Shown in pieces: positions 1 through 33,975 of a stretch of 33,975 bases of DNA. Source of the DNA: a virus; the IMG/VR virus record IMGVR_UViG_3300022689_000093, positions 1 to 33,975 of that record, one strand, 5' to 3'. The notes below the pieces were generated by a model. The model ran no database searches. It saw nothing but the letters and a program-made list of their open reading frames with translations, and was not told the DNA's origin. Both the position numbers and the translations under genes were made by a program. Numbering within the stretch: position 1 is the stretch's first letter; each line of letters starts with the position of its first letter.

Positions 1-176
1 ACAACTAAACCATATTTAGATTGTTCTTGTCTTATAAATTTACAAAACTGGTCATCTGCAACTTCTGCTTCTTCAAATGGATCAAAGCTAATAGCCTCAT
101 ACTCATACTTAAAACTTACCTTAAAAGGTGTAGGATTCCATACAATCTTTTTTTCCTTAATCTTAAACTTCTCCAT
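1..176 (-). CDS. Hypothetical protein, 3' end cut by window edge
   Basis: The reading frame opens at an ATG at 176 and runs off the left edge, so only the first 58 residues are visible. An AGGGGG Shine-Dalgarno sits just upstream and overlaps the TAG stop of the preceding gene. The visible part is charged (starts MEKFKIKEKK, later FDPFEEAEVADDQ) with no recognisable domain. It lies downstream of the capsid gene in the leftward operon, where short-tailed phages often keep head-completion or connector genes, but nothing in the residues confirms this. If the window is circular, the frame would continue about 16 codons past the join and stop at a TAA just before the tailspike ATG at 33919. Confidence 0.7.
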   Translation of the reverse strand, partial: MEKFKIKEKKIVWNPTPFKVSFKYEYEAISFDPFEEAEVADDQFCKFIRQEQSKYGLV

Positions 177-185
177 CTTGTCCCC

Positions 186-647
186 CTAATAATTCTTTGG
201 TTTTTTGCTATCAACAAATTCTTGATATTCGTCATTTAATTTTAGTTTTTTTATTGCTCTTTTTGAAGCATTTCTACCCATTTCATCAGCAACCTTTTCA
301 AAACTCTTCATATTATCTGATATAAAATCTTGTCTATAATTATATCTCATTTTCTCGTTATATTCTTTTTGTATCTTCTTTTGTTCTAGATACCAGTCAG
401 CTAAAGACTCTTGGTCTTTATATTTGTATATAGCTTCCCATGGATAGTTATACTTTAACTGTCTTAGTATATCGTAGTCAATTCTTCTAAAATCTCCTCC
501 ATCTTCAACAATTAAAATTCTCCTATCAATGTCATGGAAAGGGAGCCTATGCCTTATTTCAAAACGCTCTATGTTCTCATTAAAAACAATATATAAGTTA
601 TTGTCTATTGATTTAACTTCGTTATGCCATCTTTCTTCTATATACAT
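186..647 (-). CDS. Hypothetical protein after the capsid gene (possible head-completion protein)
   Basis: This is a 153-residue acidic and basic protein with many aromatic residues and no signal peptide or membrane segment. The C-terminal half is predicted-helical and rich in Lys, Glu and Arg. It lies 22 bases after the major capsid gene, in the same orientation, with an AGGGGAG-type ribosome site. In P22-like phages this position often holds the tail accessory/adaptor protein (gp4-like), and the size is similar, but I see no diagnostic motif. The functional suggestion is inference from position only; the gene itself is well supported by its tight packing. Confidence 0.75.
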   Translation of the reverse strand: MYIEERWHNEVKSIDNNLYIVFNENIERFEIRHRLPFHDIDRRILIVEDGGDFRRIDYDILRQLKYNYPWEAIYKYKDQESLADWYLEQKKIQKEYNEKMRYNYRQDFISDNMKSFEKVADEMGRNASKRAIKKLKLNDEYQEFVDSKKPKNY

Positions 648-669
648 AAGCTCCCCTTTATAAAACTAT

Positions 670-1851
670 TTATACAATAGCTGGTACATTAAGAGTATGT
701 AATCTTACGAAAGAACCTGTGTTTTGTGTTCCATAATTTCCATATGTCTTAATTAGTGTAACATAACTATCATAAGAATCAACAAATCTTAATACTCCAC
801 CTTTGCTATCATCTAATCCAAGTGGTGTATTTTCAAACAACATGAATTGGTTTTTGTCAAAAAGATATACTTCATCTAAAGGACAATCTGCATCAACAAT
901 CCATTCCATACTATTCCAGTAATATTTAACATCTGGATGTGAATCTCTTTTTCCAGCTTCATATCTAACTTGAGGTGTTGTTTCAGCCATATACATTCTA
1001 AATTGAGAATCGTTAGATATTAGACAATTAGGTTTAGTTCCTTTTGAAATTTTCATTAAACCTTTAGCTTTAAGTAACATAGATTCTGATAAATTAGAAC
1101 CTCCTGAACTAACTTCTAACCCTTTCCATGTTGGGAAAGTTGCTTTGGCAATATTCATACAAGTTCCAGAAGTGGCAGTGATATTAGGGAGTCCTTCAAA
1201 ACCTAAATCTTTTTCGTCTTTCCTATAAATATCTGCACCTGCAATACCAGAAGCAGCAGCTTTTAATGTAACAGTGTAAGTACCATTTGCAGCATTAGGC
1301 ATTTCAACACTTACAACTTCTTCTGGGTTAGTTCCTGTTGCACTTGAGATAAGCATCCCTGGTCTAAAATGTGTAGGAATATTATTATCTATTGTAAGAT
1401 CATTACCACTAGCAGATGCTTGAGCAGCAGTAGCCAAAAGGTTAGTACCATCTCTAAATGCTTGAGCATTAATCTCTTTAGAAGCATCTTTAATCCCTTC
1501 TTCAATTTGAAACATCATAGTGTTTGCAAAAGCAGCTCTTTTACTTTGAAGCATTTTTAAAGATAAACCTGTATATTTAATTACATGAGTAAAAACCTTA
1601 GGTTTAGCTTGACCTTGTTTTACAGTTTGGCTTCCACCTGCTGGTAATTGACCATCTTCTGCAATATTACCTTGTCCAGATTCATTACCATAAAGTTTAA
1701 CAGGTAAAAACTCACCTTCACCTTCTAATTTCATTGTCTTTGTTACTTTCTTATATGTTTCTACAGCAGTGTTCACAACTGATTCCACAACATCTGTAGG
1801 ATATGCTCTTTTAGCTAAAGCACCAGCTTCATTAGTCCATTCAGTAGCCAT
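670..1851 (-). CDS. Major capsid protein
   Basis: This 393-residue protein should form the icosahedral shell and carry the HK97 fold. The N-terminal half has features typical of phage coat proteins: a helical start rich in Ala and Val, then a Gly-rich segment around residues 50-75 (GNESGQGN, EDGQLPAGG) resembling an extended E-loop. A long helix follows around residues 90-135 (LSLKMLQSKRAAF onward), equivalent to the spine helix. The middle part (about 145-215) is beta-rich and resembles the insertion domain of P22-type coat proteins. It follows the scaffold and portal genes in the usual order portal, scaffold, coat. The assignment rests on composition, length and gene order; a structure-based search would settle the subfamily. 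Confidence 0.85.
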   Translation of the reverse strand: MATEWTNEAGALAKRAYPTDVVESVVNTAVETYKKVTKTMKLEGEGEFLPVKLYGNESGQGNIAEDGQLPAGGSQTVKQGQAKPKVFTHVIKYTGLSLKMLQSKRAAFANTMMFQIEEGIKDASKEINAQAFRDGTNLLATAAQASASGNDLTIDNNIPTHFRPGMLISSATGTNPEEVVSVEMPNAANGTYTVTLKAAASGIAGADIYRKDEKDLGFEGLPNITATSGTCMNIAKATFPTWKGLEVSSGGSNLSESMLLKAKGLMKISKGTKPNCLISNDSQFRMYMAETTPQVRYEAGKRDSHPDVKYYWNSMEWIVDADCPLDEVYLFDKNQFMLFENTPLGLDDSKGGVLRFVDSYDSYVTLIKTYGNYGTQNTGSFVRLHTLNVPAIV

Positions 1852-1881
1852 TTTCTTAACTCCTTTTTAGTTTAGCAAGAG

Positions 1882-2718
1882 TTAAAATTTCATGTCTTTC
1901 ATGCCTTCCATCCATACTTTTTTCCTTTCTTCAGGATCTTTTAAGTTAGGTTTTTGAACACCTTCAACACCTGTTCCAGGAGTAGGGACTTCATCAACTT
2001 CTTGATTAGAACTAGAGCCTTTTACACTATTAAGTAATTCTTTTGCTGAATTAAAACTTTTTTCAAGTGCATCATGATCTACTTTTTTATCAAAGTTTTT
2101 GTTATTTTGATATAAGAAATCTTGTGTAAACTTCTTTAATATTTTGTGATCTGCTTCACTATAGTTCTCATCTTTAGTTAAATTTTCATAAGCACTGACA
2201 TACCCTTGCTTTATTTTTTCAAAATTTTGTTTTTGCATTTGTTCTTCGTACATACGAAGTTTTTCATCATGCTTAGTCATTTTTTCGTATAATTCTTTAT
2301 ACTTCTTTTCTTCATCAGAAAGATCACCTTCTTCTTCATTAGAATAATTAGGTGTGTTAGTCTTACTAACTTCTCCTGACATTTTGTTAACCCACTCTTC
2401 TAGTTTCTTTGCTCCACCTGGTAAGTTTTCTACAAATGTATAAAAATCTTTTGCCATACCTAAGTCTTCTAAAGTATAACCATCATAAGCTTTGTATTTA
2501 TTTTCAAGCTCTTCAACTTTACTTTTAAATTCATTCTTTTGATTGATTACCTCATCAAACCTTGTTTTAGGTATGTACTTACTATCAGTAGAACTACTAG
2601 AATCTTCAACAGTATTTTCCGTCCCTGCAGACGCATCAGTAGGTTCTGTTTGGGCTGGTGCTGAATCAGTCCCTTCTACAAATTCTTTTACAGCTTCATT
2701 TTTAACTTCTTCGCTCAT
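1882..2718 (-). CDS. Capsid scaffolding protein
   Basis: This 278-residue protein is very rich in Glu, Asp, Lys and Ser and almost free of hydrophobic core residues. A disordered N-terminus (about residues 1-45) is followed by a long coiled-coil-type middle (about 50-190) and a short basic C-terminal tail ending in MEGMKDMKF. That layout, with a charged helical C-terminus that contacts coat protein, is typical of scaffolding proteins that guide procapsid assembly and are then removed. It sits between portal and capsid genes, the standard place. No protease domain is fused to it. Function is assigned from composition and position, as scaffold sequences diverge quickly. Confidence 0.8.
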   Translation of the reverse strand: MSEEVKNEAVKEFVEGTDSAPAQTEPTDASAGTENTVEDSSSSTDSKYIPKTRFDEVINQKNEFKSKVEELENKYKAYDGYTLEDLGMAKDFYTFVENLPGGAKKLEEWVNKMSGEVSKTNTPNYSNEEEGDLSDEEKKYKELYEKMTKHDEKLRMYEEQMQKQNFEKIKQGYVSAYENLTKDENYSEADHKILKKFTQDFLYQNNKNFDKKVDHDALEKSFNSAKELLNSVKGSSSNQEVDEVPTPGTGVEGVQKPNLKDPEERKKVWMEGMKDMKF

Positions 2719-2746
2719 TATATCCTCTGCCCCCTTTTTAAATATT

Positions 2747-4915
2747 TTACATCATTTCTGATGAATCACCAAAAAAATCTTGGTTACTATCTGCCCCCAT
2801 TATGCTATCATTGGGCATTTGCCCTTCTTGCAGGGGGACAGTCTGCTGGTTGGGTTCTTGCCCAATCATAGCCTGCTCCTGTGCCATTTGCATTTGTGCT
2901 TCTTGTTGCTCTAATTTTTTCTTAGCATCAAGTTCCTCTTGTGTAATGGCTCCTAAACTAACGCTCATTAAATCTAATTCATCCATTTGTTTAGGTGTTA
3001 GTTTTAACATCTGCATTTCCTGTGGTGTAAGTTCTTGATAATGTTCACATAAATGCTTCCAGAAATAATCTACAATCTTTTGTGAATTATTATCATAGAA
3101 GTCAGGTTTTTTAATTTCCTGATTTAAAACTTTAAAATGTATAACATTGTCATCAACTGGCATTACTTCTACTTCATCAAATTCACCATTTCTAATAAGG
3201 TCGTTTTCCCAATTAGCTCTTGTTGCATCATCATTAGTAGGAGTCTTAAAATTATCCAAATTAAATTTAGATAAGAAATATTTGTTACCTATAGGATTTT
3301 GTACTGGATCTAATACTCCAAATACTCCCATAGCTGCAACTTCCTTAATATTGTTTTGTTCCATTACTTGAGATTTAGGCATCATACTACCAGGTACAAC
3401 TCTAACATCTATATTATTCCCAATATTGCCATCTTTAAAGAAATCATCTATAGCAACCTTTGTAGAGTTACTATTAAATGCTCTTAACTTCTTTATATAT
3501 TCACTATCATTTTTAGAATAATAATACTTAATTAAATTAAGAACTTTAGTATAAGCCTTACTCATAGCGAATTCTAGCCTTGCAACAGTATTATCAAACT
3601 TAGAATAACTTTGTTCAAGTAATAAGTTTAATCCAGCAGCAGTAGAAACACCTTGAGGTCTTATACCTCTTAGTATTTCGTTAGTACCACTCATAGTTGT
3701 TATATCTTGGACTCTTTGTTGTCTTTCTTGTAAAACACTATTATCTAATGGTTTACCATATTCAAAACTAGGTTTATCTCCACGCCCTGTTTCTTTATAA
3801 TCAATTCTTTGTCCAGGTCTACCATCAACAAATTGATCTGGCAATAAAGACCCATAAGGGACTAAGAACTTAGGACTTGCCATTGTAGCACGATTTAACA
3901 TAAGTAAGCTATCAATCTTATTTATATCCTTATTTAAAGGTATAATAAGCTCTGGTAAACTTATGCCATGTGCTGAAAATAAATCTAACTTAAACTTATA
4001 TTCACTATATGGAGTATAATACTTTTTAAATTGAGCATATGAATTATTTTCAGATATATAAAGTATTTCTTTGTCTGTACTTATTATAATAAGACCTTTT
4101 TTGTATTTTTTATTAGGTTTTATATAAGTTTCAAGTACAAGTACATGATTACTTGGACCAGCATCATCACCACTATTATTCTGTAATTTTTGTAAATATC
4201 TAAGTTGTAAGTTTTTGTTATCATTTTCAGTTATGTCTTTTGCTAGACCTGTATATTCTTTTCCTTCTTTATTATATAAGTCTTTTATTTTAGAAATAGG
4301 ATGAAAACCAAATTCCATTACGAAATTTCCTTCATCTATATTTTCTATACCATTTTGTAAATCAGGAATTATCTGTAATGCTGATAAGATTTTAGTTTTT
4401 AAGCACTTTTCTGTTGAATCCCAATAGTCTTTCCTATATGCAGTACCTGTTAAAACACCTAGTTTTACAAATAATTCTTTGTTAAGTTGTTCATTATTAA
4501 GATAAAAGTTAGCATCAAGTATACTTTCAGCTATTCTAGCTTTATTCCTATCTTCAGAAGTATCACTAGTAGGCATAACTTTAAAACCTTCTCTACTTTT
4601 AGTTAAAAGACTTATGATCATATCGCATTCACTTGCAACATAATTAGTTACACACTGGGGGATATTCTCATTAAACTTGTTAGATCCATAAGGAGTATAC
4701 CTATTATTCTCTTCGCTATATCTAAGCCAATGATTACCTCTATAAAAATTAATAACATAATCAATTTTTCTAGCAACTTCAGTTAGAACTGTATTATTAT
4801 AAGAAGAATAAACATCAGTTAATTCAGAACATATTTTGTCTAAATTAGTGTATTCTTTATTCTCTTTATATTCAGTATATAAATCATATATTTTATTATA
4901 ATCTAGTAATATCAT
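2747..4915 (-). CDS. Portal protein
   Basis: The 722-residue product has the length of the P22-type portal (about 725). The N-terminal part carries the typical portal start: a helix with INFYRGNHW near residues 55-60, and NIPQCVTNYV near residue 84, where the polypeptide enters the wing/stem core. A long helical region in the last third ends in a Gln/Met-rich tail (about residues 660-722), as in portals with an extended barrel. Twelve copies would form the DNA channel at one vertex and bind the terminase. It overlaps the upstream 83-residue gene by ATGA and precedes the scaffold gene. Only the exact portal subfamily is uncertain. Confidence 0.88.
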   Translation of the reverse strand: MILLDYNKIYDLYTEYKENKEYTNLDKICSELTDVYSSYNNTVLTEVARKIDYVINFYRGNHWLRYSEENNRYTPYGSNKFNENIPQCVTNYVASECDMIISLLTKSREGFKVMPTSDTSEDRNKARIAESILDANFYLNNEQLNKELFVKLGVLTGTAYRKDYWDSTEKCLKTKILSALQIIPDLQNGIENIDEGNFVMEFGFHPISKIKDLYNKEGKEYTGLAKDITENDNKNLQLRYLQKLQNNSGDDAGPSNHVLVLETYIKPNKKYKKGLIIISTDKEILYISENNSYAQFKKYYTPYSEYKFKLDLFSAHGISLPELIIPLNKDINKIDSLLMLNRATMASPKFLVPYGSLLPDQFVDGRPGQRIDYKETGRGDKPSFEYGKPLDNSVLQERQQRVQDITTMSGTNEILRGIRPQGVSTAAGLNLLLEQSYSKFDNTVARLEFAMSKAYTKVLNLIKYYYSKNDSEYIKKLRAFNSNSTKVAIDDFFKDGNIGNNIDVRVVPGSMMPKSQVMEQNNIKEVAAMGVFGVLDPVQNPIGNKYFLSKFNLDNFKTPTNDDATRANWENDLIRNGEFDEVEVMPVDDNVIHFKVLNQEIKKPDFYDNNSQKIVDYFWKHLCEHYQELTPQEMQMLKLTPKQMDELDLMSVSLGAITQEELDAKKKLEQQEAQMQMAQEQAMIGQEPNQQTVPLQEGQMPNDSIMGADSNQDFFGDSSEMM

Positions 4916-5163
4916 ACTAAGCCTAATTCCCTTAAGTGTTCCATAGCTATTTGTTTTTCAGCTTCTTCTGTTTTAGTAAGAGGATCTTTATCTTTTATTT
5001 CATCTACTAGCTTTTTAGAAACATCTTCTTGGTCATAACCAACTGTATTGTATTGAAATTGTTTATCTGTAAGAGCTATAATAACTTTTTGATATTCCTT
5101 ATTAAGCTCTCTTAGATGTTTAATTTCTTCATTTAGATGTTTTATATAAGCATTGTTAAACAT
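4912..5163 (-). CDS. Hypothetical coiled-coil protein upstream of portal
   Basis: This 83-residue, highly charged protein has a heptad-like first half (HLNEEIKHLRELNKEYQKV) and a second helical part near the C-terminus. It has no membrane segment and no recognisable catalytic motif. The stop overlaps the portal start (ATGA), so the two are probably translationally coupled. Small helical proteins directly before portal can be terminase small subunits or head accessory proteins in other phages; here neither is supported by motifs, and the terminase genes are transcribed from the other strand. Left as unknown. Confidence 0.7.
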   Translation of the reverse strand: MFNNAYIKHLNEEIKHLRELNKEYQKVIIALTDKQFQYNTVGYDQEDVSKKLVDEIKDKDPLTKTEEAEKQIAMEHLRELGLV

Positions 5164-5442
5164 TTACTTTCCAAATATAACAATAACAGGTTCATCTGCA
5201 CCATCAACTTGAGCAGAACTTTCTAGAGTAAAACCACTAGAAGTTATATTAGACTTAACAGAGTATGTGCTTTTATTTGTGCATATTGCATCTAAAACTG
5301 TAGTCAACCCAAACTGTTCTGCTGTATAAGCAACAGGTGTTGAGTTAGCAAAAGCATCGGTACTAGTCCCAGAGCAATCAACTCTAATCATACTAACACT
5401 CCCAAGATTTTCTTTATTACTAATTGTATAACTTTTAGCCAT
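5164..5442 (-). CDS. Small beta-rich protein, first gene of the head operon (possible decoration protein)
   Basis: This 92-residue protein is rich in Ser, Thr, Val and Gly with alternating hydrophobic residues (TYSVKSNITSSGFTL), suggesting a small beta-sandwich. It ends PVIVIFGK. The start is well marked: a GGAGG site lies 8 bases upstream of ATG 5442, and it is the first gene behind the putative leftward promoter at 5481-5495, so it should be strongly expressed. High expression, small size and beta-rich composition fit a capsid decoration or minor virion protein, but this is inference. The next gene starts immediately after its stop. Confidence 0.7.
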   Translation of the reverse strand: MAKSYTISNKENLGSVSMIRVDCSGTSTDAFANSTPVAYTAEQFGLTTVLDAICTNKSTYSVKSNITSSGFTLESSAQVDGADEPVIVIFGK

Positions 5443-5480
5443 TTAATTATCCTCCATAAAATAATTGTTTACTTTTACAT

Positions 5481-5495
5481 TTAAATATTATATCA
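5481..5495 (-). promoter_or_regulatory. Leftward head-operon promoter (extended -10)
   Basis: On the minus strand this is TGATATAATATTTAA: an extended -10 (TGnTATAAT, hexamer at 5492-5487) with no clear -35 box. Initiation near 5480 would leave a leader of about 38 nt before the GGAGG and ATG 5442. The same 15 bases occur at 7435-7449 before the structured RNA. Position at the head of the operon supports it; no experimental signal is available. Confidence 0.55.
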
Positions 5496-5545
5496 TATAA
5501 TTAAATAAATATATAAAAAAAATAAAAAAAAAGAGATTTAATACT

Positions 5546-6856
5546 TTGCCAAGTTTTTACGATTTCAATCCAACACCTAAACAAGCAACTTTTATGAGTA
5601 ATCCTAGTAAGTTCAAGCTATTTGGTGGAAGCATGGGTAGTGGAAAATCAACAGTATTATGTGCTTGTGCAATACAAATGTCATTATTATTTCCAAAAAA
5701 TCGTGGTTATTTATGTAGGCATGAGTATACATCCTTTAAAAAAACAACATATGTAGAATTAAAAGATATGTTACCAACTGATCTAATATTAAAAGAAAAC
5801 AAGACAGAAGGTGAGATAATTTTAAAAAATGGTTCAATAATAATCATGGGTGGTTTAGAAAACCCTGATAAATTAAAATCTCTAAACTTAGGGTGGTTTG
5901 GTATAGATGAAGCTACAGAAACAACACAGGACATATTCTATATGTTGATGACGAGGCTTCGTTTAGGTCATATACCAAGTAATAGATTATTTGGCTGGCT
6001 TGCTACAAACCCTGAACCAGGATGGATAAAAGATGAATTTGTAGACCCATGGATTAATAAAACACCAAAGAAAGATTTTACCTTTATTCAAGCACTTCCT
6101 ACTGATAACCCACATCTACCAGAAGGATATATAGAAAGTCTTAGAGAAACATTAAAACCACTACAAGTTGCTAAATATCTAGAAGGATCATGGGATGTAT
6201 TTGATGCTCAAATATTTCCACCTGACTTCATACATTCATCACCTGTTATGCCAACAAGCTTTCAAGCTATATTTATGGCTGTAGATCCAGCTATCACAGA
6301 AGGTGAAGATGAAAAACTAGATGAATCAGCAATATGTGTTGTCGGTATAGATGACAACGATAAGATACACGAAATAGAAACAAGGCATGGTAGGTGGTCT
6401 TTTCAAACAACAATAAACAACTGTAAAGAATTATATGATTATTATAAACCAGATATGTTTGGAGTTGAAAAAGTAGCCTATCAAGCAGCACTTATACAAA
6501 AACTAAATGATGAAAACCTACCAGCTATATCATTAAAAGCAGATAGAGATAAAACAAGAAGAGCATATAGTGTCCAACATATGTTTGAAAATGGAAGAGT
6601 ATTCATAAATAATAAAAAACTAATAAAACAAATGCTAGAATTTCCAGAAGCTTCAAAACATGGTGGACATGATGACCTAGTTGACGCAATGGTATATTGC
6701 CTTATAATGATTAAAGACACATCTTCAAGAGCAGTTACTAAAGTAGAAGATAAGTTAGCTAATTTAAATAACATAGAAAGGGATTTCTGGTTAGATCACA
6801 GAAAAAGGTTTGAAGAAAACAAAAATCGTGGTATAATAGATTACATATATGAGTAA
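5546..6856 (+). CDS. terL: Terminase large subunit
   Basis: The 436-residue protein is the DNA-packaging motor, with an N-terminal ATPase and a C-terminal nuclease. The Walker A motif GSMGSGKST lies at residues 28-36 and a Walker B WFGIDE at 117-122 (D121, catalytic E122). The motif LATNP at 152-156 fits the coupling (motif III) position. The RNase H-like nuclease has acidic residues at D247 (AVDPA), E308 (FGVEK) and D376/D377/D380 (HDDLVDA). The start is a TTG at 5546 behind a weak AAGAGAT site; there is no better ATG in frame. It is transcribed away from the head genes and overlaps the next gene by 8 bases. No intein or intron is seen. Confidence 0.95.
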   Translation: MPSFYDFNPTPKQATFMSNPSKFKLFGGSMGSGKSTVLCACAIQMSLLFPKNRGYLCRHEYTSFKKTTYVELKDMLPTDLILKENKTEGEIILKNGSIIIMGGLENPDKLKSLNLGWFGIDEATETTQDIFYMLMTRLRLGHIPSNRLFGWLATNPEPGWIKDEFVDPWINKTPKKDFTFIQALPTDNPHLPEGYIESLRETLKPLQVAKYLEGSWDVFDAQIFPPDFIHSSPVMPTSFQAIFMAVDPAITEGEDEKLDESAICVVGIDDNDKIHEIETRHGRWSFQTTINNCKELYDYYKPDMFGVEKVAYQAALIQKLNDENLPAISLKADRDKTRRAYSVQHMFENGRVFINNKKLIKQMLEFPEASKHGGHDDLVDAMVYCLIMIKDTSSRAVTKVEDKLANLNNIERDFWLDHRKRFEENKNRGIIDYIYE

Positions 6857-7397
6857 AGATTGTTTATTAGTACCAAAGAACACACAAGAAATAGCACAAC
6901 ATGGCTATAATACATTGCCATTTAGGTTACAAAACCTTGTAAACCAACTCGTACTAAATATACCAAAAGATGAAATATATGACGCAATAGTAAGCGAGCA
7001 GGAAAATAAAACATATACAACATCTTTAAAGCCTGCATATAGAAGTTCAGACAATAAAGCACCTAACAAAAGAAAAAAAGAAGAATATATAAGCAACACA
7101 ATTCGTAAAAACCACCTAGAAACCATATTAGCATTAAAAACACAAGAAATAGGCAACATATACCTAGATGGATTCAAGAAAATAATGCTTGAAAAACTAG
7201 TAACAAAAGAACTAGTATTAAATAAATTCCTAGAATTAGAAGAAAAAATTAGAAATGAACTACCTAAAAAAGAGCAAGTACCAGCACTACACAAAGTATA
7301 CGACTCAATGGCTAAAATAATAGAAAAACAAGACCAAGGCTTATCTCAAACAAATATCCAAATAAACAACAATATCCCAGGTTTTGAAGAAAAATAA
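6849..7397 (+). CDS. Hypothetical protein, possible terminase small subunit
   Basis: This 182-residue, mostly helical protein has a Lys-rich segment (about residues 60-85) and a long coiled-coil-like C-terminal half, ending IPGFEEK. The N-terminal 60 residues could form a small helical DNA-binding unit (LQNLVNQLVLNIPKDEIYDAI), but no classic helix-turn-helix is certain. It overlaps terL by 8 bases and is the only other gene in that operon, which makes a small-terminase role plausible, though that gene usually precedes terL. It ends 50 bases before the RNA gene. The functional call is inference from position and helical composition. Confidence 0.45.
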   Translation: MSKDCLLVPKNTQEIAQHGYNTLPFRLQNLVNQLVLNIPKDEIYDAIVSEQENKTYTTSLKPAYRSSDNKAPNKRKKEEYISNTIRKNHLETILALKTQEIGNIYLDGFKKIMLEKLVTKELVLNKFLELEEKIRNELPKKEQVPALHKVYDSMAKIIEKQDQGLSQTNIQINNNIPGFEEK

Positions 7398-7414
7398 AAA
7401 AAAATAAAAAAAAT

Positions 7415-7449
7415 ACTTCACATTTAAAAAACTATGATATAATATTTAA
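7415..7449 (+). promoter_or_regulatory. Promoter of the structured RNA
   Basis: An extended -10, TGATATAAT, lies at 7435-7443 with the hexamer at 7438-7443. ACTTCA at 7415-7420 stands 17 bases upstream as a weak -35. Initiation would fall near 7450, just before the first helix of the RNA. The 15 bases 7435-7449 are identical to the core of the leftward head promoter. Confidence 0.6.
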
Positions 7450-7960
7450 TCGTTATTAAAAATAATAACCCTAAATGTTTCGGTACAGGAGAGAAACTCC
7501 CAGACGAAGGGCATTTAGCGATAAAGGTGGTACTTGGGAACTCAACACACCACCACTCGGAGCAAGCTGGGTAAGTAAGCATTAGTAAATCTGAAATGGA
7601 ATTCAAGGATAAAACCTCTTCCATGTAGGCAAACTAAGTTACACCCTGTCCTAGAGAGGTTGAGGAGGCATTAGCTGTCTTAGCTAGGACTACTGTATAG
7701 AGCTAATTCAAATGCAGTGTGAGATGAAGGGGCTACTCAAAAGACAACAGTTTCTCCCTCTCATATAAAAGCCTTTAGTAATTGTATGGTTTTTATTACT
7801 TTTTCTTCCATACTCTTACTAAGGGCACCTTTATGTTCAAATCAGCTAACTTTCTCTCAGACATTCAGTGTGTTTAGTGAGCCTTTCAGGCGAAATAGAT
7901 AACACTGATAACATAGAGAAAGAACTACTAAAACAATCTATCCCCCCGATTTGAACACTA
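7450..7960 (+). ncRNA. Large structured noncoding RNA, ROOL/GOLLD-like candidate
   Basis: This stretch of about 510 bases has no convincing reading frame and is visibly richer in G and C than its flanks. Perfect or near-perfect helices can be drawn: 7471-7477 with 7512-7518, 7526-7531 with 7549-7554, 7596-7601 with 7619-7624 (inner 7606-7608 with 7615-7617), and 7648-7654 with 7684-7690. Further along are 7719-7724 with 7759-7764, and an 11-bp stem 7771-7781 with 7816-7826 extended by 7784-7789 with 7808-7813. A nested 3' domain pairs 7835-7843 with 7948-7956, 7850-7857 with 7915-7922, 7866-7871 with 7902-7907, and 7881-7884 with 7888-7891. A promoter precedes it. Size, complexity and a phage setting match the ROOL (rumen-originating, ornate, large) class best, with GOLLD as alternative; I cannot align it to either. 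Group I and II intron cores were not found. Confidence 0.75.
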
Positions 7961-8725
7961 TCCTAAATAAATAATTAATATATATATATATAAAATAAAT
8001 AATTAAACTAAACTATCTTAAGTATATCTATGTCTTAAATATATTTCGTTCAAAATAATGTAAATCTACTCCACTATTACAAAAATCTACACGAATATTA
8101 GGAATAATCCGTACAAGTTTTATATAGAGTTTAGATCGGATTTAAGTACCCCCGTTCAATGCATGGGTGGGGTCTAAAATAAATGATAGTCAAATATTTG
8201 ATATAAACAATTTTAGTTTATGTTCCTTATATATTAAACTAATTTAGTTTATATTAATAAGCCTTGTTTTATGTGTTTATAGTCTAATTATATTGATTGA
8301 TAACTGTTGTTTGAAAAACATATACTCTTGACATATACTTGTCTTTGTTCATCTTTGTAAAGAATACACGATAGAATATTTTTATTACTATGATAGATTA
8401 TTTTTAATTAACTTAATAATCTTGTTGTGTGTTAATCTTATAATTAATACTATATGGTATTATATATTGACTAGGATAATTTAATTATTTAGTTGATTAT
8501 TTAAAAATAGTCTTTGACATTTTTAGATTGACTAATTGTTTGACATAGTTGTATACATTTTAAACAGTTTTTTTAGTCGCTGTTTAGTTCTTTATAGAGG
8601 CTGTTTGAATTTATCTTTTTTCACACTTTAAAATTTAACTTATTTTTTGTAAATCTTTTTTAATTTATTTTTATCTTTTTTTCTAAACACTTGATTTTAT
8701 TTAGAATAAAAATCTTTAAAACATA
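7961..8725 (+). other. AT-rich gene-free region between the RNA and the early operon
   Basis: No reading frame in this stretch has both a ribosome site and plausible protein composition. It begins with A/T-only runs (7970-8000). It contains one GC-rich patch at 8148-8174, where ACCCC and GGGGT could pair, and several TTGAC boxes further on. Together with its position between operons it looks like a control region or replication origin. No T-rich hairpin terminator is obvious directly after the RNA. Confidence 0.5.
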
Positions 8726-8731
8726 TTGACA
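8328..8731 (+). repeat. Cluster of TTGAC(A/T) boxes
   Basis: Six same-strand copies occur at 8328, 8467, 8514, 8528, 8540 and 8726. Two of them are TTGACATA (8328 and 8540). Only 8528 (with TATACA at 8552, spacer 18) and 8726 (with TACACT at 8749, spacer 17) make good promoter pairs. The rest may be old promoters or binding sites for an initiator or regulator. Confidence 0.4.
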
Positions 8732-8754
8732 ACACATCTCAAGTCTGATACACT
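8726..8754 (+). promoter_or_regulatory. Early operon promoter
   Basis: A consensus -35 TTGACA (8726-8731) is followed by an exact 17-base spacer and -10 TACACT (8749-8754). Initiation near 8761 would fall in TAAACAGTTG, a motif also found near two other putative promoters, which suggests an operator. The first gene starts at 8800 behind AAAGGAG. Confidence 0.6.
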
Positions 8755-8799
8755 TATAAACAGTTGAGAAACAAAAAAAACTTTAAAGGAGTATTAAAA

Positions 8800-9153
8800 A
8801 TGAAAAACAAAAAATTAAAAAATCTTATTAAGCTAGGTAGTAAAGTTAGTATTTATGTACCAAGCACCATAGATATTAACAAAGATTTTGATAATAAGAT
8901 AATAGTAGATAAGACTTTATCATTATTATCTGAAAAGTTTGGAGGTGCAACAAGTACCAAAGCAATCGGATGCTGGGTTACCAATTCTAAAGACTTGGTA
9001 AAAGAACAAGTAACCTTATGCTATGCATATACTGATAGTATAACATTAGAAAAAGAGATTAATAACATAATAGATTATTGTTTAAAGTTAAAGAAGGAGC
9101 TTAAACAAGAAGCAATTAGCTTAGAAATAAACAATGAATTATATTTTATATAA
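8800..9153 (+). CDS. Conserved small phage/plasmid protein of unknown function
   Basis: The start is placed at ATG 8800 because AAAGGAG lies 9 bases before it; an in-frame TTG at 8764 sits at the expected transcription start and lacks a ribosome site. The 117-residue protein has the pattern IYVPSTID near residue 20, a FGGATSTKAIGCW block near residue 50 and a C-terminus with QEAISLEINNELYFI. I recognise this arrangement from small proteins carried by plasmids and phages of low-GC anaerobes, but know no function. It is the first gene of the early operon, a place often used for host-takeover or anti-defence genes. Confidence 0.8.
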   Translation: MKNKKLKNLIKLGSKVSIYVPSTIDINKDFDNKIIVDKTLSLLSEKFGGATSTKAIGCWVTNSKDLVKEQVTLCYAYTDSITLEKEINNIIDYCLKLKKELKQEAISLEINNELYFI

Positions 9154-9164
9154 GGGGGGGTATT

Positions 9165-9347
9165 ATGAACAATACAAATAAAGACATAGTTGATTTTATT
9201 ATAGACTTTGAAAGTGGTAACTTATCAGATAGTGAGATTATAGAATTTTTCCAACACTTGTTAAATACTGGTACAATAAACGGCTTACAGGGTACTTACC
9301 AAAGGCTAGCAAACAGTTTATTAGAAGCTGGGTTAATCAGCAAATAG
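9165..9347 (+). CDS. Small conserved phage protein (DUF7417-like)
   Basis: This 60-residue acidic protein has the pattern FIIDFESGNLSDSEIIEFFQHLLNTG, followed by LQGTYQRLANSLLEAGLI. This short all-helical family is widespread in phages infecting many bacteria and has no known role. A run of G residues (AAGGGGGGGG) a few bases before the ATG is an unusually long ribosome site. It lies 11 bases after the preceding gene. The family label is from memory of the motif; I am fairly confident of the family but not of any function. Confidence 0.8.
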   Translation: MNNTNKDIVDFIIDFESGNLSDSEIIEFFQHLLNTGTINGLQGTYQRLANSLLEAGLISK

Positions 9348-9375
9348 AATAAATAATAAAAAAAGAGGTGATAAA

Positions 9376-9792
9376 ATGAAAGAAAATTTAAAAAATTATT
9401 CAAAAGATGAGTTAAGTTTGAGAGTATTTAATGAGTGTGATTTGTATAAAATGAGGCATAGTAAAACATTACCTTATAAACTTAGAACAAATTACGACTA
9501 CACAAATAAACAACTTGATGTATTAAAACAAGATTTAAAAGAAGATTTTGAAGAGATATGTAATTATATATATGACAAGAACATATTTAGTTATCATAAC
9601 TTTCTAGGAAATAATCTAACAAATTGTGATGAACAGACTATCCCAATTTATGAGCAAGATTTATATAAAAGAATACAAGCAATAGTAAAAGATATAAGGG
9701 TTCATAGTCAATATAAATTAGTAGGCTTATTAAATGGTGTTGAGATAACAAAAGATGGGCAAGACAAGATTTTTGACATTAAAATAAAATAA
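9376..9792 (+). CDS. Hypothetical early protein
   Basis: This 138-residue hydrophilic protein starts with KNYSKDELSLRVFNECDLYKMRH, a pattern I associate with small accessory proteins of gut phages and plasmids. The rest is helical with no membrane segment or catalytic motif. AGAGGTG lies 6 bases before ATG 9376. It is part of the same operon as its neighbours, with short gaps. Function unknown. Confidence 0.7.
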   Translation: MKENLKNYSKDELSLRVFNECDLYKMRHSKTLPYKLRTNYDYTNKQLDVLKQDLKEDFEEICNYIYDKNIFSYHNFLGNNLTNCDEQTIPIYEQDLYKRIQAIVKDIRVHSQYKLVGLLNGVEITKDGQDKIFDIKIK

Positions 9793-9809
9793 AAAAAAGG
9801 TAGTGTAAA

Positions 9810-10004
9810 ATGAAAATACAAGTAAATGATAAAATTTTTAATTATGATGATGTGTCAGGCGATTTAATATCAGTTGAAACTAATACTAATTGGGTTAGTG
9901 ATAAAGAAATAGACAAGATTAGAAAATCTAAAATAGACTGGGATAATACCGATATACAAGAACTAGACTTAGAAGAACCATATTATAAAAATTACTATAA
10001 ATAA
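9810..10004 (+). CDS. Hypothetical small acidic protein
   Basis: This 64-residue protein begins with a short beta-hairpin-like segment (IQVNDKIFNYDDVSGDLISVETN) and ends with an acidic and Tyr-rich tail (ELDLEEPYYKNYYK). AAAGGTAG precedes the ATG. No domain is recognised; the coding call rests on operon position, ribosome site and codon use like its neighbours. Confidence 0.6.
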   Translation: MKIQVNDKIFNYDDVSGDLISVETNTNWVSDKEIDKIRKSKIDWDNTDIQELDLEEPYYKNYYK

Positions 10005-10015
10005 GGGGGTTTATC

Positions 10016-10360
10016 ATGGGTTATAGAAGCGATATTGCAATTTGTGTTCCTGAAAAGGAATACTTAAAAGCAAGTAAAGAAGTAAAAGAAGAATTAGAAA
10101 TGTCAGACATTAAAAAAAGTGTAAAGTTAGATTTTGATAAAGGGCTTGTTTTTATTTATGAAAGTATCAAATGGTATGATGATTACGACCATGTAAAGTT
10201 AATCTTAGGGTTTTTAAAGCCTTTAGTTAGAGATTTTAAACAAGCTGGTTTTATCAGAATTGGGGAAGAAATTAACGACATTGAACGGTACGGCGATATA
10301 CTAGACTATAATGTTTTTGCTGAAGCAAAATTAAACTTAGATAACTTAAAGGAGATTTAA
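10016..10360 (+). CDS. Conserved phage protein, YRSD family
   Basis: The 114-residue protein starts MGYRSDIAICVP and continues with SIKWYDDYDHVKLILGFL and GFIRIGEEINDIERYGD. This three-block pattern is typical of a small cytoplasmic family seen in many phages and mobile elements, with no known activity. AAGGGGG precedes the ATG. The predicted fold is alpha/beta with no membrane segment. The conserved acidic and aromatic residues in the middle could form a binding surface, but that is speculation. Confidence 0.75.
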   Translation: MGYRSDIAICVPEKEYLKASKEVKEELEMSDIKKSVKLDFDKGLVFIYESIKWYDDYDHVKLILGFLKPLVRDFKQAGFIRIGEEINDIERYGDILDYNVFAEAKLNLDNLKEI

Positions 10361-10364
10361 AATT

Positions 10365-10883
10365 ATGAGTAAATCAAAATTATATATAAATAGCGATGAC
10401 TTTATAATTGAATTAAAAATACTTGAAAGGTATATCAATAGTGTAATTGATACTTACCCTAATAGCTTAAAAGCAATTAATGAAATTGGAAAATATATAA
10501 AAAATTTTGAGCTAGAAATAACTAAGCAACTCGTTAAAATAGATAATAACCAAAATAAAAAAGATAACCTAAATAAAGAATTATTACAAGACTTTGAGGA
10601 ATTATGGAGTGTTTATCCTAAAAAACTTGGTAAAAAACAAGCATTTAAACACTATTCACACGAAAGTAAAACAAATAAAAACTTATATCAAGACTTACTA
10701 ATAGCTATTGAGAATTATAAAAAATATATAAAAGAAAATAATATTGAACCTAGATATATTAAAAATGGCTCAACTTTCTTTTATAACTACCAAGATTATT
10801 TAAATATTGAAACTAATAGCTTTGAAGATATAAAAGATAATAATAAAAAAATACTTGATGATATGTTTAAAGGGGGTATCTAA
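10365..10883 (+). CDS. Replication-protein-like, W-x2-YPKK-x-GK domain
   Basis: The 172-residue protein has a helical N-terminal part (about residues 1-80) and a C-terminal domain reading LWSVYPKKLGKKQAFKHY, then IENYKKYIKENNIEPRYIKNGSTFFYNYQDYL. That combination is characteristic of the C-terminal region of many phage replication proteins of the DnaD/helicase-loader or O-protein type. There the W..YP.K motif and the STFF/YL end form a small helical unit. The N-terminal DNA-binding winged helix of full-length versions is not obvious, so this may be a short form. It is followed one base later by the next gene, suggesting the two act together in replication. Confidence 0.6.
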   Translation: MSKSKLYINSDDFIIELKILERYINSVIDTYPNSLKAINEIGKYIKNFELEITKQLVKIDNNQNKKDNLNKELLQDFEELWSVYPKKLGKKQAFKHYSHESKTNKNLYQDLLIAIENYKKYIKENNIEPRYIKNGSTFFYNYQDYLNIETNSFEDIKDNNKKILDDMFKGGI

Positions 10884-11462
10884 TTGATATTAGCTGAATT
10901 TATTAAAAGCCTAGTAGATTATTATCAAATTGACCTAACTAAGCATAAAGAAAAAATAGATATAACTAAAGGATACCTTAATAAAAAAGCTATCCCAGAC
11001 TATTCTAATCTATTTGAATTTATATGTACTGATTTTACACCTACAGGCATAAACCCATTCCCTGCTATATACCATATAGACAAGATAATTAAAGAGCATA
11101 GAAACGATATTATTAAGCATGAAGTACCAGAAAAAAACGAAGCTATTAAATGGTATGATGATATATTCCTAAATGATGAACAAACCGATTACGATTACAA
11201 AGCTAGTTATAACGCTCTTAATAGATGCTTTAACGAAATATATAAAATCGACCCAAAAGCTAAAGAATATAGTTTCTCAATGCTACTTTTCACTGCTTGG
11301 ACGAATAACATAATTGAAAATAACTTTGATAATTTTTACAATGATGAAATGAAAAAGATAGAAGCATTTAAAAAAACTGACACCTATATCAATATGCGTA
11401 ATCATTTAAAAGATGCTTATATTAATTCTAAAAAATTTAAAATTGTTAAGGAAATTTATTAA
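10884..11462 (+). CDS. Hypothetical protein paired with the replication-like gene
   Basis: The frame starts at TTG 10884 directly after the preceding stop, behind an AAAGGGGGT site; no ATG is better placed. The 192-residue product is helical and acidic with many aromatic residues, and no clear motif. The C-terminal 60 residues are Lys-rich. Tight coupling to the replication-protein-like gene suggests a role in initiation, such as a helicase loader or primosome partner, but no Walker motif is present, so an AAA+ loader is excluded. Confidence 0.65.
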   Translation: MILAEFIKSLVDYYQIDLTKHKEKIDITKGYLNKKAIPDYSNLFEFICTDFTPTGINPFPAIYHIDKIIKEHRNDIIKHEVPEKNEAIKWYDDIFLNDEQTDYDYKASYNALNRCFNEIYKIDPKAKEYSFSMLLFTAWTNNIIENNFDNFYNDEMKKIEAFKKTDTYINMRNHLKDAYINSKKFKIVKEIY

Positions 11463-11470
11463 AAAAAACA

Positions 11471-11498
11471 TTGACAATATAGGCAAACAGTTTAAAAT
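11471..11498 (+). promoter_or_regulatory. Internal promoter before the HTH gene
   Basis: TTGACA at 11471-11476 is followed by a 16-base spacer and TAAAAT at 11493-11498. The spacer contains CAAACAGTTT (11484-11493), similar to motifs at the early promoter and at 8561. A repressor bound here would block polymerase. The next gene starts at 11520 with AAAGGAG. Confidence 0.55.
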
Positions 11499-11519
11499 AT
11501 ACATAAAGGAGTTGGTAAT

Positions 11520-11726
11520 ATGGACAAGGCTTGGAAAGAAAAAATGCTAACTGAAAAGTATATAACCTTTCAGGAGTTGGCTAGATTATGGGGTATATCT
11601 AAGCAAGCAGTTAGGACTAAAATGATTAGATGGGGGCTTTATGAAAAGCATTATCTACTTGGTTGTGTAGTAGATAGGCAAAAACTAAGAGAATATATAA
11701 TAAACAAGGAGAAAGAAAATGATTAA
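11520..11726 (+). CDS. Small helix-turn-helix DNA-binding protein
   Basis: The 68-residue protein carries a MerR/excisionase-type winged helix: ITFQELARLWGISKQAVRTKMIRW at about residues 16-39 is a clear helix-turn-helix. It is followed by a wing (CVVDRQKLREYI), as in excisionase-like and resolvase-associated regulators. It has its own promoter with a candidate operator in the spacer, so it may regulate itself. It overlaps the SSB-like gene by 8 bases. No recombinase is present, so a regulatory role is more likely than excision. Confidence 0.75.
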   Translation: MDKAWKEKMLTEKYITFQELARLWGISKQAVRTKMIRWGLYEKHYLLGCVVDRQKLREYIINKEKEND

Positions 11727-12147
11727 AATTAATGTTAAAAAAGTTAGTAAAAAACAAGGTTCTTACAACAGGGGAGGGAGAGAAGTACCTTACACAAAAT
11801 TTGGGCTATTATCAACTGACGATGTTTGGTACGGAGCTTTTGAAAAAGATTACCAAGCAGTTTGTGAATTTAACAATGTTAAAGAGATAAATGAAAATGA
11901 CATTGTTGAATTTGAAGTAACTGAATCAGTTGCTAAGAATGGGCAAGTCTACAAAAATGCAACTGCACCAAGTGTTCAATCTCAAATAAACGATTTAAAG
12001 CTAGAAATTAAAAGGCTTAAAGCTATTGCTGAAGCTGGAGGCTTATTTGAAAACAAAAATGCTAAAATAGATAAGGTAACTGAAAAGCCTAATGGAGATA
12101 AAGACATTGAAATAGGCTTTGAAGAACAAGAGGATATACCATTTTAA
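11719..12147 (+). CDS. Single-stranded DNA-binding-like protein
   Basis: The 142-residue product has a beta-rich N-terminal 85 residues compatible with an OB fold (KFGLLSTDDVWYGAF, then NDIVEFEVTES) and a short coiled helix (about 88-106). A flexible acidic C-terminus ends EEQEDIPF. An acidic tip ending in D-I-P-F is the hallmark of bacterial SSB proteins, where it recruits replication and repair partners. The core does not match the standard SSB sequence closely, so this is a diverged phage type. It stands next to genes for a Cas4-like nuclease and replication proteins, consistent with a recombination and replication module. Confidence 0.7.
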   Translation: MIKINVKKVSKKQGSYNRGGREVPYTKFGLLSTDDVWYGAFEKDYQAVCEFNNVKEINENDIVEFEVTESVAKNGQVYKNATAPSVQSQINDLKLEIKRLKAIAEAGGLFENKNAKIDKVTEKPNGDKDIEIGFEEQEDIPF

Positions 12148-12172
12148 AATAATATAATAAGGGGACAGACAA

Positions 12173-12655
12173 ATGAATAAAGAAAAAGTAATAAACATTA
12201 ACTGGACAAAAGTCTCTGAAATAGCTACTGAACTTGCATACCTAGAAAAAACTATTGAAGAACTAGAAGCTAAAGACCTAAAGAACTTACCTAAGTTTGA
12301 ACAGAAAATGCTACAAAGAGATTACAACATAGCTGTATCTGAAATAAATGCTAACTATCACTACATGGATAAAGAATTGGGGCTTATTAGACTAGCAAAC
12401 GATATCCTGTTTGACATTGAAAGAACTGGTTTGGTAGCTAATGAACAAGAATATAACGACATCTATGATAAGGTTAAAAATAAATGGTTAGTTGAACTTC
12501 TAGCTTCACCTGATATAGCTATGCCTTTTGAAAAAACTAGAGATACAATAAGAAATATAAGCAGAGATGTAATGATTAAATATGATGAAGAACTTGCTAT
12601 TAAAGACTTAGATAAAGAAATGCAAGATGAACTAGCTAACTATGAAGTTAGATAA
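12173..12655 (+). CDS. Hypothetical helical protein in the recombination cluster
   Basis: This 160-residue, almost entirely helical and acidic protein has no cysteines and no membrane segment. AGGGGAC precedes the ATG. It lies between the SSB-like gene and the Cas4-like nuclease. That position is compatible with a recombination mediator or annealing partner, but no Rad52, Erf or RecT signature is visible. Function unknown. Confidence 0.65.
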   Translation: MNKEKVININWTKVSEIATELAYLEKTIEELEAKDLKNLPKFEQKMLQRDYNIAVSEINANYHYMDKELGLIRLANDILFDIERTGLVANEQEYNDIYDKVKNKWLVELLASPDIAMPFEKTRDTIRNISRDVMIKYDEELAIKDLDKEMQDELANYEVR

Positions 12656-12666
12656 GGGGGCATAAC

Positions 12667-12936
12667 ATGACTGATAAAATACAAGGTAGATTTTTACTAT
12701 GGCTTAAAAATAATCCTGAAATATATAATAGCATAGAAGAATTAAGTATTAGAGCATTTAATAAAGGTAAAAAACAATACAGTATATGGGCTATTGTAAA
12801 TCATGTTAGATGGGGTGATTTCTTAAACCCTGTTAAAATAGATAATAGATATACACCTTTACTAGCTAGAAGAATAATGAAAAAAAACAAACAATTAAAA
12901 GGTTTCTTTAAGATTAAACCTTTAAAAGGGGAATAA
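12667..12936 (+). CDS. Hypothetical basic protein, possible winged helix
   Basis: This 89-residue basic protein has the central pattern YSIWAIVNHVRWGDF followed by NRYTPLLARRIM. Such short basic helical proteins with an H-V-R-W core recur in phage early regions, and the layout would suit a small nucleic-acid-binding domain. AAGGGGG precedes the ATG. It is followed directly by the nuclease gene. No firm family assignment. Confidence 0.6.
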   Translation: MTDKIQGRFLLWLKNNPEIYNSIEELSIRAFNKGKKQYSIWAIVNHVRWGDFLNPVKIDNRYTPLLARRIMKKNKQLKGFFKIKPLKGE

Positions 12937-12939
12937 ATA

Positions 12940-13734
12940 ATGCAAGAAATAGTTTCTTTCCTATATACTGATGCTTTAAAACAGTATTTAAAGGAATTAA
13001 AAGATAAGATAAGTAGTGGTAAACCAAACACTGATTGCCTAAGAGCTTCAAGTAGTGGGCATTGTGCTAGAAAACTATGGTACCAATACCACAATACTAG
13101 TCCTAAGCTACTTAATGAATTTAATGATAGAGATATGCCAGCAGAAGATTGGATTTCATTACATAAGAAAAAATCTAGGCTAATGTTTACCTTTGAACTT
13201 GGATACCTTATTGAAGATCAACTAGTGAAAAGACTTGGAGATAAGATATATGGATCACAAAAAGAACTAGATATTAATATAGGTAAACATAAAATATCTG
13301 GACATATTGATGGGTTATTTAAAGACTCAAGGGGTGAAGAATGGATAATAGATTTTAAGTCTATTAATACTAAAAGCTATAACTATGAAGTAAAAAAAGG
13401 TAAAATAGACTATGCTTATAAATGTCAAGCCCATTGCTATATGTACAAACTAGATATACCTAGGTTTAAGTTTGTATATTACGATAAGAATAAAAGCGAC
13501 ATGATGGAAGTTGATTTATACTATGGGCAAGAAATAATAGACCAAGTACAAGAACGATTTGATAAAGTAACAAGTGATAACATTCCTGAAAGAGAAGTAG
13601 ATATTAAAGGTAAGGATAAATGGAAGTGTAGTTATTGCAACTACTTTGATACTTGTTATAAAGGTATATATAAAATGGTACCTAATGGTAAAGGTTCTTA
13701 TACAATAGTGGAGGATAACTTATATGAAATGTAA
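12940..13734 (+). CDS. PD-(D/E)XK nuclease, Cas4/RecB-like, with Fe-S cluster cysteines
   Basis: This 264-residue protein has all the marks of the Cas4/AddB-type exonuclease family. Cysteine C42 (GHCARKLWY) and a C-terminal trio C230, C233 and C239 (CSYCNYFDTC) would hold a 4Fe-4S cluster. The catalytic set is E92 (LGYLIED), D124 (GHIDG), D138 and K140 (IIDFKS), followed by the QxxxY motif at Q163 (QAHCY). Phage Cas4-like enzymes resect DNA ends for recombination. No CRISPR genes or arrays are present, so a CRISPR role is unlikely. It overlaps the next gene by 11 bases. Confidence 0.9.
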   Translation: MQEIVSFLYTDALKQYLKELKDKISSGKPNTDCLRASSSGHCARKLWYQYHNTSPKLLNEFNDRDMPAEDWISLHKKKSRLMFTFELGYLIEDQLVKRLGDKIYGSQKELDINIGKHKISGHIDGLFKDSRGEEWIIDFKSINTKSYNYEVKKGKIDYAYKCQAHCYMYKLDIPRFKFVYYDKNKSDMMEVDLYYGQEIIDQVQERFDKVTSDNIPEREVDIKGKDKWKCSYCNYFDTCYKGIYKMVPNGKGSYTIVEDNLYEM

Positions 13735-14038
13735 TGATGAAGCATTAAAAAACTATATAGCAGAAGCATTAAAATATACAATGAAACTAAAAAAACTAAC
13801 AATAGATCAAGTTTGCATAGGTACAGGAATAGGTAAAACTACTATGTTTATGCTTTTAAAAGGTAAACAAATGCCTAAGGTTAATACACTCTTAAAACTC
13901 TGTTTGTTCTTACAAATGCCAATGGATGTTTTGATTGGATCTAGTATCACTAAAAAACATCAGAAGACATTTAACCTAGGGTTATTCTTATTCTCTGGTT
14001 TATTAGGTTTTATTATATGTTTATTAATTAAAGGATAG
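13724..14038 (+). CDS. Membrane-anchored Cro/CI-type HTH protein
   Basis: The first 75 of 104 residues form a Xre-type helix-turn-helix domain: LTIDQVCIGTGIGKTTMFMLLKG around residues 25-47, followed by MPKVNTLLKLCLFL and MDVLIG as the usual fourth and fifth helices. Residues 83-102 (NLGLFLFSGLLGFIICLLI) are a clear transmembrane helix ending two residues before the C-terminus. The protein would therefore be tethered to the inner membrane with its DNA-binding domain in the cytoplasm. It overlaps the nuclease gene and has AGTGGAGGA as a ribosome site. It may be a repressor or a DNA-to-membrane tether; either is inference. Confidence 0.8.
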   Translation: MKCNDEALKNYIAEALKYTMKLKKLTIDQVCIGTGIGKTTMFMLLKGKQMPKVNTLLKLCLFLQMPMDVLIGSSITKKHQKTFNLGLFLFSGLLGFIICLLIKG

Positions 14039-14048
14039 GAGGCTTTAT

Positions 14049-14435
14049 ATGACAGTGGCTAACATAACCGAAGAAGTAAAAAAAGATTTAGATAATCTAA
14101 TAAGTAAGAGCATTAAAGAAACAATAGTTCTAGATACTAAGAATTTTTTAATAGGTAGACATTTTAATAGGATATGTCAAGAAGAGTTAAGAGAAGTTGT
14201 TAAAGCACACATGGGAGATGATCTAAAAGCCGAAATAAAAAAACATATGGAATATTTAATAAACAACGAAGAAATACTTTCCAAACTTATAGAGAATTTT
14301 TTATTAGGTTATAAATATGATTATTATGACCATGATGATTATGGAAAACCAATGGAGGCTTTACTTACAGAAATTTTAGAAGAACAAAAAGATAAGATAA
14401 AAGATGCTTTGTTAAAAAGAATAAAGGAGGCTTAA
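14049..14435 (+). CDS. Hypothetical helical early protein
   Basis: This 128-residue protein is largely helical and charged, with a YKYDYYDHDDYGKP segment near residue 97 that is rich in Tyr and Asp and could bind metal. AGGAGGC precedes the ATG. It is followed one base later by the next gene. No known domain. Confidence 0.65.
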   Translation: MTVANITEEVKKDLDNLISKSIKETIVLDTKNFLIGRHFNRICQEELREVVKAHMGDDLKAEIKKHMEYLINNEEILSKLIENFLLGYKYDYYDHDDYGKPMEALLTEILEEQKDKIKDALLKRIKEA

Positions 14436-14436
14436 T

Positions 14437-14796
14437 ATGAATAAAAAATCGTTTTATGAACTAAAAATTGGGCAGACTATTTATTATAAAGGCAAAGCTA
14501 AAAGAATAAAAAAGTTAAAACAAGATTTTGCTTACAAATATATAATGTTTGATACAGAAGAGTTTAACAGAGATTGGGAAGAAATTTACAAATATTGTTC
14601 TTTAGAACTGCCAGATAAATACAAAAGGTATGAAGAAGCTAAGCTTGTTAAGGATGGTAAATTACAGAAAGGCAAGATGGCAGAAATAATAGAAGAATTA
14701 AGAAGTGGAGATGGCTATAGTATTGCAGATACAGTTAGAGAGTATAATTTAGATGAATTAATAGCTGACATAGTAGATGGAGGTATTGAGATATGA
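14437..14796 (+). CDS. Hypothetical early protein with small beta-barrel-like start
   Basis: In this 119-residue protein the first 35 residues (FYELKIGQTIYYKGKAKRIKKL) resemble an SH3-like or KOW-like strand pair. The remainder is helical and ends in an acidic segment. AAGGAGGC precedes the ATG. It overlaps the next gene by ATGA, so translation is coupled. Function unknown. Confidence 0.65.
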   Translation: MNKKSFYELKIGQTIYYKGKAKRIKKLKQDFAYKYIMFDTEEFNRDWEEIYKYCSLELPDKYKRYEEAKLVKDGKLQKGKMAEIIEELRSGDGYSIADTVREYNLDELIADIVDGGIEI

Positions 14797-15011
14797 GTAA
14801 ATATTGGACGACAAAAGAAGGTAAGAAAATATTAATATCTGATTTAGAAACAGGACATTTAAATAATATTATAAACATGATGCAAAGAAACGGAACTGAC
14901 ATGAATAGATACGGCAATGATGGTTCTGATGGTTTTGATCCTTGGTATGATGATGAAATAAATCCATTGTTTGAAGCATTGTTGATTGAAAGAGAAAAAC
15001 GGGAGGTATAA
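14793..15011 (+). CDS. Hypothetical small protein
   Basis: This 72-residue protein starts at an ATGA overlap with the preceding stop. It contains a short segment ISDLETGHLNNIINMMQRNG typical of phage proteins with a 'set to work at, list of residues, then DPWYDDEINPLFEAL' pattern. There is no membrane segment. The pattern W-x-T-x-E-G-x-x-I-x-I-x-D-L-E-x-x-H-L-x-N recurs in phages, but I know no function for it. Confidence 0.65.
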   Translation: MSKYWTTKEGKKILISDLETGHLNNIINMMQRNGTDMNRYGNDGSDGFDPWYDDEINPLFEALLIEREKREV

Positions 15012-15259
15012 TGATGTATAAAAAATTATATGAAATAGAAGGCTTTGATAATGGAGTTAAGGTTAGACACAAAAACTGGAATGAGAATTGCTATATATAC
15101 TTTTATGTTACTTATGATGGATTTAATTGCAAGAAAGGTACTTGGTTAGACGAATATGGTAAATTAGCATGGGATGGGTATTTTAAATATTTTCACAAAC
15201 CAGTATGGGAAGTATATCAAGATCCAAATGAAAAGAAAAAAGGAGGTAGAATGATATGA
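15011..15259 (+). CDS. Small KVRxxxW-type phage protein
   Basis: In this 82-residue protein the first 60 residues read GFDNGVKVRHKNWNENCYIYF, then TYDG...DEYGKL, ending KPVWEVY. That layout is common in small phage proteins with a compact beta fold and is loosely reminiscent of DUF2829 (Tad2-like anti-Thoeris) proteins. The resemblance is by eye and weak. Two ATG codons in a row follow a GGGAGG site. It overlaps the next gene by ATGA. Confidence 0.65.
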   Translation: MMYKKLYEIEGFDNGVKVRHKNWNENCYIYFYVTYDGFNCKKGTWLDEYGKLAWDGYFKYFHKPVWEVYQDPNEKKKGGRMI

Positions 15260-15456
15260 AATTTGATTTAAAAGATATAGTAGTTAAATTAGACCAAGCA
15301 GTTAAGCATTATATAGATGTTAGAGAAAGAATGGAGTTAGCACTAGATGATGATTTAGCTGATTTAGAAGATGAAAGAGATGGTGTTATTGATGAAATAA
15401 AGGGAATAGAAGATGAGTTAAGTTATATACTTAGTTCTATTAAGGAGGTAGAATGA
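15256..15456 (+). CDS. Hypothetical acidic coiled-coil protein
   Basis: This 66-residue, strongly acidic, helical protein (DDDLADLEDERDGVIDEI) probably forms a coiled-coil dimer. AGGAGG in the preceding gene and an ATGA overlap support the start. Its charge could allow DNA mimicry, but no evidence goes beyond composition. Confidence 0.6.
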   Translation: MKFDLKDIVVKLDQAVKHYIDVRERMELALDDDLADLEDERDGVIDEIKGIEDELSYILSSIKEVE

Positions 15457-15698
15457 AAATACACAAAACAAGAAGTATGATTAAAAAAGATACATGGTGT
15501 AAAAATATAGCACCCAAACATTTAACAACTCACTACTGGAGTAGATGTACTTGTGAAAAATGTTTTGAAGAAGCAATAAATGGTAGACCTGAAAATAGAA
15601 AATCTAATAGCGAAACAATAATTATTACTGCTCAAAAATATTATGATAAATTGATCCAAAAAAAAGCTCATATAAACCATCCTAACAAACAAATATAG
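15453..15698 (+). CDS. Hypothetical Cys-containing basic protein, last early gene
   Basis: This 81-residue basic protein has Cys and His residues in the first half (WCKNIAPKHL, HYWSRCTCEKCFEEA) that could bind one zinc ion. The second half is helical and basic. AAGGAGG precedes the ATG and the start overlaps the previous stop by ATGA. It is the last gene before the terminator hairpin at 15718. Confidence 0.65.
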   Translation: MKIHKTRSMIKKDTWCKNIAPKHLTTHYWSRCTCEKCFEEAINGRPENRKSNSETIIITAQKYYDKLIQKKAHINHPNKQI

Positions 15699-15717
15699 AC
15701 ATGCCTAACCTTTTCTA

Positions 15718-15764
15718 TTAGCCTGTGTTTAAGTCTTCTATAAACTTAAATATGGGCTAATTTT
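15718..15764 (+). terminator. Terminator of the early operon
   Basis: TTAGCC (15718-15723) pairs with GGCTAA (15755-15760), and inside it TTTAAGT (15728-15734) pairs with ACTTAAA (15744-15750). TTTT follows at 15761-15764. It is a two-tier hairpin with a short T tail, 20 bases after the last early stop codon. Confidence 0.65.
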
Positions 15765-15780
15765 ATGAATTACAAACATG

Positions 15781-15820
15781 TATTTAGCATGCAGAGTATA
15801 TATTTAGCATGCAGAGTATA
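15781..15820. repeat. Tandem 20-bp direct repeat with palindromic GCATGC core
   Basis: TATTTAGCATGCAGAGTATA occurs twice head to tail (15781-15800, 15801-15820). An inverted partial copy, CATGCTAAA, lies at 15866-15874. It sits in the convergent gap between the early operon and the end of the late operon. It may be a protein-binding site, an origin iteron pair or a recombination site. Confidence 0.7.
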
Positions 15821-16021
15821 TATTTTAAAAATAATTAAAAAAACTATTGGACAAATTTATATTTCCATGCTAAAATATTTCTTATATTTATTTAGTATAT
15901 ATATCTTGTATAAACAATCTAGCAGTATAGTGGATCCTAGATATTGAATCTCTCATTCACATTAACATACTTTTTTTTTAGCAGGGAAGTTTTTTTTACT
16001 CTTTTTTTTAGGGAATGTATA
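15821..16021. other. Convergent intergenic region
   Basis: Apart from the inverted partial repeat at 15866-15874 and a small hairpin TGAAT/ATTCA near 15945-15959, the region contains three runs of seven to nine T residues between 15971 and 16011. These T-runs have no convincing stem before them on either strand. No gene is supported here; a 60-codon frame at 15765-15947 has no ribosome site. Confidence 0.5.
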
Positions 16022-18586
16022 TTATTTATTAAAGTCTTTAATTCTTAAACTTTCTTTTAAAGGATTATCTTTACTAAGTGATCTTAATACTTTTATTATA
16101 GGACTTATATTTTCTGCAGTTTGTCCAAAAGAAAATTGACCTTTCATATCAGTACCAACCATAGGCATGATTTGTGGTATCTTAGTTAAACCTCCACTTG
16201 GATCATAACTTGTAAAGTCTACATCAGTTCCCATACTTGCTAAATAAACTAAAATTAATGGATATATCCTTCGCTTAGATGCTGTCTTTAAATCACCTTT
16301 TAATAAGTCATTATAGTAATTACTCCACATACCTCTACTCCAAGTAGTAAATGGTATCTTACTCGTAACAGCATTATCTTTTAAAACTTCAGGTCTATTA
16401 ATAGCATTGTATATAAAGTTAACCCTATCACTCATTATTAAACCAAACTCTCTAGATGCCTCTTCTACTCCACCTTTATTATAAGCTCTTAAAACCTGCC
16501 TTCTCTGTGTCTGGTCTAATGTTTTCATAACATCATCTGTTACACCCAATTCTTTCATCTTATTATATGCTGATGCAAATATATGCTTCCTGTTACCCTT
16601 CTCTAACTTACCAAATAAAGTCATTAAAGGCTTACTTGGTAAATTACTTATTTTCTTAACAGTTTCTCCAGTCTTGCCTAATGCTGAACTACCTTTGATT
16701 TCTGAATAATTAAACTCTAAAGGATATAACCTAGACTCAACTTCTTTAAGTGCTTTCTTAGTTGAACTGTCTTTTAAATACCTATTTGACCTATATATAT
16801 ATTTAGATCCTAACTCTGGTACACCTACTAACCACTTCTGAAACTTCTGTGCTGTTATTAACCTAAAATTTAAACCAATATATGAATTATACATACCATC
16901 ATATATAGACTTCATAACAGCCTGACCTTTACTATCTGCCTCTTCTGCTATACTTTTTAAAATGTTAAAGTTAGCCTCTGTAATGTCAGTACCTAAAATC
17001 TTATTATAGTTTTGTTTTGTTCTATGCAAACCTAGTAGCTCCATATATATCTTTCTTAACTTATCTGCATCACCTTCATTACCCATAGCCTCTAACAACA
17101 ACAACTTCCTTTCCATAGGCTTGCCTATATTATGTTTAACCCTTAGCCTTTCTATCCAATTAGTATAATAATCAATTAACTTAGCTGGATCTTTTTCATT
17201 TATTATACTTTTTAATGAATTAACATCTCCCTCTATTCTTGGATTTATAAACCTAGGGTTTAAATTATTACTATCAAATTTTATATTAACATCTGACGAT
17301 GCTTCACTAAACATCCTCTTTCTAAGTATAGGTAAATACTCTTTTATATAACCTATATCTTGACCTGGATAATATTTATTTAATTCTGAATATAAATCAT
17401 CAGTAAATCTATTAACCTTTTCTTTTAAAAGATTAACTTCTCTTATGTTACTCTTCTTATCACCTGTTATAATCTTATATAAATCATCATCACTTAGATT
17501 AAATGCCTTCTTAGTTGACTTTATGTCTAGCATTAGCTTAATTGCAGGCTCTCTTGAATATGTACTTTGATTATTAATACCATAACCTTTGTTAACTAAA
17601 CTTCCTGTATCTACACCTGTTCTTATATATATATCATTAGCTAATACATTAGCATTCTTCCACTTATCTGATTTAGAATTGTACTTAGCCTTTTCAGCTA
17701 GCTCTACAATATTTAAACCTAATTGATTATATCTGTTCCTAGCTATCTTTTGCTGTAATACCTTTCTTGTTTCTTCTTTAGCATCACCAACACCATACTT
17801 AGTTAAATCTGATTCGTCTACATTATAAGTCCTTTTAATATCATCTAACTTATATCTCTCTCTTAAAAACCTTTCTCTTTGCTTTCTTAATTTCTTACCT
17901 AACTTAGTTAAGTCCTTATTCTCACTTGGTATTTGCCCTACCTTTAAGTTTGTCTTAACATCTTTTTCTAACTTCTTAGGATCTGTTGCAGACTTTAATA
18001 TCTTTCTAGCTTCTTTTTCTAAATTAGCTTTCTTCTTATTTAAACTTGGTATTTGATTTTGTTTTGTCTTTGCTTTTAATATCTTAGAAAGCTCTTTGTC
18101 TGCTACAGTTGTCTTTGCAAAAGGTAAAGCATTAGAATCTGCTTGTACTAAACCTGCATCATCTACAACATTAGCTGAACCTCTTACCATCCTTGCTTCT
18201 TTCTTGTTCCTACCAGCCATCTTAGCTTTATCTGAAAGCCTTCTTCTTAATTCTGACATAGATTCTGAAACAGCTTTTCTATCAGCTCTTTCTATCTGAT
18301 CATCAATTCTTTTAGCTTGTCTTAATATACTAGTTAATGTCTTTTCATTTTGTTTATTATTCTTAAATACTGTATTCTCTGATATTTTCTTACTCTTATT
18401 AGCTATGTTACTAGACTTAACTTCATATAAATATTTATTCCTCTTACCTTTATCTATAATATCATTTACTTTGTTTACTTGTTTTCTTAATTTAATTAAA
18501 CCTTCTGATTTAGTAGATGTTTCTTCTGCAATATCATCAACAATATCAGGATTATATCCTTTCTTTTCTAAATATTCAGGTACATT
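16022..18586 (-). CDS. Large ejection/internal virion protein, -1 frame part of a frameshift fusion
   Basis: From its stop at 16022 this frame is open upstream to a TAA at 18602, more than 100 codons beyond its first ATG (18259). That ATG has no ribosome site, and no ATG, GTG or TTG occurs further upstream in frame. The product is therefore probably made by a -1 shift at 18586-18592 from the gene 18568-19179, giving 198 + 854 = 1052 residues. The sequence is very rich in Lys, Arg and Leu and mainly helical. A C-terminal half with hydrophobic patches (LIPLILVYLASMGTDV-like region near the end) suits a channel-forming protein released into the host. Large podovirus ejection proteins (T7 gp16, P22 gp16/gp20 types) are the functional analogues; no transglycosylase motif is seen. 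If no shift occurs, the 745-residue ATG form would be the fallback. Confidence 0.7.
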   Translation of the reverse strand, partial: NVPEYLEKKGYNPDIVDDIAEETSTKSEGLIKLRKQVNKVNDIIDKGKRNKYLYEVKSSNIANKSKKISENTVFKNNKQNEKTLTSILRQAKRIDDQIERADRKAVSESMSELRRRLSDKAKMAGRNKKEARMVRGSANVVDDAGLVQADSNALPFAKTTVADKELSKILKAKTKQNQIPSLNKKKANLEKEARKILKSATDPKKLEKDVKTNLKVGQIPSENKDLTKLGKKLRKQRERFLRERYKLDDIKRTYNVDESDLTKYGVGDAKEETRKVLQQKIARNRYNQLGLNIVELAEKAKYNSKSDKWKNANVLANDIYIRTGVDTGSLVNKGYGINNQSTYSREPAIKLMLDIKSTKKAFNLSDDDLYKIITGDKKSNIREVNLLKEKVNRFTDDLYSELNKYYPGQDIGYIKEYLPILRKRMFSEASSDVNIKFDSNNLNPRFINPRIEGDVNSLKSIINEKDPAKLIDYYTNWIERLRVKHNIGKPMERKLLLLEAMGNEGDADKLRKIYMELLGLHRTKQNYNKILGTDITEANFNILKSIAEEADSKGQAVMKSIYDGMYNSYIGLNFRLITAQKFQKWLVGVPELGSKYIYRSNRYLKDSSTKKALKEVESRLYPLEFNYSEIKGSSALGKTGETVKKISNLPSKPLMTLFGKLEKGNRKHIFASAYNKMKELGVTDDVMKTLDQTQRRQVLRAYNKGGVEEASREFGLIMSDRVNFIYNAINRPEVLKDNAVTSKIPFTTWSRGMWSNYYNDLLKGDLKTASKRRIYPLILVYLASMGTDVDFTSYDPSGGLTKIPQIMPMVGTDMKGQFSFGQTAENISPIIKVLRSLSKDNPLKESLRIKDFNK

Positions 18587-19179
18587 AAACCCCTTAACTT
18601 CTTAATCCTTTTACTTAAACCTGTATAAGCCTTACCAACCCCTGCACCTACTGTACCTAGCCCTGCTCCCAAAGCAGCACCAGTTAAGGCTCCTTGTGTA
18701 CCTTCTGCTAGCACACTACCTACTTTTGGAGTTTCGTTTACATCTGTATATTCTCTAGCTTTTCTAAATACTGATGATAAACCACCATAACCTGCACCTG
18801 TTAATGCTGAATTAGCTATAGCCTTACCATACTTACCAGCTTTAATACCCTTACCTAAAATAGATGCAGGAACTGGTAAATCTGCAACAATACTTGTACC
18901 AATAGAAGCAAGGTTTTCTAAAGCACCCCTAGGTTCATAAAGAGCTTCTTTATCCTTATCTCTAAATGTATTCATTGCTAATTGTAGTATAGGTATTTTC
19001 CTACCTAAACCCTTAGCAGCTTCACCAACTAAAGAAGTATCTAAACCATACCTAATAGCTTGAGGGACATCTCTTTCCCTCTTTTGGTTATAAAGCTCTT
19101 TAAGTCTTTGGTTTAACTTAACCTTAAACTCTTTCTTCTCTTCAGGACTAAGTGCTTCTATTTGCTCTCTAGTTATCAT
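18568..19179 (-). CDS. Upstream part of the ejection protein (zero-frame product)
   Basis: Read without shifting, this gives 203 residues: a charged helical start, then Gly- and Ala-rich stretches (NSALTGAGYGGLSSVF, GALTGAALGAGLGTVGAGVG) like those of membrane-penetrating ejection proteins, then a basic end (LSKRIKKLRGL). It stops only six codons after the slippery heptamer. The short form and the fusion may both be virion components in a fixed ratio. It follows a 394-residue ejection-type protein by 5 bases. The alternative is a real or sequencing frameshift. Confidence 0.7.
   Translation of the reverse strand: MITREQIEALSPEEKKEFKVKLNQRLKELYNQKRERDVPQAIRYGLDTSLVGEAAKGLGRKIPILQLAMNTFRDKDKEALYEPRGALENLASIGTSIVADLPVPASILGKGIKAGKYGKAIANSALTGAGYGGLSSVFRKAREYTDVNETPKVGSVLAEGTQGALTGAALGAGLGTVGAGVGKAYTGLSKRIKKLRGLMYLNI
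18586..18592 (-). promoter_or_regulatory. Candidate -1 ribosomal frameshift site, G GGT TTA
   Basis: In the zero frame the bases read G GGT TTA, which fits X XXY YYZ. After slipping, the tRNAs pair with GGG and TTT and the next codon is AAT in the -1 frame. It lies inside the only 31-nt window open in both frames (18571-18601). An AAGGA Shine-Dalgarno-like element lies 13 bases upstream (18606-18610). A weak palindrome AGGATTATATCCT lies downstream at 18548-18560. Confidence 0.65.
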
Positions 19180-19184
19180 TTATA

Positions 19185-20369
19185 TTATAACCCTTGGTTC
19201 ATCCTACTTAAATTTACGATATCATCTTTTGTCATATTATTTAATTGGTTTAAATCAATACTACCAATCTTCTCACCTGAGCCTACTGGTGTACCTTGTC
19301 CAGCACTAGTATTATTTAACCTATTATATTCTTGTATAGATAAATCCATAACCTGTTTTGCTACATCTGAAACATCACCACTAAACCAAGTCTTAGGATT
19401 CATATATTCTTTTGGTGGATTCTCTTGAGCTAGTTGTTTATATATTTTAGAAAAGATATTATTAAATACTGAACTCTTAGCTAACTCACTAGCACCAGCC
19501 ATTCTAGCTTTAATCTTTTGTTCTTTAATATCTAACTCTCTATCTTTAATATCCATTAACTTTCTTTTATATTCTTTTTCAAAAGCCTTGTTTTCTTTAT
19601 CTTTTATTAATTCTATAGATGTTAGTAAATTATCTAACTTACTTTGCTTCTCTCTAGATGCTTGTTTCATAGAATCATCTTCTCTTGAAGCAACTCTATA
19701 TGCAAGATCATTAGCAGCATCAGCATTAAATCTATCTGCTTGCATCATTAACCTTGCGTTGTTTAAAGCATTAGATTGTAAATCTCTTTTATATTGATTA
19801 TCTAATTCATTATTCCTAGCAAGTGTATTATATAACATACTATCATCTCTTACACCTTTACCCCTGTGGACCTTATCAAATACATTTAAAAGTCCACCCA
19901 AACCTAAGCTCTTACTAGGCTTTTCAGGATTAGCTACTTTAGGTGCTGTTAATTGTTTTAACTTCCCAATCTTACTTCTTGATCTTTTAAAATCACTAGC
20001 GTCAGTATCTAATAAATCACCATATTGCTGTGTAAGTGTATCAAGAAGTGATAATTCTGGTTCATCACCATTAGGATCAAAATTACTATAACCACCTGAT
20101 TGAGTGTTATCTTCTATAGGAGTATATGAAAATGGTTCCATACTACTAGGTACAGGTGTATAGCCATAACTATCTTTACCACTACCAAATATAGGGTTAT
20201 CTTCTGGATAAGGCTTCGTACCTATATCCCAAAGTATTGGTGCTTTTTCACCTATATAACTTGCTAGACCTGAAACATCATCTCCAATAGAATTAAACAA
20301 ATTGCTAGTAGTGTTATACAAACCTGAATAATGATTTGGCATATTTCTAAACCCTGTATTATCAGCCAT
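19185..20369 (-). CDS. Putative ejection (internal virion) protein
   Basis: This 394-residue protein has a low-complexity Asn/Gly/Ser/Pro N-terminal third (about 1-115), a long charged helical middle (about 150-310, with RDLQSNALNNARLMMQADRF and repeated KELDIKEQKIKAR-like segments) and a helical C-terminus. It lacks signal peptide and membrane helix. With the 242-residue Gly-rich protein before it and the frameshift gene after it, it forms the three-gene ejection-protein set usual in short-tailed phages. AGGAGAGG precedes ATG 20369. Function is assigned from composition and synteny. Confidence 0.65.
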   Translation of the reverse strand: MADNTGFRNMPNHYSGLYNTTSNLFNSIGDDVSGLASYIGEKAPILWDIGTKPYPEDNPIFGSGKDSYGYTPVPSSMEPFSYTPIEDNTQSGGYSNFDPNGDEPELSLLDTLTQQYGDLLDTDASDFKRSRSKIGKLKQLTAPKVANPEKPSKSLGLGGLLNVFDKVHRGKGVRDDSMLYNTLARNNELDNQYKRDLQSNALNNARLMMQADRFNADAANDLAYRVASREDDSMKQASREKQSKLDNLLTSIELIKDKENKAFEKEYKRKLMDIKDRELDIKEQKIKARMAGASELAKSSVFNNIFSKIYKQLAQENPPKEYMNPKTWFSGDVSDVAKQVMDLSIQEYNRLNNTSAGQGTPVGSGEKIGSIDLNQLNNMTKDDIVNLSRMNQGL

Positions 20370-20379
20370 TTTACCTCTC

Positions 20380-21108
20380 CTAAAATATTGAAATTTTCTC
20401 TGGTCCTTCTAAAAATGTTTCACCAACCCAATTAGCTACTGGTGCTGCCCATCCACTTGAACCCTGGTCTGCATTACCTTGAAACTGGTTATATGTATTA
20501 GAGTATTGATTGTACATATCATTAGCTGCACCCCTATCCATATTAAACTGCTGTAATATTGCTGCTAGATTAGCTGCGTAATCATTTCTCATACCAGTAT
20601 TATCACCTTGTCTTGCATTCCTTAAAGCTGATTCCTCTTGTAAAGACTGACCTCTATCATATTTATATAAATCAGTATTGTAACCAAGTTTATCCATACC
20701 AGTTTTTCTTTCTACATCAGCCATTCCTCTAGACAAGTTCCTTCTGTTATCAGCCATAGCTCCACCAGCTCCACCTAGTCCTAAACCACGATTACCAAAA
20801 GAACTTACAGCACTTCTATTACCACCTGCCATACCTCTTTGCATAGCAGTTTTCTGTGCATTAGCTATACCAGCAAATGCTTTAGAAGGATCTCCTTCCT
20901 TTACATAGTCTGAATACTTAGGCTGTGTTGTAAAACTTCTACCAGTTTCAGGATTAACTCCATAGTTTCCACCATCATAAGATCCTGTATTATACCCTGA
21001 ACTACCAGGAGAATATCCTTGACCAGTATTATCAAATAGATTGTTCTCTGCATGCCTCATCCTATCTTTATTTACATAATATCCTTCTCTTCCAAAAGGG
21101 CTTCCCAT
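20380..21108 (-). CDS. Putative Gly-rich ejection protein
   Basis: The start is set at ATG 21108, six bases after GGAGG; the longer frame from TTG 21120 would contain that ribosome site. The 242-residue product is rich in Gly, Asn, Tyr and Ala. The first 75 residues are disordered and Gly/Tyr-rich. The middle has Ala/Gly helices (GLGLGGAGGAMADNRRNL). The C-terminal part carries an amphipathic helix, LAAILQQFNMDRGAANDMYNQ. This composition is typical of the smallest podovirus ejection proteins that insert in the host envelope. Confidence 0.65.
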   Translation of the reverse strand: MGSPFGREGYYVNKDRMRHAENNLFDNTGQGYSPGSSGYNTGSYDGGNYGVNPETGRSFTTQPKYSDYVKEGDPSKAFAGIANAQKTAMQRGMAGGNRSAVSSFGNRGLGLGGAGGAMADNRRNLSRGMADVERKTGMDKLGYNTDLYKYDRGQSLQEESALRNARQGDNTGMRNDYAANLAAILQQFNMDRGAANDMYNQYSNTYNQFQGNADQGSSGWAAPVANWVGETFLEGPEKISIF

Positions 21109-21110
21109 AA

Positions 21111-21473
21111 CTACCTCCAAATTCTTCTAAACCTACGATTACTCATTTCGTGTTCATCATAAGTTTTATCTATTATTCTAACTACCCCATTAACAGGATT
21201 AATATCTAATCTTGTAATTTCATCAGGTGTTAAATTATAATCTATACATATTTTATCATATATCTTATTCATATCTTTTTCATTATCTTCATATTTCTTA
21301 GCAGCAGCATATATTAATTCCTTAGCTGTTTCTATCTTTATATCACCATCTGAAGATAGTTTGGAAATTATTTTAACAACTTCTTCTGTAGCTGTTTTAC
21401 ACAAATCTATTCTACTAAGCAATTCTTTTTGCTTATCATTTAGTGTAAATAATGTCCTCTCATTTCTTTTCAT
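21111..21473 (-). CDS. Hypothetical helical protein
   Basis: This 120-residue, charged, mainly helical protein has a basic end (SNRRFRRIWR) that is encoded by the bases serving as ribosome site for the next gene. It overlaps the upstream gene by 14 bases. There is no signal peptide or membrane segment. Being between the fibre and ejection genes, it may be a chaperone or minor tail protein; unknown. Confidence 0.6.
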   Translation of the reverse strand: MKRNERTLFTLNDKQKELLSRIDLCKTATEEVVKIISKLSSDGDIKIETAKELIYAAAKKYEDNEKDMNKIYDKICIDYNLTPDEITRLDINPVNGVVRIIDKTYDEHEMSNRRFRRIWR

Positions 21474-21729
21474 TATTCTTTTCTTCTTCCTTAACTGCCT
21501 TGTTCATCTTAGCAACTTGCTCTATTATTTTACTATAGTTTTTATCAAAGTGTAAAAACTTTACATTACTTTTAGGCACAAATGTATATGTGTTATCTGT
21601 ATTTAAAAACTCATATTCATTTTCATGTATAACCCTATCAGCACATTCTAAATTCTTCTTAGTTCCATCAAAATATTCAACCTCTACATTGAATGATTTT
21701 GGTAAATTAGTTATTAATCCTTTGTTCAT
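21460..21729 (-). CDS. Hypothetical small protein
   Basis: This 89-residue protein has a beta-rich first half (FNVEVEYFDGTKKNL, YTFVPKSNVKFLHF) and a Lys/Glu-rich helical tail. AGGGGGACAATT lies before the ATG. It overlaps the following gene. The beta half could be a small all-beta virion-associated domain, but no match is recognised. Confidence 0.6.
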   Translation of the reverse strand: MNKGLITNLPKSFNVEVEYFDGTKKNLECADRVIHENEYEFLNTDNTYTFVPKSNVKFLHFDKNYSKIIEQVAKMNKAVKEEEKNNEKK

Positions 21730-21739
21730 AATTGTCCCC

Positions 21740-22609
21740 CTATTTATATCTTATATATCTTTTTACTTTAAGTGATTCAGGTTGTATATCTTGATTTGGA
21801 TTTAATGCGTTACTTAAAGAAGAAGAACTCACGCTTCCAATAGTAAGAGCATCATTACCCGTATAATAACTTGTATAACCAGACGAACTCATGTTTAATG
21901 TTGTACCAAAAAAAGACGGAATGTCGTCTGCTCCACCACTATGACCACTATTAAGGCTATATGCGTCCTCTTGAAAACCACAAACTTCTGTCACTGTACC
22001 TGCGTATAGGTCCATATTTATGTAAAGGTTGTTATAACCCCCATAAAAGTCTTCGTTCACATAAATTCTAGCATAACCAGACATTGAGTGGTGATGAGCC
22101 ATTCTGTGGTTATGTGAAATTGTCCCATCATGGGTATGGTCATCTAAAGTATGAGTATGCTCAATGTTTACCATGTGATCAGTTGCTCCAACTGGTGTTG
22201 CGTTTATTGTGTCTGTAGCAATACTGCCAGGTGTATCTAAACTACCTGCACCTATTAAATATTTGTTATCTAAATCAGGTATATTTAACCCATTAAAAAC
22301 ACTGTCTACATCTGAAACAACACTGCCGTCACATAACTTCCAAACATCTGCGTCTGGAGCAGGTACTATACTAGCTAAATCATCAGGGATCCAAACGTCA
22401 ATAACTCTGCCTTTTGGGTTTAAAGACTGAACGATGTCATTTAAAGTGTTGTAATCTCCTATATTCTCTGTTCCTAAACCGTGAATACCAGTAGTGTCAG
22501 TATCGTGATAGTTATATTTTGTTTTAATTTCTGTAAAATTAGAATTAAATGGAGGTGATAATATTTTAGTATTATTAATTATTTTGTTTAAATTAGTTAT
22601 TTGAGTCAT
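21740..22609 (-). CDS. Tail fibre paralogue 1, His-rich collar/tip protein
   Basis: One of three tandem related genes, 289 residues. The N-terminal 45 residues carry the shared block KYNYHDTDTTGIHG (virion attachment). The next 90 residues resemble a collar-type domain (VWKLCDGSV, NIPDLDNKYLIGAG). A striking His cluster follows around residues 150-180 (IEHTHTLDDHTHDG, ISHNHRMAHHH), then a variable Gly/Ser/Tyr-rich tip. The last residues, KVKRYIRYK, are shared with its paralogues. His-x-His repeats in the T4 long-fibre tip gp37 bind a row of iron ions, which is the closest analogue known to me. It overlaps the previous gene by TAATG. Confidence 0.75.
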   Translation of the reverse strand: MTQITNLNKIINNTKILSPPFNSNFTEIKTKYNYHDTDTTGIHGLGTENIGDYNTLNDIVQSLNPKGRVIDVWIPDDLASIVPAPDADVWKLCDGSVVSDVDSVFNGLNIPDLDNKYLIGAGSLDTPGSIATDTINATPVGATDHMVNIEHTHTLDDHTHDGTISHNHRMAHHHSMSGYARIYVNEDFYGGYNNLYINMDLYAGTVTEVCGFQEDAYSLNSGHSGGADDIPSFFGTTLNMSSSGYTSYYTGNDALTIGSVSSSSLSNALNPNQDIQPESLKVKRYIRYK

Positions 22610-23406
22610 TAGTTATACCTCAAGTAATATCTTACCTTTACAGACATTGGTTTTCTGTCTATGTTTAAATTCTTACTAGCTGCACTAACGCCAGTGCTGC
22701 TACTAACTGTAGAAGTAACAGACAAATTTGTAGTATTTCCAGAATATGTTGAAATAGAACTAGCATAACCTTTTAAAGGATTAAAAGTTCTAGTTACGTT
22801 ATTATTATCATCTATATTGAAATCATCAGTACGTTCTGAAACAGTATAACTATCACAACCAGAAACACCACCATAAAGGTTATCTCCATCTCCTACCCCA
22901 ATATTAAAAAGAACCACTCCTAAAACACCGTGATTACTAGAAAAAGCGTGTTCGTGGCTTATAGAATGATTGTGTGAAAACAAGTGTTCTGAATGGTTTA
23001 GATCAAAAGTATTAGAACCTTCTGTGTTTGTAGAACAAACATTGTCTATTGAAACATATGCCTCTGTCATGTCTGGTAAAACAGTTGTGTTAAAAAAAAC
23101 TTGTCCAGCAGAAGGCATCTCTCCACCATCCATTAAAACCCAATGATCACTGTCTAAAACAGGAACTGTTGCGTCTTCGCTGTCCCATATCGCAATAACT
23201 TCTCCAACAAAAAACAATTTTGAGATCCAACCATTAATATAATTTACCGAAACAATTTCGTCATTACTTTCTATACCATGTACTAATGTTTTATTCTTGT
23301 CGTGAAAATTATATTTTTCTTGTATTAGTTGAAAGTTTTGCCTATGTACATTAGCATCTGGTGTATTACCAACTAATATTTGATTTAATCCTGTTATTTG
23401 ACTCAT
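22609..23406 (-). CDS. Tail fibre paralogue 2, His-rich collar/tip protein
   Basis: Second paralogue, 265 residues, with the same layout: KYNFHDKNKTLVHGIES near residue 31, a collar-like block with DHWVLMDGGEMP and VLPDMTEAYV, and a His cluster around residues 138-160 (NHSEHLFSHNHSISHEH). A variable tip ends in KVRYYLRYN. The tip differs fully from the other two while both ends are conserved, as expected for receptor-binding diversification by duplication. The ribosome site GAGG overlaps the codons of the upstream paralogue's LRYK end. Stop and start overlap as TAATG. Confidence 0.75.
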   Translation of the reverse strand: MSQITGLNQILVGNTPDANVHRQNFQLIQEKYNFHDKNKTLVHGIESNDEIVSVNYINGWISKLFFVGEVIAIWDSEDATVPVLDSDHWVLMDGGEMPSAGQVFFNTTVLPDMTEAYVSIDNVCSTNTEGSNTFDLNHSEHLFSHNHSISHEHAFSSNHGVLGVVLFNIGVGDGDNLYGGVSGCDSYTVSERTDDFNIDDNNNVTRTFNPLKGYASSISTYSGNTTNLSVTSTVSSSTGVSAASKNLNIDRKPMSVKVRYYLRYN

Positions 23407-24224
23407 TACTTATACCTCAAAAAACATCTACACTTTAAATTAACTAGGTTTATATCTACAGAAGTTGAAATATTTGATGATGATGTAACGTTAGAGTTTG
23501 TTCCACTTTGTAAAGACTTATAATCAGTATACCCAGTATCAAAGTTAGGGTATACATTTGTTGAACTCATTATACTTGGAATTCCTTGGGTATATGTGTT
23601 GCTAGACCCTGTTGTCCCAGCGAACGCTTCTCTAAGGTAATGAGTTGCATCTGTAGAGTTAGAAGTTGTCTTTGCTAAATAAAGTTCTCTTCCACCGTTA
23701 TTCCTGTCCCAAAAAACCTGTAGGTCTACAGCAGGAATGTGTGAGTGGACAATATTGTGCCTATGGCTTGATAGACCGTGTGTATGTGTGTTTGTGTGGC
23801 TATGAGAAAGATTTAAAGAGTTATTACTATTCCCAACAAAAGACTGTGATAAACCACTTTCCCCACCCACTATATATACTTCAGACATATCTGGCAATTC
23901 TGTTTGGTTATATAAACTATCTTGATCTTCTACTGAAGTTCCATCCATTTCTATATATATATCACTACTTATTATGGCACTCAACAAAGCGTTGTTGTTG
24001 TCCCATAAGTATATTAAACTACCTATTGGTCTATGTTTTAACAAAAATTCTTCAACCTCGTTTTTACCAACAATCCTGTTAGGAGATGTAACACCATGAA
24101 CGTCAGTAGTAGCATTTTCATGTTCATTAAATTTAGAAGCAATTTCATTATAGTTATAATTTAGATCAAGTGCTTCTACTTTAGATAATGCTGTAAAACT
24201 ATTTAATGTTCCAATTTGTGCCAT
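23406..24224 (-). CDS. Tail fibre paralogue 3, His-rich collar/tip protein
   Basis: Third paralogue, 272 residues, nearest the attachment end of the operon. The shared N-terminal block reads KFNEHENATTDVHGVTS, the collar-like part has IYIEMDGTSV and ELPDMSEVYI, and the His cluster is SHSHTNTHTHGLSSHRHNIVHSH around residues 141-163. The tip is Asn/Thr/Ser-rich, ending KCRCFLRYK. The gene starts one base into the stop of the 176-residue gene (TAATG). Confidence 0.75.
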   Translation of the reverse strand: MAQIGTLNSFTALSKVEALDLNYNYNEIASKFNEHENATTDVHGVTSPNRIVGKNEVEEFLLKHRPIGSLIYLWDNNNALLSAIISSDIYIEMDGTSVEDQDSLYNQTELPDMSEVYIVGGESGLSQSFVGNSNNSLNLSHSHTNTHTHGLSSHRHNIVHSHIPAVDLQVFWDRNNGGRELYLAKTTSNSTDATHYLREAFAGTTGSSNTYTQGIPSIMSSTNVYPNFDTGYTDYKSLQSGTNSNVTSSSNISTSVDINLVNLKCRCFLRYK

Positions 24225-24754
24225 TATAACAATTCTCCATTACTAGGATAACTTATATTAAAACTATATAATAATGAACTATATAAATCATTAAAATCAA
24301 ATATATTATTAGTGCTACCATTAATAAAAGACAAAACATTTTTACTAAGATTTATAAAACAAGTAATAGGAATATTTGAACTTGGTGGTTCAACAAAACC
24401 AATACCAAGACCAAGTAAATTAGTATGTTCAAAATCCTTTTTATTAGATAAATCTTTGAATATACTTAGTGGTTTTAAAGGTATTTTTATCTGTAGCCTT
24501 TCTGTTTCTCCAACTGTACCTTCGTCACCTCTTTTAAAACAACCATAAAAATTACAAAATCCATTAGAATAATTATAAAAACCAAAACTATTACTAAATC
24601 TTCCATTCCATTCTTCTTCATTCCCAACAAATGTAGGTGTTATTGCAAATTCAATCCAACATATGTTATTGTTGTTTTCTAATTCACTTTTTATATTAAT
24701 AAACATTCTTTGGCAGTCTTGTAAACTACTGATATTAGGTGTATTAATTTTCAT
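24224..24754 (-). CDS. Hypothetical tail-associated protein
   Basis: This 176-residue protein is rich in Asn, Phe and Ser, with predicted beta strands throughout (CWIEFAITPTFVG, FGFYNYSNGFCNFYGCF). It lies between the tail nozzle gene and the three fibres and is coupled to both by overlapping stop and start codons. It may be the adaptor linking fibres to the nozzle or the fibre base, but no family is recognised. Confidence 0.6.
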   Translation of the reverse strand: MKINTPNISSLQDCQRMFINIKSELENNNNICWIEFAITPTFVGNEEEWNGRFSNSFGFYNYSNGFCNFYGCFKRGDEGTVGETERLQIKIPLKPLSIFKDLSNKKDFEHTNLLGLGIGFVEPPSSNIPITCFINLSKNVLSFINGSTNNIFDFNDLYSSLLYSFNISYPSNGELL

Positions 24755-26961
24755 CTTATACCTAATCCTTTAACCTGATATATCTTATCATAATTATTTA
24801 AAACTATCTCTGCTGCTATATCATAACTTCTTATTCCATAAGCATGATAAGTATGAACCTTGTTAGGCTGTGTCCTTTTAAGTTCATATTCAATCTTAAC
24901 ATTACCCCAATATAACCCATCTGGATCATCCCATATCAAATCATCACTACCATATACTAACGAAGGCGTTATACTTATTTCTCTTACTTCATTTAGTAAT
25001 AAAGAGAAATCAAACAAGTTATATAAATCAACATTTGCTGAACCATTTGTCTTTATTCTAGGTCTTACATATTTTAATCTTTTTGAATACCCTGGGTTTC
25101 CATAATTATCCCACCCTGAAACATAAGTCATTTCACATGAACCTATTACTGCTTTATATATATTATTTGTTAAAGGTAAATCTGCATCAATTAAAGTAAA
25201 GTTTTCTATAGAAATAGTTCCTTCATTGCTAGCTATTCTGTATTTTTGACCTTTTAAATCACCACTTAAAAATATTAAATAATTATTCTTATATTGATTA
25301 GCATCAAGACTTCCATCTTTTAAAATTGTTACTTTATTCGAATTTATCGTGCTAGTTATAACATATCCAACACCACCAGTGTTAGGATTGTTACCATCTA
25401 AAAATAAATAATCTCCATCATAATTATTAACACTTTCTTTAAAAACATATCCTTTATCATCACCTCTTAATAAGAACTCAACATTATCTTCTTCATACTT
25501 AGCATAGCTTTGAGCAGCATAACCATCATCTAAAGACCATTTCTTTAGTTCATAATCATATACTAATGTAACAGTATTATAATCACCACTTATAGGAGTA
25601 AATGAAAACTTAATTACCTTGTTATTATTATATGTATCAACCCCTATACAAGCGTTATTAACTTCTGTTCTATCTATTGCTTCACCAAATATTAAATTCT
25701 TATTGTTTAAAAAACTTTGAACAGGTTGTGATATGTTAGAAAAACCATTTCCATCTGTAACATATATACCTTTCTTATCTATGAAATAAACATAATTATT
25801 AACTGTTACAGCACCCCTATGTCCTACACATCCTATATTCTCATTGTAATCTATTCTTCTTAAAAAGAAATCATTTTCATCATACCCTTCTAATATCCAT
25901 GTACTATTTTCTTTAAATATAATTAAACCATTAATATAACTAACTATATTCTTTATATAATCTCCATCATCTCTATTAATCTCAACTCTAAAATCTAACC
26001 CACCAAACTCACCTCTTGGGAAGTACCAGCCATTAAAATCATATGAGTAATGTAATATTGTAGAGTTTTCTTCAAAACCAAATACTTTGTTTTTATGAAC
26101 TATTACCTTTTTAAATATTGGTGCAGAACTATGAAATAGCTGTATAGGGTCTAATAAATCAGAATCTGCTGTGTTGTCTATAATCTCGTCTATAACACCA
26201 CTACCTGCTACTGTCTCTGTGTTTGCAACAGACGTAACAAATTGTGCATCATAAATACTACCATTAACACTTGTTCTATATATATTTACTTTGTTAACCT
26301 GTGGATCAGTATTATAAGGTATGTCCTCAAGCCTGCATTGATATGGTCCACCAAAAACATCTAATCTTAAATTAGAAGTAGAACTATCATCCATTGAGTT
26401 TGGGTTACTTTCTTGGCCAGTTACACTGTTTGAATATGTTATCACATAATAATAAACACCATTAGCAAGATTACCACTTGTATTTATTAAGTTTGTACTC
26501 ATACCACTTATATCAGGTGCTTCTATACTCATGTTAGTTAAATCTGTACCATCATATTTCATATTAGTATCAGCATTATTAACTATATAACACTGGCTAT
26601 TTAAAGTACAAAAACTATAATAACTACTGTCATCTAGGCTTGTTGATAATGTAGTTAAACTATCATGAGATGTAGTACCATCTTCAACATACAAGTTACC
26701 ACCACAAGCTACTAATAGATCACTTTCTCCACCATGTTTAAACTGGTGTATACCCAATATATTTGTTAAAGATATAGGATCATCAACAGGTTGTGTGTTG
26801 TTAAAGAAGCCAAAACCATCTCTATGCCTAACCTCATCAGATACAAGGAATCTACAGTTCTTAGCTATTAAAGCATTATCAGGACCACTATTAGCTTCAG
26901 CTATGTCTTGCCTTAAACCACCAAACCTTGAATATGTTCTAATATTTTGATTTATAGCCAT
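24751..26961 (-). CDS. Tail nozzle protein (T7 gp12 / P22 gp10-like hub)
   Basis: This 736-residue, almost entirely beta protein starts IRTYSRFGGLRQDIAEANSG, then NALIAKNCRF and VRHRDGFG. That pattern is typical of the N-terminus of podovirus nozzle and tail-stabilisation proteins ('all residues of the sample are loaded with the listed values'). Repeats such as VNKVNIYRTSVNG and KVFGFEENSTIL suggest beta-propeller blades. Six copies should form the end of the short tail. No strong ribosome site is seen before ATG 26961, but GGTATAAT lies just upstream (possible promoter). Confidence 0.75.
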   Translation of the reverse strand: MAINQNIRTYSRFGGLRQDIAEANSGPDNALIAKNCRFLVSDEVRHRDGFGFFNNTQPVDDPISLTNILGIHQFKHGGESDLLVACGGNLYVEDGTTSHDSLTTLSTSLDDSSYYSFCTLNSQCYIVNNADTNMKYDGTDLTNMSIEAPDISGMSTNLINTSGNLANGVYYYVITYSNSVTGQESNPNSMDDSSTSNLRLDVFGGPYQCRLEDIPYNTDPQVNKVNIYRTSVNGSIYDAQFVTSVANTETVAGSGVIDEIIDNTADSDLLDPIQLFHSSAPIFKKVIVHKNKVFGFEENSTILHYSYDFNGWYFPRGEFGGLDFRVEINRDDGDYIKNIVSYINGLIIFKENSTWILEGYDENDFFLRRIDYNENIGCVGHRGAVTVNNYVYFIDKKGIYVTDGNGFSNISQPVQSFLNNKNLIFGEAIDRTEVNNACIGVDTYNNNKVIKFSFTPISGDYNTVTLVYDYELKKWSLDDGYAAQSYAKYEEDNVEFLLRGDDKGYVFKESVNNYDGDYLFLDGNNPNTGGVGYVITSTINSNKVTILKDGSLDANQYKNNYLIFLSGDLKGQKYRIASNEGTISIENFTLIDADLPLTNNIYKAVIGSCEMTYVSGWDNYGNPGYSKRLKYVRPRIKTNGSANVDLYNLFDFSLLLNEVREISITPSLVYGSDDLIWDDPDGLYWGNVKIEYELKRTQPNKVHTYHAYGIRSYDIAAEIVLNNYDKIYQVKGLGIR

Positions 26962-26989
26962 ACTTTAATTATACCATAAAACACTACAA

Positions 26990-27361
26990 TTATAAAAAAT
27001 AATTTGAAATTATCTCAATAAATTCCTCAAAACTTCTACATACTTTATAATCATATCCCTTTTCTTTTATGGTTGATCCTACTTCTACTTGTGAATCACT
27101 CTCTTTTCCTTTACCAACCTTCATTTCAATGAATAAACCATTGTAGTTTTTGTTAGCCTTAACTAACATTAAATCAGGCACTCCTGCTAAGACACCCATT
27201 CTTTTAAAATTAACTGCTTCTACTATTCTTCTACTACCACCATTGGGTATAGCAAAAATAAGTTCCTTTGGGTATTGCATCCTAAACCAACTTACACATT
27301 GGCATTGTAACTTAAATTCTAAATTTTTCTTTTTTATTGTTTTTTTTCTTGCAATCGCCAT
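26990..27361 (-). CDS. VRR-NUC domain nuclease
   Basis: This 123-residue protein carries the whole single-domain VRR-NUC fold: E15 in the first helix, IPNGG at 38-42, GVPD at 60-63 with catalytic D63, and IEMK at 78-81 with E79 and K81. It ends in the usual helix. Phage VRR-NUC enzymes act on branched DNA such as Holliday junctions. It has a basic N-terminal tail (ARKKTIKKK) for DNA contact. It is alone among tail genes, just upstream of the nozzle gene. TATAAT lies about 8 bases before the ATG, so it may have its own promoter. Confidence 0.88.
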   Translation of the reverse strand: MAIARKKTIKKKNLEFKLQCQCVSWFRMQYPKELIFAIPNGGSRRIVEAVNFKRMGVLAGVPDLMLVKANKNYNGLFIEMKVGKGKESDSQVEVGSTIKEKGYDYKVCRSFEEFIEIISNYFL

Positions 27362-27410
27362 AATTATATATTATACTATATTTATTAATTTCATTTAATA
27401 CCACCTTGAA

Positions 27411-27442
27411 GGGTTAGCATTTGTTTGCTAGCCCTTTTTTTT
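27411..27442 (+). terminator. Rightward terminator opposite the late operon
   Basis: GGGTTAGCA (27411-27419) pairs with TGCTAGCCC (27426-27434) with one G-U pair and a six-base loop. Eight T residues follow at 27435-27442. The T tract works only for rightward transcripts, yet all nearby genes are leftward; the leftward strand has no T tract after the stem. Confidence 0.7.
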
Positions 27443-27605
27443 ATGATGGATTTATCATATTACATTCTATTTTTTTATTCTTTATTTTTTCTAAAATAGT
27501 TTCTAAATCTATTGGCTCTTCTACATTATCTCTATCAATATAAATTACATCAGTTCCACATTCTATACAAATATTATTATCTTCTATATATATACAATTA
27601 TTCAT
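27441..27605 (-). CDS. Small hypothetical protein with CxxC-like motif
   Basis: This 54-residue acidic protein starts at ATG 27605 behind AGGAG. It has cysteines in NNCIYIEDNNICIECGTDV at residues 3-21, which could bind a metal, then a helical half. It lies directly after the lipoprotein stop and before the rightward hairpin. Composition and ribosome site support coding; function unknown. Confidence 0.6.
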   Translation of the reverse strand: MNNCIYIEDNNICIECGTDVIYIDRDNVEEPIDLETILEKIKNKKIECNMINPS

Positions 27606-27606
27606 T

Positions 27607-28947
27607 CTATTCTCCTATACTACAATTTTGATTTACATTTTCTAAATAAGGTTCATCAATATATGTTCCAGCTACACAACTAGTATAACCATCACCAATA
27701 ACTTCTACATCTATATAGCTATTAAATATTTCAGCATAGCTAATTAAAAAACCAAACATACCACCAGCCATATAATCACTTGTTACTATTCCTAATACTT
27801 CAATATCATTAAACATAAATGGATACATTGGGAAATTACTAACATATAAACCAGTTACTAAACCTGCTGATCCACCACCTGTAACTATACCAGTAATGGT
27901 TACTTTATCCATACTTAGATCAAAAGCCTTATTAGACACTAAACCACACTCTTCTATACAATTGTTAAAACCATTCTTAATGCTTAATCTTTCAATCTTT
28001 GTAAAAGATAATTCATTACTAATATTTTTACTACCTACAAATTTTAGTCCAATGAGGATCGAATTAGAGATAGAATTAAAGCCACTAACAAAATTTGAAA
28101 TACTGTATCCATTTCCATATATTTTTACATCACCTATAGTTTTATCGTTATTAACACCATCGCAGTTAAGATCATTACCTAACACTACATTATCATGTGT
28201 TTCTAAACTATTAATAAAAGTAGTACAATCTCCATATAGGATTTCAATGTTATCAGATAGATACACTCTTTGATACAAATAAGAAGTACCATCATATACT
28301 GCTACTATATTAAAATATGAAGCATCTTCAGGCAACTCTATCTCTTTTGGAAACACTTCATATGTATAATAATCAGTACAATTAAAATCATTTGTTTTGT
28401 TTAATTCATTACTCATACCAATCATAATATCAGTATCTTCTACAATGTTATAACAATATAAAATATCCTCTTCTGGAACGCTCATTAGCTCTTCTGTAGG
28501 ACTTCTATAAAAACTAATAGTAACATAGTCATCTAACTTATCTTCTATCTTAATCAAAGGATTAGCTTCGTTTACAAGTATTTCTTTTTCATACCTGACT
28601 CTAACTACATATTCTAAACTTTCACCTACAACATTTGTTGCTACTAAAGAAGTATCTTGTGAATAATCTTGATAACTAACACCACTATTTTGTGCTTCAC
28701 CTTTGTAAAAAACCTCAACTAAGTTATCAGTTTTAAAGTGTGCTATCAGCCTAGACTTATTCCAAATATTAGGAACTTTACACTTGATTAGATTGTTAAT
28801 TATGTCACACTTTTTTGTTTCCTTAGTCTTAATATCATATAAACTAAACTCATTAATCATAGAGTTTATTTCATATCGAACATTTGGTAGACTAGCCATA
28901 GAGCAACTTCCAAGTATTACTAGAAAGTTCAAAATAAAATACTTCAT
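27607..28947 (-). CDS. Phage-encoded secreted lipoprotein with beta-helix-like repeats
   Basis: This 446-residue protein has a bacterial lipoprotein signal: MKY, a hydrophobic stretch (FILNFLVI), and the lipobox LGSC at residues 12-15. The mature protein has a Cys-rich beta N-terminal domain (about 35-260). A repeat region follows (about 265-440: VKIYGNGYSISNFV, VGSKNISNELSF, LVTGLYVSNF), resembling right-handed beta-helix or GLUG-type repeats. AAGGAGG precedes the ATG. It is not needed for virion or lysis function as far as can be inferred. A receptor-masking superinfection exclusion lipoprotein is one idea; adhesion or host modification is another. It is unlike the other genes in having several disulfide-type Cys pairs. 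Confidence 0.7.
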   Translation of the reverse strand: MKYFILNFLVILGSCSMASLPNVRYEINSMINEFSLYDIKTKETKKCDIINNLIKCKVPNIWNKSRLIAHFKTDNLVEVFYKGEAQNSGVSYQDYSQDTSLVATNVVGESLEYVVRVRYEKEILVNEANPLIKIEDKLDDYVTISFYRSPTEELMSVPEEDILYCYNIVEDTDIMIGMSNELNKTNDFNCTDYYTYEVFPKEIELPEDASYFNIVAVYDGTSYLYQRVYLSDNIEILYGDCTTFINSLETHDNVVLGNDLNCDGVNNDKTIGDVKIYGNGYSISNFVSGFNSISNSILIGLKFVGSKNISNELSFTKIERLSIKNGFNNCIEECGLVSNKAFDLSMDKVTITGIVTGGGSAGLVTGLYVSNFPMYPFMFNDIEVLGIVTSDYMAGGMFGFLISYAEIFNSYIDVEVIGDGYTSCVAGTYIDEPYLENVNQNCSIGE

Positions 28948-28957
28948 TAAAGCCTCC

Positions 28958-29176
28958 TTAAAACTTATGCATTATCATTTTTTTAGGAATTCTGTATTTC
29001 TTCTTACAATTACAACATTGATATATAGATTTATCTTTTTGTTTGTCATATCTAGCCCATACTTTTATAAACCACTCACTATTACACTCTCTACAATAAA
29101 AATTAAAACCTTGTACAAAGTCTTTAAGTAGCTTAGGTATATCAGGCGTATCTACTGGCCCAATATGACTTATCAT
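28958..29176 (-). CDS. Zinc-ribbon protein
   Basis: This 72-residue basic protein carries two CxxC pairs, YCRECN (residues 27-32) and YQCCNCKKKY (residues 51-60), forming a zinc ribbon with about 24 residues between pairs. The C-terminus is basic. The stop/start overlap with the preceding 48-residue gene (ATGA) makes it translationally coupled. Zinc ribbons of this kind bind nucleic acid or protein; no specific role is inferred. Confidence 0.7.
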   Translation of the reverse strand: MISHIGPVDTPDIPKLLKDFVQGFNFYCRECNSEWFIKVWARYDKQKDKSIYQCCNCKKKYRIPKKMIMHKF

Positions 29177-29319
29177 AATAGTGAAATTAATAGTTTATAA
29201 ACATAGATTAATCCAAGTGCTAAAAAAGCACAAATAGTAAAAACCAAAATTACTCCTATCGGCTTTACTAGGTACCTTCCGTAAAAATCTTTCATAAATT
29301 TTTTTAACTGACTCCACAT
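29173..29319 (-). CDS. 48-residue single-pass membrane protein (possible lysis protein)
   Basis: This small frame starts at ATG 29319 behind GGAGGTTAATT and ends TGA overlapping the zinc-ribbon start. It encodes 48 residues: an amphipathic basic start (MWSQLKKFMKDFYGRYL) and one transmembrane helix from about residue 22 to 40 (VILVFTICAFLALGLIYV). It lies in the lysis neighbourhood, so a role in membrane permeabilisation or as a small inner-membrane spanin-like unit is possible. Confidence 0.65.
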   Translation of the reverse strand: MWSQLKKFMKDFYGRYLVKPIGVILVFTICAFLALGLIYVYKLLISLL

Positions 29320-29321
29320 AA

Positions 29322-29588
29322 TTAACCTCCTAATAGTTCTTTTAAAGCACTATTTCCATTCTTATTTTTAATAGCCTTATTAGCTTCTTCTATAGCTCTA
29401 TTGTTTTGTTCATTCATAGCTTTTTTAAAAGCCTTGTTCTTTTCTTCTTCATATTTCAAAGTTTCTTTTTCAATCTTATTCATAGCTTTAATAACACTAT
29501 CTTTTTTAAAAAAATCAAGAACCTTGTCCTCTAATTTAGTACCTCTATATCTGTCTATTATTTCTTTTTTAATTTGATTTACATTCAT
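29322..29588 (-). CDS. Hypothetical charged helical protein
   Basis: This 88-residue protein is dominated by Lys, Glu and Asn with a long continuous helix (ETLKYEEEKNKAFKKAMNEQ) and a Leu-rich end (ALKELLGG). TAGGAGGTATCT precedes the ATG. No membrane segment or catalytic residue. Likely a small coiled-coil protein; function unknown. Confidence 0.6.
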   Translation of the reverse strand: MNVNQIKKEIIDRYRGTKLEDKVLDFFKKDSVIKAMNKIEKETLKYEEEKNKAFKKAMNEQNNRAIEEANKAIKNKNGNSALKELLGG

Positions 29589-29597
29589 AGATACCTC

Positions 29598-29816
29598 CTA
29601 ATGAACAAGACCTTTTACATCATCTTCATTGTATATTAAAGACCTATCAAGGCTGGATATTTCAAAAAAACTTCCTTCGTTTAACTCTTCATAATTGTCT
29701 GCTATAAATTTTAATGTTTCAGGTATTGATAAGATATTATCTGTTGTATATGTATCGCCATCTATGCAAGTATAAACTGTTACTACAACATATTCTTCCT
29801 TAACAACTAGTTCCAT
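29598..29816 (-). CDS. Hypothetical small acidic protein
   Basis: This 72-residue protein starts with hydrophobic beta strands (VVVTVYTCIDGDTYTTDN) and has acidic residues throughout. It may form a small beta domain. GGTATAAT lies about 10 bases before the start and there is only a weak AAGG ribosome site. No family is recognised. Confidence 0.55.
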   Translation of the reverse strand: MELVVKEEYVVVTVYTCIDGDTYTTDNILSIPETLKFIADNYEELNEGSFFEISSLDRSLIYNEDDVKGLVH

Positions 29817-29830
29817 ACATTTATTATACC

Positions 29831-30289
29831 TTAAAAATTATATTTTACACTAATTAAAAATGCTACTCTGTCAATTGTCCTAGATGTGTTTATACTATTT
29901 ATTGATACATTGTAATTATTATCAAGGTTATATATAGCACCAAGCCCAATATCAAAGCCCAACACAAAAGGACGATAGTACATTAAACCTACACTATGTA
30001 TACCTTCTAAACCTACATTACTTATTACTGCAACTTGATGTTTATGCTTTATTATCTTTAGTTTATCTATCTCTTTTATTTTTTCTTTTTCTACAGTATT
30101 TATTTTTGTTTTAGTTACAACTTTAACTTCACCTTCTTTCGTGATAGTTTTTACTTCAGTTACTATTTTGTCCTGCGTTACTATTTTATCTTTGTATTTA
30201 ATTACTATTTTCTCTTTTGGTGGAGCAAAGTAATAAAATAAAAATGCACCAATTATTACTCCAGCTATTAAAGTATAGATATATTTCAA
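29831..30289 (-). CDS. Spanin-like membrane-anchored coiled-coil protein with outer-membrane-type C-terminus
   Basis: The start is TTG 30289, with AAGGAG spaced correctly before it. The 152-residue product has an N-terminal membrane helix (residues 4-22: IYTLIAGVIIGAFLFYYF). A periplasmic stretch of Lys/Val/Glu heptads follows (about 28-80: VIKYKDKIVTQDKIV, EVKVVTKTKINTVEK). The C-terminal part is beta-rich with Gly and aromatic residues (VGLMYYRPFVLGF) and ends ISVKYNF. A terminal Phe with alternating hydrophobic residues is the signature of outer-membrane beta-strands. It could bridge inner and outer membrane as a lysis protein (spanin); this is inference from topology and location. Confidence 0.6.
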   Translation of the reverse strand: MKYIYTLIAGVIIGAFLFYYFAPPKEKIVIKYKDKIVTQDKIVTEVKTITKEGEVKVVTKTKINTVEKEKIKEIDKLKIIKHKHQVAVISNVGLEGIHSVGLMYYRPFVLGFDIGLGAIYNLDNNYNVSINSINTSRTIDRVAFLISVKYNF

Positions 30290-30307
30290 GTTAACTCCTT
30301 AAGTTAA

Positions 30308-30351
30308 AATAAAACGGCAGAAAGTGTGCATCGTTGAGAGGCATCTGCCGT
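30308..30351 (-). terminator. Leftward terminator inside the lysis cluster
   Basis: ACGGCAGA (30314-30321 on the plus strand) pairs with TCTGCCGT (30344-30351). On the leftward strand the stem is followed by TTTTATTTT. The loop is long (22 bases). It sits between the small holin-like gene and the spanin-like gene, so leftward readthrough would be modulated here. Confidence 0.6.
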
Positions 30352-30354
30352 ATG

Positions 30355-30528
30355 TTATTTCTTTTTAATATAATGCTCACCAATATTTCCACCAACATAA
30401 AAACCAAAACATATAGTTAAACCATTTATAAACTGATCTCCACTTAGAAACTTTTTGAATAAAGCATATGTTATTATACTCAAACAAACTAAAAATAACA
30501 TTAGTTTTTTACTAAAATTAATGTTCAT
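30355..30528 (-). CDS. 57-residue putative holin, two membrane segments
   Basis: This frame starts at ATG 30528, overlapping the endolysin stop (ATGA), and ends TAA at 30355. The 57-residue product has a first hydrophobic helix (LMLFLVCLSIITYALF, residues 9-24), a short charged loop (KKFLSGDQ), a second, weaker one (FINGLTICFGFYVGGNIG) and a basic tail (IKKK). The location directly after the endolysin and the two-helix topology fit a small class II-type holin. Confidence 0.7.
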   Translation of the reverse strand: MNINFSKKLMLFLVCLSIITYALFKKFLSGDQFINGLTICFGFYVGGNIGEHYIKKK

Positions 30529-30992
30529 ATTTCTTCATTCCAAAGTATTAGTGGTACTGTTTTTGTATAATTTGTACTTAGGTGAACAAACTTCTTTTCA
30601 ACATATACAATAGCTCTAGGTATGCCGAACTTAAAAGCATGATAAACAACTTCACCTCTAGTAACTAAATTTGGAGTTGCAATATCTGCAGCTAAACCAA
30701 CGCAATGATCGCTTATTATGTGAGTTCCATTCTTGTCAACATAATCTATTCCGTTCATTTTTTGGTTATGATTATGGCACCTAAAACCAGAATTAATCTT
30801 GTAATAGTTACCTGTTTGTTTGTGTAAATAATTCATAAAGTCTACCCAAGGATCTCTTGGACTTATTGTTTGACCACAGCCACATTTACATTTAAAATCC
30901 TCAATAGAATAAGGTTTAAAATCATCTTCTTTAATCATCTTAACACATTCCTCTAACTTATCGTTTACATATTTGAAAAACTTAGCCATCAC
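30525..30992 (-). CDS. Endolysin, peptidase M15A family
   Basis: The 155-residue protein cuts peptidoglycan peptides. It has the full M15A pattern: SGFRCHNHN at residues 68-76, SDHCVGLAADI with zinc ligands H96 and D103, and KKFVHLS with H137. An N-terminal Cys cluster (FKCKCGCG, 33-40) is also usual for this family, where it opens the domain. No signal peptide is seen, so release needs a holin. The start can be GTG 30992 or ATG 30989 (AGGAG is 9 or 12 bases away); the ATG overlaps the stop of the preceding gene. It is followed by a holin-like gene with an ATGA overlap. Confidence 0.92.
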   Translation of the reverse strand: MMAKFFKYVNDKLEECVKMIKEDDFKPYSIEDFKCKCGCGQTISPRDPWVDFMNYLHKQTGNYYKINSGFRCHNHNQKMNGIDYVDKNGTHIISDHCVGLAADIATPNLVTRGEVVYHAFKFGIPRAIVYVEKKFVHLSTNYTKTVPLILWNEEI

Positions 30993-31303
30993 TTAAAGTA
31001 ACTCCTAAGATATTCAATAATATCAACCAAATGTCCTGCTAGAAATATAATACCACTACCAACAGAAATTAAAACTGTAGCTACTAAACCAATTAACCAA
31101 CGCTTTTCTTTTTTAGCTTCTATATTTTCTCTATCTAACTTCTTTTTAAAATCTATTTCTTTTTGTTGTTCTCGTTTAACTAAATAAGTAACATCCTCTT
31201 TTATATTACTTACTTCGTTTTCCACCTTACTTAGCCTATTACTAACCACAATAAATTCCTTTGACAAATCACTATAACCATCACAATAATTTTTAGCTGC
31301 CAT
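30989..31303 (-). CDS. Holin-like coiled-coil protein with C-terminal membrane helix (XhlA-like)
   Basis: The 104-residue protein has a helical heptad region (residues 14-60: FIVVSNRLSKVENEVSNIKED), a basic linker (KKLDRENIEAKKEKRW), and one membrane helix near the C-terminus (about 70-88: LIGLVATVLISVGSGIIFLAG), followed by a short amphipathic tail. That architecture matches haemolysin XhlA-type proteins that assist endolysin release. It lies directly before the endolysin gene (TGATG overlap). It could also act as the spanin partner; the XhlA reading is the closest. Confidence 0.75.
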   Translation of the reverse strand: MAAKNYCDGYSDLSKEFIVVSNRLSKVENEVSNIKEDVTYLVKREQQKEIDFKKKLDRENIEAKKEKRWLIGLVATVLISVGSGIIFLAGHLVDIIEYLRSYFK

Positions 31304-31704
31304 TATCTAAATAACCTCTCATGGTATTGATTATTATATTCTATATAAGCATCAAATAACCTTTGTATTTTATAGTAAGTATGAGTATGCTCACATAAAC
31401 ACCTTAATGCTTTCTCTAAATCATCTATATAATTTAATAATAATTCTTTATTACAAACTCTTGGACTTTGTTCATCATCAAAATAAACCATAGTTGAAAA
31501 TAAATATTCCCCATCTACATGTGTTAAATTATATTTAATTACTGCTCTTTCAAAAAACTCATCATCTATTTGTATACTACCTTCAGTAAAGAAAACCTTT
31601 TCAACAGAAGTTTTACTTGTTTTAGTCTTTGACACAGTTGCTATATCTAATTCAACTAAACAATCTTGAGAGAATAAACTTAAAATAAATAATAGTATAA
31701 ACAT
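31303..31704 (-). CDS. Exported protein in the lysis cluster
   Basis: This 133-residue protein has a short signal sequence (MFILLFILSLFSQDC), probably cleaved near residue 12. There is a Cys at 15 but no good lipobox (SQDC), so it is likely soluble in the periplasm or secreted. The mature part is acidic and has three further Cys residues (RVCNKELL, RCLCEHTH) that could form disulfides or bind metal. The stop overlaps the XhlA-like start. Its place suggests help in lysis or in envelope attack, but nothing specific is seen. Confidence 0.65.
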   Translation of the reverse strand: MFILLFILSLFSQDCLVELDIATVSKTKTSKTSVEKVFFTEGSIQIDDEFFERAVIKYNLTHVDGEYLFSTMVYFDDEQSPRVCNKELLLNYIDDLEKALRCLCEHTHTYYKIQRLFDAYIEYNNQYHERLFR

Positions 31705-31707
31705 TGT

Positions 31708-31953
31708 TTAAATCTTCTTTAAAAATGATTTAAATAAACTTTTCTTTGTAAACTTTCTGTTGTTTTCTTCTAAGATAATTCTAGCTTCAGGTTTTATATT
31801 CTCAAGATCAAGTTCTATAAACACAGAACTAGTACCTCTTGTGTAAGTAGCACCTTCTCTTTCAGGAGTATAATCACTAGAAGCATATACAACCTTTAAT
31901 GGTTCACCATAACTTTGCTCTGCCTTTAAAATAGCATCTTCTAAACCTATCAT
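31708..31953 (-). CDS. Hypothetical protein, possible tail accessory
   Basis: The start is set at ATG 31953; an upstream ATG at 31965 would contain the GGAGG ribosome site itself. The 81-residue product has a beta-rich middle (YASSDYTPEREGATYTRGTSSVFIEL) and a basic helical end (TKKSLFKSFLKKI). It follows a 70-residue gene of the tailspike group. No domain is recognised. Confidence 0.6.
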   Translation of the reverse strand: MIGLEDAILKAEQSYGEPLKVVYASSDYTPEREGATYTRGTSSVFIELDLENIKPEARIILEENNRKFTKKSLFKSFLKKI

Positions 31954-31954
31954 A

Positions 31955-32167
31955 TTAACCTCCAAAATTGTTTATTAAACTTATGTACTCATCAATTGTT
32001 GAAATACGATCTTGTAACTTTCCTTTTTCAATGTTTAATTCCTGTAAAGTTACATCATCTTTAACCAAGTTACCCATTGTTACAGCATTACCATTTATGT
32101 CATACTTTGTTTCTTCTTTTAAAATCTGAAAAACATTCTCTGATTTTTCTTTTATAACTAAAGCCAT
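31955..32167 (-). CDS. Hypothetical small helical protein after the tailspike
   Basis: This 70-residue protein has a helical second half (LNIEKGKLQDRISTIDEYISLI) likely to form a coiled coil. It ends NNFGG, and those last codons double as the ribosome site of the next gene. Being directly after the tailspike, it may be a chaperone or a component of the fibre. AGGAGGATAAT precedes the ATG. Confidence 0.6.
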   Translation of the reverse strand: MALVIKEKSENVFQILKEETKYDINGNAVTMGNLVKDDVTLQELNIEKGKLQDRISTIDEYISLINNFGG

Positions 32168-32176
32168 ATTATCCTC

Positions 32177-33975
32177 CTAAATTATTTCCCATGTATTTGT
32201 TCCAGCATCTATTACCTTTATAACTTCATCAGTCGCTAATGTCTTAGTACCACTGCCATCAATAGTACCACTATTTGTAGAAGCATTAACTGTAACTGTA
32301 TTTGTACTATTTATTGATTTAAAAATCTTAATAGTACCACTCCCAGTAGCAGTTCCAAGTGTTGCTGTACAAGCAGATGTAGTACCATCTAATCTAATGT
32401 ATGTACAATAACTAGTTACATCACTTGTTGTATTAGATATAGTTTGTGTTCTATAAGTTAAAGCATTAACTATATACAACCTTGTATCACCATCTAATGT
32501 CAAACTAGAATACCCACTTGGTACATAATTATAACTTGATACACCTTTTACTGTAGCACCTGTTAAACCTGTACCAAAAGTGTTATTAAGTATCGTACTA
32601 TTCTTATCTACACCAAAAGTTGATAAACTAGATGTTCCTAGAAATAAATTACCATTCATAGTAGTAGTATATGTACTGTTACCAAATGTGTGGTCATCAG
32701 CATCACCTAAGAATATATTACCATCCATACTTATATTAACAAAATCAGTATCTTTTATTCCACCTATAAACTTATTGTTAGTTAAATCACTTGCCTCGGT
32801 AATAGTATTACCTTCTCCAGCACCAGCACCACCAAAACTACCTAGCACTAAATTACCTATAAAAGTAACTTCTCCATCACCACTATCAAAAGTAACTGCT
32901 ACACTTGGATTACCCATATTTGTAATAAAATTATCTGTTATTTTAATAAAATTTCCACTGCTTCCAGTGTCGTTACAGTAAACATAGTTAAAACCAGTAG
33001 TAATTACATTATCTCTTATCCAAGTTTTTGCAGCACCTTGAAGGTTTTGTGTACCACCTAAAAATACATTATCTCTTATAAGTGTGTTAGCATGTGTCAT
33101 ATTCATAGAGCCGATACTATCAAAAAACTTATTACCTTGTATATTTCCAGCACAAGTTGAATAACTTACTGTTTCAAAAAAATTATCTAGCGTATAATCA
33201 ACTTCATTTTCATAAAAACTACCTTTTATTAAGTTTCTACCAAAATCATCATTTAAATCATTATTATAAAAATCACCTAACATTGTATTATTATATGCAA
33301 TATCATAAAATGTGTTACCATAGGCATTTATAACAGTATTGTTTTCAAAGTCCTTATATGCTTTAGTAGATTTTAAAGAAGTAATTGTGTTACCCATAAA
33401 ATCACCACATAAAGTACATCCATTAAGATACATAATAATATTGTTGTCTTTATAAGTAGCACTATGTTCACTCATTATAGTTGTACTTATTTCAATTCCA
33501 ATGCTTTCTTGTAAGTATCTTATTAAACTACCATACATTTTAACAATATCAGTTTTTGTCAAACTATAAGCATAAAAGCTATTCATATCACTACACTTAA
33601 TAGAATTACCATATTCTAAAATATAACCATAACCATCTATTTCAGAACTATTAACATAACCAGTTATTGTAACACCACTTGTGCCTGATTGCCTTATCCT
33701 ACTTTCAGTACAAGCGTTAATTCCATTAGTACCTGTGAAAACTACATTAAAATCACCAGCAGAAGTATTTAAAACTTCCATGTTTAAGGCACCACTAGAA
33801 GCATCAAAAACATCTAAATCAGTCATAAACATATTTTCTGATTGAGTATCGTCTTGAGAAATAGGACCACCTATATAATAACCTGTACCCATTACATAAT
33901 CATTTTCCCATAATTTCATCCAATAGTTAGGAGAACTTGTACTTGGTGTTGCACTTGTTGTTTGTATACATCTCC
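32177..33975 (-). CDS. Tailspike/tail fibre with right-handed beta-helix, 5' end cut by window edge
   Basis: The frame is open to the right edge of the window. The first ATG (33919) has no ribosome site, and the codons before it (RCIQTTSATPSTSSPNYWMK) look like protein. The visible 599 residues have an N-terminal beta part and then many short Asn/Gly/Phe/Ile repeats (NTFYDIAYNNTMLGDFYNNDL, NLQGAAKTWIRDNV, ITDNFITNMGNPS), the signature of a parallel beta-helix. A final Ser/Thr-rich strand domain follows (TVTVNASTNSG, DGSGTKTLATDEVIKVI). Such tailspikes bind or cleave surface polysaccharide; no active-site pair can be named. It heads the leftward tail and lysis block. Confidence 0.85.
   Translation of the reverse strand, partial: RCIQTTSATPSTSSPNYWMKLWENDYVMGTGYYIGGPISQDDTQSENMFMTDLDVFDASSGALNMEVLNTSAGDFNVVFTGTNGINACTESRIRQSGTSGVTITGYVNSSEIDGYGYILEYGNSIKCSDMNSFYAYSLTKTDIVKMYGSLIRYLQESIGIEISTTIMSEHSATYKDNNIIMYLNGCTLCGDFMGNTITSLKSTKAYKDFENNTVINAYGNTFYDIAYNNTMLGDFYNNDLNDDFGRNLIKGSFYENEVDYTLDNFFETVSYSTCAGNIQGNKFFDSIGSMNMTHANTLIRDNVFLGGTQNLQGAAKTWIRDNVITTGFNYVYCNDTGSSGNFIKITDNFITNMGNPSVAVTFDSGDGEVTFIGNLVLGSFGGAGAGEGNTITEASDLTNNKFIGGIKDTDFVNISMDGNIFLGDADDHTFGNSTYTTTMNGNLFLGTSSLSTFGVDKNSTILNNTFGTGLTGATVKGVSSYNYVPSGYSSLTLDGDTRLYIVNALTYRTQTISNTTSDVTSYCTYIRLDGTTSACTATLGTATGSGTIKIFKSINSTNTVTVNASTNSGTIDGSGTKTLATDEVIKVIDAGTNTWEII

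Follow-up and report, generated by a model that had tools for sequence, protein, structure and literature searches.

A candidate folded noncoding RNA of about 500 nt between the terminase and early genes of an isolated phage fragment

The stretch of DNA analyzed here (hereafter "the window") is a virus record of 33,975 bases. It is a fragment, with a truncated gene at either end. Its gene products include a large terminase of the classical kind, a portal, a major head protein and a DnaD-like replication protein, along with an exonuclease of the Cas4 type and an endolysin of the M15 type. Structural genes are directed leftward from position 5442, and the terminase and early genes are directed rightward from 5546. 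The phage is isolated, in that its terminase, portal and capsid proteins have relatives at only about 22-30% identity. When relatives were sought in viral contigs via terminase, capsid and portal, the best matches were at ~30% identity or less; the same was true when phages were searched with these three proteins, a tail protein and an exonuclease. Elsewhere on the fragment, three neighboring leftward genes at 21740-24224 (265-289 aa) have similar starts and ends and look like paralogues, probably tail appendage proteins, and a 20-base tandem duplication with TAGCATGCAGAGTATAT is found at 15778-15817, where the rightward cluster ends. The candidate RNA (Table 1) is preceded by ORF 6849-7397 and followed by the first early gene, whose ATG is at 8800; the terminase gene (5546-6856) lies 0.6 kb upstream of the candidate.

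Table 1. Promoter elements, predicted helices and neighboring DNA of the candidate RNA, in window coordinates.
Feature	Position	Strand	Basis or remark
Second exact 17-base promoter core	5481..5497	-	upstream of leftward virion-gene operon, first ORF 5442-5164
Putative promoter: TTCACA 7417-7422, 15-nt spacer, extended -10 TGATATAAT 7435-7443	7417..7443	+	sequence
Whole candidate RNA	7444..7968	+	fold; possible closure AUUUA/UAAAU 7444-7448/7964-7968, probability 0.69
5'-terminal hairpin GUUAUUA/UAAUAAC, 7 bp, AAAA loop	7452..7469	+	pairing probability 0.96
5' domain arm: CUAAAUGU/GCAUUUAG, UUCG/CGAA, GGAG/CUCC; internal loop GUACA/CAGA	7471..7518	+	predicted fold
Hairpins GGUGGU/ACCACC and ACUCGG/CUGGGU	7526..7572	+	pairing probability 0.97 and 0.55
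Long irregular hairpin: UUAGU/ACUAA, UCUG/UAGG, AUGGAA/UUCCAU, AGG/CCU	7575..7642	+	predicted fold
Middle domain, three predicted hairpins	7643..7765	+	predicted fold; z -0.4
11-bp stem 7771-7781/7816-7826 plus 6-bp stem GUAUGG/CCAUAC, 18-nt U-rich loop	7771..7826	+	probability 0.99-1.0
3' domain closed by UGUUCAAAUC/GAUUUGAACA, 10 bp	7834..7957	+	predicted fold
Inside 3' domain: CUUUCUCU/AGAGAAAG, UCAGUGU/ACACUGA, GUUUA/UAGAU, GCCU/AGGC	7834..7957	+	predicted fold
Mostly unpaired strand, six C at its end	7923-7947	+	within 3' domain
Gene-free A+T-rich stretch, 20-28% G+C	7969..8764		between candidate RNA and early genes

As the initial annotation had stated, no convincing gene was found in the candidate region (7444-7968, plus strand). 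The longest ORF across the region encodes 66 aa on the minus strand (7424-7624), and none of the plus-strand ORFs of the region combines a credible ribosome site with a useful length. Base composition was measured in segments of 200 bases. Those starting at 7471-7491 have a G+C content of 45-46%, versus a mean of 29.6% for the window, and the segment starting at 7481 has the highest value anywhere in the 34 kb, which agrees with the earlier description of the region as richer in G+C than its flanks. The maximum falls in the 5' two thirds of the candidate RNA. Raised G+C content in A+T-rich genomes is a usual mark of structured RNA.

The putative promoter includes an exact extended -10 element (TGATATAAT), from which transcription would start near 7450. 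The initial annotation had called this promoter strong. The extended -10 is plausible, but strength is not evident from a motif found at chance frequency (the window contains 6 copies of TGNTATAAT, with 6.05 expected). Better evidence for a promoter is provided by the 17-base core TATGATATAATATTTAA (7433-7449, plus strand), which has exactly one further copy, located at the virion operon; 0.0017 exact copies are expected per shuffle. The common core suggests that the same form of RNA polymerase reads both sites, and the sequence match likewise suggests joint expression of the candidate RNA with the virion genes.

Folding strength was assessed relative to dinucleotide shuffles. The minimum free energy of 7440-7970 is -144.9 kcal/mol versus -117.0 +/- 6.1 for the shuffles (z -4.58, with 0 of 100 as good), and for the reverse strand z is -1.75. 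Both strands were also scanned in 270 windows of 250 bases, with 25 shuffles each, and the most extreme was 7751-8000 on the plus strand (z -7.9). When parts of the region were assayed separately, no shuffle of 300 folded as well as the natural sequence for 7766-7960 (plus strand, z -7.1), nor for 7766-7829 (z -6.4) or 7830-7960 (z -5.0) within it. The 5' domain (7450-7642) is marginal, with z -2.4 and 4 of 300 shuffles as good, and folding excess is absent from the middle part (7643-7765). The earlier observation thus largely holds, and the folding signal is real and uneven along the region. Note that the description of a single ornate RNA of 510 bases is upheld only for the excess folding in 7766-7960; because the excess is concentrated in this part, folding alone fails to show one unit.

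The two helices named in the initial annotation are both present in the predicted fold, with pairing probabilities of 0.96-0.99. The stem formed by 7771-7781 and 7816-7826 contains 10 Watson-Crick pairs and one G-U pair, and the 3' closing stem (7835-7843/7948-7956, 9 bp) grows to 10 bp with the addition of 7834/7957. Most hairpins in the G+C-rich 5' stretch (7470-7765) have pairing probabilities of 0.7-0.97. Complements of 7 bp number 17 in the candidate, against an estimated ~8 expected by chance. The outermost closure of the fold is doubtful because transcription would begin at or after its 5' strand. A possible kissing pair between AUUAGCU (7670-7676) and AGCUAAU (7701-7707) was dropped, being energetically about neutral.

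Two further observations concern the same helices. The segment UGUUCAAAUC at 7834-7843 looks like a tRNA T-loop, and its predicted 10-bp partner is 7948-7957. A perfect 9-bp complement, AUAAAGGUG/CACCUUUAU (7521-7529/7826-7834), links the 5' and 3' domains; it competes with the GGUGGU hairpin and may represent an alternative long-range helix.

The concentration of folding excess on both strands of 7766-7960 (z -4.4 on the strand opposite the candidate) is an argument for the strongest rival to a stand-alone RNA. According to this alternative, only the 3' part (~7766-7960) is functional, for instance as an RNA element in processing, termination or regulation, or as an inverted-repeat site acting at the DNA level behind the packaging genes, and the G+C-rich 7470-7765 is something else, such as a gene remnant. 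The signal from the opposite strand means that the 3' hairpins may indeed be a DNA-level inverted repeat, and the z value of 7643-7765 also fits. However, the putative promoter lies more than 300 bases upstream of the 3' element, and the G+C-rich part is frameless, with high pairing probabilities for most of its hairpins. We consider this alternative unlikely, yet deserving of more weight than any of those that follow.

The DNA downstream of the candidate (7969-8764) shows no excess folding, carries short direct and inverted repeats, and is probably regulatory or origin DNA. Near its end is a promoter-like site (TTGACA-17-TACACT, 8726-8754), followed by the ribosome site AAAGGAG and then by the ATG at 8800. 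Since the early genes have this promoter-like site, they do not require the candidate RNA as a leader. A search for an intrinsic terminator downstream of the candidate RNA found none, and cumulative G-C skew dips to a local minimum near 8000. These two results, the 800 gene-free A+T-rich bases directly downstream and the presence of a DnaD-like replication protein are what would be expected of a longer transcript that continues into 7968-8764, serving as an early-gene leader or as a ColE1 RNAII-like replication pre-primer at an origin located there. This proposal is improbable, given that the skew merely tracks gene direction, that the promoter-like site belongs to the early genes themselves, that a G-rich loop of the RNAII type is not seen (the unpaired tract is C-rich), and that the promoter core is that of the virion operon and not that of an early operon.

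Relatives of the candidate were sought by several methods. Searches with blastn in 50,697 records from phages and 72,556 from plasmids returned chance matches only, and scans of IMG/VR with 5'- and 3'-module patterns, like a pattern scan of GTDB genomes, yielded no acceptable homologue. Matches to the 5'-module pattern in seven genomes of high-G+C type and one virus were not accepted (the virus match is inside a coding gene), nor were those to the 3'-module pattern in 11 viral contigs, which keep at most two of the four hairpin pairs. A blastn match to the L. salivarius megaplasmid (76% over 63 bases) seemed to offer a link to ROOL and was rejected as chance: it lies in annotated coding sequence, at a locus without an Rfam match. 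A single-sequence covariance model of 7832-7959, run on 38 sources, recovers nothing but its own sequence and the mirror of that sequence, with no match in the distant podoviruses MW202795 and MW202554, Microbacterium phage Shocker or other loci. The missing homologues are an absence of data and are not evidence against the structure. As a single sequence, the candidate cannot be called a class.

The initial annotation had proposed a ROOL-type RNA, with GOLLD as the alternative and a new class as the fallback, and neither ROOL nor GOLLD membership is supported by the Rfam searches. At the gathering score, Rfam 15 gave no family match in the window, and permissive cmscan gave only weak matches, to unrelated families from eukaryotes or plant viruses, none beyond chance. 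The covariance models for ROOL (RF03087; bar of 99.1 bits) and GOLLD (RF02032; bar of 150 bits) gave no match even at E 10. As a positive control, covering ROOL only, the same search recovered the ROOL RNA of the L. salivarius UCC118 megaplasmid pMP118 (543 nt, 130.4 bits); abundant long noncoding RNA has been reported from this megaplasmid (PMC5643018). The ROOL consensus words GGAUAC, CAAUAGAC, AGUAGCC, GGUGAAA and CUCAGAC are mostly missing from the candidate. Those present are CUCAGAC (7856) and, with one mismatch, AAUCUAUCC (7935), in an order reversed relative to ROOL. Because there is no model match and the words are missing or misordered, the candidate is not detectably a member of ROOL or GOLLD. 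ROOL RNAs occur in phages or mobile elements, often close to tRNAs; the candidate is carried on a phage fragment, and the 33,975-base window contains no tRNA genes. A ROOL or GOLLD member that has diverged too far for the Rfam models would be compatible with the size and the phage setting, but the failure of both models and of permissive cmscan next to a plasmid control of 130 bits, the state of the consensus words and the lack of tRNAs make this very unlikely. A packaging RNA of the phi29 type is hardly credible despite the nearby terminase gene, since the enzyme is a large terminase that combines ATPase and nuclease domains (Terminase_3, Terminase_6C) rather than a phi29-type ATPase, and the candidate lacks an Rfam match and is about three times as long as phi29 pRNA (about 174 nt).

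The interpretation in the initial annotation was therefore partly right: the locus is best read as encoding a structured noncoding RNA. We favor, with confidence that is about evenly balanced, a stand-alone folded noncoding RNA of ~500 nt that extends from 7450 to ~7960, has its own promoter and acts in the manner of GOLLD and ROOL, to which it is unrelated in sequence. Such an RNA would be transcribed rightward from an extended -10 of its own, using the core that also serves the virion-gene operon, and would accumulate as a stable species made along with the virion genes. It would act through its own fold, consisting of a compact 3' domain and a looser 5' part. By analogy to ROOL and GOLLD, its mode of action might be self-assembly, or a role as scaffold or container. 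Only tentatively, and with considerable doubt, do we raise the broader proposal that it represents an undescribed class of large ornate phage RNAs that has no sequence relationship to ROOL and GOLLD, is expressed together with virion genes and might self-assemble. ROOL and GOLLD are large phage RNAs that form RNA-only cages. If real, an unrelated orphan RNA of about their size that shares its promoter core with capsid genes would provide another case in which to ask how such RNAs act late in infection.

Compared with known systems, the phi29 packaging RNA resembles the candidate in its location near packaging genes, and differs in terminase type and in length; the candidate gave no Rfam match. 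GOLLD, too, is a large phage-borne RNA, one whose 3' part is conserved and whose 5' part is looser; many of its members, however, exceed 800 nt and are near tRNAs (PMC12286853), and the candidate does not match its model. GOLLD RNA accumulates during phage lysis; for the candidate, the promoter core in common with the virion genes is at most suggestive of similar timing. ROOL shares with the candidate a phage-borne location, a length of about 500-650 nt, extensive helices and the absence of a coded protein, and is set apart from it by the model search, the conserved words and tRNA neighbors. Further marks of ROOL are the stems P1-P19, the pseudoknot P10 and assembly into octamers. Both ROOL and GOLLD assemble into homo-oligomeric cages (PMC12286853). 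Other long RNAs come from phage gaps that lack ORFs and are like ROOL or GOLLD in size or abundance. The top transcript of ICP1, a phage without tRNAs, is a noncoding RNA of roughly 800 nt from the ORF-less gap between gp139 and gp140 (PMC7567579), and phage K makes two long noncoding RNAs that have been likened to GOLLD and ROOL (PMC9241854). The RNAs of ICP1 and phage K were seen in RNA-seq, whereas the RNA described here is predicted from one sequence, as a candidate orphan in the broad category to which ROOL and GOLLD belong.
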